Below are positions 1-64,000 of a stretch of 64,000 nt of DNA, piece after piece. Numbering within the stretch: the stretch's first letter is position 1; each line of letters opens with the position of its first letter. The notes under the pieces are model-generated. The model did no database searches and was not told the DNA's origin. It was given only the letters and a program-made list of their open reading frames with translations. The stretch comes from Bosea sp. AS-1. GTDB lineage: Bacteria; Pseudomonadota; Alphaproteobacteria; Rhizobiales; Beijerinckiaceae. The stretch lies in NCBI RefSeq assembly GCF_002220095.1, contig NZ_CP022372.1:1522501-1586500 (forward strand). The letters run 5' to 3'. The position numbers and the translations under genes were made by a program.

Positions 1-60
1 GCTATCGCGGAGAACGGCTCGGTGCCGGCTAAGGCCGGTTGGGGGAACGGACACGGATGA
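1..60 (+). CDS. 3-prime end of an upstream gene, probably rfbB
   Basis: Frame 1 is open from the window edge and stops at the TGA at 58-60, giving a 19-residue tail that ends in GWGNGHG. The stop overlaps the ATG of rfbC in an ATGA junction, which implies translational coupling. The gene before rfbC-rfbD-rfbA in such clusters is usually dTDP-glucose 4,6-dehydratase (rfbB), so that is the likely identity. The visible tail is too short to confirm it. Confidence 0.4.
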   Translation, partial: AIAENGSVPAKAGWGNGHG

Positions 61-614
61 TTACTGTCGAGAACTGCGCGCTGCCGGATGTGAAGATCGT
101 CACGCCACAGCGTTTCGGCGATCATCGCGGCTTCTTCTGCGAGACCTGGAGTCGCCAGGCCTTCGCCGACGCCGGTCTCGACCTCGATTTCGTGCAGGAC
201 AACCATTCACTGTCGGCGGCGAAGGGCACGCTGCGCGGGCTGCATTTCCAGTCGCCGCCAGCGGCACAGGACAAGCTGGTTCGCTGCACCCGCGGCCGCA
301 TCCTCGACGTCGCGGTCGATATCCGGCGCTCTTCCAAAACGTTCGGCAAGCACGTTGCAGTCGAGCTTTCGGCCGAGAACGGCCGGCAGCTTCTGGTGCC
401 GGTCGGCTTTGCGCACGGCTTCGTCACGCTCGAGCCCGATACAGAGGTGCAATACAAGGTCACGGCGCCGTATTCGCCGCAGAACGACGAGGGGCTCGCC
501 TTCGACGATCCGGCACTCGGCATCAACTGGGGTCTGCCGGCAGAGGCACTGACCCTCTCGGACAAGGACCGCAAGCATCCGCGGCTATCCGAGATGCTGC
601 GGTTTTTCGACTGA
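57..614 (+). CDS. rfbC: dTDP-4-dehydrorhamnose 3,5-epimerase
   Basis: Epimerises dTDP-4-keto-6-deoxyglucose at C3 and C5, the third step of dTDP-L-rhamnose synthesis in the cytoplasm. The 185-aa product has the usual RmlC length and cupin motifs: GDHRGFFCETW near the N terminus, LRGLHFQ with the active-site His, and GFAHGF. The ATG at 57 is preferred over an upstream TTG at 39 because it forms an ATGA overlap with the preceding frame and begins the conserved part of the protein. The stop overlaps the rfbD start by one base (TGATG), so the genes are co-translated. Confidence 0.95.
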   Translation: MITVENCALPDVKIVTPQRFGDHRGFFCETWSRQAFADAGLDLDFVQDNHSLSAAKGTLRGLHFQSPPAAQDKLVRCTRGRILDVAVDIRRSSKTFGKHVAVELSAENGRQLLVPVGFAHGFVTLEPDTEVQYKVTAPYSPQNDEGLAFDDPALGINWGLPAEALTLSDKDRKHPRLSEMLRFFD

Positions 615-1513
615 TGACGCTGCGCATCGTCGTCACTGGTTGGACCGGCCAGATCGTCCGCGCCATGCTGGAGCGCGTGCCGACGGGAGTCGAGATCGTC
701 GCGCTTCGCCGCCCGGAGCTGGACCTCGCCATTCCCAAGACGGTCGCGCCGACGCTGCGCGCGGCCAGGCCCGATGTCATCGTCAATGCGGCCGCCTATA
801 CGGCGGTGGACCAGGCCGAAAGCGAGCCCGACCTAGCCATGCGCGTCAATGGCGAGGCGGCTGGCGAAGCGGCGCGAGCGGCTGCTGCGCTCGGCATTCC
901 CGTCATCCAGATCTCGACCGACTACGTCTTCGACGGAGCGCTTGACCGCCCCTATTGCGAGGATGACCCGGTCAATCCGGTTTCGGCCTATGGCCGTTCG
1001 AAGCTTGCGGGTGAACTGGCTGTCGCGGCGGCGACGGAGAACCATGCGATCCTGCGCACGGCTTGGGTCTACAGCCCCTTTGGCCGTAATTTCGTACGGA
1101 CCATGCTGGGGCTAGGCGCGACGCGGGACGAAGTTGCTGTCGTGGCGGACCAGATCGGCTGCCCGACCAGCGCGCTCGACATCGCTGAGGCGGTGATCGG
1201 GGTCGCGCGCAATCTGCTGGAGCGCCCGAACGATACCTCGTTGCGCGGCACCTTCCATATGTGCGGGCAGGGCGAGACGAACTGGGCGGGGCTGGCCGAG
1301 GCTCTCTTCGCCGATGCCGCCGCGCGAGGCCGCAAGCCAGTCGCGGTGCGCCCGATCACGACGGCGGAATATCCGACGCCGGCGCGACGCCCGGCGAATT
1401 CGCGGCTCGATTGCGGGAAGCTCGATGCCGTGCACGGCATCGCTCTCCCGAACTGGCGCGGCTCGGTGACGGACTGTGTCGATCGGCTCATCGCAGCGGA
1501 GCAGGGATCATGA
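614..1513 (+). CDS. rfbD: dTDP-4-dehydrorhamnose reductase
   Basis: Reduces dTDP-4-keto-L-rhamnose to dTDP-L-rhamnose with NAD(P)H, the last step of the pathway. The 299-aa protein is a short-chain dehydrogenase of the RmlD family. It has a nucleotide-binding turn near the N terminus ([10 protein letters not shown]), the STDYVFDG motif, and a YxxxK catalytic pair in [10 protein letters not shown]. Its TGA overlaps the rfbA ATG (ATGA at 1510-1513). It sits between rfbC and rfbA in a tight operon supplying rhamnose to the polysaccharide genes downstream. Confidence 0.94.
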
Positions 1514-2388
1514 AGGGTATCATTCTGGCGGGCGGCTCCGGCACGCGGTTGCACCCGATGACGCTGGCGATCTCCAAGCAGCTTCTGCCAGTCTACGACA
1601 AGCCGATGATCTATTACCCGCTGAACACGCTGATGCAGGCGGGTATCCGCGAGATTCTGATCATCTCCACGCCGAACGACCTGCCGCATTTCCAGCGGTT
1701 GCTCGGGGATGGCGCGGCCTGGGGCGTCAGCCTGAGCTATGCGGAGCAACCGCATCCCGGCGGGCTGGCACAGGCCTATATCATCGGCGCGGACTTTGTC
1801 GCCAAGAAGCCTTCCGCGCTCATCCTGGGCGACAACCTGTTCTATGGCGACAGTCTCTCCGGGATGATGCAGACGGCGGCCAAGCGCAGTACGGGGGCGA
1901 CGGTCTTCGCCTATCAGGTGCGCGATGCCGAGCGCTACGGGGTCGTATCCTTCGATGCCACGGGCAAGGCGGTCTCGATCGAGGAGAAGCCGAAAGCGCC
2001 GAAATCGAACTGGGCCGTGACGGGGCTCTATTTCTACGATGAGCAGGTGGTCGAGATCGCGGCGAGCCTGAAGCCGTCGCCACGTGGCGAGCTTGAGATC
2101 ACCGACGTGAACCGGGCCTATCTCGAACGCGGCCAGCTTTCGGTCGAGACGATGGGGCGTGGCTTCGCCTGGCTCGACACCGGCACGCCGGACAGCCTGC
2201 TGCAGGCCGGCGAGTTCGTGCGGACGCTGGAAAGCCGGCAGGATCTGCGCATCGCCTGCCCCGAGGAGACGGCTTGCCGGCATGGCTGGATCAGCCCGGC
2301 CCAGCTCGAGCAGCTTGGAGGGGCGCTCGCCAAGAGCGACTACGGCCGGTATCTCATCAAGATCGCCGCGGAGATCCAACACGGCTGA
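1510..2388 (+). CDS. rfbA: glucose-1-phosphate thymidylyltransferase
   Basis: Makes dTDP-glucose from glucose-1-phosphate and dTTP, the first step of dTDP-rhamnose synthesis. The 292-aa product matches RmlA length. It has the nucleotide-binding signature [11 protein letters not shown] at the N terminus, [23 protein letters not shown] and LGDNLFYGD. The ATG at 1510 overlaps the rfbD stop; the longer open frame from 1261 is a shadow of rfbD. It depends on glucose-1-phosphate, which the phosphoglucomutase encoded at 30.9 kb would supply. It is the last gene of the rhamnose operon. Confidence 0.96.
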
Positions 2389-2548
2389 AGCCCTTCGCGC
2401 GGCACGGTCGCACGCGTTGGGGACAAACGATCAAGAGGCTTGGTTGGCCTTCGGCTGAAGGCTCGCGGATGGGCGGTGCAAAACCCCGCTCTTCGCCGCG
2501 TGCCAGGCGCGGTTGCATCGCCGCCACGGTCGCCTATGTGATGAGTGC

Positions 2549-2809
2549 ATGAGCTTCATCGGCTGGCTGCAGAGCTTGCGTAGCGCGATTGCCCGGCAAT
2601 TGACGACGGGCGATGCCTATGTCGCATTGCGCAATCATTGCGCGTCGATCGGGCTCGGCTTCGTCCTCGGAGCCCTGGCTGCGGTGTTGTGGGTCGGTTT
2701 CGGGCTCGTCGCATCCATCGCCTTCGGAGCGTTGATCGGTTACGGCCTGCGCTCCTATGTGTCGCATCGTCGCCGCGAGGCATTTCGCCGGCGGAACGGG
2801 CTGTTCTGA
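2549..2809 (+). CDS. small membrane protein of unknown function
   Basis: An 86-aa product with a polar N terminus, a hydrophobic stretch at about residues 33-67 (one long or two short membrane segments rich in Gly/Ala), and a strongly basic C-terminal tail (SHRRREAFRRRNGLF). The basic tail predicts a cytoplasmic C terminus. I do not recognise the family. It lies alone between rfbA and the convergent Wza-type gene. The ATG at 2549 is chosen because the upstream in-frame extension is low-complexity Arg/Cys sequence typical of untranslated high-GC DNA. Confidence 0.6.
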   Translation: MSFIGWLQSLRSAIARQLTTGDAYVALRNHCASIGLGFVLGALAAVLWVGFGLVASIAFGALIGYGLRSYVSHRRREAFRRRNGLF

Positions 2810-2950
2810 AAGGCAGGACGCCGGCATCGCCGGTGATGCCTGGAGCATCCCCGTATTTCTCCAGGCAGCACGATTACCGCGCGTTGCGAGGCCGAAACCC
2901 GTCCAATGACGGATCGGACCGAAGAGGTCGCCCTATTCGGTCCGAATGCC

Positions 2951-4159
2951 TTAGCGGCCGAGCGCCCTGATCGAGTTGCGGGTGACGAGCGCGTCGCTGG
3001 AGACGCCCGAGACCGTCGACGAGACGTCGTTGACGAGGTTCAGGAACTTCGTCAGCTCGACCTGATCCGCATTCGAGACGTAGATGACGTCGCGATCGCG
3101 CATCTCCATCTTCTGTGCCAGGAACAGGCCCTGACCCTGGCGCATGTTGACGCGGTAGATCGTCGGAATCTGCTTTTGGTCGACGGGGAAGTTCTCAAGA
3201 GAGACGCCCTGCTGTTCGAGCATGCGGCGGTTCTCCATCCGATACAGGAACACCTGTCCCGGATCCGCACGGCTATCCAGCAGGCCGCCGGCCTTGCCGA
3301 CGCCGTCGGCGAGATAGAGCTTCTCGGCGTCGAAATCGAAGCGGCCTTGCAGGCCGGATGCGCCGAAGGCGGTGAAGAAGCGCTGCTCGCGATAGACGTA
3401 GACCGTATCGCCCGGCGCGACGAAGATGTTCTCGCGCGGTTCCTGCACCAGCCGGTTGAAATAGACGGTGGCCTTCCGGCCGCGGCGCTGCAGCGTGACA
3501 TAAGTCTCGTGGCCCGCATATCTGAGGCCGCCCGCACGCGAGATCATGTCCAGCACGCGGTCGCCCTCGAAGTTGACCTTGAGCTTGGCCGACGCGTTGA
3601 CGTCACCCACGACCGCAACTTCCGAGGCGCGGTCCACGAAGGTCACCAGCGCCTGAGGCTCGATGGCCCGGTTGGACAGGCGCGAGACGATGTCTTCCTG
3701 GATCTCGTTCAGAGTTCTGCCGACCACCGGTACGCGGCCGGCATAAGGGATCGAGATCGAGCCGCTGCGCTCGACGACCTGGGACGGAAGCGTAACGAAA
3801 TTGCCGGGACGGGTGCCGGAATCCTTCGGAATGAACAGGCCGCCGGAAACGGCTTCGAAGATCGTGACCTGCACGGTATCGCCGACCGAGACGCGAATAT
3901 CGGGCGCTGCGCCCTTGCCGCCGCCGAAGGACTGATGGATCGAGCCGGGTGCCGATGCGGCCGAGGCCTTGACGATCGACTCCGAGAGGTCGACCAGCGC
4001 ATAGGCCATATCTGGCTGCCGGGCTTCCGGCGCCACTGAACCCGCGGCTTCGCTCGCGAGCTGATGGTGATCAGGACCCGACCGGGGCATGAACGTACAT
4101 GCCGAGACGGAAGCCGCGATCATCCCGACCGATATTACGCGTACCAGACTAACTAGCAT
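2951..4159 (-). CDS. polysaccharide export outer-membrane lipoprotein (Wza/BexD type)
   Basis: A 402-aa outer-membrane auxiliary protein that forms the channel through which capsule or exopolysaccharide leaves the cell. The N terminus is a lipoprotein signal, with a hydrophobic stretch to residue 20 and a lipobox SVSAC that places the lipid-modified Cys at 21. A Poly_export domain begins near residue 85 (DIRVSVGDTVQVTIFE) and is followed by SLBB-type repeats (residues about 180-350, for example GDTVYVYREQRFFTAFG). It is divergent from the secreted Gly-rich protein and the autokinase, the usual partners of such a channel. Confidence 0.9.
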   Translation of the reverse strand: MLVSLVRVISVGMIAASVSACTFMPRSGPDHHQLASEAAGSVAPEARQPDMAYALVDLSESIVKASAASAPGSIHQSFGGGKGAAPDIRVSVGDTVQVTIFEAVSGGLFIPKDSGTRPGNFVTLPSQVVERSGSISIPYAGRVPVVGRTLNEIQEDIVSRLSNRAIEPQALVTFVDRASEVAVVGDVNASAKLKVNFEGDRVLDMISRAGGLRYAGHETYVTLQRRGRKATVYFNRLVQEPRENIFVAPGDTVYVYREQRFFTAFGASGLQGRFDFDAEKLYLADGVGKAGGLLDSRADPGQVFLYRMENRRMLEQQGVSLENFPVDQKQIPTIYRVNMRQGQGLFLAQKMEMRDRDVIYVSNADQVELTKFLNLVNDVSSTVSGVSSDALVTRNSIRALGR

Positions 4160-4489
4160 ATCGTCCCCACCGGCTCACCTAACATCGCCTGAACGGCGCA
4201 AGCAAGCCGCGATCATGTTCCCTAGAAGCTTTCACGGTGGCATGTTGCATAAATGTTGTGTTTCAACTGCTGCAGCGTTGTTTCGTCAGCTTTGGAATCC
4301 GCTTCGGCTAACAATGTCTGTCGTTCTCCGCGCGGGATGCAAAGAACGTCTCGCTCAGGGCAAGTTGCCGGGCGGATTAACTCTCTTCACTATCAGTTTT
4401 GTCAGGGAGGTGGAGTTACCAGTGCATTTCTTGCTTTTGTTCGCTGGGTCAGGCAGGATCGTTCGGACGCCTTCTTGAGACAATTGATC
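4160..4489. promoter_or_regulatory. divergent intergenic region upstream of the Wza-type gene and the Gly-rich secreted protein
   Basis: This 330-base gap separates two divergent start codons, so it should carry promoters for both directions. It is less GC-rich than the flanking genes. I could not pick a convincing -35/-10 pair or operator by eye. Open frames running into it (for example from 4253) look like untranslated extension of the gene starting at 4490. Confidence 0.4.
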
Positions 4490-5329
4490 ATGCCCATGCA
4501 GAATAAGAGCCGATCCGTCGCGCCGGGCTCGCTCGTGGTCCTTGCCTGTCTCGCGACCGGTGCTGTGGCTCAGGGCCAGGAGCTTCCGGCGCAGGTTCTG
4601 CCTGTCGCCGCTCCCGCTGTGCCGACCGCCGTTCCTGCCACTCCGGTTCCCGGAACGGTCGCCCAGCCGGCTCCAGCGGCGGCGCCGTCTTCCGGCGCAG
4701 CTCCGGCGCCCGATGCCGGTCCCGATCCGATGACGCTGTTGACCGGGTCGCCTTCCTGCTTCCTGCCGCCGCTGGCTGTCGATCCTTCGGCGATCTCGGC
4801 CTTCCGCGCGGCGCCGCAGGATTTGTTGACGCCCTATCCCGACGGCGGCAGCCGGATGGCGCAGGACGTCAGGGGGCTGGCCGGCACCGATGTCCATACC
4901 GTTCCCACTCTGATCGACCTCGCAAAGAACGCCAGCCCAGGGCAGACGGCGGCGATCGGAGCCGGGCTCGCGCAGGCGGCGCGAGCCTGCGTGAGGCAGC
5001 GCCCGGATGTCGCCCAAATCATCCAGCAGTTAATCATCCGAGCCAATCTGGGACCACTCACGACAGCGTTCGTCTCCAGCTCCGGCGATGTCGCGACGGC
5101 GGCGACCGGTGGCGGCGCGGCTGCCGGAGGTGCGACCGGTGCCGGCGGCATCGGCGGGTCGCCGGGCGGCGGTGATACCTCCGGGGTGGGCGGCGGCGTG
5201 CCGAGCAGTGGGGGCGTGGGCCTTTCGCGCTTGCGTAACAACGCCACCGTCAGCACGTTCGGCGCAGGCGGAAGCACGGTGGTCATCAACATCACGCTGG
5301 GAGGGGGCTCGGTCAGTCCCGTCCAGTAG
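4490..5329 (+). CDS. secreted Pro/Ala/Gly-rich protein of unknown function
   Basis: The 279-aa product begins with a signal peptide (MPMQNKSRSVAPGSLVVLAC, cleavage likely after AVAQG). A low-complexity Pro/Ala/Val stretch spans residues about 30-75, followed by a more ordered middle (about 80-190) containing a Cys pair. The C-terminal Gly-rich linker (GGGAAAGGATGAGG and similar) ends in a beta-like tail (STVVINITLGGG). I do not recognise a family. It lies between the divergent Wza gene and the autokinase, so a cell-envelope role in polysaccharide export is likely by context only. An ATG at 4496 would serve almost equally well as start. Confidence 0.7.
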   Translation: MPMQNKSRSVAPGSLVVLACLATGAVAQGQELPAQVLPVAAPAVPTAVPATPVPGTVAQPAPAAAPSSGAAPAPDAGPDPMTLLTGSPSCFLPPLAVDPSAISAFRAAPQDLLTPYPDGGSRMAQDVRGLAGTDVHTVPTLIDLAKNASPGQTAAIGAGLAQAARACVRQRPDVAQIIQQLIIRANLGPLTTAFVSSSGDVATAATGGGAAAGGATGAGGIGGSPGGGDTSGVGGGVPSSGGVGLSRLRNNATVSTFGAGGSTVVINITLGGGSVSPVQ

Positions 5330-5379
5330 GGATCGAGCCGGGCCTTGGCGGCCGCTCCAGCGAGGGACGATCGGGTAGC

Positions 5380-7590
5380 ATGCTTCAGCAAATCCACCAT
5401 CGGGGCGATGGAAACTTCGCCGCTCGCGATGAGGTGGGCAGCGGTACGATCGACCTCGACGCGCTTCTGTCCGGGGCTCGTCGCCAAGCCAAGGTCGTCA
5501 TCGGCGCCATCGTCATCTGCGTCCTGCTCGCCGCGATCTATCTGGCGACGGCGACGAAGCTTTACACGGCATCCACCGATATTCTGATCGACGGCCGTAA
5601 CTTTGGCGCGAACAAGCCGGAGGATACGCAGATCGTGCTGGCGAACAGCGCGGTCGACAGCCAGGTCGAGGTGGTGAAGTCCCAGCGCGTCATCAACGGC
5701 GTGATCGACAAGCTGAAGCTGCTGGAAGATCCAGAATTCGCTGAGCCGTCGGCGTTCTCGAGCCTGTTCGGTTGGATCTTGCCGCGGCGCAGCGAGGACA
5801 TCGAGGGCGCACAAGAAGAGCTGCGGCGCAAGGTCACCGACAAGCTCCTGAGTCGGCTGAACGTCCAGCGCCTGAACAAGACCTTCATCCTCTCCGTGGA
5901 TTTCCTGTCGCGCGACCCCGTCAAGGCCGCGACGATCGCCAATGCGATCGCGGACGGCTATCTGCTGGAACAGCTCGATTCGAAATACGACGCCACACGC
6001 CGCGCGAGCGCATGGCTGCAGGACCGCATCGCAGAGCTTCGTGACAAGTCGCTCGAAAGCGACCGGGCGGTGCAGCAGTTCCGGGAAAAGAACAACCTGA
6101 TCCAGGCTGGTGGCCGGCTTATCAACGACCAGTCGCTGTCGGAGCTCAACACCCAGCTCAGCCTTGCCCGTTCCCAGCGCGCGCTGGCCGAGGCGCGCTT
6201 CGCCCAGATCCAGTCGATCATCGAGACGCGGCAGATGAATGCTGCAGTGCCGGAGGCGCTGAGCAGCCCGGTCATCAACGACCTCCGGACGCGCTACCTC
6301 AACGCTGCGAAGCGCATGTCCGAGCTGGTCGACAGGCTGGGGACGAACCATGTCCAGGTGCTCGCCGCGCGCAAGGAGCTTCGAGACTACGAGGATCAGG
6401 TCTTCACGGAGCTCAGCCGCATTGCCGAAAGCGTCAAGAGTGAACTGCAGACCAGCCGCGAGCGCGAGCAATCCTTGCAGGAAAGCCTCGACAAGCTGAT
6501 CGGCGCGAGCGCCGCCGATAATATGACGCTGGTCACGCTGCGCGAGAAGGAGCGCGAGGCGGAAAGCTATCGTGGGCTCTACCAGACGTTCCTGCAGCGC
6601 AATCAGGAGCTTATCCAACAGCAAAGCTATCCGGTGACCGATGCCCGCGTGATCACGCGGGCGACCAAGCCGGGCTCCGCGACCCAGCCGCGCACGCTGC
6701 TCGTGCTGGCCTTCAGCCTCGTCGCGGGGCTGGCGAGCGGTGTCGGCCTCGCCATGATCCGGGAATATCGCGACATCGCCTTCCGCACCGGCGACCAGGT
6801 CCGCTCCGAGCTCGGCGTCGAATTCCTCGGGATCGTTCCGGTGATGACGGCCGCCACCACGCCCAGGCCCGACCCGAGTTCGCCGCTGTCCGGCATCAAT
6901 CCCTATCTGATCGCCTCCATTACAGACCCGCTCTCCCGGCTCGCCGATACGATGCGGACGGTGAAGGTCTCGCTCGATTTCGAGCAATCGGGACCGGGCG
7001 CGAAGATCCTCGGCCTTGTCTCCTCGTATAGCGGGGAGGGCAAGACGATGATCTCGGTCAATCTGGCCATGCTGCTGGGCAGCACCGGCGCGCGTACGCT
7101 GCTGATCGACGGCGACCTGCGCCGCTTCGGCCTGTCGCGCGAACTGGCCAAGGACGCCGAGTATGGGCTGGCCGATGTCGTGCAGGGCAAGGAGCCCCTC
7201 GGCGCTTCGCTGAAGCAGCTTGGCGGGCTGAATGTCTGGCTGCTCGCCTCGCCGCCGGACACGCGTGTCGCGCATTCCAGCGAGATCCTTCTCTCGGAGG
7301 GGATGAAGAAGCTGATCGAGGCAGCGTCGACGCAGTTCGACTACATCGTCATCGATCTGCCGCCGCTCGGGGCGCTGGTCGATGCGCGTGCCATCGAGCC
7401 GATCGTGCCGAACTTCCTGCTCGTCGTGGAATGGGGCGACACGCCGCGCGAAAGCGTGCGGAACATGCTCGACCACAATCCCAACGTCCATGCCAAGTGC
7501 ATCGGGACGATCCTGAACAAGGCCGATCCTGTCCGGATCGGGAACTACATCTCGGATAAGCGCAACTTCTACTCCTATTCCTCCTACTGA
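5380..7590 (+). CDS. polysaccharide co-polymerase / tyrosine autokinase (Wzz-Wzc, ExoP type)
   Basis: A 736-aa inner-membrane protein that sets chain length and drives export of polysaccharide. An N-terminal Wzz domain has a first membrane segment at about residues 40-65 and a second at about 445-465 (LLVLAFSLVAGLASGVGLAM), with a long coiled-coil periplasmic part between them (about 210-420). The cytoplasmic BY-kinase domain has Walker A (SYSGEGKTM, about residue 550), Walker A-prime (TLLIDGDLRR) and the IDLPPLGALVDA motif. The C terminus ends in a tyrosine cluster (NFYSYSSY), the normal site of autophosphorylation. A 2-base gap leads into the next gene. Confidence 0.93.
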   Translation: MLQQIHHRGDGNFAARDEVGSGTIDLDALLSGARRQAKVVIGAIVICVLLAAIYLATATKLYTASTDILIDGRNFGANKPEDTQIVLANSAVDSQVEVVKSQRVINGVIDKLKLLEDPEFAEPSAFSSLFGWILPRRSEDIEGAQEELRRKVTDKLLSRLNVQRLNKTFILSVDFLSRDPVKAATIANAIADGYLLEQLDSKYDATRRASAWLQDRIAELRDKSLESDRAVQQFREKNNLIQAGGRLINDQSLSELNTQLSLARSQRALAEARFAQIQSIIETRQMNAAVPEALSSPVINDLRTRYLNAAKRMSELVDRLGTNHVQVLAARKELRDYEDQVFTELSRIAESVKSELQTSREREQSLQESLDKLIGASAADNMTLVTLREKEREAESYRGLYQTFLQRNQELIQQQSYPVTDARVITRATKPGSATQPRTLLVLAFSLVAGLASGVGLAMIREYRDIAFRTGDQVRSELGVEFLGIVPVMTAATTPRPDPSSPLSGINPYLIASITDPLSRLADTMRTVKVSLDFEQSGPGAKILGLVSSYSGEGKTMISVNLAMLLGSTGARTLLIDGDLRRFGLSRELAKDAEYGLADVVQGKEPLGASLKQLGGLNVWLLASPPDTRVAHSSEILLSEGMKKLIEAASTQFDYIVIDLPPLGALVDARAIEPIVPNFLLVVEWGDTPRESVRNMLDHNPNVHAKCIGTILNKADPVRIGNYISDKRNFYSYSSY

Positions 7591-7592
7591 CC

Positions 7593-8369
7593 GTGGCTGG
7601 CCCGCCAGTGCCGAGTTTCCCTGTCGCACGCTCGTTCGCCTGCGCCGTAGCACTGACCGGGCTCGCTGCTGCCGGCTACGGAATGGTGGATTACTGGCGC
7701 GCCTGGCCACTGATGCAGGACGCCGCGCGGCTGGAAGCGGGGGAACGTTATCGCCGCATCCCGCAGCGCGAGGCCGTCGTCAATCCGCAACTGCCGCGTC
7801 CGGCGGGCTTCTGCAACGCCACGGTTGCGCGCGCGCTGGTCACGGTGCGCCTGGCCATGGCCGATGCGGTGGTCGAGTCGGACAGCTTCGCGCGCTTCGA
7901 TGGAACCCTCGACGATGCCGCGCTCTCGCTGCGCGATCTGCTGCGCTGCTCGCCGCTCGACGGCAATGCCTGGCTTCGTCTTGCGATGGTCGAGGTCCAG
8001 CGCGGTGGGCCGACGCCAGCGGTCGTTCAGGCGCTGGAAGCTTCCTATCTCGCGGCGCCGGTGGATCTATGGGTCATGCGGGCGCGCATTCCCTTTGTGG
8101 CGCGGCTGGTCACCTCGGGCGTGTCAGGCCTCGAGAAACCGTTCGAGACGGAGCTCGATGTCTTCCTGGACAAGGCTTTTTCGCAGGACATCGCCGCAGT
8201 CTACGCCGCGACTCCCGAGAATGCCCGCAAGATCCTGGAGGCTCGGCTGAAAGACTTCGCGCCGCAGCGCTATGCGGGAGTGTATCGCGCCGTGATCGCG
8301 ACCGGGATCAAGCCGGACGCATCGATCCTCCCGCCGCCGTCGCCGCCCGCTCCGCGCTATCCGCGTTAG
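7593..8369 (+). CDS. membrane-anchored protein of unknown function in the polysaccharide operon
   Basis: The 258-aa product has one N-terminal hydrophobic segment (about residues 12-34, ARSFACAVALTGLAAAGYGM), then a largely helical soluble region with tetratricopeptide-like spacing (for example LRDLLRCSPLDGNAWLRLAM), and a Pro-rich end. The GTG at 7593 follows the autokinase stop by 2 bases, and no better start is visible, so it is probably translated by coupling. The family was not recognised. Its position behind the autokinase suggests an accessory role in polysaccharide assembly. Confidence 0.7.
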   Translation: MAGPPVPSFPVARSFACAVALTGLAAAGYGMVDYWRAWPLMQDAARLEAGERYRRIPQREAVVNPQLPRPAGFCNATVARALVTVRLAMADAVVESDSFARFDGTLDDAALSLRDLLRCSPLDGNAWLRLAMVEVQRGGPTPAVVQALEASYLAAPVDLWVMRARIPFVARLVTSGVSGLEKPFETELDVFLDKAFSQDIAAVYAATPENARKILEARLKDFAPQRYAGVYRAVIATGIKPDASILPPPSPPAPRYPR

Positions 8370-8562
8370 ATCATCAGCTCTGAACTGCGCGCCTTGTGGC
8401 AGCTCGCCTGAAGCCTGCCAGTCGCTTGCTCCGGCATCCATAGCATCTCCGTGGAATGGGGTAGTTAACACCGGTTGAATCGATCACGCAGTATTCGACC
8501 ACGGCCTTCCACGTGATCTCAAAACGGCATTGGTATGCATGGCTCCATCGAGGAGCCCGGTT

Positions 8563-9306
8563 ATGAATCTGCGCCTAAAATTGATCGTTTCCGCTGCGGC
8601 GCTATGCGTGTCTCTGTCTGCTTTTGCGAAACCCGTTAAGGTGGCATCGTTGAATGTCTATGACACTCCTGCGATGCCGAGCTTGGTCGAGCGATCCTAT
8701 ACGCTCGCGCCGATGGGATTTATTCGGTTCTGCATGAATTATGCTTCTGAATGCTCGGGAAGCGTCGCTGAACCCGTGGCGCTGACGCCGGATCGCCTGG
8801 CGCAGCTGCAATCGGTCAACCTTTCGGTCAACCGCCGGATCGCGCCCAAGCCTGATGCACCGGGGCAGGATATCTGGTCATTGAACGTTACGGCAGGGGA
8901 TTGCGACGACTATGCCGCGCAGAAGCGGCATGAGCTGATCGCGCTCGGCTGGCCTCAGGGCGCGCTGCTGTTCGCCGCCGTGACCACGCCGCGCGGCGAG
9001 CCGCACCTCGTCATCGTCGTGAAGACCGACCGCGGTGATTTCATCCTCGACAATCTGCGCTCGCAGATCGTGCAGACCGCGGAAAGCCGCTATCGCTGGG
9101 AGAAGATGCAGTCGGCTCGCAACCCGCTCTATTGGGTCGAGGTCGGGCGCCCGGATCTCATTGCTCAGGCGCGCCAGCCTCAGCCCGCCGCTCCCGTCGC
9201 GCGGCAGAACCCAGTCCTGCGGTCCCCCGTCGTCTTGTCAGAGCTGAGATTGGCGGAGAGCAGCTACCAGGTCGCCGAGGTTCGGAGCGCCACCGGGGCC
9301 TACTAA
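8563..9306 (+). CDS. transglutaminase-like cysteine peptidase (BTLCP family), secreted
   Basis: The 247-aa protein has a signal peptide (ending near LSAFA) and the BTLCP fold. Catalytic Cys is in GDCDDYA, His in GEPHLVIVV and Asp in DFILDNL, in family order. An N-terminal motif LAPMGFIRFCMNYASEC precedes the catalytic core. The ATG at 8563 is chosen for its signal peptide and the AGGAG at 8551-8555. Its substrate is unknown; some related enzymes (LapG) cleave surface adhesins. It ends in a 4-base convergent overlap with the glycosyltransferase gene. A shorter paralogue lies at 32632-33201. Confidence 0.88.
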   Translation: MNLRLKLIVSAAALCVSLSAFAKPVKVASLNVYDTPAMPSLVERSYTLAPMGFIRFCMNYASECSGSVAEPVALTPDRLAQLQSVNLSVNRRIAPKPDAPGQDIWSLNVTAGDCDDYAAQKRHELIALGWPQGALLFAAVTTPRGEPHLVIVVKTDRGDFILDNLRSQIVQTAESRYRWEKMQSARNPLYWVEVGRPDLIAQARQPQPAAPVARQNPVLRSPVVLSELRLAESSYQVAEVRSATGAY

Positions 9307-10472
9307 GCCGCGTTGGCGATTCTGGCCTCGAGACGGCCGATCGCGTCGCGTCTGAAGGATTTGTCCATCGTCAGGTCGATGATACGGCCGAGGCGCTGCC
9401 GGAAGGCTTCATTCGAGAATCCCAGCGCCTTCTCGTAGCAATCGCTCGGACGGATCTCGCCGGCGCGATCGATGAAGTGCCGTACCGCCTCGACGATCGC
9501 GGAGCTCTCCTGTTCTTCGAACAGCACGCCCGTCGCCTTCGGACGGCCGAGCGGCGAGACGATATCCTCTGCGCCGCCGCGGTGATAGGCGATGACCGGC
9601 GTTCCGGCCGCCTGGGCCTCGGCCATGACAATGCCGAAATCTTCATAGGCGGCGAAGATGAAGGCGCGGGCACGACGGATGGTCTCGATCAGCTCGTCGC
9701 GCGGCACATGGCCCTTGAAGATGACATTGCTGCCGGCGATGGCGCGCAGTTTACCCATCTCGGGGCCGTCGCCGACGACGATCAAGCGCTTATCCGGCAT
9801 CTGCCTGAAGGCGTCGACGACCAGGTCGATGCGCTTGTAGGGAACAAGCCGTGAGGCGACGACGAAATAGTCGTCCTTCTCCTCGCAGAGTGGAAAGCGA
9901 CTGACGTCGACGGGGGGATGCACCACGATGGAATCGCGGCCGTAGATCTGCTCGATGCGTCGCCGGACCACCGTCGAATTCGCCAACAGCACGTCGGGGC
10001 CGTGCGCGGTGCGGGCGTCCCAGATCCGCAGTCGATGCAGGCTGTTGCGCAGGATGATGCCCAGCGGCGGCTTGGCGAGCGAGGAGCGCGAGAGATATTC
10101 GAAGGTCTGGTCCCATGCGTAGCGCGGCGGCGTATGGACATAGGCGACGTGCCGCTGATGGGGATGCACGATAACCCCCTTCGCGAAGGCCGCGGAGGAG
10201 GACAGGATGAGATCGTAGGCCGAGAGATCGAAGCTTTCCATCGCCGCCGGGCATAGCGGAAAGGTATGCCTGTAGATCTGCTTCTTGAAGGGCAGGCGAT
10301 TGAGATAGCTCGTGATGATCTGCGCAGCGCCGAGTTTTCTGCGGTCGGCCTCTGACAGGAATTCGTAGAGCGTATAGAGATCGGATGGCCCGACGACTTT
10401 CATCATCTGCGTCAGGACCTGCTCGGCGCCGCTATAGACTGGAAGCCAGTCATGGGCGATCGCGGTTTTCAC
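9303..10472 (-). CDS. glycosyltransferase family 4 (mannosyl/galactosyl-transferase-like)
   Basis: A 389-aa GT-B fold enzyme. The N-terminal domain starts VKTAIAHDWLPVYSGAEQVL, with the sugar-acceptor loop; the C-terminal GT4 domain has FVVASRLVPYKRIDLVVDAF, LIVVGDGPEM, and the EX7E-type motif in AYEDFGIVMAEAQAAGTPVIA. The GTG at 10472 is preferred because an AGGAG lies 9 bases upstream and the conserved protein begins there; the longer frame to 10739 is low-complexity Arg/Pro sequence. It is the third gene of a minus-strand operon with a flippase and another GT4. The sugar it adds cannot be told from sequence. Confidence 0.9.
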   Translation of the reverse strand: MKTAIAHDWLPVYSGAEQVLTQMMKVVGPSDLYTLYEFLSEADRRKLGAAQIITSYLNRLPFKKQIYRHTFPLCPAAMESFDLSAYDLILSSSAAFAKGVIVHPHQRHVAYVHTPPRYAWDQTFEYLSRSSLAKPPLGIILRNSLHRLRIWDARTAHGPDVLLANSTVVRRRIEQIYGRDSIVVHPPVDVSRFPLCEEKDDYFVVASRLVPYKRIDLVVDAFRQMPDKRLIVVGDGPEMGKLRAIAGSNVIFKGHVPRDELIETIRRARAFIFAAYEDFGIVMAEAQAAGTPVIAYHRGGAEDIVSPLGRPKATGVLFEEQESSAIVEAVRHFIDRAGEIRPSDCYEKALGFSNEAFRQRLGRIIDLTMDKSFRRDAIGRLEARIANAA

Positions 10473-10554
10473 GTCCGGATTCTCCTGTCCGTGTGCGGCT
10501 GCGACTTTCGGGGTCCACAAGCCGGCATTGGATATCTGCAACGGGGTGTCGCGG

Positions 10555-11883
10555 TTAAGGCGTGGGCGTGGGCGTGGGCGTGGGCGTAGGCGTGGCTCCG
10601 GCGTGGTTGCGCCAGAAGCGGATGAGCTGCACGACGCTCGCCAGAGCTTGCGCCAGCGCCCCCATGAGGATGCCGACGAAGCCACCCGGCAGGCCCATGC
10701 GCGGCGCCAGCAGGAGAGTGCTGGCGACAAGCACGGCAAGGCCGACGAGCTGGACGCCGAGAAGCGAACGCTTCATCTGCGCGGCGTGTACGCCGTTCGT
10801 CAGCAGGGCAGTGCCGTAGAGTGGACCGGCCACGGCAGCTGCCCAGATCAGCAGGTTGCCATATCCTGCAAAGCGCGGGCCATAGACCAGCGCCAGTATG
10901 TCCGAGCCAATCAGCCAGGCAAGGCCGACGCCGATCAGAGAGAGCGCCTGCATCAGCAGGGCCGGAAAGAACAGCTGCTTCCAGAAGCTGCGCTGTCGGC
11001 CATCCTTGAGGGCCTTCGAGAGGCCGGGAAGCAGGGAATGGCCGAGGGAACTGACGACGACCGAGCCGAGCGCCAGGAAATGGTAGGAGGCCGCGAAATA
11101 GCCGAGCTCTTCGGCGCCGAAGAGATGCTCGAGCAGGAAGCGCGGGGCGGTGGTGGTGAAGGACATTACCGTCAGCGACACGGCCAGAGGCGTGAGGTGC
11201 ATCACGATGCGCCACCGCTTCATGAGCCGCGCCGGCGACAGGGCGGCGAGTTCCCGCAGGTCGACGAAGGGCCAAAGGCGCTTGCGCTGCAGGATGAACA
11301 GGCCGAGCCAGATCGCCGCGATGACCAGCAGGGCGAGCGGCAGGTTGCGGCTCCAAGCGTAGATCGCGGCGAAGGCCGCGAAGGAGACGGCGCAGCGCGA
11401 CAGGGATGTCATCGCGACGAGGCGCGTTTGCCCGGTCTGCTGCAGCCGGCCATAGATCAGGTCGAAGAAACCTTCGGCGTATTTCATCGCGAAAACGCCC
11501 AGGGAGATCGCGAGCAGGCTGGCAGAGGCGTAGTAGAAGCCGATGAAGGCCGGCAGTAGGGCGAACAGCAGCAGCGGCACGACGATGCGCAGAAACATGA
11601 AATCAGCCGGCGAGGCGCCATCCTCGCGCGAGACCAGCAATTGCTGTCGCATCGCCAGCCAGGCGAGATAGCTCGCCGGAGTCGCGAAGGCCTGCGCCAG
11701 CGTATAGTAGCCGAGGGCCATGGGGCCTTCGATCCGTGCGATGGCCGCCATGATGAGCCACTGCTGCAGTGCCAGCGCGGCGGTCGAGAGCGCCACATAG
11801 GCGGCATCGATTCCAACTCTGCGGACAGACGCTTGCGGTCTGCTCCCGTCGGAGGGCTTCGTATCGGCAGGTTCTGTCCTCAA
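10555..11883 (-). CDS. polysaccharide flippase / O-antigen translocase (Wzx-like, MOP superfamily)
   Basis: The 442-aa product has about 12 predicted membrane segments in the MATE/Wzx pattern and should flip lipid-linked repeat units across the inner membrane. The TTG at 11883 forms a TTGA overlap with the stop of the upstream glycosyltransferase and has GGGGAG about 7 bases upstream. The first membrane segment then begins about 30 residues in (IDAAYVALSTAALALQQWLI). The C terminus is a run of six Thr-Pro dipeptides encoded by a hexanucleotide repeat. Flanking glycosyltransferases support a Wzx role. Confidence 0.85.
   Translation of the reverse strand: MRTEPADTKPSDGSRPQASVRRVGIDAAYVALSTAALALQQWLIMAAIARIEGPMALGYYTLAQAFATPASYLAWLAMRQQLLVSREDGASPADFMFLRIVVPLLLFALLPAFIGFYYASASLLAISLGVFAMKYAEGFFDLIYGRLQQTGQTRLVAMTSLSRCAVSFAAFAAIYAWSRNLPLALLVIAAIWLGLFILQRKRLWPFVDLRELAALSPARLMKRWRIVMHLTPLAVSLTVMSFTTTAPRFLLEHLFGAEELGYFAASYHFLALGSVVVSSLGHSLLPGLSKALKDGRQRSFWKQLFFPALLMQALSLIGVGLAWLIGSDILALVYGPRFAGYGNLLIWAAAVAGPLYGTALLTNGVHAAQMKRSLLGVQLVGLAVLVASTLLLAPRMGLPGGFVGILMGALAQALASVVQLIRFWRNHAGATPTPTPTPTPTP
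10558..10593. repeat. hexanucleotide tandem repeat encoding (Thr-Pro)6
   Basis: Six consecutive 6-base units (ACGCCC or ACGCCT on the minus strand) encode the last twelve residues of the flippase, directly before its TAA. The four central units are identical. The unit is a multiple of three, so slippage would lengthen or shorten the tail without a frameshift. Confidence 0.9.
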
Positions 11884-12998
11884 GCCCGGCTCCCCGCCGC
11901 GAGCCCGTAGATGCGCGAGGTTTCCCGGTGCAGCGTCGCAAGCGTGAACATGTCGAGACAACGCTGGCGGGCGAACTCGCCGATGCGGGCGCGCAATGCC
12001 GGATCGCCGGCCAACCGGATCAGAGCGCCGGCCAGCGCCTCGGCATCATCGACCAGGAAGCCGCTCTCGCCATCGACGATCATCTCGGGAATGCCGCCTG
12101 AGCGGGTCGCCACGACCGGCAGGCCGCGGCCCATCGCTTCCATGACGGAGCGCGGCAGCGGGTCCGGCGTGGTCGACGGCACGCACATGATGTCGATGTC
12201 GCGATAGACCTGCACCGGCTCCGAGACGAAGCCCTCGAACGCGATGGCCTCGGCGAGGCCGTACTTCGCGATCTGGTTGCGGATCTCGCTTTCATAGGCC
12301 GGGGTTTCCTCGGCGAAGCTGCCCCGGACGACCAGCCGCAAGCCCGGTTGCTGCCGATGCGCGAGGGCGAGCGCGTCAATGAGGATGTGCAGGCCTTTCG
12401 CAGGATGGATGCGCCCGGCGAAGCCGACCGTGACATCGCCGCCGGCCTTCACCGGGGAACGTTCGTCCGGGACGGCAAAACCGTTGTAGACGACATGGGT
12501 GTTGCCAGGGAGCTCGGGGCGCGGCCAGCAGGCGCGCGAGACCAGGATGGTGCGGTCGGAAGCCGCCTGGAAGGCTTTCCAGGTCATGGTCTCGATCGTC
12601 GTATTGGCGATATCGCGGATGTGGATCACCGCTGGCTTGCCGCCGAGGCGCCGGGCGGCGATGGCGATCGCATGCGCCTTGAGCCCATTGCTGTGCACGA
12701 GGGCGACGCCTCGCTCCGCCGCGACCTGCTTGAGCCGGCGTGCCGCGCGCCAGAAATCCGTTCCTGCAGCGAAGCCGTCCTGCAGCCGGAAGGGCCGGCG
12801 GATCGCGCTGACCGAACCGAATTCCACGACATCGAACGGAATGCCCAGCTCCGTGGCGCGACGGCTGAGCGGCCCTTCCGTCGGCACAGCCAGGCAGGGG
12901 CGGACGTGCGGATTGGCCATCAGGTCCATGAGCGATCGCTCCGCACCCCCTTTGAAATCAGGCACGGGCGCGAAGAAGAGAACGGAGACGGGAGCCAT
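11880..12998 (-). CDS. glycosyltransferase family 4
   Basis: A 372-aa GT-B enzyme of polysaccharide assembly. The N terminus APVSVLFFAPVPDFKGGAER has the acceptor-side Gly-Gly-Ala-Glu turn. The C-terminal GT4 domain has VGFAGRIHPAKGLHILIDAL, LVVRGSFAEE and the donor-binding PRSVMEAMGRGLPVVAT with the conserved Glu. The ATG at 12998 is chosen over a longer frame to 13046 because the extension is basic and unconserved in look. It is the first gene of a three-gene minus-strand operon and overlaps the flippase by four bases. Donor and acceptor are not predictable. Confidence 0.9.
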   Translation of the reverse strand: MAPVSVLFFAPVPDFKGGAERSLMDLMANPHVRPCLAVPTEGPLSRRATELGIPFDVVEFGSVSAIRRPFRLQDGFAAGTDFWRAARRLKQVAAERGVALVHSNGLKAHAIAIAARRLGGKPAVIHIRDIANTTIETMTWKAFQAASDRTILVSRACWPRPELPGNTHVVYNGFAVPDERSPVKAGGDVTVGFAGRIHPAKGLHILIDALALAHRQQPGLRLVVRGSFAEETPAYESEIRNQIAKYGLAEAIAFEGFVSEPVQVYRDIDIMCVPSTTPDPLPRSVMEAMGRGLPVVATRSGGIPEMIVDGESGFLVDDAEALAGALIRLAGDPALRARIGEFARQRCLDMFTLATLHRETSRIYGLAAGSRA

Positions 12999-13105
12999 GG
13001 TACCTGAGGGTAAGATATCTCGTGCGCGTTTATCGGGGCGATGCATTGTTTTTACAATGCAATAATGGCATCAGAGAAAACGTTATAAAATCCTTTTGGG
13101 CTAGC

Positions 13106-13639
13106 ATGAGCAGGCTTTTTGACGACCTTCGGGCCAATACGGGTCATACCGGCTTTGCTCGCTTCCTCGTTGGTCTTGTCTATAACCCGGGTTTTTTGAC
13201 AATTGCATTGCATCGAGCCAGCGTGCGCTTGCGGCAATGGGGGCCGGTCGGGCGTTTGCTGGGGATGCTGGTCTGGCGTCTCTCGGTCATGGTGACCGGT
13301 TGCTTCATCTCGGCCCGTGCGCGGATCGAAGGTGGGCTCAAGTTGCCTCACCCCGTGGGTATCGTGCTGGGGGATGGGGTGCGGATCGGCCGCGGCGTCA
13401 CGATCTACCAGAACGTCACTCTCGGACTCGCGCGCTTCCCGGAAACGGCGAGCGTTTCGCCAGATCTCTACCCGACTATCGAGGACGGGGTTGTCCTCTA
13501 TGCGGGCGCCGTCGTGCTCGGCTCGGTGACGGTCGGCGCCAACGCGGTGGTCGCAGCCAACGCCGTCGTCACCCGTGACGTGCCGGCCGGCACGGTGGCT
13601 GCCGGCGTGCCGGCCAGAAACCGGCCGCTGCGCGGCTAG
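13106..13639 (+). CDS. serine O-acetyltransferase-like hexapeptide acyltransferase
   Basis: A 177-aa left-handed beta-helix protein. After an N-terminal helical part (FLTIALHRASVRLRQW), hexapeptide repeats start at about residue 75 (KLPHPVGIVLGDGVRIGRGV). They run through VTIYQNVTLG and GAVVLGSVTVGANAVVAANA, and the protein ends in the acyl-CoA-binding tail AGVPARNRPLRG. Family members include CysE and polysaccharide acetyltransferases. The setting between glycosyltransferases and another acyltransferase makes sugar acetylation more likely than cysteine synthesis. The start is the ATG at 13106; its ribosome site is weak. It is divergent from the GT4 at 12998. Confidence 0.85.
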   Translation: MSRLFDDLRANTGHTGFARFLVGLVYNPGFLTIALHRASVRLRQWGPVGRLLGMLVWRLSVMVTGCFISARARIEGGLKLPHPVGIVLGDGVRIGRGVTIYQNVTLGLARFPETASVSPDLYPTIEDGVVLYAGAVVLGSVTVGANAVVAANAVVTRDVPAGTVAAGVPARNRPLRG

Positions 13640-13733
13640 GCTTGGCGCCGCGCTGAGACATCATGCGCTTTGCCGAAATGGCGGCCGGGGAGTAAAGGCG
13701 TCAATCCGATCGACCTCGCTGCGGCGGCTTGTC

Positions 13734-14405
13734 ATGCGCCTGAAGATCTTCGGTTCGCTGCTCCTGCTCCTGCTGCCCTGGAGCATAAGGCGCCGGCTGA
13801 TGAACCGGTTCTTCGGCTATCGTATCGCGCCCACCGCCCGGATCGGATTTTCGCTGGTGCTGCTCGACGAACTCGTTCTCGATGAAGGGGCCCGCATCGG
13901 CCATCTCAACCTCATCAAGTCCTTCGACCGGCTCGAGATGCGGGTGATGGCCAAGATCGGCGACCGCAATCACATCAGCGGTATCGGCAGCCGGAACGCC
14001 AAGCATTTCGGCGACGAGATCGGTCGCAAGCCGGAAATCGTAATGGGCGAGCATGCCTCGATCACGGGCCGTCACACGATCGATTGCTGCAACCGGATCG
14101 AGATCGGCCGCTTCAGCACCATCGCGGGGCCGGGGAGCCATATCCTGACGCATGGGATCAGCATCAAGCGCAACCGGCAGATGTCGAGCCCGGTCCGGAT
14201 CGGGCAGTATTGTTTCGTCGGCGCCGCCTGCGTGATCCTGAAGGGGGCGGTCCTGCCCGATTTCAGCATTCTCGCGGCCAATTCGACGCTGCACCGCGCT
14301 TTCGATGAAAGCTACGGGCTCTATTCCGGTGTGCCTGCCCAGCGCGTGCGGGCGCTTGATCACGATTGTGCCTATTTCCACCGCACAATCGGCTATGTGC
14401 CCTAA
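13734..14405 (+). CDS. WcaF-like hexapeptide acyltransferase
   Basis: The 223-aa product starts with a hydrophobic, basic helix (MRLKIFGSLLLLLLPWSIRR) that could bind the membrane face. Beta-helix hexapeptide turns follow (IGFSLVLLDELVLDEGARIG, VRIGQYCFVGAACVILKGA), and the protein ends with the loop SGVPAQRVRALD. This is the pattern of putative colanic-acid-type acetyltransferases acting on polysaccharide precursors. It follows a related acyltransferase, so the polymer may carry two kinds of acyl groups. The ATG at 13734 is the first with a sensible protein start. Confidence 0.8.
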   Translation: MRLKIFGSLLLLLLPWSIRRRLMNRFFGYRIAPTARIGFSLVLLDELVLDEGARIGHLNLIKSFDRLEMRVMAKIGDRNHISGIGSRNAKHFGDEIGRKPEIVMGEHASITGRHTIDCCNRIEIGRFSTIAGPGSHILTHGISIKRNRQMSSPVRIGQYCFVGAACVILKGAVLPDFSILAANSTLHRAFDESYGLYSGVPAQRVRALDHDCAYFHRTIGYVP

Positions 14406-14497
14406 GGTTGGGCTCTGGGGTGCGGATGTTATCCTTGCCGCGTTTCTTTCTGACGGGCGATCCGGGCCCGTGCTATTGTTGATGGATTGCGCGGCTA

Positions 14498-15862
14498 ATG
14501 GCAGGGACGATGGCACGGGAGATCGCTGTACGACGTGACGATGCGCTAGCGCCCGTCGCCACGCCGCATGAAGCACTGGCCTCGATCCGTGCCTATCTGC
14601 GTGGTGGCGCCATCATTGGCGCCGCCCTGGTCCTTGGGCTCGGTGGCCTAGCCTATGGCACGCAGATCTCCGGAGCAGTGATCGGCGCCGGCCAGATCGT
14701 CATCGAATCCGAGGTCAAGAAAGTCCAGCATCAGACCGGCGGTACGGTCGGCGAGCTCCTGGTCAAGGAGGGCGCGCGGGTCGAGGCCGGCGACCTTCTG
14801 CTGCGGCTCGACGATGTCGTGCTGCGGTCCAATCTCGGCGTCATCCAGTCCAACCTCGACGAGATGGCTGCCCGACAGGCGCGGCTCGAGGCCGAGCGCG
14901 ACGGGATCGGCGCCATCACGTTTCCGCCCGAGCTGCGCGCCCGGGCCGGCGAGGACCCCCAGATCGCGAAGCTGATGACAGGCGAGCAGCGGGTCTTCGA
15001 TCTGCGACGCGAGGCCCGCAACGGGCAGCGCGCCCAGCTCAAGGAACGCATCATCCAGCTTCACAAGGAGATGGACGGCCTGCGCGCCCAGATCGAAGCC
15101 AACAAGCAGGAAGTGGTGCTGATGGGCAAGGAGCTGGAGAGCGTTCGCGATCTCTGGCGCAAGAACCTGGTGCCGATCTCGCGCGTCACGGCGATCGAGC
15201 GCGATTCGGTTCGTACCAGCGGCGAGGGCGGGCGGCTGGTTTCCTCGCTCGCCGCCGCTGGCGGCAAGGTCAGCGAGACCGAACTCCAGATCCTGCAGAT
15301 CGATCAGGATCTGCGCAGCGAGGTCGCCAAGGAGCTGCGCGAGATCCAGGCCAAGGTCGCCGAATTGCGGGAGCGGCGGATCGCGGCCGAGGATCAGCTT
15401 CGCAAGACCGATCTGCGCGCACCCCAGGGCGGTATCGTCCACCAGCTCCAGGTGCATGTGAAGGGAGAAGTGCTCCCAGCCGGCGAGCCGGTGATGATGA
15501 TCGTTCCGAACCAGGACGCACTGGCCGTCGAGGTCAGGGTGGCGCCGACCGATATCGACCAGGTTCATGTCGGCCAGGCCAGCACGCTCAGGTTCCCGTC
15601 GTTCAATGCACGCACGACACCGGAGATCAGTGCGACGGTGTATCGCGTCTCGGCGGATTCGGAGACCGACAAGCGGACTGGGGCGAGCTTCTTCAGCGTC
15701 CGCATCGCGCTGGAGCAGAAGGAGCTCGACAAGCTCGGCACGACGAAGCTCGTTCCCGGCATGCCTGTCGAGGCCTTCATTCAGACCGAGCAGCGCAGCA
15801 TGTTGTCCTATCTGCTGAAACCGGTCAGCGACCAGATGGCCCGCGCTTTCCGCGAGAAATAG
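14498..15862 (+). CDS. type I secretion membrane-fusion (periplasmic adaptor) protein, HlyD/PrtE family
   Basis: A 454-aa protein linking an inner-membrane ABC exporter to an outer-membrane channel. One membrane segment lies near residues 36-58 (GGAIIGAALVLGLGGLAYGT). It is followed by a barrel-sandwich/lipoyl half (EVKKVQHQTGGTVGELLVKEGARV), a long coiled-coil hairpin (about 110-310) and the second half (LRAPQGGIVHQLQVHVKGEV). The C-terminal HlyD signature region includes VPGMPVEAFIQTEQRS. Its matching exporter is the minus-strand ABC protein at 24576-26324 and the likely cargo is the RTX protein at 20617. An ATG at 14510 is an alternative start. Confidence 0.92.
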   Translation: MAGTMAREIAVRRDDALAPVATPHEALASIRAYLRGGAIIGAALVLGLGGLAYGTQISGAVIGAGQIVIESEVKKVQHQTGGTVGELLVKEGARVEAGDLLLRLDDVVLRSNLGVIQSNLDEMAARQARLEAERDGIGAITFPPELRARAGEDPQIAKLMTGEQRVFDLRREARNGQRAQLKERIIQLHKEMDGLRAQIEANKQEVVLMGKELESVRDLWRKNLVPISRVTAIERDSVRTSGEGGRLVSSLAAAGGKVSETELQILQIDQDLRSEVAKELREIQAKVAELRERRIAAEDQLRKTDLRAPQGGIVHQLQVHVKGEVLPAGEPVMMIVPNQDALAVEVRVAPTDIDQVHVGQASTLRFPSFNARTTPEISATVYRVSADSETDKRTGASFFSVRIALEQKELDKLGTTKLVPGMPVEAFIQTEQRSMLSYLLKPVSDQMARAFREK

Positions 15863-16085
15863 CGGAAAGAAGGTGCCCGCGGCCGCAAGGGCGCGGCCGG
15901 TGACCGACCGGAAGCCTGGCGCCGGAGGGACTGCGCAAGTCGTCGCGCGTGCTTCCGTTGCGTTCGAAGCCGGCTTGCAAGCATTTCCGCGAGACCGTGG
16001 CGCGGGCGACACTTCGCGATTATGATGAAGTCAGCTATCGAATTTGGACGGATCGTTGTTTGGGTCCGACAAAAGGTTTTTGGAA

Positions 16086-16352
16086 ATGGTTGCGTCCAGC
16101 GTCGGTCGGGTTCTCGCTGCGCCGAGCGGCGTTTGTTTCGAGATGCTCGATACAGCCGAGGCGGCCCCCTTGCGGGTATTCGTGACTGCGGAGGCGCTGA
16201 GCGGAGACGTGCTCGAGCCGATCCGCAATCCGGACGAGATGTTGTCTGCCTTCGAGGCTTCACGCCCTTGGATCGAGATGGCGGCAAAGGGCCTGCATGA
16301 TCGCTACGGCGCTTCGCCGGTCCTGATCCGCGACATTCCGATGGTGATCTGA
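16086..16352 (+). CDS. small conserved-looking protein, possibly DUF1488-like
   Basis: The 88-aa product has a beta-rich first half (GVCFEMLDTAEAAPLRVFVT) and a helical second half (NPDEMLSAFEASRPWIEMAAKGLHDRY), ending in RDIPMVI. The order of a short strand pair, an amphipathic helix and a closing strand resembles DUF1488-type proteins, but I am not certain. The ATG at 16086 has AAGG about 7 bases upstream; a TTG at 16044 would add 14 residues. No signal or membrane segment is present. It is surrounded by gaps of about 220 and 300 bases with no recognisable content. Confidence 0.6.
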   Translation: MVASSVGRVLAAPSGVCFEMLDTAEAAPLRVFVTAEALSGDVLEPIRNPDEMLSAFEASRPWIEMAAKGLHDRYGASPVLIRDIPMVI

Positions 16353-16649
16353 GTTTCGCGGGCGAAATTGTGGACGAGGTGGAATCGCGCTGCGGCTCTC
16401 CCGTCTTCCGGCCGTCACTGGCGCTTGCCTATGAAGGCATGGCTATTGCCGCGTGCCGGCCAAGGATTCGACATGGGAGCGTGCTGGCTCTCCAAGCGAA
16501 TGGGAACCTCCCGCCCTTTCCCTGGCTGTGCGAGAGGGGCCTGCCGGTCGGTTCGTCCTGACGGGTCTTCGTCCGCAGGGGCCGCGACCAGCGGCAACCT
16601 CCCGAAGCGAAGGCACGGGTAGTGGCCTGCGAGAAGAGAAGGGCTTGTC

Positions 16650-18122
16650 GTGCTGACAGATATCTTTGGACGTCGCCGGCCCCGCGTGGCGAACAGGCTC
16701 GGCCGGTCGCGGCGGCTTCTGCCGGCCGCTTGTCTGGCCAGCGCGATGATGGGCTTCGGCAGTTGGTCCGCCCCCGCCACGGCGCAGGACCTGATCGCGG
16801 TGACCGGGCATTTCCTCCATCACAGTCGGTTCTATCCGCAGTATGGGCCTTACTGGCGCGTCGACCTCACGCTCCCCCTGGTGAAGGAGCTTGGCGTCAA
16901 GACAGTTCACGAGGCGATCTATTCGCTCGAGGCGCCGCAAAGGGCGCTGATCTCCGGCGGCAAGACCGATCCGGCAACGCTGCGGATCGTGGAGGAGAAC
17001 CGTCGCCTCGTCGGTCAGTGGCTCTCGACCTATGACGCATCGGGCGTGAAGGTCGTGCTCGCCGTGCTCGGATTGCCGCCCAAGACGCCACGCGAGATCG
17101 CAAAGAACACCGAGATGTTCGCCTGGGTCACGGAGCTCGTCGCGGCGCATCCTTCCGTCATCGCCGTGCAGATGCATAACGAAGCCAACCTGCCCCAGTT
17201 CTGGAAAGCGACGCCGGAGGAATATGTCGACACCTATCGTCCGCTGGCGCAGGCCATCAAGGCCAGGCGACCGGATGTCAGGATCGTCGGCGGCGCGATC
17301 TCGAGTCTGTGGTGGGGACCGGGGATCGGCTGGCTCAAGCGCGCCGTAGACCATGGCCTGCTCGACTTCGCCGACAGCATCGCCGTCCACCCCTACAACG
17401 TCGATTCGCCGCCGGAGGTAGACCCGCACTGGCGCGGCGCCCCAGTCACCGATCCGGATCAGCGCGAGAAGGCGCTGCAGGCCTTCTGGAAGCAGATCGA
17501 AGGCTGGAACAAGACGGGCAAGCGGCTCGACCTGTTCTTCACCGAATTCGGCTGGAACACCGCGACCACGGGGCGCGCCCATGTGGATGAGGCGACGCAG
17601 GCCGACTACCTCGCGCGCAGCTTCCTGATTTTCCAGGATGTGCGCCTCAAGGGCGTGCCGCTGCGCTCGGCACATTGGTACGACCTGAAGGATGACGGCG
17701 AGAAGGACGACAAGGGCGAGCACCGCTACGGCCTCGTCAGTTACGACCTCACCCGGCGCAAGCCGGCCTTCCAGGCGATGAAGGCCCTGAACGCCTATTT
17801 CGGCCAGACCGACGCCTTCGAGGTGTCCAAACGCCGGGTCGAGGTCAGCACCCCGGGGGCACCGGTCAAGGTGAAGTCCTGGCGCCGCAAGAGCGACGGG
17901 GCGGAGGTCATCGCCTTCTGGTCGACAGGGCTCGACGGCGTTCAGGGCGGGCAGGCCGCTGCCACCTTGCGGATCGACGGCATCAAGGCGGCGACCGGGC
18001 GGCTTTTCTTCGCCGACGAACGAAAGCCGCAGAGCATCAATCTGAAAGCCGAGGGCAGCGGAAGCGCCGCTTCCGTCGAGGCGACCTCGCGTCCGCAATG
18101 GATCGAGCTTCCGGGGCGTTGA
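16650..18122 (+). CDS. secreted clan-A glycoside hydrolase (PslG/GH39-like)
   Basis: The 490-aa product has a basic N terminus and a signal sequence (cleavage likely after ATAQ at about residue 46), followed by a TIM-barrel hydrolase. The acid/base Glu is E178 in QMHNEANLP and the nucleophile Glu is E299 in LFFTEFGWNT, the usual strand-4 and strand-7 positions of clan A. The last 100 residues look like a beta accessory domain. Periplasmic or exported enzymes of this kind (PslG) trim exopolysaccharide chains, which fits its place between acyltransferase and polymerase genes. The start is a GTG with AAGGG upstream. Confidence 0.83.
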   Translation: MLTDIFGRRRPRVANRLGRSRRLLPAACLASAMMGFGSWSAPATAQDLIAVTGHFLHHSRFYPQYGPYWRVDLTLPLVKELGVKTVHEAIYSLEAPQRALISGGKTDPATLRIVEENRRLVGQWLSTYDASGVKVVLAVLGLPPKTPREIAKNTEMFAWVTELVAAHPSVIAVQMHNEANLPQFWKATPEEYVDTYRPLAQAIKARRPDVRIVGGAISSLWWGPGIGWLKRAVDHGLLDFADSIAVHPYNVDSPPEVDPHWRGAPVTDPDQREKALQAFWKQIEGWNKTGKRLDLFFTEFGWNTATTGRAHVDEATQADYLARSFLIFQDVRLKGVPLRSAHWYDLKDDGEKDDKGEHRYGLVSYDLTRRKPAFQAMKALNAYFGQTDAFEVSKRRVEVSTPGAPVKVKSWRRKSDGAEVIAFWSTGLDGVQGGQAAATLRIDGIKAATGRLFFADERKPQSINLKAEGSGSAASVEATSRPQWIELPGR

Positions 18123-18185
18123 CAGCTCACCACGGGACGGCACTCGGGCTGCTTCAGGCCAGCTCGGGCACTCGGCCTTGCATGC

Positions 18186-18989
18186 TCAGCCACTGGGCAG
18201 AGGGCTGCCCGTGCCTGTTCCGAGGAAGCGCAACGTCGCGTTCTCCAGGACGACGCAGGTGAGCATGCCTGTCGCATAGGCGGCCGTATCGATGTTGATC
18301 CGGTCCGGCCCGATCTCGGGAGCCGAGGTTGGCGTGTGCCCGTGGACCACCACGCGCCCGAAGCGGTCCGGCTGCGTCAGGAACGGTTCGCGGATCGTCG
18401 TCAGAACATCGACGCCATGCTCGGCGATGGGCTTTCCGGACTCCAGGCCAGCATGGACGAAGACATAGTCGCCCAGGCTCAAGCTCGTTCCCAGGCTGGC
18501 GAAGAAACGCAGGTGCTCGGGTGGGAGGGCCGCGCGCAAAGCCTGGGCGGTCTGCTCCAGCGAGCGCCGGAAGGCCTGACGCGGTGGGGAGATGCCATAG
18601 GAGGCGAGTGTCTCGCGTCCGCCTATGCCCAGCCAGCGCGGGCCGAAGCCGGGATCGTGCAGGAAGCGCAGCAGATAAAGCTCGTGATTGCCGGCAAGAC
18701 AGACAGTCGCCATGAAACGACCCGTCCTCAGCAGAAGCTCGATCACCTCTGCCGAGCTAGGGCCGCGGTCGATGTAATCGCCCAGGAAGACCAGCAGCGG
18801 CGCCGCGATGGGATGCTCCCTGATGTCCGTGCCAATGGCGAGCACGAGCTCCTTCAGCAGGTCTGCCCGGCCGTGAACGTCTCCCACCGCATAGACGCGC
18901 ACGCCCTGTGGCAAGGATGCGCCGGAGGGGCTGGGGCGTGCCGAAGGGGGAGGTGAAGCAACAGGGTCCATCTGCGTAGACTTGCTCAT
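18186..18989 (-). CDS. PPP-family serine/threonine protein phosphatase / metallophosphoesterase
   Basis: The 267-aa protein carries the full metallophosphoesterase set: GDVHG (residues about 37-41), GDYIDRG, GNHE, a metal-ligand His in VVVHGHTP, and a further His in YVFVHAGLE. This matches bacterial PP1-like enzymes (PrpA/ApaH relatives), which dephosphorylate proteins or cleave Ap4A. An unstructured Pro/Ser-rich stretch of about 28 residues precedes the domain. It is divergent from the Wzy-like gene, and near a tyrosine-kinase exporter it might counteract phosphorylation. That link is only inferred from position. Confidence 0.88.
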   Translation of the reverse strand: MSKSTQMDPVASPPPSARPSPSGASLPQGVRVYAVGDVHGRADLLKELVLAIGTDIREHPIAAPLLVFLGDYIDRGPSSAEVIELLLRTGRFMATVCLAGNHELYLLRFLHDPGFGPRWLGIGGRETLASYGISPPRQAFRRSLEQTAQALRAALPPEHLRFFASLGTSLSLGDYVFVHAGLESGKPIAEHGVDVLTTIREPFLTQPDRFGRVVVHGHTPTSAPEIGPDRINIDTAAYATGMLTCVVLENATLRFLGTGTGSPLPSG

Positions 18990-19073
18990 TCCTCGTTAAG
19001 ACGACATTAGATCGCTAAGCGCCCGGCGAGGTGCGATGGGGCCAGTCGGCTTTTGGGACAAGCATCGGGGGCG

Positions 19074-20522
19074 ATGGCGAGGGGACCTACAGGAGGAGAG
19101 CTTGGCCTCCGGCGCAAGCGTCGCGAGCGCCTGTTGCCGCCTGTGGACACAGTGCTGCGTGCTGCCTTCTACCTCGTGCTCGGGCTCGCCGTGGTCGGCC
19201 TCGGCGCCGTCGACCGCTTCGTCTTTGCGATCGTCGCCTTCGGCGTCTTTGGAATCTGGCTCGCTGCGAGCCTGCTGCTGACGATGCCGCCCCGACTGGC
19301 ACGCTGCCATGCCGTGATCAACTGGGCCATTCTCGCCGTGCTGGGGCTTACGGCGGTCCAGATCATCCCCTGGCCGGCCGGAAGCCTGCTCAACCCCATC
19401 TTCTCGCAACCGTTGCTCGGCGGCGGGCATCTGGGCAGCATAACCGCCAATCCATCGGCCACGATCTCGGCCTGTCTGGCGATCATCATGCCGCTGGCCG
19501 GGATGTCCACAAGCATGCTGCTGCATCAGAACGAGATCGCGGCTGTCAGGTTCATCCGGCGCGGCGCACTTTTGGGCGGCCTCATCATCGGGCTCTCCCT
19601 GATCCAGTTCATGGCGTTGCCAGACACGCTGCTGCTGTTTCGCAAGATGCATTATCGCGACAGCTTCACCGCGACCTTCGTCAACCGCAACACCGCCGCC
19701 ACCTTCTGTGGCATCGTGCTGCTGCTGGCGACCACGCTGACGCTCAACGATCTGGCCTGGCAGCGCGGTGGCCATTCAGTCCATGCGGCCCCGGTCTCGC
19801 GTTCCACCTGGTCGGAGTGGGCGTTGCGACTGGTGATTCCGGTCGCTGCCGTCGGGCTTGCGCTCACGCGTTCGCGCGCCGGCGTCTCCTCCACGCTGGT
19901 TCCCCTGATCGCCGTCCTGGCACTTTACGGCTATTCCGTCCTGCGCAGCCAAAAGCTGACGCTGGGCAGGGCCGGGCGGGCGATCCTGATCGCCGCGGGG
20001 CTGCTCGCCATCGGCGTGCTGATTCTCGACCAGTTGCTCGACCGCTTCGAGGCACAGGGCGCCAACAGCGCGCGATGGTGCGTCTACGGGACGATGCTGA
20101 ACGCGTTCCTGGACAGGCCGTGGCTGGGAATCGGACTCGGCGGTTTCGAGACGTTCTACCCGATGCGGCGTGACCCAGCCTGCGGAATCTATGGCGAGTG
20201 GGAGTATCTGCATAGCGTCTATCTCGAGATTTTGCTGAGCGGCGGTGTCGTATTCTTCCTTTTCGCGCTGGCGCTAATCATTTGGATGGCGCGACTATTC
20301 TTTGCCGGTTACATGAGGCGGCGCGGCTTCCGAGTTGTTCCGCTCGCCGGCGGCGCGGTTCTGATGTTGGTGCTACTGCATTCGATATTGGATTTTTCCG
20401 TCCAAATTCCCGGAATCGGACTGGTTGTGGCCGCAATTTTCGGTTCTGTCATGCCAATTGCGTCGCGTTCTCCGCGAAGAAGAGCGGAGCGATATTCCGT
20501 TAATATTGTGTTAAAAGACTAA
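19074..20522 (+). CDS. O-antigen ligase / Wzy-type polymerase family membrane protein
   Basis: The 482-aa polytopic protein has about ten membrane segments and the Wzy_C signature. A central segment pair is followed by VGLALTRSRAGVSS, then a periplasmic loop with RWCVYGTMLNAFLDRPWLG and the His-containing YLHSVYLEILLSGG. Members polymerise repeat units (ExoQ, Wzy) or ligate O antigen (WaaL); sequence alone does not decide, but the EPS context favours polymerase. The ATG at 19074 is used; a TTG at 19053 would add seven residues. It is divergent from the phosphatase. Confidence 0.85.
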   Translation: MARGPTGGELGLRRKRRERLLPPVDTVLRAAFYLVLGLAVVGLGAVDRFVFAIVAFGVFGIWLAASLLLTMPPRLARCHAVINWAILAVLGLTAVQIIPWPAGSLLNPIFSQPLLGGGHLGSITANPSATISACLAIIMPLAGMSTSMLLHQNEIAAVRFIRRGALLGGLIIGLSLIQFMALPDTLLLFRKMHYRDSFTATFVNRNTAATFCGIVLLLATTLTLNDLAWQRGGHSVHAAPVSRSTWSEWALRLVIPVAAVGLALTRSRAGVSSTLVPLIAVLALYGYSVLRSQKLTLGRAGRAILIAAGLLAIGVLILDQLLDRFEAQGANSARWCVYGTMLNAFLDRPWLGIGLGGFETFYPMRRDPACGIYGEWEYLHSVYLEILLSGGVVFFLFALALIIWMARLFFAGYMRRRGFRVVPLAGGAVLMLVLLHSILDFSVQIPGIGLVVAAIFGSVMPIASRSPRRRAERYSVNIVLKD

Positions 20523-20523
20523 C

Positions 20524-20552
20524 TTGACCAAGCGTCAAATTTTAGGATATTC
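20524..20552 (+). promoter_or_regulatory. candidate promoter with overlapping palindrome upstream of the RTX gene
   Basis: TTGACC at 20524-20529 could be a -35 box with ATATTC 17 bases later at 20547-20552. Overlapping the -35 is a perfect inverted repeat, TTGAC-N5-GTCAA (20524-20538), which could be an operator. The stretch is AT-rich compared with its flanks. It lies directly behind the stop of the polymerase gene and 65-93 bases before the RTX start codon. Confidence 0.4.
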
Positions 20553-20616
20553 GTAACCAAGGGCTGATGCGGCGCTCGTGGTTTTTCCCCGTATTTGTTT
20601 CGGAAGGGTTTTGCTC

Positions 20617-21744
20617 ATGGTTGACGTCAGCACGATTGACAACAATTTCAACGGGATGGACGGCAAGGAATTCAACGGCGAAGGCCGTATCTCCGCAACG
20701 TCCAAAGCCGATATGATTTTCGTCCATGGCGGCGATACCCTGGTGAATGCGGGTGCGGGTGACGATCTCGCTTTCGGCGGCGCAGGCAACGACAAGATCG
20801 ACGCCGGCGACGGTAACGACGTCGTCTATGGCGGTGCAGGCAACGACATCCTCGGCGGCGGCGCGGGCAACGATGTCCTGATCGGTGGCGACGGCAACGA
20901 CCAGCTCGATGGCGGCACCGGCGACGATGTCCTCAGCGGCGGCTCGGGCAACGACACCTTCAACTTCAAGGCCGGCTTCGGCCACGACATCATCACCGAT
21001 TTCACCTTCGGCGGTGCGGAAGGCGACAAGCTGAACATCTACGCCGGCGCGGCCGGCAACGCCAAGAACATCACCATCACCTCGAAGGCGGATCTCGACG
21101 CGCTCGTCGACAACCACCTCGCGACCAAGACCGTCGACATCCACGGTGCCGCGACCTTCACCTTCAATGGCGGCTCCGACTCGCTCACCTTCCTGAACTA
21201 CGAGGAGCAGACCTCGGGCACTCCCAACGCGTCCGGATCGAGCGGGGACGACGTGCTGCACACCGGCACGCTGGCCGGCCAGATCACGGGCGGCGCCGGC
21301 AACGACATCGCGATCGCCGGTAGCGGCGATACCAATGCCAATGGCGGTGCCGACCACGACGTGGTGATCGGCGGCGCCGGCAAGGATCTCGTCAGCGGTG
21401 GCGCGGGCGACGACGTTCTCTTCGGCGGCAACGGCAACGATACGCTGGCCGGCGGCGCGGGCAGCGATATCCTGACGGGCGGCGCTGGCGCCGATACCTT
21501 CCTGTTCAAGGATGATTTCGGGCACGACATCGTCACCGACCTCAACTTCGACGAGGGTGACTCCCTGTCCTTCAATTCGGATGTCACCGGTCTGGTGAAG
21601 ATCACCTCCGATGCGGAGCTGCAGAGCTTCATCGCCGCGCACAGCGCGACTTCGGTGGATGGCGATACCAACCTGCTCATCAACATCGACGCCGACCACA
21701 GCATCAAGCTGATCGGCCATGGCTCCGGCGCCGTGGTTGTTTGA
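20617..21744 (+). CDS. RTX calcium-binding protein, predicted type I secretion substrate
   Basis: The 375-aa acidic protein has no Sec signal. Two blocks of GGxGxDxxx nonapeptides (residues about 44-114 and 209-294) bind calcium and fold as beta rolls after export. Each block is followed by the same module, F-F/L-FK-x2-FGHDI-x-TD, so the protein looks like an internal duplication. The extreme C terminus is hydrophobic (GAVVV), as in many ABC-exporter signals. No enzymatic domain is visible, so it may be a structural or matrix protein. GGAAGGG lies 8 bases before the ATG. The adaptor and exporter genes flank it at 14.5 and 24.6 kb. Confidence 0.92.
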   Translation: MVDVSTIDNNFNGMDGKEFNGEGRISATSKADMIFVHGGDTLVNAGAGDDLAFGGAGNDKIDAGDGNDVVYGGAGNDILGGGAGNDVLIGGDGNDQLDGGTGDDVLSGGSGNDTFNFKAGFGHDIITDFTFGGAEGDKLNIYAGAAGNAKNITITSKADLDALVDNHLATKTVDIHGAATFTFNGGSDSLTFLNYEEQTSGTPNASGSSGDDVLHTGTLAGQITGGAGNDIAIAGSGDTNANGGADHDVVIGGAGKDLVSGGAGDDVLFGGNGNDTLAGGAGSDILTGGAGADTFLFKDDFGHDIVTDLNFDEGDSLSFNSDVTGLVKITSDAELQSFIAAHSATSVDGDTNLLINIDADHSIKLIGHGSGAVVV

Positions 21745-21770
21745 CGTCTTCCGTCATTGATCCATGAGGA

Positions 21771-21802
21771 AGGCCCGCGGAGGTTGCTCCGCGGGCCTTT
21801 TT
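21771..21802 (+). terminator. rho-independent terminator after the RTX gene
   Basis: A perfect 11-base stem (AGGCCCGCGGA with its complement TCCGCGGGCCT), a 6-base loop and a following T run. It starts 27 bases after the RTX stop codon and would isolate the RTX transcript. Confidence 0.92.
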
Positions 21803-22157
21803 CGTGACGACGGGCAAACGCGAAAAATGCTCTGAGCGGAGCGGCAGCGCTCGCGCGGCAGTTTCGATCATGCCCGGCCCGCTTTCGGCGGCATTGCGCT
21901 TCTATTTTTACTGTCGTTGCGCAAGGCAGGAATAATTCGGTCAAGGTCTGCTGGTCGAGATCTGTATATTCGAGTTGACGTAGGCGTCCGATCGCATCGT
22001 TTCCGAAAATGACAGAAGCGCGACACGGTACTACCGTATGTCAGACTGATCTTTATTGACCGCGATGGTTACGCTTTGCCCCGTGTGTGGGCTATGGTCC
22101 GCCGGCAGAATTTCGGGTGGCGCGAACCAGCGCTCACCCGCTCAGGAGAGAGCTTGG
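21803..22157. other. intergenic region between the RTX terminator and the next membrane-protein gene
   Basis: About 355 bases with lower GC than the neighbourhood and no open frame I would defend. Parts of an in-frame extension of the next gene (from 22056) run into it but look untranslated. It presumably holds the promoter for the gene at 22158; I could not assign the boxes. Confidence 0.4.
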
Positions 22158-23522
22158 ATGTCGGCTCGGAGCGAGCACCCGGACTTGCCGCGGCTGTCCG
22201 CCTACCCGACCTGGCGGCGCAGCCGCTCGATCACCATCCCTCATATCCCGCTCTTCGAGCGGATCCTGTACTACATGCTTGCGCCCGATTTCGTCGCTCG
22301 CGTCGTTTTCGAGCTCGGTTTGGGGATGAATTACTATTTCCTGAATCAGCAAAAACAGTGGTGCATCTATCTACTATTTCTGTGCGAGTACATTAATCAG
22401 CTGAGAACGATCAGGCGAGCTCATTTCCGTATCAATTTTGGTATGATGGCGGCCTTCCTTTTGTTCGTCATGCTGATTCACGGGATTCTTGTTGGAGTAA
22501 CGTGGAATAACAAGCCCGGTAAGATATTTACCGATAGCGTTCCCGTGCTCATCATGATTTGCAACATCATATTTTTGTCGAGAGTACCGATCCTCGATGG
22601 GATCAATTTTCAGCGCGTCCGCAAGATCGTGTATATTTATGGAGTCGTGATGCTCTTTTGCGGCATTGTCGCCGTGAAGATGGGCAAGCCGTCGATCATT
22701 TCGCTCGGCGGGTCGATGGGAAACACGATCAGCCTGTCCGTCATTCTCGTGACAATCGCCTTCGCCAAGCGATTGAACTGGACGGATATCTGGGTGTCGA
22801 CCGTCCTGGTGCTGGGGTCCCTACCGACCTTCAATCGCACCTCCATCCTCGTGATGGCGGTTTCCTTCTGTTACCTCGTGCTACCGCGGATGATCCGGTC
22901 GCCTCTGGCACTCTATTCCGCGGCCGTCCTGATCATGGTCGGTGCTTCGTTCACGTCGGTCATCATTCCAGACGACAGTCCCCTGATGAGACGAATTGAA
23001 GGCACCATCAACTTCGATCCGAATGCCACGACCGGCGCGATTGGCGAGCGCCAGGCGGAAGTCGAGGCCATTCACGAACATCTGACCCAACTCGGTCCTT
23101 ATGCTCACGCTTTCGGCGCGGGAGCCGGCGGCACCTACATCGTCGTTTTCAGCCAGGGCCAGATCCCGGAGAACTACAGCCATGCGCATTATGGCTGGGC
23201 GCTGTTCAAGCTGCGATATGGCTATGTGGGATACTTCTATCTGGTCCTTTTCGTCATGCTTTTGGTCTACAGCATGCTGAGGAATTTCCAGAAGGGTTCG
23301 ATCGAAGGCGTCTTCGTCGGTTTGCTGGCTCTCTGGGGTTTCGTGTTCGTCTTTACCTACATGTTCCAGAACCAACTGACCGCCGGGCTGCAATTCGCCG
23401 ATCCACCGCAGACGGCGCGTCGCGGTCGACGACGCCTGTTCAGGCGCTCGGTTCCCGACGATGTCGACACTACGGCGATGGGGGTGAGACGTGGCCCCCG
23501 ATCCAGAGCGGTTCGGACATAG
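22158..23522 (+). CDS. polytopic membrane protein, Wzy-like polymerase candidate
   Basis: The 454-aa product has about ten hydrophobic segments between residues 45 and 415. A large extracytoplasmic loop (DSPLMRRIEGTINFDPNATT through NYSHAHYGW) contains conserved-looking His residues, and a basic tail ends the protein. This is the layout of O-antigen polymerases, although no Wzy_C signature is obvious. Base composition in 22330-22700 is markedly lower in GC than in neighbouring genes, suggesting a separate history. The ATG at 22158 follows AGGAG by 9 bases. It precedes a membrane acyltransferase by 17 bases, so the two form an operon. Confidence 0.7.
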   Translation: MSARSEHPDLPRLSAYPTWRRSRSITIPHIPLFERILYYMLAPDFVARVVFELGLGMNYYFLNQQKQWCIYLLFLCEYINQLRTIRRAHFRINFGMMAAFLLFVMLIHGILVGVTWNNKPGKIFTDSVPVLIMICNIIFLSRVPILDGINFQRVRKIVYIYGVVMLFCGIVAVKMGKPSIISLGGSMGNTISLSVILVTIAFAKRLNWTDIWVSTVLVLGSLPTFNRTSILVMAVSFCYLVLPRMIRSPLALYSAAVLIMVGASFTSVIIPDDSPLMRRIEGTINFDPNATTGAIGERQAEVEAIHEHLTQLGPYAHAFGAGAGGTYIVVFSQGQIPENYSHAHYGWALFKLRYGYVGYFYLVLFVMLLVYSMLRNFQKGSIEGVFVGLLALWGFVFVFTYMFQNQLTAGLQFADPPQTARRGRRRLFRRSVPDDVDTTAMGVRRGPRSRAVRT

Positions 23523-23539
23523 CTGGCGGGATCGGGGCC

Positions 23540-24526
23540 ATGGAACGCAAGGATTGGGTGGATCGAGCCCGAGGTATCGGCATCGTTCTGGTCGTCTTCG
23601 GCCATGTGCTGCGGGGCCTGGGCAGCGCCGGGCTCGTTCCCGCGCAATCGGGGCTCTGGACCCTCGACTACGTCTTCTACACCTTTCACATGCCGCTGTT
23701 CTTCCTGCTGTCGGGCCTCTTCGTCGAGCGGAGCCTGAGCAAGGGGCGCGAGACATTCTGGCGATCCAAGCTCGAGACCGTCGTCTACCCTTATTTCCTG
23801 TGGTCGTTGATCCAGGGCTTGCTGCTCGTCGCCTTCGCTGGCGTGACCAACAACAGCTCGTCGCCGTGGCTGCGGCTGGGCTCGATCCTGTGGCAGCCGC
23901 TCGCGCCGTTCTGGTTCCTGTATTCGCTGTTCTTCTGCCATCTGCTGTTCGCGTTGCTGCGCGGGCTCGATCGGCGCGTTCTGTTGGCCGTGGCCGCGCT
24001 GGCCTATGTCGCCGGCGAGATCTACCGAGGCGGCGCGCACGACATCTCACCGTTGCCCGACACTACCAGGGGCTTCCTGTTCTTCGTGCTCGGGGTTCTG
24101 GCGATGGAGCGGAATTGGCCGAATCTGGCAGTGCGCCCGAGTATTTCCGTGCTCGCGGCCGCCGTTTTCGCCATCAGCGTCGCGGTGGGTCTGCGCTGGG
24201 ATATCCCGTACGAGGCGTTGTGGCCGGCCGCCGTGGCCGGGATCTTCCTGACGCTCGGGCTCGCGCAATCCGCCTTGCCCGGTGCACGACTGTTCCAGGA
24301 ACTCGGGCGCTATTCGATGGTGATCTTCGTGACCCACATCATCATCGCCTCGGGGCTGCGGATCATCCTCATGCGTTTCACGTCGATCCACGATCCGGCC
24401 CTGCATCTGGCGCTTGGCGTTTGCGCCGGGCTCCTGCTTCCGATCGTGGCCTATCGCATCGCCAGCCGACTGGAGATCGAGCGTTGGCTGGGATGGCCCG
24501 CGGAACGGCGGTTGACGGTCGGCTAG
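23540..24526 (+). CDS. membrane acyltransferase, acyltransferase-3 family (OafA/ExoZ-like)
   Basis: The 328-aa protein has about ten membrane segments and the family N terminus: DWVDRARGIGIVLVVFGHVL with the catalytic-type His of the RxxxxxxVxxxH pattern, then FHMPLFFLLSGLF. Such enzymes O-acetylate or O-succinylate polysaccharides using acyl-CoA at the membrane. Together with the two soluble hexapeptide acyltransferases at 13-14 kb, it implies a heavily acylated polymer. It converges with the type I exporter gene, with a 49-base gap and no visible terminator. Confidence 0.88.
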   Translation: MERKDWVDRARGIGIVLVVFGHVLRGLGSAGLVPAQSGLWTLDYVFYTFHMPLFFLLSGLFVERSLSKGRETFWRSKLETVVYPYFLWSLIQGLLLVAFAGVTNNSSSPWLRLGSILWQPLAPFWFLYSLFFCHLLFALLRGLDRRVLLAVAALAYVAGEIYRGGAHDISPLPDTTRGFLFFVLGVLAMERNWPNLAVRPSISVLAAAVFAISVAVGLRWDIPYEALWPAAVAGIFLTLGLAQSALPGARLFQELGRYSMVIFVTHIIIASGLRIILMRFTSIHDPALHLALGVCAGLLLPIVAYRIASRLEIERWLGWPAERRLTVG

Positions 24527-24575
24527 ATCGCGCACGACGTGCTGATCGGGTGAGGCGAGGCCTCGGCGTGCGCCG

Positions 24576-26324
24576 TCAGGAGGGCGGAAGCTGGTGCCCG
24601 GGTGCCGCGCCGCGCTGTTCCTTCAGGCTTGCGGCAGGTGGGGTCTGGACCCGGTTCAGGACAACGTCGAGCACGCGTTCCCTGTCGCCGAAAGCCTGCA
24701 TGCGGCCGGCATTCATCACCAGCACATAGTCGCAGGCGGCGAGGGCGCTCGGCCGATGCGCGACGACGACGGCGATGCCGCCGCGCTCGCGGACGCGGAA
24801 GATCGAGCGGGTCAGGGCTGCCTCGCCCTCGGCGTCGAGATTGGAATTCGGCTCGTCGAGCACCACGAGGAAGGGATCGCAGAACAGCGCGCGGGCGAGC
24901 GCGACGCGCTGGCGTTGCCCGGCCGAGAGAGCGGAGCCGTGCTCGCCGATCTGCGTATCGTAGCCATTGGGCAGCATGAGGATCATCTCATGGACTTCTG
25001 CTGCTGCCGCGGCGGCAATGACGGCGTCGGGGTCGAAATTCGGTGTAAAGCGGGCGATGTTCTCGGCAACGCTGCCGGCAAAGAGCTCGACGTCCTGGGG
25101 CACATAACCGATATGGCGTCCCAGGCGCTCGGGCGACCACTGGTTCAGCGCCGCGCCATCGAGCCGGATATGGCCGCGGACCGTCGGCCAGATCCCCACC
25201 AGAGCCCGCGCCAGGGAGGATTTTCCCGAGGCGCTGCGCCCGATAATCCCCAGCGCCGAGCCGGCTTCCAGCCTGAAGGAGACTTCGCGAGCCGCCAGCA
25301 GGTTCTGCCCTGGCGGAGAGACGGAGATGTTGTCCGCCGCGAGCCTGTGGCGTGGCGCCGGCAGCGACATCACGTCGTTCTGCGGCATGTGGTCGAAGAG
25401 CAGATTGAGGCGGCCCCAGCTATCGCGTGCCGCGCGGAACGACTTCCACTGCGCGATGACCATCTCGACTGGCGCCAGGGCACGCGCGATCAGGATCGAG
25501 CAGGCGATCATCACGCCCGGCGTGGCGATCTGCTCGATCACCAGATAGGCGCCTGCAGCCAGCGTCGCGGACTGGATGGCAAGGCGCGCCACCTTGGAAA
25601 TGCTGCCCAGCCCGAGCGAGACGTCGGCCATCCGATTGTTGGCGCGGGCGAAATCGGCGTTTGCGGCTTCCCAGCGCCGCGAGATGTTCTCGCGCATTCC
25701 GAGCGCGCGGATCGCCTCCGCATTGCGTCGGCCCGCTTCGGCCAATGCTGCACGCTGGGTTCCGTATTGGGTCGCTTCCTTGGCCGCGTCGCGCGTGCCG
25801 ACCTCTGTCAGGCGGGTAAGCGCAACGAGGATCAGCGCGCCAAGCAGCGCCATGGCGCCCAGCGCCGGGTGAAACAGGTAGCAGATGACGATGTAGATCG
25901 GCATCCAGGGCAGGTCGAAGAAGGCGCTCGGGCCGCCGCCGACGAGGAACGACTTGACGTTGTCGAAATCCCGGCCGGGCTGGCTGGCATCGATCTTCAG
26001 GCCGCTGTTGACCGCAAGGAGCGTCATCGCTTCGAACAGGCGTGGCGAAATCGCGGCGTCGAGCGCGCGCGCGACGCGTACGAGGATGCGGGAGCGCACG
26101 ATGTCGATCGCCGCCTGGAAAAGGTAGAGCACCGCCAGGATGATGCCGAGACCCACGAGCGTCGGCACGCTGCGGCTCGGGATCACGCGGTCATAGACCT
26201 CGAGCATGAAGAAGGAGCCGCTGAGGTAGAGCACATTGACGATGCAGCTCATCACTGCGACGCCGATGAAGGCGGTACGGCAGGGCGCGAGAGCTGCTTG
26301 AAGTTCTTTGTTGCCCTTGCTCAA
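24576..26324 (-). CDS. type I secretion ABC exporter (PrtD-like permease/ATPase)
   Basis: A 582-aa half-transporter. Six membrane segments span about residues 18-300. The nucleotide-binding domain begins near 330, with Walker A GRSASGKSS, Q loop YVPQDVELF, signature LSAGQRQR (Ala in place of the first Gly of LSGGQ), Walker B LVVLDEPNSNLD and H-loop VAHR. The family is PrtD/HasD, which exports RTX proteases and glycanases. There is no N-terminal C39 peptidase. The likely partner is the HlyD-family gene at 14498 and the likely cargo is the RTX protein at 20617, although the genes are separated and on different strands. Confidence 0.93.
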   Translation of the reverse strand: MSKGNKELQAALAPCRTAFIGVAVMSCIVNVLYLSGSFFMLEVYDRVIPSRSVPTLVGLGIILAVLYLFQAAIDIVRSRILVRVARALDAAISPRLFEAMTLLAVNSGLKIDASQPGRDFDNVKSFLVGGGPSAFFDLPWMPIYIVICYLFHPALGAMALLGALILVALTRLTEVGTRDAAKEATQYGTQRAALAEAGRRNAEAIRALGMRENISRRWEAANADFARANNRMADVSLGLGSISKVARLAIQSATLAAGAYLVIEQIATPGVMIACSILIARALAPVEMVIAQWKSFRAARDSWGRLNLLFDHMPQNDVMSLPAPRHRLAADNISVSPPGQNLLAAREVSFRLEAGSALGIIGRSASGKSSLARALVGIWPTVRGHIRLDGAALNQWSPERLGRHIGYVPQDVELFAGSVAENIARFTPNFDPDAVIAAAAAAEVHEMILMLPNGYDTQIGEHGSALSAGQRQRVALARALFCDPFLVVLDEPNSNLDAEGEAALTRSIFRVRERGGIAVVVAHRPSALAACDYVLVMNAGRMQAFGDRERVLDVVLNRVQTPPAASLKEQRGAAPGHQLPPS

Positions 26325-26396
26325 CCGCTATGCCCGCCCGATGCTCAAGATGCTCGACTGGAAACTCCCGGCACGCGGGCTCATGGTCCTTTGCCG

Positions 26397-26765
26397 TCAG
26401 GCAGCCTCGCCTCGACGGCTTTCCGATACCAGAAGCGTCGGGGCAATACTATGGCCTAACCTTGCGTCGCCGCCGAGAGGAGGCGACGAGGCTTGAGGCG
26501 GCGCGTTGAGGCGTTCCGGCATGAGGGCGAGCAGGGCTCTCCGCAGCGATGCCCAGGAGCGCGAGGGAAATGCCTGCTCCGCCTCCATTCGCATGGCGAA
26601 GCGTAGATATTCTTGCGTCATATTGGCTGGAAGCCGGCTTCGGGTGGTCCCCGAACGGCTGCGCATGCGAGCCCAGCCCTGTCGAATGGCGTGGCGGCGG
26701 GCGTCCGGCGCGCTGAGCCCGGCGAATGCGGCGAGTTCGTCGTCATCGAGCCAGATCTGCGGCAT
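26397..26765 (-). CDS. small putative DNA-binding protein (Mu-type wHTH-like), unknown function
   Basis: The 122-aa product opens with MPQIWLDDDELAAFAGLSAP and RRHAIRQGW, the spacing of a Mu-transposase/repressor-type winged helix. LPANMTQEYLRFAMRM follows, and the tail is disordered (Pro/Gly/Ala rich). The resemblance is by eye and tentative. It has a strong ribosome site (GGAGG, 6 bases before the ATG at 26765), so it is very likely translated. It lies downstream of two phage-like genes on the same strand, which suggests a remnant of a mobile unit. Confidence 0.6.
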   Translation of the reverse strand: MPQIWLDDDELAAFAGLSAPDARRHAIRQGWARMRSRSGTTRSRLPANMTQEYLRFAMRMEAEQAFPSRSWASLRRALLALMPERLNAPPQASSPPLGGDARLGHSIAPTLLVSESRRGEAA

Positions 26766-26868
26766 GGCGATCCTCCGGATGAACCAGGGATAGCCCGGCG
26801 GCCTTTTGCAATGATTGAGCGTTATGGTGAGCGCGGATTCAGCATAACGGGGCGTAAAGCCCGCGGCT

Positions 26869-26896
26869 CGACCGGATGCCGCAGGGCATCCGGTCG
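26869..26896. repeat. perfect 12-base-stem hairpin
   Basis: CGACCGGATGCC and its exact complement GGCATCCGGTCG enclose a GCAG loop. It lies 58 bases after the stop of the 867-aa gene (minus strand). No T run follows on either strand, so it is not a classical terminator; it could protect a transcript end or be a protein-binding palindrome. Confidence 0.75.
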
Positions 26897-26954
26897 CCGC
26901 CTTTCATGTTCGGGATCGTGCCGCTCGCCAGGTTCTGCCCCTTATTTCATCCGG

Positions 26955-29558
26955 TCAGGCGACCAGCTTGTAGGCGTTGACCTGAACCTCCTCGATCTTG
27001 TCGGCCGAGAAGACCTCTCCGGCCTTGAAGGCCCACATCACGCGCGTTCCCTGGAAACCGTATTGCCACGGCACCGACTGGAGGCGGTGGTTGTCGGCGC
27101 TGTGCTTGACCGGCGCATAGTCGTTGCGAGCGAATGAGCCGTCGAGATGGCCCATGGGCTGCACGGCCCCGCCCGAAACCCAGGAGCGGCCCTTCGCTGT
27201 CAGGAACTTCGGCTTGTTGACGGCATAGCTGTCCGCCCGGCTGTAGCCGGTCGGTGCCTCGAAGGTGCTGATCTGGAGCGCGAGGTGGTCGACACGCCAG
27301 CCATAGCTGATGTCCTCCGGGACGTTCGGAATGACCGGGCCGTCGAGATCGAAGGGCCGGCTCGGGTCGGTCTGCGCCCAGGTCGCGTCGGTCCAGGTGT
27401 AGCCACCGAAAGTCTCGGCATGGATGAACGCACGGTGCACGGTGTTGAAGTTGTACTTGCCCTGCTCCTGGTTGGCGCCGCCGCCCGACAGGCTTTCATA
27501 CAGCGCGATCCCGAAATCGGAGCCGGCGGCCGTCTTGCGGCTGCCGATCCGGTCCTCGGTGTCGTAGCTGCCGGCGGGAAGCGTCGTCATGCAGGGGGTC
27601 GAGTGGTTGTAGCCCAGGGCGAAGGACCATTCGGAGCGGGTATCGGTGCGGGGATCGCCCGCCGACATCGCGATATCCCATTGCAAGGCGCTGTTCTGCG
27701 TACTGGTTTCCTGGAAGCCGAGACGCAGCACCGTGCCGGTGGTCGTGTCGGCGAAGAAGCCGTTGCTGGCCTGATAGGAATTGTCGAGATTCGATACGCT
27801 CGGATTCTTGATCCCGACCAGCCCTTCGTTGACGGTCGGAGAGGCGAACACGAAGTTCGGGGAGCCGAGGGTCTTGTTGAACTGGATCGCGGTCTGCCCC
27901 TTGCGTCCTGCGACGAGGCCGTCAGCATCGGCATCCTTCATCAGGATGATCTCGTCGAAATAAGCTTCGATCGCTGCCTTCGACTTGATCCGATGCTGCT
28001 GGCCGATGGCGGAGAGCTTGGCCTGCAGCATCCAGCGTTGCGCGACCGTGAGCGGCTTCGTGACGATGATGCCGCCGAACAGAAAATCTCCCCGGTTCGT
28101 CGTCCCGAGTGCCGTGGTCGAGCCCGAGAATACCGCGCCGATGCAAAGCGCCCCGTTATCGAGCGAGCCGCCCTGGATCGCTGTCGCGGTGCCGGCCGCG
28201 TAGGTGGTCGCCTTGGCAGCGCGGCCGGAGGAGTACTCCGCATAGCCGGAGTTTCCGAGCAGATAGCTCGTTACCCACTGGCTCTTCGCCTTCCAGCGAT
28301 GGTTGGCCATGTTGAGATTGGTCGGCTGGATCTGAGCGCCACCGCTCTGCACACGCACGAGGTCATAGGTCGTGCCGCCTGCGAGGTAATGGAAGAACTG
28401 GTTGGTGTTGTTCAACCCGTAGCAGAGTACGTTCTCGCGCGTCGTCGTGCCGCCGGGGAGTGGGTCGGTTGTGTCGAGCGTGCTCTTCTTGCGGTTGTTC
28501 GGGCTCCAGAGCAGGTGGAACTCACAGCCGGCGGTCGAGACGTCGACACCGGAAGCCAGGAGTTGCAGGGCACCGGCGCCGCTCATGTTCGCCCCGACGC
28601 CGCCTTGCGTCGCGGAGCGCGTCAGCTGGGCGTCCATCGCGCTCATCGTCGTGCCGAAGCGCTGGACGGCATCCGAGCGGACGAAGGCGACGGTGGTTCC
28701 TGCGACCGTTGCGAGCCGCTTGGGCGAGCCCGGCACCTGGTCGAGGAAATGGACGATGTCGACATCAGCGCCGGAGCGCCAGCTTTCGACTGCCGCCATG
28801 TCGAAGGCCCCTGTCGATGACGAGAAGCCGAAGTCCTGTTCCACGCTGTCGGACAGGCGCTTGAGGCGAACCGACGAGCCGGCATAACCATCCACGAGCC
28901 GATCGAAGCCGAAGGCCAGGACAGGCAGCGAGGCCGAGACCAGATCGGACGATGCCGGGGGATCGAGTGCCAGGACGGTGCTGTCCACCGTCAGCGAGAT
29001 CACCGTGTCGCGCGGCGAGTTGGTCACGCCAGCCAAGGTCTCGCGCAGGGTGATGTCGAAGCTGCCGACACTGGCAGAACTCGAACCGATCACGAGGTTG
29101 GTGCCGCTGATTGCCACCCGAGCGTCGGCCGGCGCGATGGAGAGCGTCGAGCCGGAGGAGAGCCCGAGGACAGCGCCGATCACGGTCCCGGATGCTGCGC
29201 CCGCCATGAAGGTGGAGGACGATAGGGTGAGTGTGGCGAGCGCGGTCTCGTCGGCGGGCACGAGGACAGGCTCGCTGCCTCCGCTGGCGACAGCGATGGA
29301 TTGCGAGGCCGAGAGCAGCGAGCCGGCGGCCGGTGCCGTGGAGAAGACATAGGACCATGCGCCGAGACCGTCCGCGGTCGCCGTTCCGACGACAATGCCG
29401 TTGCGCCGGACGGTGATCGAGGCATTGGGTTCGGCAGCGCCGGAAAGCGTGTGGGTCAGCTTGGAATAGTGGAGACCGGTCGGCGGCGAGACCGCCGCCG
29501 GATCCGAGGCCGCGATCCGTTTGCCCGAGAAGGCGCTTCCCATCAGAAATGCTGTCAT
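26955..29558 (-). CDS. large phage-flavoured surface protein with Ig-like and arabinofuranosidase/lectin-like domains
   Basis: The 867-aa product has no signal peptide. Residues about 30-90 look like a bacterial Ig-like domain (AEPNASITVRRNGIVVGTAT), and 90-190 like a cadherin/Ig-type beta domain. Residues about 195-430 resemble the ArabFuran-catal/ConA-like fold seen in phage tail proteins (SSVRLKRLSDSVEQDFGF, then a WRSGADVDIVHFLDQ segment). The remainder is beta-rich with a DADADGLV loop. I see no proven catalytic residues. The ATG at 29558 has AAGGA upstream and lies 10 bases after the stop of the 118-aa gene. A tail-like or exported carbohydrate-binding role is inferred. Confidence 0.7.
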   Translation of the reverse strand: MTAFLMGSAFSGKRIAASDPAAVSPPTGLHYSKLTHTLSGAAEPNASITVRRNGIVVGTATADGLGAWSYVFSTAPAAGSLLSASQSIAVASGGSEPVLVPADETALATLTLSSSTFMAGAASGTVIGAVLGLSSGSTLSIAPADARVAISGTNLVIGSSSASVGSFDITLRETLAGVTNSPRDTVISLTVDSTVLALDPPASSDLVSASLPVLAFGFDRLVDGYAGSSVRLKRLSDSVEQDFGFSSSTGAFDMAAVESWRSGADVDIVHFLDQVPGSPKRLATVAGTTVAFVRSDAVQRFGTTMSAMDAQLTRSATQGGVGANMSGAGALQLLASGVDVSTAGCEFHLLWSPNNRKKSTLDTTDPLPGGTTTRENVLCYGLNNTNQFFHYLAGGTTYDLVRVQSGGAQIQPTNLNMANHRWKAKSQWVTSYLLGNSGYAEYSSGRAAKATTYAAGTATAIQGGSLDNGALCIGAVFSGSTTALGTTNRGDFLFGGIIVTKPLTVAQRWMLQAKLSAIGQQHRIKSKAAIEAYFDEIILMKDADADGLVAGRKGQTAIQFNKTLGSPNFVFASPTVNEGLVGIKNPSVSNLDNSYQASNGFFADTTTGTVLRLGFQETSTQNSALQWDIAMSAGDPRTDTRSEWSFALGYNHSTPCMTTLPAGSYDTEDRIGSRKTAAGSDFGIALYESLSGGGANQEQGKYNFNTVHRAFIHAETFGGYTWTDATWAQTDPSRPFDLDGPVIPNVPEDISYGWRVDHLALQISTFEAPTGYSRADSYAVNKPKFLTAKGRSWVSGGAVQPMGHLDGSFARNDYAPVKHSADNHRLQSVPWQYGFQGTRVMWAFKAGEVFSADKIEEVQVNAYKLVA

Positions 29559-29568
29559 GGGCAGGTCC

Positions 29569-29925
29569 TTATTCGTAGAACTCGATGGAGCCGGTGCAGC
29601 CGGCCGGTGCGCGCAGGATGAGATGCGTCGGCTGGGTCGTGCCGTCGCGTAGCGTGACGGGGAAACGGCGCGCGCCCGGGTTGAGGATCGAACCCGAGCC
29701 ATCGGTGGTGGTCGCCGTGGGCAGGGCGAAGCTGGAGGCCGAGGTGCCGATCAGGACGCGCACATCGCCGTCGAAGCTGAAGATGGCGAAGCGCCGGCCG
29801 GCCGGAATGGCGACACGCTGAAGGGTGTCCGCCGCCAGCACGATGTCTTCGACGACATCGGCGAAGGGCGGAGCCAGAGCGGTGCGGTTGGAGGTCAGAG
29901 GATATTCTTCATGGAAAGCGGTCAT
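29569..29925 (-). CDS. small beta-rich protein resembling phage structural proteins
   Basis: The 118-aa product shows a pattern I associate with phage structural genes: VAIPAGRRFAIFSFDGDVRV, then an Ala/Thr-rich loop, DGSGSILNPGARRFPV, and a closing THLILRAPAGCTGSIEFYE. No signal peptide or membrane segment is present. It begins MTAF, as does the 867-aa protein that follows after a 10-base gap, and the pair is probably co-translated. The exact family is unconfirmed. Confidence 0.65.
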   Translation of the reverse strand: MTAFHEEYPLTSNRTALAPPFADVVEDIVLAADTLQRVAIPAGRRFAIFSFDGDVRVLIGTSASSFALPTATTTDGSGSILNPGARRFPVTLRDGTTQPTHLILRAPAGCTGSIEFYE

Positions 29926-30036
29926 GGTCGTAGGGTCCGTCCCGTTGCGGGAACGGAAGGGTATAAGAATATAAGCCTAAGGGGATAAGTTGCGCGGCGA
30001 TCGCAAGCGAGCTCACATGGCCGGAGATGCAGCGGC

Positions 30037-30732
30037 ATGAGGATTCTGGTCCTGCTGTTCCGTATGCGACGCTGGCTGCGCCGGCGGAACCTGACGCTGC
30101 TTGTCCTCGTGGGTCTGATCGCTGTCGCGGTCGGAATGCTGCTGCTGCTCGCGGGGCGAGACGGGGCCGCACCGGAGCCCGACGCGCGCGTATCCCTGCC
30201 CGAGACGCGGCCTGTCGATGCCGGCGACACCAAGATCGACGCGCGCATGGAGGCGGCCGTTGCCGCGGAAGCGCAGGCTGTCGCCGGCAACGATCTCGCA
30301 AGCCTGCCGGCCTTCACGCTTCCGCTCCCGCTGCATTCGCTTGACGGGACGCGTTTCAGGCGCGGGAACGAGGTCGTGCAGCTCTTTGGTGTCGAAGGGC
30401 CGAAAGACGAGGATGTCTGCCTCGACGGCGGCGGGAGGCGCTGGTCCTGTGGCCTGCAGGCACGCGCCGCCTTGCACAATGCAGTTGCGGGGCAGGTGCT
30501 GCAGTGCCAGCCGCGCAAGACGTTGTCCGCCGAGGCTCTCTCCGCTTCATGCACGATGTTCGGTCCGGATGGTCGCCAGGCCGGCGATCTGGCGAGGCTC
30601 CTAGTCGCCCAGGGATGGGCACGCCCCAACGCGGATGGGCAGGATCTCTATGGCGCCGAAGCCGGCGCGGCCCAGGGAAGGCAGGCGGGGCTCTGGCGCG
30701 GGGGCTGGACGATCAGCCCGCCGAGCCAGTAG
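30037..30732 (+). CDS. membrane-anchored thermonuclease-like (SNase) protein, probably inactive
   Basis: The 231-aa protein has an N-terminal membrane anchor (about residues 18-40) and an SNase-like fold from about residue 100 to the end: RRWSCGLQARAALHNAVAGQ, then ARLLVAQGWARPNADGQDLYGAEAGA and a final GLWRGGW. The usual VRLxGIDAPE motif reads VQLFGVEGPK, so the catalytic Arg and Glu are replaced. The DRYGR segment is also missing (KTLSAEALSAS). It is likely non-catalytic, comparable with ExoI-type proteins in succinoglycan clusters. The ATG at 30037 has GGAG some bases upstream. Confidence 0.78.
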   Translation: MRILVLLFRMRRWLRRRNLTLLVLVGLIAVAVGMLLLLAGRDGAAPEPDARVSLPETRPVDAGDTKIDARMEAAVAAEAQAVAGNDLASLPAFTLPLPLHSLDGTRFRRGNEVVQLFGVEGPKDEDVCLDGGGRRWSCGLQARAALHNAVAGQVLQCQPRKTLSAEALSASCTMFGPDGRQAGDLARLLVAQGWARPNADGQDLYGAEAGAAQGRQAGLWRGGWTISPPSQ

Positions 30733-30899
30733 GTTCGCGCATCGATGCGGCCACGCCAGCCGGCTGCGCTCCCGGATCGTGGAAGTCGCGAACGGCCTGG
30801 CCCGGAAATCTGCCGCGCTCCAGCCTTTTTCGGTCGCGACACTTCGCCAGCGCCGTCTATAACGGGGCGTCGCAGGCTGGCCTTCAACCGAGACCCTTC

Positions 30900-32549
<1,650 letters not shown>

Positions 32550-32631
32550 TCGGTCTTTTCCAGAAAACCTGGCACATGTGCCTGCGGTCGCTCGATCAAT
32601 AGTCACAATTGGTCGGCATGCTGCAGGCGTC

Positions 32632-33201
32632 ATGATCCGGACCGGCTGCCTGAAACCGGCGCTCCTTCTGTCGGTTGCCCTGTGCCTGAGCGGCTGCGTG
32701 ACCACGCAGGAAAGCGAGCTCCCGCGGACGCTCGCGCCGCTGGATTTCGTGCGCTTCTGCATGGATTACCGCTCCGAGTGTCAAAGTGGGCGCCCCAATG
32801 CGGTCGTCGCGCTGACCTCCGAGACCCGACAGGCGATCGAGCAGGTCAATACCGAGGTCAATCGGCGGATATCGCCGGTGACCCGCACCGCCGCCTGGCG
32901 GATCAATCCTGCGACCGGAAACTGCAACGACTACGTCGTCACCAAGCGGCATGAGTTGATGGCGCGCGGTTTTCCGGCTTCCGCGCTCCTCATTGCGACC
33001 GCCCGCACGCGGGAAGGGGAGGGGCATCTTCTGCTGATCGTCCGCTCCGATCGCGGCGATCTGGTGCTCGACAACCTGACCGGGAACGTGCTGCCGCGCG
33101 CACAGGCGAACTATATGTGGCTGGCGCGCCAGTCCGGGGCGGATCCGAACATCTGGGAAATGATGTCGCCCGTGGCGGAGCCTGTCCGGACCGAAGTCTG
33201 A
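32632..33201 (+). CDS. transglutaminase-like cysteine peptidase (BTLCP family), lipoprotein
   Basis: The 189-aa product has a lipoprotein signal with lipobox CLSGC (Cys at residue 22). The BTLCP core has catalytic Cys in GNCNDYV, His in GEGHLLLIV and Asp in LVLDNLTG. The motif LAPLDFVRFCMDYRSEC before the core parallels the one in the secreted paralogue at 8563-9306. The lipid anchor would hold it at a membrane in the periplasm. It lies 82 bases after pgm; no adhesin substrate gene is adjacent. Confidence 0.87.
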   Translation: MIRTGCLKPALLLSVALCLSGCVTTQESELPRTLAPLDFVRFCMDYRSECQSGRPNAVVALTSETRQAIEQVNTEVNRRISPVTRTAAWRINPATGNCNDYVVTKRHELMARGFPASALLIATARTREGEGHLLLIVRSDRGDLVLDNLTGNVLPRAQANYMWLARQSGADPNIWEMMSPVAEPVRTEV

Positions 33202-33217
33202 ACGGCGAAAATTTTAG

Positions 33218-33373
33218 TCAGAAACCCAGGATGAAGCGCCAGAGCAGCCAGCCGAGAAAGGCGATCCAGACCGTCATGACGATGCCGATCAAGGCCAGGT
33301 AGACGGCAGCCCCGATTTTGGTCCCGAGCCTATCCGGACGCTCGCTGGAGGAGGGGCCTGTGCGATCAGTCAT
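33218..33373 (-). CDS. 51-aa single-span membrane protein
   Basis: Starting at the ATG at 33373, the product has a polar Ser/Arg-rich head (MTDRTGPSSSERPDRLGTK) and a single hydrophobic segment to the end (AAVYLALIGIVMTVWIAFLG). It is the distal partner of the zinc-ribbon gene on the same strand, with a 25-base gap. Function unknown; the coding call rests on the well-formed membrane segment and the gene pairing. Confidence 0.5.
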   Translation of the reverse strand: MTDRTGPSSSERPDRLGTKIGAAVYLALIGIVMTVWIAFLGWLLWRFILGF

Positions 33374-33398
33374 AGTCTGGGCTCGAAACGATACGGAC

Positions 33399-33605
33399 TT
33401 ACCAGTCAAGCGGGTCGGATATGGTCGGGCGCCGTCCCGGCGCAGTCTCGCGCAACACAGAGCCGATCTTCCGCTTGTATTCATCCCACGATGAAAGGAC
33501 GCGCCCGCATTTCGTGCAGGTCACTTCGCTGTCCGGGTCAAGCCGACCGGGGAGCGAGACACTCGCCGATCCGCAGACGTGGCACTGGAAGCCGTCCCGT
33601 CCCAT
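33399..33605 (-). CDS. 68-aa zinc-ribbon protein
   Basis: The product contains two CxxC knuckles (QCHVCGSA and VTCTKCGRV) separated by 15 residues, the pattern of a small zinc ribbon, then a basic tail. AGGAG lies 7 bases before the ATG at 33605, which decides the start. Such proteins may bind nucleic acid or other proteins; no specific family is recognised. Confidence 0.7.
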   Translation of the reverse strand: MGRDGFQCHVCGSASVSLPGRLDPDSEVTCTKCGRVLSSWDEYKRKIGSVLRETAPGRRPTISDPLDW

Positions 33606-33921
33606 TGCGATCTCCTCAAACTTCCGAGCCGACGTTGATTTCGCTCGAAAATGCTGCGGGGGTCGCATGAAGGGGTATCGTAGATGACCCGTTCCTGAAC
33701 ACGCCGGTACTCAGGACAACGAGACGAGCATGGTCGCGAACGTCGATCCGCTTCTGATCGAGAGCGGTTGCTCCTCGGCGACCGCGAGAACGGTACGCCG
33801 AATGGCGAGATGCTGATGGTCGGAGAGCAGTCATGTCAAAGGCCTCATCGGGGCCCATGATCCCTCGTCATGACTTTGCGTCAACTGCAATGTGGATGTT
33901 TCGTAAACGCCCAACGCGGGC
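33606..33921. other. intergenic region without recognisable genes
   Basis: About 316 bases. Short open frames exist on both strands (for example 33616-33858 minus), but none has a convincing ribosome site or protein-like sequence. Nothing else was recognised. Confidence 0.4.
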
Positions 33922-34245
33922 TTACGGCCTTGCCACGCGGCGCAGCCGGACGACCTTGTCGCCCTCACCGCCGCTGAGCTGCAGCTCATTGCCCTTGAAC
34001 AGGCCGATATATCGGCGGGCGCCGATATCGAAGACCACCATTCGATCGGCGATGTTCCGAATGACGAGAGGTTCCCGCTGGAAGGGTTTGTCTGCCGAGG
34101 TGTTGGCCTGCATGTGCTCGGTGTCGAGGAAAAGCATCAGCCCCTCGCCGTGCCACATCCCGCGCATGAAGGACAGGGCCGGTTCGCTCGCTCGCGCCGA
34201 CGCGACCGTCACGACGAAACCAAGCAAGACGGCAGCCCACCCCAT
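33922..34245 (-). CDS. small secreted protein of unknown function
   Basis: The 107-aa product has a signal peptide (MGWAAVLLGFVVTVASARAS) and a compact beta-rich body with a MWHGEGLMLFLDTEHM start and a VVFDIGARRYIGLFKGN centre. It resembles small periplasmic proteins that lack a named function. It is the last gene before the AT-rich stretch, and its upstream region runs into that stretch. Confidence 0.6.
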   Translation of the reverse strand: MGWAAVLLGFVVTVASARASEPALSFMRGMWHGEGLMLFLDTEHMQANTSADKPFQREPLVIRNIADRMVVFDIGARRYIGLFKGNELQLSGGEGDKVVRLRRVARP

Positions 34246-35225
34246 CGACCTGTCTCCCCGGCCTTGCTTAGCCGAGACGGCCGAATCAGGCCAGCTGTTC
34301 AGCCTGTCGCGGAGACGATTGTGCGGAGCACAACGGCGTCATTTTCGGAGGCGTTTCTGTTGCGGGCGCCGCCGATGGATGGCTTGCCGCGTCGGTAATC
34401 TGCGGCCGGTTGTGCCCGGGTGTTCGCTCGAAATTTTCTCAAGGAGCGCGCAATCCGAGCAGTTTTTTGCTCTGTCTAGCTATGGTGAGAAAGTATTTTT
34501 ACTTTTCTGATAAAATGAAAACCATTTTCTATCGTTATTTTTTGTCTATTTGTTGGTTTTTATATCATAGGGACGGTACTAAATTATAAATTTATATCTA
34601 TCGTTCAAATTTAATTTCAATGGAATCCGATTCGTAATTGGCGCTGTAGTGAAGTCTCAATATTCAAGAGTAGGCGCCCGATCGGCAAGTTCGAGAAATA
34701 TTGCGGTGCAAAATAACCACACCGTTGCAGCCAGGATTATCATGAACCCCCTCCCGCATTTCCCATATTGAACTATAGCTCAAAGTTGAATCGTAACAAA
34801 TCATCTCGGCTCCAAGCATTGTTGAAAAGTCTGCCCTTCGTTCCGAAGGGGCGTGGACCCGACCGGGTGGTCTCGCGATGAGAACCGCCGCAGCACGCGA
34901 GATGGAGCGGTGTCGTGCGCCTGCGGCCGCGGGCCTTCCCGGACCTTACAGCTCAGTTTTCATATTCTCCGCATGCGGGGAGGATTAGTTTCATCCAAAT
35001 TCTTAAATTTTATCCGGCAATTTGAGCGAAGAATCATATTTAAATTTTAAAGATCTTCCACAGTCGTGAATTGCCGTTCCTTCTGTAATCGTCGTAACTC
35101 TGCCGGATGGCTGTTGGAAGAAAGCTGCAATTCGCTGCTCCGAAGAATTCGATGATCGCATGGCGTAGACGCGCGCGCCCGGAAAGGTCTGGGACCGCTC
35201 GCTTGGATGGGCGCATCGATCTGCC
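34246..35225. other. 980-base gene-poor region with an AT-rich core
   Basis: The part from about 34450 to 34660, and again 34980-35060, is visibly AT-rich (runs such as AAATTATAAATTTATATC), in sharp contrast to the high-GC flanks. No complete gene of normal size is present. A 28-codon frame on the minus strand (34657-34743) has a good ribosome site. The composition suggests acquired DNA or a decayed element; no terminal repeats or integrase was seen. Confidence 0.6.
34657..34743 (-). CDS. candidate 28-aa single-span membrane peptide
   Basis: From the ATG at 34743 the frame encodes a hydrophobic stretch (MIILAATVWLFCTAIFLEL), then ADRAPTLEY and a TGA. A purine-rich GGGAGGGGG lies directly upstream, though only about 3 bases from the ATG. 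It is too short to judge by coding bias. It could be a small regulatory membrane protein or toxin-like peptide, or chance. Confidence 0.33.
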   Translation of the reverse strand: MIILAATVWLFCTAIFLELADRAPTLEY

Positions 35226-35537
35226 ATGATCGCGGCCCTGTTTTTGTTCGGCTTGGGAATTGTCCTGGGAAGGATCGCAGTTCCGATCCTCTCCATCGCG
35301 ATCCCGATTCTGCTCACGATCGTCATCGTCGCAGTCTGGCTGGTGACCGGCGAGCTCAGTTTCCTGAGCTTCCTGATCCTGGTCGGCTATCTGCTGGCCT
35401 TTCACGCGGGCTACCTGCTCGGAACCTATCTTTGGCACCGCCGCTCCGGCCGCTCGCCGGCTCCCGCCAGCGTGGATGCTGCCTCTGAGGACAGCGCGCC
35501 GAAGGCCGATGGAAGGGGAAGCGGCCAGCTTCACTGA
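35226..35537 (+). CDS. small membrane protein of unknown function
   Basis: The 103-aa product has two or three closely spaced hydrophobic segments from residue 2 to about 72 (for example IAALFLFGLGIVLG and LLTIVIVAVWLVTG). A polar Ala/Ser/Asp-rich tail follows. There is no recognisable domain. It converges with the last gene of the vitamin B12 operon, 10 bases away. Confidence 0.55.
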   Translation: MIAALFLFGLGIVLGRIAVPILSIAIPILLTIVIVAVWLVTGELSFLSFLILVGYLLAFHAGYLLGTYLWHRRSGRSPAPASVDAASEDSAPKADGRGSGQLH

Positions 35538-35547
35538 CGAGGGCCGG

Positions 35548-36561
35548 TCAGTGCTCGTAGGGGGCGTTCGCCGCGTCTTCTTCCGCCTGGTCGCGTGGGT
35601 CCAGGAGAGATGACCATCCCTTCGGCGCTGTCGCTCCTGAACTCATCGCCGCGAGCTGCCTGACCGCGACCCGCAAGGCGTGGCGGCCGAACCGCGTCTG
35701 CGGCATGGGAAAGTCCAGCGGGTCGGTCTCCGTTGCGACCGCGTTCCGAAGCGCGCGCTTGATTGCCGACAGATCAGGGTCGCCGAAACGGTCGAGAAGG
35801 TTCGCGAAGCGCTCATGGGCAGGACGGTCGAAGGGGCGGGAGCGACCCATGGCGTCCTTGGCGGGATGGGCCGGGACGAGATGCGCGCAAGGCACGAGGC
35901 CGGCGGGGACCGGTTCGGTCGCGGCGTGGGTGCGGCCGGCGCGCAGCAATTGCGGCAGGACATGGGTGTGAGGACCTTCCGGGCTCTTTCCATCGGCCGG
36001 CGGGATCGGCTGATAGACTTCGCAGCGGCCGATCCGGGAGAGGAAGACGCGGTGGGGCCCGGCCACGACGATGGCCGCCATCGCCGGATTGCCCGGCTCG
36101 AACAGGGAGCGTCCGGCCTGGCTCCGCAGCAGCCCGACCAGCTCCGGATCCTTCGTCCGGATGCATATGTCGGCCTGCAAGGCGCCAAGGCCCATGTCGA
36201 AGAGAATGCTCCCGGCGTCTTCCGAACGCAGCGCCCCTGCGTCCGGGCCGAGTTCGGTCAGGACTTGGCGGCAGTTCATGGTGCCATCTTCCCCGGGAAG
36301 GCAGATGGCGATGCGGTGGCTCCAGCTCGTGCCGACGGCGGTTTCCGAGGCGAAGAGGCGGGCCTTTTCGAGCCGGCCGAAACCAATGCCGCCGCGGTCG
36401 GTCGTCGCCGAGAGGCGCCCGGGCTCGTCGACGATCACGACCGGTTCTCCGGGATCACGCATGAATTCGGCGATGGCGCCGAACGTGCCGAGATTCCATT
36501 GGCTCGACGGGTCGTGAATGTGCTCGCGCAGGACGGCGCGGATCGTTTCGCTGTCGCTCAT
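35548..36561 (-). CDS. uncharacterised protein at the end of the vitamin B12 uptake operon (possibly DUF6925)
   Basis: The 337-aa soluble protein has no signal or membrane segment. Its N-terminal half contains VVIVDEPGRLSATTDRGGIG and repeated hydrophobic cores. The middle has a beta stretch (HRVFLSRIGRCEVYQPIPP) and the C terminus is helical and Pro-rich. I think it belongs to a family annotated DUF6925, but I could not check. It begins 7 bases after the stop of the ATPase gene, so it is co-transcribed with btuB-F-C-D under the cobalamin riboswitch. That makes a role in cobalamin or related metal-chelate handling plausible. Confidence 0.75.
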   Translation of the reverse strand: MSDSETIRAVLREHIHDPSSQWNLGTFGAIAEFMRDPGEPVVIVDEPGRLSATTDRGGIGFGRLEKARLFASETAVGTSWSHRIAICLPGEDGTMNCRQVLTELGPDAGALRSEDAGSILFDMGLGALQADICIRTKDPELVGLLRSQAGRSLFEPGNPAMAAIVVAGPHRVFLSRIGRCEVYQPIPPADGKSPEGPHTHVLPQLLRAGRTHAATEPVPAGLVPCAHLVPAHPAKDAMGRSRPFDRPAHERFANLLDRFGDPDLSAIKRALRNAVATETDPLDFPMPQTRFGRHALRVAVRQLAAMSSGATAPKGWSSLLDPRDQAEEDAANAPYEH

Positions 36562-36568
36562 TCTGGTC

Positions 36569-37344
<776 letters not shown>

Positions 37345-37348
<4 letters not shown>

Positions 37349-38355
37349 CGGGCCTCCCGCCGCATGCGGTCGACGAGGCTGAACAGGAAGGGAGCGCCGA
37401 TCAGCGCCGTCACCACGCCGAGCTTGAGCTCGGGGCGGATCGGTGCGAGCCGCAGCGCCGTGTCGGCGAGCAGGACGAGAATGGCACCGCCGAAGCCGCT
37501 GACCAGCAGCAGGCGGCCCGGCCGGTTCGCCACCAAGGGGCGCAGCAGATGCGGCACGACGAGGCCGACGAAGCCGATCGCGCCGGTGACTGCGACGGCA
37601 CTGCCGACCGCGAGTGCGGTGCCCCCGATCAACCGGGCGCGCAGCCAGGTCAGATCGACGCCGAGGCTGGCGGCAGTGTCCTCGCCGAGCGTCAGCGCAT
37701 CGAGCGCGGGAGCCGTCGAGAGCAGCAGCCCCCAGCCGATCAGCATCAGGGGTAGGGCGAGCAGAACATGGTTCAGGCTGCGGTCGGCCAGCGAGCCCAT
37801 CAGCCAGAAGACGATCTCCAGGGCAGCGTAGGGGTTGGGTGCGAGGTTCAACGCCAGCGAGGTTGCGGCGCCCGCGAAGCTGTTGAGCGCGACACCGGCC
37901 AGGATCAGGGTCGTGGTGCCGGCGCCGCGGCCGAGCAGGATGAAGAGCAGCAGCGTCGCCAGGATGGCTCCGGCAATGCCGCCGAGTGGCAGGGCGAGGG
38001 CGAGACTGGCGGAAAGCCCGCTGTAAAACGCCAGCACCGCGCCGAAGGCGGCTGCGCTGGAGATACCGATGACACCGGGCTCGGCCAGCGGATTGCGCAG
38101 CAATCCCTGCAGCGCCGCGCCCGACAATCCGAGACTGAAGCCGACGAGCGCGCCGAGCAGGGCGCGGGGCAGGCGCAATTCCCAGAGCACGAGCGCCGGC
38201 AAGGTCTGCCGTCCCGCCAACAGGTCGCCAAACGCAGTGCCCAGATCGAGCGGGGCGTAGCCGATGGCGATCGAGAGAACGAAGACGGCAAGCGTTGCCA
38301 ATGCGAGCAGCGCGATCAACCGCGGCAATGGCGGTGGACGAAGGACGGTCCTCAT
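37345..38355 (-). CDS. btuC: vitamin B12 ABC transporter permease (FecCD/BtuC family)
   Basis: The 336-aa inner-membrane protein has about ten membrane segments. It shows the FecCD signatures LWELRLPRALLGALVGFSLG, LSGAALQGLLRNPLAEPGVI and GFVGLVVPHLLR. It forms the channel of the importer with the adjacent ATPase. The ATG at 38355 overlaps the binding-protein stop (ATGA at 38352-38355), and its own end overlaps the ATPase start, so all three are translationally coupled. Confidence 0.92.
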
Positions 38356-39209
38356 CGGCTGTCCTTCATGGCGTCGGCGAGCAGGGCGATGGCGTCGAGC
38401 ACGCTGGGGCCGGCGCACGTCCAGAGCCGCGAGGGCAGGGGGACGAGCTTCAACCGGGTTCCGAGCTTCGCGATCAGCGGGTGGTGCAGCACCTCGTCGG
38501 CGAGGGAGGGGGAGCCGCCCGGCGTATCGTTCAGGATCAGGATCTGAGCCTTGCTCAGCGCGACGGTTTCCAACGCGATCTGGCCGTAGCTCTCGATGCC
38601 GAGATCAGCGGCGATATTGTCGAGGCCTGCCGTCGTCAGGATCTCGTCGACCAGCGAGCCACGCCCGACCGTGAAGCCGTTGGGACGAAGCACGAGGGTG
38701 CGGGGATGCGTTGCAGTGCGGCGTGCTGCGATCGCCGCGAGGCGCTCATCGATCTCGGCGACGAGCCGGGCGCCACGCTCCTCCTCGCCGAGCAGGGCCG
38801 CCATTTCCGTGATCTGGCTGCGCATCTCGGCAAGGTTGCCGGGCACGCCGAACTCATGCACCGGCAGGCCGGCACGTTTGAGGAGGGCGACCGTCGAGCG
38901 GGTGGTGTAGGTGCCGGCGATGACGAGATCGGGGCGAGCGGCCAGCACTTCCTCGGCGAGGCCATGATTGACGCCGACGGCCCGCGCCGCCTCGGCCATA
39001 TTGGCGTTGCGCGGATCGCGCGACAGCCAGGTGACGGAGGCAATGTGGTCGCGATCAGCCAGGCGCAGGACGAGTTCGTCCGTGCATAGGTTGAGCGAGA
39101 CGATCCGCGCCGGCTTGGCGGCTGCCGGCGGCCCCCAGGCCAGGGCGCCGGCAAGCAGCGCGGCGTAGACCGAGCAATCCAGCAGACGCTTGGCGCGGAG
39201 AAGCGTCAT
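38352..39209 (-). CDS. btuF: periplasmic cobalamin-binding protein (BtuF-like)
   Basis: The 285-aa product has a signal peptide (cleavage near AAAKPA) and the two-lobed helical-backbone fold of class III binding proteins: PARIVSLNLCTDELVLRLA, a long connecting helix (LLGEEERGARLVAEIDERLA), and C-terminal APSVLDAI-type sequence. It would pass cobalamin from BtuB to BtuCD. The ATG at 39209 overlaps the btuB stop in an ATGA junction. The longer frame to 39281 lies within btuB and is discarded. Confidence 0.88.
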   Translation of the reverse strand: MTLLRAKRLLDCSVYAALLAGALAWGPPAAAKPARIVSLNLCTDELVLRLADRDHIASVTWLSRDPRNANMAEAARAVGVNHGLAEEVLAARPDLVIAGTYTTRSTVALLKRAGLPVHEFGVPGNLAEMRSQITEMAALLGEEERGARLVAEIDERLAAIAARRTATHPRTLVLRPNGFTVGRGSLVDEILTTAGLDNIAADLGIESYGQIALETVALSKAQILILNDTPGGSPSLADEVLHHPLIAKLGTRLKLVPLPSRLWTCAGPSVLDAIALLADAMKDSR

Positions 39210-41152
39210 CCGCCGAACGCCACCCGGACGCCGCCAAAGGCACCGAAGCCGGGCGCGAGGAAGCCGACCGGATTCTCCCAACGCTTGTCGAAGAGATTGT
39301 CGATCCGGCCGAAGACCGTGACCTTGTCGGTCGCCTTGTATTCAGCGGCGAGATAGACCAGCGTCGCGCCCCTGGCCTTGAGGCGCGAGACCGAGAAGTC
39401 GCGATTTCCGTCGACCCAGGGGCCGACATAGATCAGCGTCGCCGAGAGGGTGAGCTTCTCCATCGGTGTCCATGTCGCGGTGGCGCTCGCCTTGTGGCGG
39501 GGCCGACGTAGGAGTTCCTGCCGGGTGATTTCGTCCTTGGCAAGGGTGAAGCTGTAATCGGCGCGGATGCGGAACTCCGGCGAAATTTCGAGTGCCGCGA
39601 AAGCCTCGACCCCCTTGGAACGAGCCTTGCCGACATTGGCGTAGGAATCGAAGGTGGCGTTGGTGACGATCAGGTTGTCGATATCGTTCTGAAACCAGGT
39701 CGCGCCGAATTGCAGTTTCCGATCGAAGAGCGGCTGCTCGAAGCCGATATCCCAACCGCGGCTTTCTTCCGGCTTCAGATTCGGATTGCCGTGGAAGTTA
39801 TAGCCCGGACGGTAGTCGACGAAGAGCTCGTTCAGCGTCGGAGCCTTGAAGCCGGTGCCGTAGCTCGCCTTCAGCTTGGTCTCCGTACCCGGGACGATGA
39901 GGGCGGGCGCGATCCGGTAGGTCGTATGCCCGCCATAGCTGTCATCGTCGTCGCGGCGGATATTGGCGGCAAGGAAGAAGCGATCCTGGATATTGCCTTG
40001 ATACTCCAGGAAGGCGGCCTTGTTGCCGTTGGAGGCCGTCAAGCTCGTCGTCTCCAGGCGCTCGCGCTCATATTGCAGGCCCATGACAAGGTTGTGGCCC
40101 TTGGCGATTTCGAGGTCGCCGCGCCAGTCGAGCTTGGTGCGCTCGCCGAGATATTCGGTTGGCCGGCCCAGCACGCCGAAGACGTTCGGCGTGCGGCTGA
40201 AGCGATCCTGATTGGTGTAGGAGATGCCGAAGCGGTTGACGAAGCGCCCGGCGAACGGGTCCCAGACCACCTCGCCGCGGGTCATGGCCTGTGCGTAGTT
40301 CTGGCTCGAGCGATAGGGTGTCGGCCTGCTCGGGAAACCTGCATCGTAAGCCGACAGGAGCTTGCCATCGGCGTAGCGGCCGAGCCAGTTGACCTTCAGC
40401 GTATCCGTGAGCGCAAAGCCGAGCCGGGCCGAATAGCTGTATCCGTCATAGGCGTTCGGCCGGACGCGCTGGCCGGGCGGGATCAGCTGGGAGGGCACGG
40501 TATCCGTCGAATCCGAGCGGAAATGACTGACGTTGAAGGCGTAGTCGAAGCGGTCGTTTCCGCCGCTGAAGCCAACCGCCTGGTTGAAGGTGCCATGCGA
40601 GCCGGCCTCGGTGCGGGCAGTGACCTTCGGTGGACCGTCGCCGCGCTTGGTGGTGATCGCAATGACGCCGCCGATCGCATTGGCGCCATAGAGGCCGCTT
40701 TGTGGGCCACGCAGCACCTCGATGCGCTCGATATCGTCCGTCAGCATCGAACCGAAGTCGAAGGAGCGGTTGGGCGTCGACGGGTCATTCGCCTCGATGC
40801 CGTCGATCAACACCTTGACGTGGTTGGAGTTGGTGCCGCGCATGAACACGGAGGTCTGGCCGCCGGGGCCGCCGATCTGGACGATGTTGAGGCCGGGGAT
40901 GGCGGCCAGCGCCTGCGGCAAAGTCCGGCGCTGCCGCTGCTCGATCTGCTGCGCTGTGACGACGGTGACGGAGCTTGCGACCTCTCGCGCCGGCGTGGGC
41001 TTGCCGGTTGCGCTGACGACGAGCTCGTCGAGGGCGATAGTGCCTGGGGCAGCGGGCTGGGGCTGGGCGAGGGCCGCGCCGGCCAAGCCGAAGAACGAAA
41101 CCGAAAACAGGAAGAAGCGGCCGCGTTCAGCGGCCTGGTGGAAGCGGATCAC
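39206..41152 (-). CDS. btuB: TonB-dependent vitamin B12 outer-membrane receptor
   Basis: The 648-aa protein has a signal peptide ending near AALAQ and a TonB-box-like IALDELVVSATG. A plug domain spans about residues 60-165 (SVFMRGTNSNHVKVLIDGIE, IERIEVLRGPQSGLYG), and a 22-strand barrel ends in VAFGG with an aromatic-containing last strand. It imports cobalamin across the outer membrane using TonB energy. The GTG at 41152 has GAGG 7 bases upstream. A cobalamin riboswitch lies about 135 bases upstream and makes the B12 assignment secure. Confidence 0.93.
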   Translation of the reverse strand: MIRFHQAAERGRFFLFSVSFFGLAGAALAQPQPAAPGTIALDELVVSATGKPTPAREVASSVTVVTAQQIEQRQRRTLPQALAAIPGLNIVQIGGPGGQTSVFMRGTNSNHVKVLIDGIEANDPSTPNRSFDFGSMLTDDIERIEVLRGPQSGLYGANAIGGVIAITTKRGDGPPKVTARTEAGSHGTFNQAVGFSGGNDRFDYAFNVSHFRSDSTDTVPSQLIPPGQRVRPNAYDGYSYSARLGFALTDTLKVNWLGRYADGKLLSAYDAGFPSRPTPYRSSQNYAQAMTRGEVVWDPFAGRFVNRFGISYTNQDRFSRTPNVFGVLGRPTEYLGERTKLDWRGDLEIAKGHNLVMGLQYERERLETTSLTASNGNKAAFLEYQGNIQDRFFLAANIRRDDDDSYGGHTTYRIAPALIVPGTETKLKASYGTGFKAPTLNELFVDYRPGYNFHGNPNLKPEESRGWDIGFEQPLFDRKLQFGATWFQNDIDNLIVTNATFDSYANVGKARSKGVEAFAALEISPEFRIRADYSFTLAKDEITRQELLRRPRHKASATATWTPMEKLTLSATLIYVGPWVDGNRDFSVSRLKARGATLVYLAAEYKATDKVTVFGRIDNLFDKRWENPVGFLAPGFGAFGGVRVAFGG

Positions 41153-41283
41153 GTGGAGACCTCGGGCGTTGACGTCAGTGGCACGTCACCGCGAACGCGA
41201 TCTCCCATCGGCCGCGCGATCGGCGGCAAACAGTCGAATCAGCGATCGGTACACCCCGTCCGAACGTGTTCGCGTGTGACCAC

Positions 41284-41456
41284 GGCTGACGGCAGGTCTC
41301 CTGGCTCGCGGGTCGGTGCCCTTCGCCGCCTTCCCAGGTCCGAGGCCCCAGTGGCGTTTGGCGAAAGGCTCGCCGCTTACAGTTGCGGGGGCAGCCGCGG
41401 CATGGGGAGGCAAGCCACCCGCACCGCGTTCCCTTTTGATCCCGTGAGGGAACCGT
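41284..41456 (-). ncRNA. cobalamin riboswitch controlling btuB and the downstream uptake genes
   Basis: Read on the minus strand, the region shows the AdoCbl-riboswitch landmarks in order: GGTTCCCTCACGGGA at the 5-prime end with AAAAGGGAA, the central GCCCCCGCAACTGTAAGCGG, GCCACTGGG, CTGGGAAGGC, and the B12 box AGCCAGGAGACCTGCC at plus-strand 41291-41306. It sits in the leader of btuB, about 130 bases before its start. Known members shut off expression when cobalamin is bound. The exact ends are estimated to within about 10 bases. Confidence 0.95.
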
Positions 41457-41593
41457 CGCGTTTACGCCTAGGGCGAAAAGATGGCGTGGTCAATCGGGGC
41501 AGGCTGGTCGTCGACTGGGGCGTCACGCAGGCCGTTGCGCCGGGTGAAAGAGCAACCTGCGGAGATAGGTTCCGGGCGATTTTGATCGTTCGA

Positions 41594-41634
41594 TCCAATC
41601 GATTGGAACATTCTCATCAATGCGTTTGATTGGA
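41594..41634 (+). promoter_or_regulatory. candidate operator upstream of the YeiH-family gene
   Basis: A perfect 14-base palindrome (TCCAATCGATTGGA, 41594-41607) is followed by a further GATTGGA half-site at 41628-41634, 27 bases on. It lies 45-85 bases before the YeiH start codon in an AT-richer stretch. The spacing is compatible with a dimeric regulator such as a LysR protein, but no regulator gene is adjacent. Confidence 0.45.
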
Positions 41635-41678
41635 GTATTTTTATCTCCGATAACGGCTGCATAAAGAAGGTTCTCCTC

Positions 41679-42779
41679 ATGGCCGATGTCCAGTCCAATC
41701 CCGCGCCCGTCAGCCTCGCTCATTCGGGCAAGCGCTCGCCATGGGAATACGCCCGGAGCATCCTGCCGGGCTTCGCGCTTTGCCTCCTCGTCAGCGTTGT
41801 GGCGCTCGTGCTCGAGCATTTCGAAGCCCAGCTTGCCGGCCGCGCCTGGCTCGAGGCGCTGGTGCTGGCGATTCTGCTGGGAACCGTCGTACGCAGCTTC
41901 TGGACGCCATCCGAGAAGTGGCGGGCCGGTATCGCCTTCTCGGCCAAGACCGTTCTGGAGATCGCCGTTGTGCTGCTCGGCGCCTCCCTCAGCGCCGCGA
42001 CGATCGTGGCTGCGGGACCTGGGCTGCTGTTCGGCATCGCAGGGGTCGTCGCAGTGGCGATCGGTACCAGCTACGGCCTGGGCCGCATCCTCGGCCTGAC
42101 ACCGCGCATGGCGGTATTGGTTGCCTGCGGCAACTCGATCTGCGGCAACTCGGCGATCGCAGCGGTGGCTCCGGTGATCGGGGCGAATGGCGCCGACGTG
42201 GCCGCTTCCATCGCCTTTACTGCGGTTCTCGGCGTTCTGGTCGTGCTGGGCCTACCGTTGCTGGTGCCTCTGCTGCACCTGTCCGATCTGCAGTATGGCG
42301 TGCTTGCCGGCCTCACGGTCTATGCTGTGCCGCAGGTGCTAGCCGCTACGGTGCCGGTTGCCGCGCTCAGCGTTCAGATGGGTACCCTGGTCAAGCTCGT
42401 CCGCGTGCTGATGCTTGGCCCGGTCGTCCTCGCTCTCTCACTCTTCGGCAGTGGTTTGCGGGACGACGCGGACGGCGCCGCATCGCAGAAGCCTGCCCGC
42501 GCCCGCATTGCCCTGCATCGTCTCGTTCCCTGGTTCATTCTCGCCTTCCTGGCGATGGCAGCGCTGCGCTCGGTCGGAGCCATTCCGGAGGTTGCGCTCG
42601 CGCCGATCGCCCAAGTGGCGACCATCCTGACCATCATCTCGATGGCTGCCCTGGGGCTCGGGGTCGATATCCGGGTTGTCGCGAGGGCTGGCGGCCGCGT
42701 CACCGCTGCGGTTACGCTCTCGCTTATCGCGCTCGCGGCGGTCAGCCTTGGTCTCATCTACGTTCTCGGCATCAGCTGA
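41679..42779 (+). CDS. YeiH-family putative sulfate/anion exporter
   Basis: The 366-aa polytopic protein has about ten membrane segments and the family signatures: LVLAILLGTVVRSFW, VACGNSICGNSAIAAVAPVI with two Cys, and the C-terminal LGVDIRVVARAGGR. Members belong to the PSE (UPF0324) family. Some relatives are linked to sulfonate or sulfite metabolism, but the substrate here is unknown. The ATG at 41679 follows AAGAAGG by 8 bases. It is divergent from the riboswitch and btuB and converges with the radical SAM gene. Confidence 0.88.
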   Translation: MADVQSNPAPVSLAHSGKRSPWEYARSILPGFALCLLVSVVALVLEHFEAQLAGRAWLEALVLAILLGTVVRSFWTPSEKWRAGIAFSAKTVLEIAVVLLGASLSAATIVAAGPGLLFGIAGVVAVAIGTSYGLGRILGLTPRMAVLVACGNSICGNSAIAAVAPVIGANGADVAASIAFTAVLGVLVVLGLPLLVPLLHLSDLQYGVLAGLTVYAVPQVLAATVPVAALSVQMGTLVKLVRVLMLGPVVLALSLFGSGLRDDADGAASQKPARARIALHRLVPWFILAFLAMAALRSVGAIPEVALAPIAQVATILTIISMAALGLGVDIRVVARAGGRVTAAVTLSLIALAAVSLGLIYVLGIS

Positions 42780-42906
42780 CCGGGCCTGTTGTCGCGGCGA
42801 CCACCGTCGCAGCAACATCGCAGAAGGGTGCGCCAGGGAGAACATCTTCGGCGCGCCGTCTCTCCGGAGTTCGACTCGGCCAAACCGTTCGAACCGGATT
42901 CCCGTG

Positions 42907-44541
42907 CTACCCCACGACTTCGAGATGGCCGTGGGCAGAACGCAGATCGGAGGTTTTCGGGGAGCCGGGTGAGGCTTTCGCCAGATGGTCGATCTGCCGC
43001 TGCACCTGCTCGATCACGTTGCGGGAAAACGGCCCGAGATGGAGATAGAGCGCGACCATCATCATCACATAGGGCAGCGCGCGCCGGTTGTGCACGGCGC
43101 AGTCGATCACGGTCTTCCAGAACTCGTAGCGCACGCCTCCCTTTGCGGTCGTCATGCGCCAGATCAGGCGCCAGGACGATTTGAGTTCCTGCCATTCCAT
43201 CGAGCTGGGCAGTTCCAGGCGTCGATTGCTGCAGTCCAGCATGCGCCCGACGCGCCGCACGCGGCCGAAGAAGGAGCGCGGCGCATAAACCGCCTCGAGC
43301 ACCTCCTCGTAATCCGTGAGGATGGAGCGGCGCGGGCGGCTGGTGATGAAATTGAGGCCCGCGGTGCATTGATCGCCCGCTTCCGCCGTATAGGCGGCTT
43401 CATCGGGAAGGCCCAGGCGACCCTCGCGCGCCAGGCGGCGGGTCAACTGGGTGTTGGGCAAAGCGTAGAGCAGGCCGACCATGCAGACCGGGATCGCCGT
43501 GTCCTCGATGCAGTCGATCATGCCCCGCGCGACACTCCCCTTCTCGCTGTCGAAGCCCAGTATGAAGCCGGCATTCACGAAAAGGCCGGCGCGGTAGATG
43601 CGGTGGACACTTTCCTGGAGGCTGCGGCGCGTGTTCTGCTTTTTCTGCGTCGAGATCAGCGTGTCGGTGTCGGGGCTTTCGATCCCGACGAAGATCGTGA
43701 AGAAATTGGCTTCGCTCATCGCCTGCATCAGGGCGGCATCGTCGGAGAGATTGATCGAGGCTTCCGTCGAGAATTCGAAAGGATAGTTCCTGTCGCGAAT
43801 CCAGCTCGTCAGGACGGGCAGGAATTGCTTCAGCGCCTTCTTGTTGCCGATCAGGTTGTCGTCGACGAAGTCGACATGGCCGCGATAGCCGAGGGCGTGC
43901 AGGGTCTCCAGTTCCCGGATGATCTGCGCATTCGTCTTGGTGCGCGGCACCCGCCCGTAGAGTTCGATGATGTCGCAGAACTCGCAGTTGAACGGGCAGC
44001 CGCGCGAGAATTGCACGCCGATATGCAGGTAGTGTGCGAACTTCAGGAGATCGAAGCGCGGCGTCGGGCTTTTGGTGACATCGGTCTTGCCCATTTCGGA
44101 GCGAAAGACGCCGCTCCGCGCACCTGTTGTCCAGGCCTGGACGAAGCCGTCCATGATCTCTTCAGCCTCGCCCAGCACCAGGAAATCCGCAGCGGCGTAG
44201 ATATCGGGCGTCGAGGTTGCATCGGGGCCGCCGACCACGACGGGTTTTCCCAGGGAGCGGCATCGGGCGACGACCGCGAGCGTACCCTCCTGCTGCGGCA
44301 GCATGCCACCGGTCATGACGAGGTCCGCCCAAGCAAGATCGGCTTCGCCGACCTCCTCCGCATTCAGATCGACGAGCCGGATCTCCCACGTCTCGGGAAG
44401 CATCGCAGCGACGGTGATCAATCCGAGCGGGGCAGCAGGGTGGCGCGCTCCGGCCAGCTCGCAGGTCGCCTTGTAATTCCAGAAGGATCCCGGGTTGAAC
44501 CGAGGGTAAATCATCAGCACCCGGCAGCGATCCGTCGACAT
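42907..44541 (-). CDS. B12-binding radical SAM protein, HpnP-like (candidate hopanoid C-2 methylase)
   Basis: The 544-aa enzyme has an N-terminal cobalamin-binding Rossmann domain (about 5-140; VLMIYPRFNPGSFWNYKAT, DLVMTGGMLPQQ, VVGGPDATS) and a radical SAM barrel with the cluster Cys C182-x3-C186-x2-C189 in RGCPFNCEFCDI. A C-terminal DUF4070-type region follows (GLNFITSRPRRSILTDYEEV). The layout and motifs resemble HpnP, which methylates hopanoids at C-2. A different methylase of the class cannot be excluded. The ATG at 44541 has GGGAAG upstream. Its need for cobalamin fits the neighbouring B12 uptake operon. Confidence 0.82.
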   Translation of the reverse strand: MSTDRCRVLMIYPRFNPGSFWNYKATCELAGARHPAAPLGLITVAAMLPETWEIRLVDLNAEEVGEADLAWADLVMTGGMLPQQEGTLAVVARCRSLGKPVVVGGPDATSTPDIYAAADFLVLGEAEEIMDGFVQAWTTGARSGVFRSEMGKTDVTKSPTPRFDLLKFAHYLHIGVQFSRGCPFNCEFCDIIELYGRVPRTKTNAQIIRELETLHALGYRGHVDFVDDNLIGNKKALKQFLPVLTSWIRDRNYPFEFSTEASINLSDDAALMQAMSEANFFTIFVGIESPDTDTLISTQKKQNTRRSLQESVHRIYRAGLFVNAGFILGFDSEKGSVARGMIDCIEDTAIPVCMVGLLYALPNTQLTRRLAREGRLGLPDEAAYTAEAGDQCTAGLNFITSRPRRSILTDYEEVLEAVYAPRSFFGRVRRVGRMLDCSNRRLELPSSMEWQELKSSWRLIWRMTTAKGGVRYEFWKTVIDCAVHNRRALPYVMMMVALYLHLGPFSRNVIEQVQRQIDHLAKASPGSPKTSDLRSAHGHLEVVG

Positions 44542-44994
44542 CTCGTCTTCCCTGTTCGCTTTGTGAGCTGTGCGGGGCCGCGAGACACACCTGGCCCCAT
44601 GACCTTCCCGCCGTGAATGGAACGGCCTCGGGCAATTCCGGCCCGGCATCGCAACCGCTCCCCGCCGTTTGATGGAACGGCGAACGGGAAACGATCATCC
44701 GACGACATGAGTAGGCAGCAAGGCGCGTGCCGGGAGTCCGGTGAGAAGTTTCTCTTTTCCTGACAGGATCTTACCTGATCCGGGAAATGCTCAACGTCGC
44801 TGTATCAGCTCCAAGAATGGCAGTGGGCCACAAAACTTGGAGGATGAACGAGTGGATGCCGTCGGGGGAGAGCGCAATCGACCTCAGCCGATTGCATCGA
44901 GTTGAGGTGGCTCAAGGAGTCCCTGATTTCGCGCGGTTGAGGACTTCGCTCCGAGCCTGCGACATGCGCACGTTTACAGCGATCAGCGGATGGA
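44542..44994. other. intergenic region without supported genes
   Basis: About 450 bases. An open frame at 44787-45062 (plus) exists, but it lacks a properly spaced ribosome site and its sequence looks non-coding. The part adjoining 44541 should hold the promoter of the radical SAM gene; I could not define it. Confidence 0.4.
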
Positions 44995-45306
44995 TCAGGT
45001 CGCGCGGCCGATTGCGCAGCTCAGGATTCTTCTCAGCTCACGATCCGCGCTCGGGGAAATAATCAGCAGGCGCGACGGCTGCGCCGTATCTGCAGGGACA
45101 TGCAAGTTTATTTCAATGGCAGCCATCGCGCCTTCGACCGCAGCGAAGGGGCCGCGTCGTACATCGCGCATCTGAGAGAGTTCGTCCGCCGTCATGACGA
45201 TCCGGAACTGATCCTCCGGGTCTCTAACGATCGAGCAGACTGGGCGCTCTAACAGGTCGGTGACACCCTATTTATTGGATAGGTTCGGCCGTACCGTCGT
45301 ATCCAT
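44995..45306 (-). pseudogene. small conserved-looking gene interrupted by an in-frame TAG at codon 13
   Basis: A strong ribosome site (AGGAGG) precedes the ATG at 45306. The frame reads MDTTVRPNLSNK, then TAG (45268-45270), then continues open for 90 residues to a stop at 44995. The later part is protein-like (RPVCSIVRDPEDQFRIVMTA, GPFAAVEGAMAAIEINLHV). It follows the coiled-coil gene by 19 bases in the rpsU transcript direction. Possible explanations are a recent nonsense mutation, a sequencing error, readthrough, or re-initiation at the internal ATG at 45195. The family is not recognised. Confidence 0.65.
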
Positions 45307-45325
45307 GGCCACCTCCTGTATAGGG

Positions 45326-45577
45326 CTAGGGAGAAGTTCGTTTCCCCCGGGACTTGCTCTTCGTGAGCGCCTGGGAAGCGGCGACGGCTTCTGCATCCGC
45401 CGCTTCCTTCGCCAGACGCAGGGCGCGCAAGCGCGCCGTTCGCTCGCGGACGGCGGTTTGCTCGAGGCGTAACGCCTCCAGCACGGTTTCCGCTTCTGCA
45501 CGGCGTTGTGCAGCAAGCGTCGCCCTGCTCTGAGCACGCAGTTGGGTTTCTTCTGGAGACAGCCTCGAACCCGACAT
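45326..45577 (-). CDS. small coiled-coil protein downstream of rpsU
   Basis: The 83-aa product is almost wholly helical and charged (RAQSRATLAAQRRAEAETVL, ERTARLRALRLAKEAADAEA), with a basic Lys/Arg tail. AAGGGGG lies upstream of the ATG at 45577. It begins 39 bases after rpsU and is followed 19 bases later by the TAG-interrupted gene, so the three are probably one transcript. Function unknown. Confidence 0.6.
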   Translation of the reverse strand: MSGSRLSPEETQLRAQSRATLAAQRRAEAETVLEALRLEQTAVRERTARLRALRLAKEAADAEAVAASQALTKSKSRGKRTSP

Positions 45578-45616
45578 CTAAACCCCCTTGCTGACGCGCC
45601 GCTGCAAATCCTCGAC

Positions 45617-45880
45617 TTATTGAGCTTGCACCGGTCTGGCCGGGCGTGCGGGGCGCTCCGCACGCTTCGGTGCCGGCAGCAGCCCTTCGCGCTGAGCCTG
45701 CTTGCGCGCCGCCTTTCGGGCACGACGAATGGCTTCCGCCTTTTCGCGGTTTCGCCGTTCGGAAGGCTTCTCATAGGAGCGACGCGCCTTCATCTCGCGA
45801 AAAACGCCTTCGCGCTGCAGTTTCTTTTTGAGAACACGGAGCGCTTGATCGACGTTGTTGTCGCGAACCAGAACCTGCAT
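45617..45880 (-). CDS. rpsU: 30S ribosomal protein S21
   Basis: A component of the small ribosomal subunit near the anti-Shine-Dalgarno end of 16S rRNA. The 87-aa product starts [20 protein letters not shown], with the S21 core [20 protein letters not shown]. It has an Arg/Lys/Ala-rich tail longer than that of E. coli S21 (71 aa), as is usual in alphaproteobacteria. GAAGGGAA precedes the ATG. It follows the cold-shock gene, from which it is separated by a terminator hairpin, so S21 may have its own start or be expressed by partial readthrough. Confidence 0.95.
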
Positions 45881-45903
45881 GCGGATTTCCCTTCAATGAA
45901 AAC

Positions 45904-45932
45904 AAAAAGGGCCGGGCTAAACCCCGACCCTT
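45904..45932 (-). terminator. rho-independent terminator between the cold-shock gene and rpsU
   Basis: On the minus strand a 10-base stem (AAGGGTCGGG pairing with CCCGGCCCTT, one G-U pair) closes a 6-base loop and is followed by TTTTTG. It lies about 90 bases after the cold-shock stop and about 25 bases before the rpsU start. Confidence 0.85.
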
Positions 45933-46019
45933 CGCAACCATCCGTCGTTCAATCGAGCAGGCGCCGGTACATCCGCGGTCGCTGCATATGACGATTGTCG
46001 CGCCGGACGGCGTCTTGGC

Positions 46020-46229
46020 TCACTCGACCTGCAAATTGTCCGCAGAGACCTTCCCGGAGCGCTTGTCCTGCACCAGCTCGTAGGAGACCTTCTGGCCTTC
46101 CTGCAGCGTGCGCAAACCGGCACGCTCTACGGCGCTGATATGGACGAAGGCATCCTGGCCGCCGCCTTCCGGCTGAATGAAGCCAAACCCCTTGTCGGTG
46201 TTGAACCATTTAACTGTGCCGCTGGCCAT
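46020..46229 (-). CDS. cspA: cold-shock domain protein (CspA family)
   Basis: The 69-aa single-stranded nucleic-acid-binding protein is one cold-shock domain. It carries RNP1 KGFGFIQPE and RNP2 DAFVHISAV, starts [14 protein letters not shown] and ends SADNLQVE. The ATG at 46229 is chosen because AGGAGG lies 7 bases upstream; the frame to 46265 would add unconserved residues. A 5-prime gap of about 350 bases leaves room for the long leader typical of this family. Confidence 0.95.
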
Positions 46230-46578
46230 GCTGACCTCCTGTAAAAGCGACCATTCACGCGCCACGGATGCAGCGCATGTTTCGATTTGAGCAGGAAGTT
46301 CGTCAGCAGTGCGCGAATAAAGCGCGGGGCCAATTCGTTCGGCCTAGATCGATTTTTCTAACATGGGACTTAACAAGGCCGTTGTCAAACGGTGGTCGAT
46401 ATCGCCTAATATTTTTGGAAATGCGGCTGATGACTAAATTGTCAAACCGCAGCTTGGCAGGAGATATTGCGTCGCCAGCGATCGGAGCCAATTCCGGAGG
46501 TTGCCCTGATCGCCGAGCACCGAAAGATCGGCTAGCATTCCGGCGAGGTTCGATGCCCGTTAAACCGGATTTGATGAG
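46230..46578. promoter_or_regulatory. divergent promoter region of the cold-shock and hemolysin-III genes
   Basis: About 349 bases between divergent starts, AT-richer than the flanks. A minus-strand TTGACA (plus 46383-46388) is a possible -35 for the cold-shock gene and would give a leader of about 120 bases. The matching -10 (around 46360) is poor. No coding sequence is supported here. Confidence 0.4.
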
Positions 46579-47244
46579 ATGAATCTGCCGTCACTGGGGC
46601 GTTTCCATTTCAGCCGCGCCGAACTGTGGGCTGACGGCGTGGTCCATGTCATCGGCATTGTGCTCGGTGTCGGAGCTGTCGCGGTTCTCATCGCCTATGT
46701 TTTTGCAACCGCACCGATCGTAGACTTGCTCCCTGTCTCCATCTACGGCGCAACGCTGCTCACGGCGTTGATTATCTCGGCGGCCTACAACATGTGGCCG
46801 ATTTCGCCGAGGAAATGGCTGATCAGGCGTCTTGACCACTCTGCGATCTATATCTTGATCGCTGGGACCTATACGCCCTTCCTCGTGAAGCTCAGCGAAA
46901 GCCTCTTGGCGCAGGTACTGCTCGCACTCATCTGGATCACGTCTGCAGTTGGGGTCGCACTCAAGGTTGCGCTGCCCGGCCGCCTCGATCGAATGTCGAT
47001 CCTGCTTTATCTGCTGCTCGGCTGGAGCGGCGTCGTCCTATGGGATAGCATTACAACGCTGCCGACGACGGCGCTGTGGCTGATGCTGGTCGGCGGCGTA
47101 CTCTACTCGATTGGCGTCGTCTTCCACGTTTGGGAAAGCCTGCCCTTCCAGAACGCGATTTGGCACGGTTTCGTGCTTGTGGCCTCCGGCTGCTTTTACG
47201 GGGCGGTTTTCAGAGCGTATCTCCACATCTCCCCAGCTGCATGA
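46579..47244 (+). CDS. hemolysin-III / PAQR-family membrane protein
   Basis: The 221-aa protein has seven predicted membrane segments and the PAQR/HlyIII signatures: an early ELWADGVVHVIGIVLG with metal-ligand His, SAAYNMWP, LDHSAIYILIAGTYTPF with His, and the C-terminal GVVFHVWESLPFQNAIWHGFVL with two His. These residues form the zinc site of the family. Its role is uncertain (possibly membrane-fluidity homeostasis); true hemolysis is doubtful for most members. Confidence 0.9.
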   Translation: MNLPSLGRFHFSRAELWADGVVHVIGIVLGVGAVAVLIAYVFATAPIVDLLPVSIYGATLLTALIISAAYNMWPISPRKWLIRRLDHSAIYILIAGTYTPFLVKLSESLLAQVLLALIWITSAVGVALKVALPGRLDRMSILLYLLLGWSGVVLWDSITTLPTTALWLMLVGGVLYSIGVVFHVWESLPFQNAIWHGFVLVASGCFYGAVFRAYLHISPAA

Positions 47245-47486
47245 GTTCAAACATGGCCGCCAACGCGCTCTCCGCGACGATTGCGGATGCGGCGGTTGCT
47301 GGAATAATGGCTGCGCGCCGGACAGCGACCTGCCCCCTGCCGATGAGACCCGCCGTGCGTTCCATGCGTTCATCCGGCGTGATCGTCGCGGTTAATGGCC
47401 CGTGCGCGCCTACGGCAATTGAGGTGAGGGGTGTCTAGAGGCCATTCTCAGCCAAACAGTAGCCCCCGGTATCAGGGCTATAAGAA

Positions 47487-47563
47487 TGGTAGCGGGAGAG
47501 GGACTTGAACCCCCGACACGCGGATTATGATTCCGCTGCTCTAACCAGCTGAGCTACCCCGCC
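47487..47563 (-). tRNA. tRNA-Met (CAU), elongator type
   Basis: Read on the minus strand, the 77-base sequence folds as a full cloverleaf. The D arm is GCTCAGCTGGTTAGAGC, the anticodon stem GCGGA/TCCGC encloses ATCATAA with anticodon CAU, the T arm contains GGGTTCAAGTCCC, and CCA is encoded. The 1-72 pair is G-U, unlike the C-A mismatch of initiators, so it is not the initiator. A lysidine-modified tRNA-Ile2 is the other possibility, but the anticodon arm matches elongator Met. Confidence 0.93.
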
Positions 47564-47668
47564 ACATGTTCCGGCTGTCGCCGTCAGCGACCCGTCACAG
47601 GGGCGCGATATAGGGGGCGGGGCCGGACCTCGTCAAGCCTTGCGGACAGATTTCCCGCACAAGCTGCC

Positions 47669-48310
47669 TCAAGCCGGAGGAGAAGCGCGCTTACGCAGCC
47701 GCACCACCTTGAAATAGCCGCGGCCGACATGAACCGTGTCATAGCGTCCGGTCCGGGCCGCCCAGGCGGTCAGGCGGCTGACCTTGAAGTCACTGCTCCA
47801 GCCGATCGCCCGCGCCAGTGGCGCAACGGCAGCCCAGAACAGCGCGAGCGGGCCGCCATCGTCGACCAGGCGGCTGGAGATGATGATCTCGCCGCCCGGC
47901 TTCAGCACCCGGTCCATCTCGGCGAGAGCCTGTTCGGGATCGGGCACCAGCGTGATGACGAATTGCGCCGTCACCGCATCGAACCGCTCCGCTGCGAAGC
48001 CGAGCCGGCAAGCATCCATTACGGTCAGTCCCCGGACATGAGTGAGCCCGCCACCCGCGACCTTGCGGTTGGCGACCTTGAGCATATCGAGCGAGAGGTC
48101 GGCGCCGACGACGCGGCTCTCCGGTGTGAAATAGGGCAGCGTCAGGCCGGTTCCGACGCCGATCTCCAGAATGTCGGGCCCGCAGGCGCAGGCGGCCGTT
48201 ACGGCCTCGCGCTGCGGCCGGGACAACATGTGCTGATAGACCTTGTCGTAGAACTTCGCCCAGGTGGCATAGGCGCGCTTCTGGGTCTCGAGGTGATCTG
48301 TCACCGGCAT
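47669..48310 (-). CDS. class I SAM methyltransferase, PmtA-like (phosphatidylethanolamine N-methyltransferase)
   Basis: The 213-aa soluble enzyme opens with YATWAKFYDKVYQHML. It has motif I LEIGVGTGLTLPYF, motif II acidic VVGADLSLDML, and the post-motif FDAVTAQFVITLVPDPEQAL with VLKPGGEIIISSR. The pattern and length match the alphaproteobacterial PmtA type, which converts phosphatidylethanolamine to phosphatidylcholine. UbiE/other lipid methyltransferases are close relatives, so the substrate is probable, not certain. It is followed in direction by the tRNA gene and preceded by mnmA, 42 bases away. Confidence 0.85.
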   Translation of the reverse strand: MPVTDHLETQKRAYATWAKFYDKVYQHMLSRPQREAVTAACACGPDILEIGVGTGLTLPYFTPESRVVGADLSLDMLKVANRKVAGGGLTHVRGLTVMDACRLGFAAERFDAVTAQFVITLVPDPEQALAEMDRVLKPGGEIIISSRLVDDGGPLALFWAAVAPLARAIGWSSDFKVSRLTAWAARTGRYDTVHVGRGYFKVVRLRKRASPPA

Positions 48311-48352
48311 CGACGGTTCCGAACAGGCAAGATGAAGGAGATGACCGGGCGG

Positions 48353-49537
48353 TCAGGACAGCGCGAGCGCCGCCGGGGAGGGGGAGGCTGGCAAGGCGAG
48401 CGGCCGGCGCAGGATGGTGCCCCCGCCGAGCACCTGCGCGCCGGGGCCGGCGTCGGTGTAGATGACGCAAGCCTGGCCGGGCGAGACACCTTCCTCGTCG
48501 ATGGCGAGCTCGATGCGCAAGCCGTCCGCGTCGCGGAAGAGCCGGGCCTCGCGCGGCGCGCGGGTCGAGCGGACGCGCACGGCGACGTCGAGGCCTTCCT
48601 CCGGAAGCGCGTCGAGCGGCGCCCGGCCGAGCCAATTGAGATCGCGCAGGCGGATCTCGCGCACGCTCAGCGCCTCGCGCGGGCCGACGATGACGCGGGC
48701 GGTGTCGGCATCGAGCCTGAGCACATAGAGCGGCTCGGCCGCGCTGATGCCGAGGCCCTTGCGCTGGCCGACGGTGTAATGCAGCACGCCGTCATGATGG
48801 CCGAGCACGCGCCCGTCGAGATGGACGATCTCGCCGGGGCGGGCAGCACCGGGCTTCAGCCGCTCGATGACGTCGGCATAGCGGCCATTGGGCACGAAGC
48901 AGATATCCTGGCTGTCGGGCTTGTCGGCGATGGCGAGGCCGAGCTCGGCGGCGAGCGCGCGGGTCTGCGCCTTGTCGATGCCACCCAGCGGGAAGCGCAG
49001 CAGGTCGAGCTGCTCCTGCGTGGTGGCATAGAGGAAATAGCTCTGGTCGCGATTCATGTCGGCGGCGCGGAACAGGCCGCGATGACCGTTGCCGAGGTCG
49101 TGGCTGACGACGTAATGGCCGGTCGCCAGCGCATCGGCGCCCAGCTCCCTGGCAAGGTCGAGCAGGTCACGGAACTTCACGGTCCGGTTGCACTCGACGC
49201 ACGGGATCGGCGTCTCGCCCGCGAGATAGCTCTCGGCGAAGCGCTCGATCACTGCGTTGCGGAAGCGGCTCTCGTAGTCGAGCACGTAGTGCGGGATGCC
49301 GATGGTCTCGGCGACCCGGCGGGCATCGTGGATATCCTGCCCGGCGCAGCAGGCCCCGGCACGGTGAACAGCTGCGCCATGGTCGTAGAGCTGCAGCGTG
49401 ACGCCGATGACCTCGTAGCCCTCACGCTTGAGGAGCGCCGCCACGACCGAGGAATCGACGCCGCCCGACATCGCCGCGACGACGCGCGTGGCCGCGGGCG
49501 GCTTGGCGATATCGAGGGAGTTGAGGGGTGCGTTCAT
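48353..49537 (-). CDS. mnmA: tRNA-specific 2-thiouridylase MnmA
   Basis: Thiolates U34 of tRNA-Lys, Glu and Gln. The 394-aa protein has the PP-loop SGGVDSS near residue 24, the catalytic Cys in [15 protein letters not shown], the RDQSYFLY motif, the second Cys in DSQDICFVP, and [11 protein letters not shown]. The C terminus is a beta-barrel tRNA-binding domain. The ATG at 49537 is chosen because the upstream open frame to 51142 is antisense to fliK. Confidence 0.96.
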
Positions 49538-49704
49538 CGAGGATCGGCGTTCAGGAGCGCGTTTCGCGCAGGTCGGCGGTTCTATATCGGTTTTGCCCGC
49601 CTGCGGCCAGCGGGATCGGCAAATCCTGCCGGTCGAAGGCGGATTCTGCCGTGACAGACGCTCCATCTGGCAGGCTAAGCCGTTGAAATATAGGTAGCTG
49701 TCTC

Positions 49705-49720
49705 TGGCGCGCAACTTGCT
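49705..49720 (+). promoter_or_regulatory. sigma-54 promoter upstream of fliK-flgD
   Basis: TGGCGCGCAACTTGCT has GG and GC separated by exactly ten bases and matches TGGCACR-N4-TTGCW at all but one informative position. Transcription would start about 12 bases further on, near 49732, which supports the ATG at 49763 as the fliK start. A sigma-54 activator of the FlbD type is encoded at 56326. Confidence 0.75.
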
Positions 49721-49762
49721 CGCCGCAGGCGGGTGCTCTTTGCCCGCATTGCGGAACCGTTC

Positions 49763-51268
49763 ATGCCTGTCGAAACCGTGTTCAACACCTCGCCTGCCAA
49801 GGAGTCGTCGGGACCACGCCGTCGCTCCGGCGAAACCGGCGCGACCGGAGACGGCAAGGGCTTTTCCCTGCCAAAGCAGGAGGCGACCACGGCTCAAGAC
49901 GGTGGGCAAGACGCAACCCGCGACGGGAAGCCCGCTTCGGCGCCCCGGCAGCCAGCCACCGCCGCTGCGGTGAAAGCCGCCGGTCAGGACAAGCCGGTGA
50001 CGACGGCACGATCGCAGACATCGCCTGCGCCAGCCGGTTCGTTCGTCGATACGCTGGCGGAACTCCTCGCTGCTGCGCAGGAGCAGGCAGCCTCGCCCGC
50101 GGGCGATACGACCGACGAGGCGGGGGCGAAGGGCAAGCCCGGGCAGAAGGGGACCGACGGGAAAAAGGCTGGCGAGGCTTCCGCAGACAGGGCCGAGGGT
50201 ACCGACACGGCGGTCGCTGACAAGATTTCGGGCGAGGTGGCCGCCCTTGCGGTCTCGCCGGATCAGAAAACGACCGGGCAACAGATTGCGGGAGCACTGT
50301 CGCTTGCCTTGCCTGTCGCGGCTTCTGCTGGCGGCAAGAATCCGGGTGAGGATGCCGTCGCAGAGGGCGGCGCCATTCCACCGGGACAGGCATCGAAGGG
50401 CCAGATACTGGCGGCTTCCGCGCTTGCGGCGCGCGCCGGTCACACCGAGCAGGCCGGGACCTCTGTGGGCAAGCCTGCTGACGGTTCCGCGCCGGCAGCG
50501 ACACCGACCACGATCACCGGCGAGCATTCGCCGACCACTGCGCAGGCACACAAGGGCACCACTCTCGACACGGCTGCCGACGCGACGGTCTCTTCCATGA
50601 AGACGGATGCCGCGCCGGGCATTTCTTCCGGGCAGGGCGCCTCTGCCACGCCCGGGGAGGCGAAGCCGGCCGAGGTCGTCGTGCAACAGGCCCTGGCGCC
50701 GATCGATCTCGGGGCGCTGGTGCAGCAGGCGGTCGGTGGGGCCGACTCCGCCAGGCTTCTGTCTCCGCTCGATCAGGCAACGGCGGCAGCAAACCAGGCG
50801 CCTTCGCCCGGGCAGGGACAAACCGGGCTCCCGCCGACACCGCTGCATGTCCTGCCTATCGAGATCGGGCTGCGCGCGCTCTCCGGCTCGAAGCAGTTCG
50901 ACATCCGGCTCGACCCCGACGAGCTCGGTCGCGTCGACGTCAATCTCTCCATTTCCGACAAGGGCGAGGTCAGTGCCCGCCTCGTGGTCGATCGTGTCGA
51001 GACGCTGCATCTGTTGCAGCGCGACGCGCGCACGCTGGAGCGCGCTTTCGAGCAGGCGGGCCTCAAGCCTTCGGATAGCGGCGTCGATATCAGCCTGCGC
51101 GATCCGTCTGACCAATCCGCCTTTCGGCAGCAGCGCCAGCATGAGGAGGCGCCGCAGCGTCCGCGCCAGCCTTCGCTTGCCGAAACGGGCGACGACGCCG
51201 TTCTTCAGACCAATCCCGTGCCGCAGCGTCGCCTCGTGCGACTGGGCGGCGTCGACCTCAGCATCTGA
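49763..51268 (+). CDS. fliK: flagellar hook-length control protein FliK
   Basis: The 501-aa protein measures hook length and switches export specificity. Its first 350 residues are low-complexity Ala/Gly/Thr/Pro/Lys sequence as usual for FliK. The C-terminal Flg_hook domain (about residues 365-450) is clear: [59 protein letters not shown]. The ATG at 49763 is preferred to a GTG at 49733 because of the sigma-54 promoter position. It precedes flgD by 15 bases. Confidence 0.9.
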
Positions 51269-51283
51269 GCGAGGACAGGCAGC

Positions 51284-51952
51284 ATGGCCGTTTCAGGCGT
51301 GAATGGATCCTCCGGCACCTCGACCACCTCGGGCAGCTCCTCGAGCAGCTCGAGCACGATCGCCGGCAATTTCGACCAGTTCCTGCTGCTGCTGACGACG
51401 CAGCTCAAGAACCAGTCCCCACTCGACCCGCTCGACACCAATCAGTTCACCGAGCAGCTGGTGCAGTTCGCCGGCGTCGAGCAGCAGCTCAAGACCAACG
51501 ACACGCTGAGCTCCCTGCTGAGCCTCAGCGCGGCCGGCACCGCGACGAACGCCGTCGGCTTCATCGGTTCGACGATCACGGCCGACGGGGCGACGACGCG
51601 CCTGACGAACGGTGCTGCCGCCTGGAAGGTCAACGCGTCGGCGGCCGGCACCGCGACCGTCACCATCAAGGATTCGAAGGGCAGCGTCGTCCAGACCATG
51701 ACGCGTAGCCTCACGGCCGGCGACCAGACGCTGAGCTGGGACGGCTCGACCTCGACCGGCGCCACGGCACCCGATGGCGAATACACCATCACCATCGACG
51801 GCCGCACCGTAGCGGGCGACGCGATCACGGCGAAGATGCAGATCAGCGGCCTTGTCGACGGCGTCGATTTCACCAGCTCGATCCCGGTTCTGAAGATCGG
51901 CGGCATCAGCGTGCCGATCGACAAGGTGAAGAGCGTGGTGCGCGGCGAGTAG
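51284..51952 (+). CDS. flgD: flagellar hook-capping protein FlgD
   Basis: Scaffold for hook assembly. The 222-aa product has a Ser/Thr-rich head and the conserved N-terminal FlgD segment [20 protein letters not shown] with [17 protein letters not shown] central FLG/Ig-like beta domain follows ([31 protein letters not shown]), and the end is Tudor-like. It is co-transcribed with fliK. Confidence 0.95.
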
Positions 51953-51988
51953 CCCCCCGAATCAGAGAGGGACATCCTCACGATCGTT

Positions 51989-52003
51989 TTAGGCAAATCT
52001 TAA
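51989..52003 (+). promoter_or_regulatory. CtrA-like box upstream of sciP
   Basis: TTAG-N7-TTAA matches the CtrA consensus TTAA-N7-TTAA with one mismatch. It lies 54 bases before the sciP start codon, a position suitable for activation. Confidence 0.5.
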
Positions 52004-52057
52004 AACCGGACGGCTAGGCTCACCCCCAGTAGCTCTGTTGAGTTGTGTGAGAGTATC

Positions 52058-52333
52058 ATGACCGAGCCATTGCGACCGCGGGTAAAATACGTGATCGGAC
52101 CGGACGGAAGTCCGCTGACGATCGCGGATCTCCCGCCGATGAACACAAGGCGCTGGGTCATCCGGCGCAAGGCAGAGGTCGTCGCGGCGGTTCGCGGCGG
52201 CCTGCTCAGCCTCGAGGAGGCCTGCCAGCGTTACACCCTGACGGTCGACGAATTCCTGAGCTGGCAGATGTCGATCGACCAGCACGGGCTCGCGGGGCTG
52301 CGGACCACCCGCATCCAGCACTACCGCCAGTAA
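52058..52333 (+). CDS. sciP: CtrA inhibitor SciP (DUF1153 family)
   Basis: The 91-aa helix-turn-helix protein has YVIGPDGSPLTIADLPPMNT, then RRWVIRRKAEVVAAVRGGLL and SLEEACQRYTLTVDEFLSWQ, the recognisable SciP core. In Caulobacter, SciP binds CtrA and blocks RNA polymerase recruitment at CtrA-activated promoters, including flagellar ones. Here it sits between flgD and fliF, next to candidate CtrA boxes, and is followed by a terminator. It is probably itself CtrA-activated. Confidence 0.93.
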   Translation: MTEPLRPRVKYVIGPDGSPLTIADLPPMNTRRWVIRRKAEVVAAVRGGLLSLEEACQRYTLTVDEFLSWQMSIDQHGLAGLRTTRIQHYRQ

Positions 52334-52359
52334 GCCGGCGGCATCCTCTCCGTCTTCTG

Positions 52360-52389
52360 AGGCGTCGGTCCCCGGACCGGCGCCTTTTT
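52360..52389 (+). terminator. rho-independent terminator after sciP
   Basis: A 10-base stem (AGGCGTCGGT with ACCGGCGCCT, one G-U pair), a 6-base loop and four to five T residues, 27 bases after the sciP stop. It separates sciP from the fliF operon. Confidence 0.85.
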
Positions 52390-52440
52390 CGTATGCGCCG
52401 GCGCCACGCATCCAATGATTAACGACCCGTGGGGCAAAAA

Positions 52441-52478
52441 TTAACCAGCCGCTAACCATGCACCGGGAAAAACTTGCC
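52441..52478 (+). promoter_or_regulatory. composite CtrA box plus FlbD-like element upstream of fliF
   Basis: TTAA-N7-CTAAC (from 52441) is a CtrA-like box with one mismatch. It is followed by CCATG and then CCGGG-N6-TTGCC, ending at 52478. The same arrangement with identical spacing occurs before flhA at 59801. The second half resembles the palindromic sites bound by FlbD in Caulobacter flagellar promoters, as far as I recall them. It lies 55-92 bases before the fliF start. Confidence 0.6.
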
Positions 52479-52532
52479 TAGTGGGCGACGCAAATCAGGC
52501 GCCGCCCGCGGCTTTGTGGAACGGATGGCGGC

Positions 52533-54230
52533 GTGAACGGGCTTTTCGAGCAGTTTGCCAAATTCGGCGCGGCGCGGCTGGCCGCGATGCTGGCCGTGAC
52601 GCTGACGCTCGTCGGCTTCTTCGGCTTCGTGATGTTCCGCATGTCGCAGCCAGCGATGAGCGTGCTGTTCGCCGACCTCTCGAGCCAGGATGTCAGCGCG
52701 ATCCTCAAGGATCTCGATGCCCGCGGCATCAAATACGAGCTGCGCGGCGACGGGCAGACCGTGCTGGTGCCGAAGGACGATGTGCCGCGCCTGCGGCTCG
52801 ACCTCGCCGGCAAGGGTATCCCGGCCGGCGGCGGCGTCGGCTACGAGATCTTCGACAAGGGCGACGCCTTTTCCTCGACGAGCTTCGTCCAGAACATCAA
52901 TCACCTGCGCGCGCTGGAAGGCGAGCTCTCGCGCACCATCCGCTCGATCAGCCGGGTGCAGGCCGCGCGGGTGCATCTTGTCATTCCTGAGCGGCGCCTG
53001 TTCGAGCGCGATCGCGAGCCGCCGCGCGCCTCGATCGCGCTCAAGCTTGCCGGCGATCTCGATGCCGCCCAGGTCCGGGCGGTTCGTCATCTCGTCGCTT
53101 CGGCCGTGGACGGGCTGAAGCCGGAGCGCGTCTCGATCGTCGACGAGCGCGGCCGCCTGCTGGCCGATGGCGCCCGCGACGAGCAGGGCATGCTCGGGCT
53201 CGGTCTCGACGAGCGCCAGACCGCAATCGAGAAGCGGATCAAGTCGCAGGTCGAGGACATCGTCGCCGGCATAGTCGGCTACGGCAGGGCACGGGTACAG
53301 GTTTCGGCCACGCTCGACGCCAACAGGGTCGAGAGCCGGTCGGAGAGCTTCGATCCGGAAAGCCGGGTCGTGCGCTCCAGCCAGAATCGTACCGAGGCCT
53401 CGGCGACAGCCGAGGCCGGCAACGGCACCGTCACCGTCGGTAATGAGCTGCCCGGCGCGCAGCAGACGCAAGGCCAGCAGCAGAACCAGCGCGACACCTC
53501 CTCGAAGAACGAGGAAGTGGTGAATTACGAGATTTCGAAGACGACGCGCACGGAGCTGCAGGAAGGCGGGCGCATCAAGAAGCTCTCGGTCGCCGTGCTG
53601 CTCGACGGCAATTACAGCCGGGGCCAGAATGGTGAGCTCGCCTACCAGCCGCGCGGCAACGAGGAACTCGACCGGATCAGCGAATTGGTGCGCACCGCCG
53701 TCGGCTTCGACCAGAACCGTGGCGACAAGGTTGAGGTCGTCAATCTGCGCTTCGCCGAGGCGCCGCAGCCGCCGGGAGACATGACCGAGCAGACGCTGAT
53801 GCAGCAGCTGATGTCCTTCAGCCGCGAGGATCTCGTCCGCTTCGCCGAGCTTGGCGTCATCTCGCTGCTCACCCTGATCGTGCTGATGACGGTCGTGCGC
53901 CCGTTGCTGAAGCAGGTTCTGGCCTCCGACAACAGCGTCACCACGCGGGCGCTTCCGAGCTTCATGCGCAACGGGACGCTGGTCGGCCCGGACGGCGAGC
54001 CTACCGGCGATCCCGCCGCGCCGGGCCGCGCCGTCGCGACCGTTGGTCCGAATGGTGAGCTCGTGTCGGCCGAGGTCGAGATGCCGTCCGAACGCATGCT
54101 CGCCATCGCCCAGGTCAAGGGCCAGCTCAAGGCGCAGTCGGTCGAGAAGATCGGTGCGCTGGTTTCGCAGAATCCGGCCGACTCGGTCGCGGTGCTGCGC
54201 AGCTGGATCCACGAGAAGGCACCGGCGTGA
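52533..54230 (+). CDS. fliF: flagellar MS-ring protein FliF
   Basis: The 565-aa protein forms the inner-membrane ring of the basal body. It has a first membrane segment near residues 12-36, YscJ/ring-building motifs (LRLDLAGKGIPAGGGVGYEI, TRALEGELSRTI-like RALEGELSRTIRSI) and a Gln/Asn-rich flexible periplasmic loop. A second membrane segment lies near 455 (LGVISLLTLIVLMTVV), with a cytoplasmic FliG-binding tail at the end (ADSVAVLRSWIHEKAPA). The start is a GTG. It is the first gene of the fliF-fliG-fliH-fliN-flbD operon. Confidence 0.95.
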   Translation: MNGLFEQFAKFGAARLAAMLAVTLTLVGFFGFVMFRMSQPAMSVLFADLSSQDVSAILKDLDARGIKYELRGDGQTVLVPKDDVPRLRLDLAGKGIPAGGGVGYEIFDKGDAFSSTSFVQNINHLRALEGELSRTIRSISRVQAARVHLVIPERRLFERDREPPRASIALKLAGDLDAAQVRAVRHLVASAVDGLKPERVSIVDERGRLLADGARDEQGMLGLGLDERQTAIEKRIKSQVEDIVAGIVGYGRARVQVSATLDANRVESRSESFDPESRVVRSSQNRTEASATAEAGNGTVTVGNELPGAQQTQGQQQNQRDTSSKNEEVVNYEISKTTRTELQEGGRIKKLSVAVLLDGNYSRGQNGELAYQPRGNEELDRISELVRTAVGFDQNRGDKVEVVNLRFAEAPQPPGDMTEQTLMQQLMSFSREDLVRFAELGVISLLTLIVLMTVVRPLLKQVLASDNSVTTRALPSFMRNGTLVGPDGEPTGDPAAPGRAVATVGPNGELVSAEVEMPSERMLAIAQVKGQLKAQSVEKIGALVSQNPADSVAVLRSWIHEKAPA

Positions 54231-54244
54231 CGGGCCGCTGAACC

Positions 54245-55324
54245 ATGGCAGAGACACGCTCCATCGCGACGCGCAATCCCGGTCTCCCCGAAGGCATCGA
54301 GGGGGGAGGCTTCGGCGTCACCACGATCGCCCAGATGACCGGCCCGCAGCGCGCGGCCGTCATCCTGCTCGTGCTCGGCGAGGATCACGGCAAGGCCATC
54401 TGGCAGGAATTCGACGACGACGAGATCCGCATCATCACCCGCGCCATGGCCGAGCTCGGCACCGTCGATGCCGACGAGGTCGAGCGGCTCATGCTGGACT
54501 TCGTGGGCAAGCTCTCCAGCGCCGGCGCCGTGACCGGATCCTTCGATCGCACCATCTCGCTGCTGGAGAAGATCCTGCCGAGCGATCAGGTCGCGCTGAT
54601 CATGGAGGAGATCCGTGGGCCGGCCGGCCGCAACATGTGGCAGAAGCTCGGCAATATCGATGCCGTCGTGCTCGCGAACTTCCTCAAGAACGAATACCCG
54701 CAGACCATCGCCGTGATCCTCTCGAAGATCCGGCCGGATCATGCCGCCAATGTGCTGCGTAACCTGCCGGGCGATCTCTCGATCGAGGTGGTCGGACGGA
54801 TGCTGCGGCTCGAATCCGTGCAGAAGGAAGCGCTCGACCACATCGAGAACACGCTGCGCACCGAATTCGTCTCGACGTTGACTCAGACGCGCCGCCGCGA
54901 TCCGCACGAGATGATGGCGGAGATCTTCAACGGCTTCGACCGGCAGACCGAGATCCGCTTCCTATCGGCGCTCGATGCGTCCAATCAAGAGGCGGCCGAG
55001 CGCATCCGCGCCCTGATGTTCACCTTCGAGGACCTCGCCAAGCTCGATCCGGCCGGGCTGCAGACGCTGATGCGGCAAGTCGACAAGGACGTTCTGGCCC
55101 GCGCGCTCAAGGGTGCCAGCCAGCCGATGCGCGAGTTCTTCTTCGGCGCGATGTCTCAGCGCGCCGCCAAGAACATGCAGGACGACATGGAGGGGCTTGG
55201 CCCATTGCGCCTCAAGGAGGTCGACGAGGCCCAGACCAAGCTGGTGACGATGACCAAGGACCTCGCCGACAAGGGCGAGATCGTGCTGTCGAAGGGCAAT
55301 TCCGAAGACGAGCTGGTGTACTGA
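54245..55324 (+). CDS. fliG: flagellar motor switch protein FliG
   Basis: The 359-aa torque-generating rotor protein. The N-terminal domain binds FliF (MTGPQRAAVILLVLGEDHGK), the middle has the EHPQ-equivalent EYPQ motif in NEYPQTIAVILSKI, and the C-terminal domain has the charged rotor helix (LAKLDPAGLQTLMRQVDKDV) and GASQPMREFFFGAMSQRAA. It follows fliF by 14 bases, and its stop is 1 base from the fliH start. Confidence 0.96.
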   Translation: MAETRSIATRNPGLPEGIEGGGFGVTTIAQMTGPQRAAVILLVLGEDHGKAIWQEFDDDEIRIITRAMAELGTVDADEVERLMLDFVGKLSSAGAVTGSFDRTISLLEKILPSDQVALIMEEIRGPAGRNMWQKLGNIDAVVLANFLKNEYPQTIAVILSKIRPDHAANVLRNLPGDLSIEVVGRMLRLESVQKEALDHIENTLRTEFVSTLTQTRRRDPHEMMAEIFNGFDRQTEIRFLSALDASNQEAAERIRALMFTFEDLAKLDPAGLQTLMRQVDKDVLARALKGASQPMREFFFGAMSQRAAKNMQDDMEGLGPLRLKEVDEAQTKLVTMTKDLADKGEIVLSKGNSEDELVY

Positions 55325-55325
55325 A

Positions 55326-55919
55326 ATGGCGACCGCGACGAAATTCATGTTCGGGACGGATTTCCGCGAGGGCAACCGCAAGGCGGCCAGCGAGGCCGAT
55401 CTCAATGCGGCCCGGGCCGCCGGATTTCAGGCCGGCCAGGAACAGGGCCGCCGCGAGGCGGAGGCGCAGTTCAACGGGCTCGCCGGGCAACTCGCCCGCT
55501 CGGCGGAACGGCTCTTCGCGCTGGAAACCGCGCGCATGGCAGCGATCGAGGAGCAGGCGGCGCAGGTTGCGCTGGCCGCCGCTAGAGCGCTCGCCGGAGC
55601 GGCGCTGGCCGAGAAGCCGATGGCCGCGCTGGCGCAGGCCATCCGCGAATGCATCGGCCACGCCCGCCAGGCGCCACACCTGGTCGTGCGCGTCAACGAG
55701 GTATCCGTCGAGGCGGCCGAGGAACTGGTGAGGCGCCTGGGGCGCGAGCACGGCTTCACCGGCCAATTGATGGTGCTGGGCGAGCCGGACATCCGCCTCG
55801 GCGACGGGCGGATCGAATGGGCCGACGGCGGCTTCGTGATGGATGGAGAGCGGCTCTCGGCTCTGATCGAGCAGGCGGTCGCCAGTGTTTTCCCCGGCGG
55901 TAGCCACACCGGGCAATGA
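55326..55919 (+). CDS. fliH: flagellar assembly protein FliH (FlbE-like)
   Basis: The 197-aa cytoplasmic protein has an N-terminal part rich in Ala/Gly/Glu/Arg, with GxxxG-type spacing (FQAGQEQGRREAEAQF), and a helical middle. The C-terminal domain is of FliH/YscL type (QAPHLVVRVNEVSVEAAEEL, GQLMVLGEPDIRLGDGRIEW). FliH regulates the export ATPase FliI, which is not in this window. The place between fliG and fliN matches flbE of Caulobacter. Confidence 0.88.
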   Translation: MATATKFMFGTDFREGNRKAASEADLNAARAAGFQAGQEQGRREAEAQFNGLAGQLARSAERLFALETARMAAIEEQAAQVALAAARALAGAALAEKPMAALAQAIRECIGHARQAPHLVVRVNEVSVEAAEELVRRLGREHGFTGQLMVLGEPDIRLGDGRIEWADGGFVMDGERLSALIEQAVASVFPGGSHTGQ

Positions 55920-55930
55920 AGGTCTGAACC

Positions 55931-56281
55931 ATGAGCCAGGAGAACGATCTCAACCTGCCGCCGCTGAGCCAGACCGACCTGTCATTCGATCAGAACGACA
56001 TGTCGGTGGCGCATTCGGGACCCGTTCCGGTCAAGACGGCCGAGGACCTCGAGCAGGTCTTCGACGTGCCGGTCACGGTCTCGGCCGTGCTCGGCTCCTC
56101 GAAGGTCGCGGTGGGCGACCTGCTCCAGATCGTGCCCGGCACGGTGCTGGAGCTCGACCGGCGCGTCGGCGAGGCGATCGACATCTTCGTCAACGAGCGC
56201 CTGGTGGCACGCGGCGAGGTCGTGGTCGTCGAGGACCGGCTCGGCGTGACCATGACCGAAATCATCAAGGCCGACCGGTGA
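55931..56281 (+). CDS. fliN: flagellar motor switch protein FliN
   Basis: The 116-aa C-ring component has an acidic unstructured N terminus and a SpoA domain from about residue 45: DVPVTVSAVLGSSKVAVGDL, PGTVLELDRRVGEAIDIFVN and ARGEVVVVEDRLGVTMTEI. It forms the lower C-ring with FliM, which is not in this window. Eleven bases separate it from fliH. Confidence 0.95.
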   Translation: MSQENDLNLPPLSQTDLSFDQNDMSVAHSGPVPVKTAEDLEQVFDVPVTVSAVLGSSKVAVGDLLQIVPGTVLELDRRVGEAIDIFVNERLVARGEVVVVEDRLGVTMTEIIKADR

Positions 56282-56325
56282 GAGCCGCGACGCCTTCACA
56301 TTCGACCAGCAGAAGGACCTGAGCC

Positions 56326-57696
56326 ATGCGCCTCATCATTGCCGGCGGTCTCAAGGGACAGATCATCGCCGCGGCCAAGATCGCGATGTCGCACGGGGCG
56401 GCCGTCACCCACACCGAGGGGCTCGACCAGACGCTCGCCGTGCTCCGCGCGAAGGGCGCTGATCTCCTGATGATCGATGTCGTGCAGCCGATCGCGGCTT
56501 ATGTCGCTGCGCTCGATGCCGAGCGCATCCGCACGCCGATCATCGCCTGCGGCACCTCGACCGATACGCGCGCCGCCGTGGCCGCGATCCAGGCCGGTGC
56601 CAGGGAATACGTGCCGCTGCCGCCGGATCCGGAGCTGATCGCAGCGGTGCTGGAGGCGGTCGCGGCCGATCAGTCGAGCCTGATCTGGCGCGACCCGGCG
56701 ATGGAACGCGTCGTCCAGCTCGCCGCGCAGATCGCGCGCTCCGAGGCGCCCGTGCTCGTCACCGGCGAGAGCGGCACCGGTAAGGAGGTGATCGCCCGTC
56801 ACCTGCACCAGAAGTCGGGCCGCAAGGACCGGCCTTTCGTCGCGGTGAACTGCGCGGCCATCCCCGACAACCTGCTCGAATCCGAGCTGTTCGGACATGA
56901 GAAGGGCGCCTTCACCGGCGCGATCGCCCGCCGCATCGGCAAGTTCGAGGAGGCCAATGGCGGCACGCTGCTGCTCGACGAAATCTCGGAGATGGATGTG
57001 CGCCTGCAGGCCAAGCTCTTGCGCGCGCTGCAGGAGCGGATGATCGACCGTGTCGGCGGCACGCAGCCGGTCAAGGTCGACATCCGCATCATCGCCACCT
57101 CGAACCGCAATCTTGCCGATGCGGTCCGGGACGGCTCGTTCCGGGAGGATCTGCTCTACCGGCTCAACGTCGTGCATCTGCGCCTGCCGGCGCTGCGCGA
57201 GCGGCCCGGCGACATCCTGGCGCTGGCCGAGCATTTCGCTAAGAAATATGCCGAGCTGAACGGCCTGCCGCAGCGGCCGATTGCGGTGGACGCGCGCAAG
57301 CTGCTGCTCGGCAATGCCTGGCGCGGCAATGTGCGGGAGCTGGAAAATACGATGCACCGCGCGGTGCTGCTCGCCAGCGGGCCGGACATCGCGGCTGCGG
57401 CTGTGCTGACGCCCGAGGGCGAGGCGCTCGCGTCGAGTGCTGTCGGGTCGCGGGATGCGGCGGGAAGGGCGGCGCAGACGGCGGAGGCGATGACACGCTC
57501 GCTGGTCGGCCACACCGTCGCCGATGTCGAGCGCGAGCTGATCCTCGACACGCTCGACCATTGCCTCGGAAACCGAACCCACGCGGCCAAAATCCTGGGG
57601 ATCTCGATCCGCACGCTGCGCAACAAGCTCAGCGAATATACCGCCGCCGGGATTGCCGTGGCGGAGCCGGGTCAGGCCCGTATCAACGCGGTCTGA
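56326..57696 (+). CDS. flbD: sigma-54-dependent flagellar transcription regulator FlbD
   Basis: The 456-aa activator has a receiver-like N-terminal domain (about 1-115) and an AAA+ domain (about 125-345) with Walker A GESGTGKE, the sigma-54-contacting GAFTGA loop in HEKGAFTGAIARR, and Walker B GTLLLDEIS. A Fis-type HTH closes the protein (RTHAAKILGISIRTLRNKLS). The receiver lacks an obvious DD acidic pair near its start, as in FlbD, which is not a typical phosphorylated response regulator. It should activate sigma-54 promoters such as that of fliK and may repress the fliF operon. Confidence 0.93.
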   Translation: MRLIIAGGLKGQIIAAAKIAMSHGAAVTHTEGLDQTLAVLRAKGADLLMIDVVQPIAAYVAALDAERIRTPIIACGTSTDTRAAVAAIQAGAREYVPLPPDPELIAAVLEAVAADQSSLIWRDPAMERVVQLAAQIARSEAPVLVTGESGTGKEVIARHLHQKSGRKDRPFVAVNCAAIPDNLLESELFGHEKGAFTGAIARRIGKFEEANGGTLLLDEISEMDVRLQAKLLRALQERMIDRVGGTQPVKVDIRIIATSNRNLADAVRDGSFREDLLYRLNVVHLRLPALRERPGDILALAEHFAKKYAELNGLPQRPIAVDARKLLLGNAWRGNVRELENTMHRAVLLASGPDIAAAAVLTPEGEALASSAVGSRDAAGRAAQTAEAMTRSLVGHTVADVERELILDTLDHCLGNRTHAAKILGISIRTLRNKLSEYTAAGIAVAEPGQARINAV

Positions 57697-57711
57697 CCCG
57701 AAAAGCGCGGC

Positions 57712-58026
57712 TTACCAATAACGCCGGCGGTAGTAGCGATAACGCGGCCGGTAATAGTAGCGCGGCCGGTAATAGTACCGCGGGCGATAATAGGGCCGGT
57801 AATAGCGGTAGCGCGGCCGACGGTAGTAATAGTATTGGCTGAATTCGGCGTCGGATTTGTCCAACGCCTCCTTCGTCTCGGCCGGAACGGCCTCTGCGTC
57901 CTTGGGCGGCGCGCCTTCCGGTCGCACGGGCCGGGCCGGCTGAGCGGCTTCGGCGGCGGCGATCCCGCCAAGGCCGGCGGCGGCAAAGCCACCGACCAAT
58001 GTCATCAGGAATGAGCGTCTGTCCAC
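57712..58026 (-). CDS. Tat-signal protein with Tyr/Arg/Pro-rich repeat tail
   Basis: The 104-aa product begins with a twin-arginine signal (DRRSFLM, then a Gly/Ala hydrophobic stretch to AEAAQ). A short acidic linker (PPKDAEAVPAETKEALDKSD) follows. The last 40 residues consist of Tyr, Arg and Pro in tandem YYRPR-like units. GTG at 58026 is the start, with GGAGG 6 bases upstream. It would be exported, and the tail may bind polyanions. The family is unknown to me. It converges with flbD. Confidence 0.7.
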   Translation of the reverse strand: MDRRSFLMTLVGGFAAAGLGGIAAAEAAQPARPVRPEGAPPKDAEAVPAETKEALDKSDAEFSQYYYYRRPRYRYYRPYYRPRYYYRPRYYYRPRYRYYRRRYW

Positions 58027-58169
58027 GACGACCTCCAGATTGTCTTCACCACATGACCCCTTACCAGCCTTCTTAGAGGCTGAAAGCGGGCAAGGGGTAA
58101 TGCATTTAAAGGATGCTTTGTTCCCTTTCGTGGCTTTTCGAGCCGCATGGTTAGTGGCGAGGCTGCGCC

Positions 58170-59615
58170 TCAATCCACTGCGTTAAGCGGTCGGGCGACG
58201 CTTTCGAGCGGCTTGCGCTCGGCACGGACGGCGAAGCGTGCCGCGATGATCGCCGCCACCAGCATCAGCGCCGCGCCGAACAGATAGCCGCCGAAGACGC
58301 TGCCGCGAGAGCCGGTGTCGATCAGGATGCCGAAGAGCCAGGGTCCGGCGATGCCGCCCGCACCTGTCCCGATGGCATAGAACACCGCGATGGCGAGTGC
58401 CCGCATCTCGACCGGGAAAGTCTCGGAGACGGTGAGATAGGCCGAACTCGCGGCCGCCGAGGCAAAGAAGAAGACGACGCTCCAGCACAGGGTGAGTTGC
58501 GAGGCGGTGAGCCAGTCCTTCCAGAACAGGTAGCCGGTGCCGGTCAGCAGCAGGCCAGAGAGGGCATAGGTCGCGGCGATCATGATGCGTCGGCCCCAGA
58601 TGTCGAACAGGCGTCCGATCAGGAGCGGTCCGAGGAAGTTGCCGGCGGCGAAGGGCAAAATGAACCAGCCGATCGCCTGCGAAGGCACCTGATAGAAGTC
58701 GGTCAGGATCAGCGCGTAGGTGAAGAAGATCGCGTTGTAGAAGAAGGCCTGCGAGACCATCAGGGCGAGCCCGACCAGTGCCCGGTCGCGATGCACGACG
58801 AACAGGGCGCGGAACACCTCGCCAAGCGGCGTGGCGGGGCGTGGTCGCAGCTTGATGAGGTCATGAACCTCGTCTGGCGGCGGGGTGAAACCGGCGCGGC
58901 GTTCGATGTCGAGGATGATCGCGGCGGCGCGTTCGGGGTGGCCATGGCTGATCAGCCAGCGCGGGCTTTCCGGAATCCACTGCCGTAAAATCAGGATGAT
59001 GAGGCCGAGCACGGCGCCGATGAAGAAGGCGAGCCGCCAGCCATGCTCGGGATCGATGTGGGCCGGATCGAGCAGCACGATGGCGCCGAGCGCGCCAAGC
59101 GCCGCGCCGACCCAAAAGGAGCCGTTGATGACGAGATCGGTCCAGCCCCGCATGCGGGCGGGTATCAGTTCCTGGATCGTCGAGTTGATCGCCGTGTACT
59201 CGCCGCCGATCCCCATGCCCGTGATGAAGCGGAAGACCAGAAAGCTCCAGAGATTCCAGGAGAAGGCGGTAGCGGCCGTCGCCGAGAGATAGACCAGAAC
59301 GGTGATGGTGAAGAGCTTCTTGCGGCCGAGACGGTCGGTCAGCCAGCCGAAGAAGACGGCCCCCAGAACGGCACCGGCGATATAGGCCGCGCCTGCCATG
59401 CCGACATCGGCATTGCTGAACTTGAGGACTGGGCTCTCCTTCAAGGCGCCGGAAACCGCCCCTGCCAGCGTCACTTCGAGACCATCGAGAATCCAGGTAA
59501 TGCCGAGCGCGACGACGACGAGGCTGTGGAAACGTGACCAGGGCAGGCGGTCCAGCCGGGCAGGTACATCGGTGGAGACGAAAGAGCGATCATGTCCCGA
59601 CGAGGCAGCCTGCAC
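58170..59615 (-). CDS. MFS transporter, sugar-porter type
   Basis: The 481-aa protein has twelve membrane segments and major-facilitator signatures: GWLTDRLGRKKLF after segment 2, RFITGMGIGGEYTAINSTIQ and PESPRWLISHGHPERAA in the central loop, then GRLFDIWGRR in the second half. This fits the metabolite:H+ symporter/sugar-porter branch; the substrate is not predictable. The start is a GTG with GGGGGAAG upstream. It is an island between flagellar genes with no functional link apparent. Confidence 0.9.
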   Translation of the reverse strand: MQAASSGHDRSFVSTDVPARLDRLPWSRFHSLVVVALGITWILDGLEVTLAGAVSGALKESPVLKFSNADVGMAGAAYIAGAVLGAVFFGWLTDRLGRKKLFTITVLVYLSATAATAFSWNLWSFLVFRFITGMGIGGEYTAINSTIQELIPARMRGWTDLVINGSFWVGAALGALGAIVLLDPAHIDPEHGWRLAFFIGAVLGLIILILRQWIPESPRWLISHGHPERAAAIILDIERRAGFTPPPDEVHDLIKLRPRPATPLGEVFRALFVVHRDRALVGLALMVSQAFFYNAIFFTYALILTDFYQVPSQAIGWFILPFAAGNFLGPLLIGRLFDIWGRRIMIAATYALSGLLLTGTGYLFWKDWLTASQLTLCWSVVFFFASAAASSAYLTVSETFPVEMRALAIAVFYAIGTGAGGIAGPWLFGILIDTGSRGSVFGGYLFGAALMLVAAIIAARFAVRAERKPLESVARPLNAVD

Positions 59616-59800
59616 CGGTTCTTCCCCCGATTTCTGTCAGCGCTCGTGGGCGCGAAGGGCGGCCGGGTTCGGCAGGGAGCGCCGGGCCGCAAGATGCCGC
59701 ATCGCCGGCAGCGCGGCGCAAGGCAGATTAAAACGGTAACGAGCGGGGGACAGGAAGGTTCCGTCGGCCCGTTCGGGAACAGGTCTGCGGAGGGGGGGGC

Positions 59801-59841
59801 TTAACCAATCATTCACCATGTGCCCGGCAAGAATTGCCGGG
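59801..59841 (+). promoter_or_regulatory. composite CtrA box plus palindrome upstream of flhA
   Basis: TTAA-N7-TTCAC (59801) is a CtrA-like box with one mismatch. It is followed by CCATG and a perfect 8-base inverted repeat, CCCGGCAA-GAA-TTGCCGGG (59823-59841). Spacing and many bases match the element before fliF. It lies 68-109 bases before the flhA start. Confidence 0.65.
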
Positions 59842-59909
59842 TCGCGCTCCGTACCGGGGCGCGTGGCGTCCGGGCGCGGACGAGAGCCGGCGAGAGGGCG
59901 GGGCGGTCG

Positions 59910-62042
59910 ATGTCCGATGTGACGGTAGGTCAGGGAAGCGGCTTCAACCTTCCCGACCGCGATGCGCTGGGCAAGCTCTTCAAGCGCCCGGATTTGTTCC
60001 TCGCCATCGGCGTCATGGGCATCCTTGTGGTGCTCATCTTCCCGATGCCGGCCGTGCTGCTCGACCTGATGCTGGCGCTGTCGATCATCCTGTCGGTGTT
60101 GGTGCTGATGACGGCGCTCTTCATCGAGGAGCCGCTGGAATTCTCGGCCTTCCCGACGGTGCTGCTGATCGTCACCATGTTCCGGCTGGCACTGAACCTG
60201 GCCTCGACGCGTCTCATCCTCGCGCACGGTCACGAGGGGACTTCGGCAGCGGGGCATGTCATCGAGGCCTTCGCCGGCTTCGTGATGAGCGGCAATTTCG
60301 TAATCGGGGTGATCGTCTTCACCATCCTGATCATCGTGAACTTCGTCGTCATCACCAAGGGTTCGGGCCGCATCGCGGAAGTGGCCGCGCGCTTCACCCT
60401 CGACGCTATGCCCGGCAAACAGATGGCGATCGATGCCGACCTGTCGGCCGGCCTGATCGACCAGGAGACCGCCAAGGTTCGGCGCAAGGCGCTGGAGGAC
60501 GAATCCTCCTTCTTCGGCTCGATGGACGGTGCCTCGAAATTCGTGCGCGGCGACGCCATCGCCGGCCTGCTCATCACCTTCATCAACGTGCTCGGCGGCA
60601 TCGTCATCGGCGTCGCCCAGCAGGGGCTGAGCTTCGGCCAAGCTGCGCACAACTATACCCAGCTCACGGTCGGCGACGGCCTGGTCAGCCAGATCCCGGC
60701 CCTGATCGTCTCGACCGCCGCGGGCCTGCTCGTCTCCAAGGCCGGCGTGCGCGGCGCGGCCGACAAGGCGCTCGGCAAGCAGCTCTCGGGCTATCCGAAG
60801 GCGCTCGGCATGTCGGCGGCGGTGATGCTGCTGATCGCGATCCTGCCCGGCATCCCGATGCTGCCCTTCCTGATGCTGGCGGCTGGCGCCGGCTTCCTCG
60901 CCCATCGCTTCGGTCGTGCTGCCAAAGCGCGTGCGGCGCAGGAGGCCATGTCGGGCGCTGCCCAGCCGGGCGGTGCGGCGGTCTCTGCCGACGGCACGCC
61001 GCGCGAGGAGACGCTGAACGACCTGCTCAAGATGGACGAGCTCAAGATCGAGATCGGCTATGCGCTGCTACCGCTGGTCAACGCACCGGGCGGGCAGGAC
61101 AGGCTGACCGACCAGGTCAGGGCGCTGAGGCGCCAGCTTGCGGCGGAGCTCGGCTTCGTCATGCCGGCAGTACGCATCGTCGACAACGTCCAGCTCGAGG
61201 CGAACCACTACTACATCAAGATCAAGGAGATCGATGCCGGGCATGGCATCGTCTATGCCGGCCAGTACATGGCTATGGACCCGATGGGCGGCACGGTGAA
61301 CCTGCCCGGCCACAATGTGCTGGAGCCAACCTTCGGCCTGCCGGCGACCTGGATCGACGGCGCCCTGCAGGACGAGGCGCAGCTGCGCGGTTACACCGTC
61401 GTCGATGCGGCGACCGTGATCTCGACCCACCTTACCGAGGTGCTGAAGTCGAATATGCCGGAGCTGCTCTCGCATGCCGAGGTGCAGAAGCTCTTGCGCG
61501 AATTGCCGAAGGACCACGCCGACCTCGTCAAGGAGATCGTGCCGAGCCAGATCTCGACCACCGGCATCCAGCGTGTGCTCCAGTTGCTGCTGGCCGAGCG
61601 CATCTCGATCCGCGACCTCGGAACCATTATCGAGGGCATCGCCGAGGTGGCGGGCGGGATCAAGAATCCGCGCGACATCGCCGAGCATGTCCGCGTCCGG
61701 CTCGCACGCCAGATCTGCGCGCAGTTCTCCGACGCCAACGGTGTCCTGCCGATCATCACGCTCTCGCCGGCCTGGGAGAGCGTCTTCGCCGAGTCGATCA
61801 TCGGGCAGGGCGAGGATCGCCACCTCGCCATGCAGCCCTCGCGGCTGCAGGAGTTCGTCCGCCATGTGCGCGACAAGTTCGAGGAGGCGGCGCGCATCGG
61901 CGAGATGCCGGCGCTCGTCACCTCCGGCATGGCGCGGCCCTTCGCCCGCCAGATCATCGAGCGCTTCCGCCGCGAGACGCCCGTTCTGTCGCAGGGCGAA
62001 ATTCATCCGCGCGCGCGGCTCAAGACGGTGGGCAGCGTCTAA
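59910..62042 (+). CDS. flhA: flagellar biosynthesis protein FlhA
   Basis: The 710-aa inner-membrane core of the flagellar export gate. Eight membrane segments lie in the first 330 residues, with the FHIPEP-family signature region RLALNLASTRLIL and the conserved loop RFTLDAMPGKQMAIDADLSAGL. A large cytoplasmic domain follows (residues about 370-710) with GHGIVYAGQYMAM, VVDAATVISTHLTEVL and LPIITLSPAWESVF. The ATG at 59910 is preferred; an in-frame GTG at 59820 lies inside the promoter element. Confidence 0.96.
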   Translation: MSDVTVGQGSGFNLPDRDALGKLFKRPDLFLAIGVMGILVVLIFPMPAVLLDLMLALSIILSVLVLMTALFIEEPLEFSAFPTVLLIVTMFRLALNLASTRLILAHGHEGTSAAGHVIEAFAGFVMSGNFVIGVIVFTILIIVNFVVITKGSGRIAEVAARFTLDAMPGKQMAIDADLSAGLIDQETAKVRRKALEDESSFFGSMDGASKFVRGDAIAGLLITFINVLGGIVIGVAQQGLSFGQAAHNYTQLTVGDGLVSQIPALIVSTAAGLLVSKAGVRGAADKALGKQLSGYPKALGMSAAVMLLIAILPGIPMLPFLMLAAGAGFLAHRFGRAAKARAAQEAMSGAAQPGGAAVSADGTPREETLNDLLKMDELKIEIGYALLPLVNAPGGQDRLTDQVRALRRQLAAELGFVMPAVRIVDNVQLEANHYYIKIKEIDAGHGIVYAGQYMAMDPMGGTVNLPGHNVLEPTFGLPATWIDGALQDEAQLRGYTVVDAATVISTHLTEVLKSNMPELLSHAEVQKLLRELPKDHADLVKEIVPSQISTTGIQRVLQLLLAERISIRDLGTIIEGIAEVAGGIKNPRDIAEHVRVRLARQICAQFSDANGVLPIITLSPAWESVFAESIIGQGEDRHLAMQPSRLQEFVRHVRDKFEEAARIGEMPALVTSGMARPFARQIIERFRRETPVLSQGEIHPRARLKTVGSV

Positions 62043-62127
62043 TTCACCACCACGCCTCCGGTTTCCACGGCCCCCCGATGCCTGCCGCGCAATGGTCAGC
62101 ATGTCGGGCGAACGCTAAGCGACAGCG

Positions 62128-63039
62128 ATGAGCCGGAATGCCGCCCTCTTCGCCGTGATGTGCCTCGTCTGGGGGCTGACCTGGCTTCCGGTCAAGGTCG
62201 GTGCCTCGCATGTGCCGCCGATCTTCCTCGCCGCTGCGCGCTTCTCGCTGGCGGGTGCCCTGATGCTCCTCTGGGCCGGGCGAGACATGCCGAAGGTCCC
62301 GAGCGGCGCCTGGCCGCGTCTGATCGGCACGGCGCTGCTGCTCAACACCGTCAATTACAGCCTGTTGTTCTGGGGCACGGCCCATGCGCCGACCGGGCTT
62401 GCGGCCATCGTCAACTTTGCGACGATCCCGATCTTCACCTTGCTGGCGAGCCGCGCCATCGAGAAGGAGCGGATCGACGGACGCAAGCTTGCGGCCATCG
62501 GTCTCGGCACGGTTGGGCTCGGCTTCCTGTTTGCGACGCGGGCGCTGGGTGGGCTCTCGGTCGTGCAGGGCGATCCGCAGGAAGCGATCGGCCTCGCCGC
62601 CGTCGCGGCCGGAACATTGTTCTATTGCACGGGCGCGGTGCTCTCGCGGCCGATCGCCGGCACGATGCCGACATTGACGCTGGCGGGCTGGCAGACGCTG
62701 GTGGGCGGCATCGGCCTGTCCGTCGTGTCCTTCGCCATCGAGCCCGTGGGGCGTGCCGACTTCGTCGCGCTGACGCGGTGGCCCGTGCTGCCTTGCGTCG
62801 TCTTCCTCATCATCGGCGGCTCGCTGATGGGCTTTACCATCTACATGCGGCTGCTGCGGGACTGGGGCGCCTTCCGGGCTGGTCTTTACGCCTTCGTCAG
62901 CCCGGCGATCGCCGTCGGTGTGGGCGTTGCGGTGCTGGACGAGCCTTTCGGACTATCCGAGGCCGTCGGAGCGGTTCTGATGTTCGGCGCGGCGGCGATC
63001 GCGCTGAAGCGCCCGGAGCTGCGGCGCCAGGCCCCTTAG
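62128..63039 (+). CDS. EamA-family (drug/metabolite) transporter
   Basis: The 303-aa inner-membrane protein has ten segments in two EamA repeats: MCLVWGLTWLPVKVGASHVP through the first, and LAGWQTLVGGIGLSVVSFAI in the second. Such proteins export amino acids or other metabolites; the substrate is unknown. It ends in a 4-base convergent overlap with the following minus-strand gene. Confidence 0.9.
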   Translation: MSRNAALFAVMCLVWGLTWLPVKVGASHVPPIFLAAARFSLAGALMLLWAGRDMPKVPSGAWPRLIGTALLLNTVNYSLLFWGTAHAPTGLAAIVNFATIPIFTLLASRAIEKERIDGRKLAAIGLGTVGLGFLFATRALGGLSVVQGDPQEAIGLAAVAAGTLFYCTGAVLSRPIAGTMPTLTLAGWQTLVGGIGLSVVSFAIEPVGRADFVALTRWPVLPCVVFLIIGGSLMGFTIYMRLLRDWGAFRAGLYAFVSPAIAVGVGVAVLDEPFGLSEAVGAVLMFGAAAIALKRPELRRQAP

Positions 63040-64000
63040 GGTGGCGGCGCGATACGCGTGCTGCGCTTGAGCTGGGCGCGCTCGAAGGCGATCACGATCG
63101 GCAGCGAGATCACCAGCGGCAGGATGAGATAGAACAGCCGCCAGATCAGCAGCGCTGCGAAGACGGCAGGGGCCGGCACGCCGGGCATCACCGCCAGGAA
63201 AACGGCCTCCATCACGCCGACGCCGCCCGGGACCTGGCTGAGCAGCCCGGCCGAGAAGGAGAGCAGGAAGGCGCCGAGCACGATCAGGAAGCCCGGATTG
63301 CCCTGTGCCGGCAGGGCGAAATAGATGATCCCGGCTGCACCGCAGAGCTCGAGCGGAGCGGCGAGATACTGCCGCGCAACGATGCGCAGGCGCGGATAGA
63401 TGATCTCGAACTTGCCGATCCTGAGCGGCTTGAAACGGAGCCAGGAGCCGATCGTGTAGAGGGCGACGAAGGCGAGCATGCCGACGCCGACCAACCGCGC
63501 GGTGTTGTCGCTGATCGCGAACCATTTCGACAGCCGTTCCAGCGGATGCAGGATCTGCGGCTCGTAGAGCAGCACGAGGCCCATGAGGAAGATCGTGCCG
63601 AAGGCGAAGGTGAAGGAGCAGAGCGCGATCAGGATGGCGACGTCCGCGGCGGTCAGGCCCTTCGCCGTATAAGCCCGGTAGCGCACCATTCCGCCCGAGA
63701 AGACCGAGGCGCCGATATTGTGCGACAGCGCATAGGTCACGAAGGAGCAGAGTGAGATGTAGAGCCAGGAGATGCCCTTCTCCTTGCCCAGATGCATCAG
63801 GGCGATGCGATCGTACCAGGCCAGTGCCGCATAGGCGACAAGCGTGGCGAGCGCTGCGTGGAAGAAGGCCTCGGGCGGGATCACCGCGATCTTGTGGCCG
63901 ATGCGGTGGGCGATGATCTTGATGCTCTGCCAGAGATTGGCGTTCTGGAGCAGGGCCTCGATGGTGGCGTCCGAGCCGGCCTCGGCCTTGAGCTTGCTCC
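63036..64000 (-). CDS. YbhN / LPG-synthase-type membrane protein (5-prime end beyond the window)
   Basis: The frame is open to the right edge, so the true start lies outside; at least 320 residues are visible. It has about eight membrane segments and the lysylphosphatidylglycerol-synthase transmembrane/UPF0104 signatures SHNIGASVFSGGMVRYRAY and FSAGLLSQVPGGVGVMEAV. The protein stops just after the membrane domain (STRIAPPP), so no lysyl-transferase domain follows. A lipid flippase-like or YbhN role is likely. The upstream part visible at the edge (IEALLQNANLWQSIKIIAHR) is hydrophilic. Confidence 0.88.
   Translation of the reverse strand, partial: SKLKAEAGSDATIEALLQNANLWQSIKIIAHRIGHKIAVIPPEAFFHAALATLVAYAALAWYDRIALMHLGKEKGISWLYISLCSFVTYALSHNIGASVFSGGMVRYRAYTAKGLTAADVAILIALCSFTFAFGTIFLMGLVLLYEPQILHPLERLSKWFAISDNTARLVGVGMLAFVALYTIGSWLRFKPLRIGKFEIIYPRLRIVARQYLAAPLELCGAAGIIYFALPAQGNPGFLIVLGAFLLSFSAGLLSQVPGGVGVMEAVFLAVMPGVPAPAVFAALLIWRLFYLILPLVISLPIVIAFERAQLKRSTRIAPPP

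Follow-up and report, generated by a model that had tools for sequence, protein, structure and literature searches.

The fliF and flhA loci and their upstream elements

The window (the whole analysed stretch of 64,000 nucleotides from Bosea sp. AS-1) carries a flagellar locus on its forward strand. It includes fliK (49733..51268; PF02120), fliF for the MS ring (52533..54230, GTG start), fliG (54245..55324), a fliH-like gene (55326..55919; PF02108, under its cut-off), fliN (55931..56281), flbD (56326..57696; NCBIfam FlbD equivalog) and flhA for the export gate (59910..62042, ATG start). Between flbD and flhA, a small gene without a Pfam match (57712..58173) and an MFS transporter gene (58170..59615) lie on the reverse strand. 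The flbD product has GAFTGA at residue 194 and a Fis-type HTH, and its receiver domain is under the Pfam cut-off. CtrA is encoded in the genome; both CtrA and FlbD are above their NCBIfam equivalog cut-offs, and FliX is above the Pfam cut-off.

Composite elements precede fliF (from 52441, TTAACCAGCCGCTAACCATGCACCGGGAAAAACTTGCC) and flhA (from 59801, TTAACCAATCATTCACCATGTGCCCGGCAAGAATTGCC), both on the forward strand. The sequence-only reading of this DNA had aligned them without gaps, and this alignment holds: 27 of 38 positions are identical, compared with 18–24 for the best 38-nt match of shuffled upstream pairs (100 of 100 shuffles). The first part is a CtrA-like box with one mismatch in each case to TTAA-N7-TTAA, namely TTAAC-N6-CTAAC at fliF (52441..52456, CTAA) and TTAAC-N6-TTCAC at flhA (59801..59816, TTCA). 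Due to these mismatches neither box counts towards the genome's 26 exact ones (11 in the reversed control). ACCATG does stand at an equal offset in both elements; it is not a separate part, as had been supposed, but an extension of the right CtrA half-site, to be compared with the ungapped TTAACCAT variant of the CtrA site reported for Caulobacter (PMC6180460).

The second part of the flhA element is a predicted FlbD-like operator, a perfect 8-base inverted repeat with a 3-base spacer (CCCGGCAA-GAA-TTGCCGGG, 59823..59841, core 59826-59838). Its predicted counterpart at fliF, GGAAA-AAC-TTGCC (52466..52478), has 9 of the 10 core letters and begins 25 bases past the start of the CtrA box. TTGCC stands at the same offset in both elements.

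The transcription start of fliF is predicted at 52480 (+) from a purine found in 67 of 67 aligned sequences (column 40) and from the rule for CtrA-activated promoters of R. sphaeroides, where A at -11 and G at -4 are reported to be invariant (PMC6180460). The start of flhA is predicted from the alignment at 59840 (+). With column 40 taken as +1, A in column 29 and G in column 36, invariant in the 67 sequences together with the GG and CC at the outer ends of the arms, fall at -11 and -4; this agreement and the palindrome are not independent, as its arms include the same letters. The letters fit a start 23–24 nt after the CtrA box, the start position itself being predicted. As in class II promoters, a TTAA-N7-TTAA box lies near -35, with one mismatch per box and a placing that depends on the predicted start.

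Conservation and target genes

Upstream regions were fetched from 80 relatives; the fliF comparison omits 7 of these, in whose locus no usable FliF start was available, and the flhA comparison omits 38 for want of a usable FlhA start. Upstream of fliF, TTAAC-N6-yTAAC-N9-GGCAA-N3-TTGCC was present in 74 of 74 usable regions, with a spacing of 25 in 65 and of 24–27 in all. Upstream of flhA, the same layout was found in 26 of 43 usable regions, the spacing being 25 every time. The flhA copy is present in all 24 genomes with a flbD-flhA gap of at least 586 bp (window included) and in 2 of the 19 with a gap of at most 218 bp (Fisher p 4e-10, kinship of the genomes not corrected for). Loss of the spacing in relatives, named earlier as a refutation of the element, does not occur among these 80, although the order of the sites changes across the class (see below).

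The left arm at the 74 fliF sites reads GGCAA (46), GGAAA (22), GGCAG (3) or GGTAA (3), and GGCAA occurs at 25 of the 26 flhA sites. The degenerate fliF arm described earlier, with GGAAA replacing GGCAA in the window, is not a general feature of this site. The exact core GGAAAAACTTGCC is common to the window and 14 near relatives. Where both elements are present (26 genomes), the match of the fliF core is poorer than that of the flhA core in 17, equal to it in 8 and better in 1, and weaker binding of FlbD at fliF than at flhA is plausible in the Bosea lineage.

In its own genome the pattern of shared letters is exact only at fliF and flhA. With up to three mismatches two further matches appear, both at the divergent flgB/fliO promoter (reversed control: 1). 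The palindrome alone, with at most one mismatch, occurs at 43 places versus 39 in the reversed control, which rules it out as the mark of a genome-wide regulon; the specific feature is the combination of CtrA box and palindrome.

A model trained without Bosea sequences gave three full matches in this genome, at fliF (43.5 bits), flgB (36.6 bits) and flhA (29.9 bits); the next-best match (20.8 bits) is confined to the CtrA part. A search of 60 family genomes at E≤1e-5 gave 55 matches in 21 of them, every one before fliF (21), flhA (17) or flgB (17). There is some circularity in those at fliF and flhA, because part of the training set came from the same genomes; those at flgB, like those in Bosea, are free of it. 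Among 19 weaker matches examined (E 1e-5 to 0.01), flgF accounts for 5, flhA for 2 and flgB for 1; two others adjoin the gene divergent to flgB, in one case with flgB itself as the second neighbour, and nine are unconnected with the nine genes used as queries. At the divergent promoter facing flgB there is a CtrA box and no palindrome. The module predicted from these matches takes in flgB besides fliF and flhA, which corrects the original list of targets.

The palindrome is also shared with sigma54-like flagellar promoters, where it lies 87–113 bp 5' of the boxes of fliK, flgF and flgI. Before fliK, a FlbD-like palindrome (CGGCAAATCCTGCCG, 49617..49631, +) is located 87 bp upstream of a sigma54-type box (TGGCGCGCAACTTGCT, 49705..49720, +). 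Among 15 sigma54-like boxes in 158 kb of the genome, four have a palindrome of at least 8/10 at 60–130 bp upstream (expected 4% per random position): those of fliK (score 9), flgF (two of 9), flgI (8) and, as a fourth pair, a glycosyltransferase gene (8). Elsewhere, an exact copy of the palindrome (C3:4784041) and a pair at 38197 and 38286 of the window overlap long open frames and were judged from the translations to be coding.

FlbD and the order of sites across the class

The class sample comprised 290 searched genomes, of which 170 have FliF and 120 supplied a fliF region. Of these 120, 12 have no FlbD match at E≤1e-95, 5 have a weak one (347–423 bits, our own cut) and 103 a stronger one anywhere in the genome, not always adjoining fliF. 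FliF genomes lacking any FlbD match at E≤1e-95 number 25 by our count, 13 of them not among the fetched regions. A palindrome of at least 9/10 precedes fliF in 79 of the 103 FlbD-positive genomes (24 lack it) versus 1 of the 12 FlbD-negative ones. The latter group is small and its members are related to one another (7 of 11 fall in one tree clade), so it does not amount to 12 independent cases. The single FlbD-negative genome with a palindrome has no CtrA box of 8/10 within 60 bp. In the first 83 regions, 60 such palindromes were observed versus 1.8 expected by shuffling. The five weak-FlbD genomes, kept outside these counts, have a 9-of-10 palindrome in 2 of 5 cases and either layout in none.

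In 46 of the 103 FlbD-positive genomes the order is reversed, the palindrome preceding the CtrA box, again at a fixed spacing, and 33 have neither layout before fliF. In 30 of 62 sampled families, the one position of the palindrome is about -57 to -45, immediately before the CtrA box, sometimes with a second copy 21 bp further up. Both positions are occupied in family f92 and in one of four genomes of f9. Enhancers of a divergent sigma54 gene are ruled out as an explanation of the upstream palindromes: in none of the 37 genomes with this layout does the opposite strand carry a sigma54-like box (9/12 or better) at 220 bp or less from the best palindrome. In a tree of FliF fragments (99 rows, 85 columns, 42 of 96 inner branches open; the 20 further fetched regions are not in it), the label of the Bosea layout changes 7 times versus 14.5 in shuffles. 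A single origin of this layout is not upheld, and 7 is only a provisional count of its changes.

Proposed circuit, alternatives and comparison with known systems

The palindrome is probably a FlbD operator that overlies the -10/start region of a promoter activated by CtrA, since it recurs in sigma54-box contexts and co-occurs with FlbD before fliF. The whole reading, to which we assign a probability of roughly 0.78, is that of a sigma70-type promoter activated by CtrA, in which positions -14 to -2 also form the FlbD operator and provide negative feedback on early genes. From the observed layout, conservation, target genes and co-occurrence with flbD, the following binding, repression and timing could be expected at the predicted starts. 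CtrA would occupy about -39 to -25 and turn on fliF-fliG-fliH-fliN-flbD, flhA and flgB at an early stage of flagellum building. FlbD, itself a product of the fliF operon and presumably under FliX control, would bind GGCAA-N3-TTGCC across the -10/start region and shut the early promoters by occlusion. It would also activate the sigma54 promoters of fliK, flgF and flgI from the palindromes about 100 bp upstream, so that early genes go off while middle genes go on. The CtrA and FlbD module with fixed spacing suggested by the sequence-only reading is in this form supported by its conservation, by the sigma54 contexts and by FlbD co-occurrence, with the role of ACCATG, the target list and the fliF arm amended.

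Alternatively, FlbD could bind the palindrome and serve there as timing factor or co-activator, not as a repressor. It is known to activate sigma54 promoters, and in the 46 class genomes with the upstream layout the site occupies, at fixed spacing, a place typical of activators. However, the Bosea-layout site covers about -14 to -2, and Caulobacter fliF-lacZ is up in a fliX deletion, which was read there as lost FlbD repression (PMC3096577); this alternative has little probability. Slightly less probable still is a palindrome that serves as a conserved core-promoter element only, a -10 variant that sigma70 recognises together with CtrA. Its inner letters do stand where a -10 element belongs, and the A and G of columns 29 and 36 fit the invariants of R. 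sphaeroides, a group reported to lack flbD (PMC6180460). Yet the outer GG and CC are invariant and unneeded by a -10 element, the CtrA-box promoter opposite flgB has no palindrome, and the palindrome also lies about 100 bp upstream of sigma54-like boxes, before the CtrA box in other families, and rarely before fliF where flbD is lacking (1 of 12, in that case with no nearby CtrA box).

The flhA copy could be a duplicate of the fliF promoter, alike by ancestry and not by selection. The 27/38 identity would agree with this, and duplication is possible as the origin of the copy. As a full explanation it is improbable: the same letters and spacing are kept across genera while the free columns differ between fliF and flhA, and this conservation after any duplication points to selection. 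A sigma54 promoter with GGC and TTGC as the -24/-12 elements can be dismissed, despite GG and GC being invariant in the 67 sequences, since sigma54 promoters have GG-N10-GC, the GG-N8-GC gap here is two bases short, and N10-gap boxes exist elsewhere in the same genome.

Occlusion by FlbD cannot be the general mechanism, because 46 of the 103 genomes carry the palindrome upstream of the CtrA box. It may be, though this is somewhat less likely than not, that the FlbD operator was shifted relative to the CtrA box in alphaproteobacterial evolution, giving two mechanisms for the same feedback, with both-site genomes as intermediates. The site of the Bosea group and of several other families, which lies on the -10/start region, would then act by occlusion; where the operator is only upstream, FlbD would have to act through or on CtrA. 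If so, the same two regulators would maintain the same feedback by two different mechanisms. The difference in site order between families provides a testable case of a circuit that is kept while its mechanism may have changed.

The pairing of CtrA and FlbD is known in outline from Caulobacter; the further targets and the reversed layout in other families are new. A feedback switch known mainly from Caulobacter is given a sequence definition with three named targets in the Bosea group. As at the fliF operon promoter of Caulobacter crescentus (FlbD site ftr4), CtrA would activate early genes, and FlbD, reported there as a repressor of class II genes, would repress fliF with FliX control, here proposed from sequence (PMC3930126, PMC3096577). 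Unlike in Caulobacter, the Bosea module also precedes flhA and flgB, and flgB, reported as CtrA-repressed in Caulobacter, has a layout of CtrA activation (PMC6180460). The CtrA-activated fla2 promoters of Rhodobacter sphaeroides are similar in that the CtrA box ends 23–24 nt before the start, with A at -11 and G at -4; in contrast to Bosea, FlbD is reported absent, and no palindrome is mentioned in the portion of the article available here (PMC6180460). Motif 3 of Methylosinus sporium 5 (PMC12403871), a flagellar motif published without assignment, might, as a guess, be the same element and would in this way obtain a candidate identity. Finally, the FlbD sites (ftr) of sigma54 flagellar promoters share the palindrome about 100 bp upstream of the fliK, flgF and flgI boxes; FlbD would activate from these sites, whereas at fliF, flhA and flgB of Bosea it would repress.

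Layout and conservation of the composite element

Composite elements, in which a CtrA box is followed by an FlbD-like palindrome (core GGCAA-N3-TTGCC), are present before fliF (52441-52478) and flhA (59801-59841), at the places claimed in the sequence-only reading. Counted from the first T of TTAAC (columns 1-5), the right CtrA half-site yTAAC occupies columns 12-16, usually with CAtg next to it, and the palindrome arms GGCAA (columns 26-30) and TTGCC (columns 34-38) enclose three free bases. The two 38-base stretches have 27 letters in common (maximum in 100 shuffles, 24). The pattern of shared letters, built from both elements, is matched exactly in the 5.8 Mb genome only at fliF and flhA; at up to three mismatches two extra places are found, both in the flgB/fliO divergent promoter (reversed control, one).

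The window, part of a Bosea-like genome, carries fliK, flgD, fliF, fliG, a fliH-like gene, fliN and flbD, then flhA past two opposite-strand genes; fliF, flbD and flhA pass their NCBIfam cut-offs. The intervening pair (57712-59615) consists of a small R/Y-rich gene with no Pfam hit and a gene for an MFS transporter. In this genome ctrA lies at G000:C3:1592608-1593279, same strand, about 6 kb past the window end. The nearest FlbD relative belongs to a Rhizobiales isolate (96%), and Bosea species come next.

Among 80 relatives collected via FlbD, a usable fliF start was available in 73. Together with the window, the composite was found before fliF in 74/74 at 16 or more of 20 letters, with an offset of 25 in 65, 24 in six, 26 in two and 27 in one. 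Before flhA, counted in the window and the 42 usable relatives with flhA inside the fetched locus, it was found in 26/43, with an offset of 25 in all 26, so that the fixed spacing proposed earlier is kept in relatives. The flhA copy tracks distance from the fliF operon: it is present in 24/24 genomes, window included, where the flbD-flhA gap is at least 586 bp, vs. 2/19 (loci L062 and L045) where flhA lies no more than 218 bp behind flbD, as it does in every one of the 17 genomes lacking the copy. In the Roseibium and Stappia loci examined, flhA follows flbD within 218 bp.

The left arm reads GGCAA at 46, GGAAA at 22, GGCAG at three and GGTAA at three of the 74 fliF sites, and GGCAA at 25 and GGCAT at one of the 26 flhA sites. 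In the 26 genomes with both elements, the fliF match is poorer in 17, equal in eight and better in one (sign test, p = 1e-4, kinship ignored), and the window shares its fliF core GGAAAAACTTGCC unchanged with 14 near relatives. Weaker FlbD binding at fliF, as suggested from the sequence alone, is a reasonable hypothesis for this lineage, but it does not hold for the element in general.

Two layouts across the class

Before fliF in the first 83 FlbD-positive alphaproteobacterial genomes, offsets between palindromes (9 of 10 letters) and CtrA boxes (8 of 10) form two main peaks. The CtrA box begins 24-25 bp before the palindrome (nine pairs; the Bosea layout) or 17-19 bp after the palindrome start (29 pairs; the upstream layout). 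Lesser peaks at 7-8 (11 pairs) and 39-40 (nine pairs) are read as by-products of the upstream layout, produced by half a CtrA box or by a further palindrome at a distance of 21 bp. In seven loci (L141, L143, L144, L153, L161, L176 and L177) two palindromes exactly 21 bp apart precede the CtrA box before fliF.

The Bosea layout was found in 21 of 103 FlbD-positive genomes, the upstream layout in 46, both in three and neither in 33; shuffled versions of the first 83 yielded 0.15 layouts, and neither layout was found before fliF in the 12 FlbD-negative genomes checked. By family (62 in total), 30 have the upstream layout only, seven the Bosea layout only, four both calls and 21 neither. All three genomes of family f92 (L297-L299) and one of four in f9 (L164) combine a site on the start region with a perfect palindrome located before the CtrA box.

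In the literature covered, no description was found of a CtrA/palindrome module in Hyphomicrobiales or of the upstream layout; this is weak evidence of absence, since the coverage omits most subscription papers. The unassigned flagellar Motif 3 of Methylosinus sporium 5 (PMC12403871) is a speculative candidate for the same element.

The second site and the predicted start

Four lines point to FlbD as the predicted ligand of the second site: sigma54 contexts, co-occurrence, protein features and Caulobacter reports. Across 158 kb of the genome, comprising the window plus six stretches picked mostly for flagellar genes or palindromes, 15 sigma54-like boxes were found. Four of them have, 60-130 bp upstream, a palindrome matching 8 or more of 10 letters, against 4% of random positions. 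These four belong to fliK (87 bp, score 9), flgF (99 and 113 bp, both score 9), flgI (G000:C3:2073529, minus strand, 108 bp, 8 of 10; fliX nearby on the other strand) and a glycosyltransferase gene (G000:C3:1609099, minus strand, 98 bp, 8 of 10). A 9-of-10 palindrome precedes fliF in 79/103 FlbD-positive vs. 1/12 FlbD-negative genomes of the class (Fisher p = 6e-6, kinship ignored; the FlbD-negative genomes are related, 7 of the 11 placed in the tree falling into a single clade whose FliF is distant). The FlbD encoded here retains GAFTGA together with a Fis-type HTH; like CtrA, it scores above its NCBIfam cut-off. FliX is also encoded. In Caulobacter, FlbD reportedly binds ftr4 at fliF and represses this gene (PMC3930126), and fliF-lacZ is reported to go up in a fliX deletion (PMC3096577).

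CtrA-activated promoters of Rhodobacter sphaeroides are described as starting 23-24 nt past the box and as carrying an A at -11 and a G at -4 (PMC6180460). Column 40, 24 bases past column 16, is a purine in 67/67 aligned sequences; with +1 set there, the invariant A of column 29 falls at -11 and the invariant G of column 36 at -4. This fit is no independent proof, since the same letters serve both promoter and palindrome readings. The predicted start would put the palindrome core over -14 to -2, a place fit for occlusion; both the position and the occlusion reading rest on the alignment.

Target genes and relation to known systems

A model of 67 elements from relatives, sequence-only and with neither Bosea nor flgB sequences in training, gave three full matches in this genome, before fliF, flgB and flhA. 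Across 60 family genomes, 28 had at least one match at E ≤ 0.01. The 55 matches at E ≤ 1e-5 (one spanning only model positions 14-44) all lie before fliF (21), flhA (17) or flgB (17), judged by translated searches of the sequence that follows each; they come from 21 genomes, the other 39 being counted regardless of flagella, and the search ran under stricter filters, at the cost of weak matches.

In the divergent promoter at G000:C3:2090805-2090900 (L109, ~800-900), the flgB side bears the full composite; the opposite side has a CtrA box with ACCATG, no palindrome, and a GCTATAGC further down. The gene opposite flgB, without Pfam match, is named fliO by its position before fliP. The fliL/flgF intergenic region (G000:C3:2113098-2113246; L110, ~3098-3246) holds a CtrA box, two FlbD-like palindromes and the sigma54-like box for flgF, with shorter spacing than in the composite and, toward fliL, the palindrome preceding the CtrA box. 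Five other family genomes (L289, L291-L294) show the same short spacing upstream of flgF.

The composite before fliF and flhA is real and conserved, a regulatory element of known type that here reaches more widely, to flhA and flgB, and that has an alternative layout in other families.
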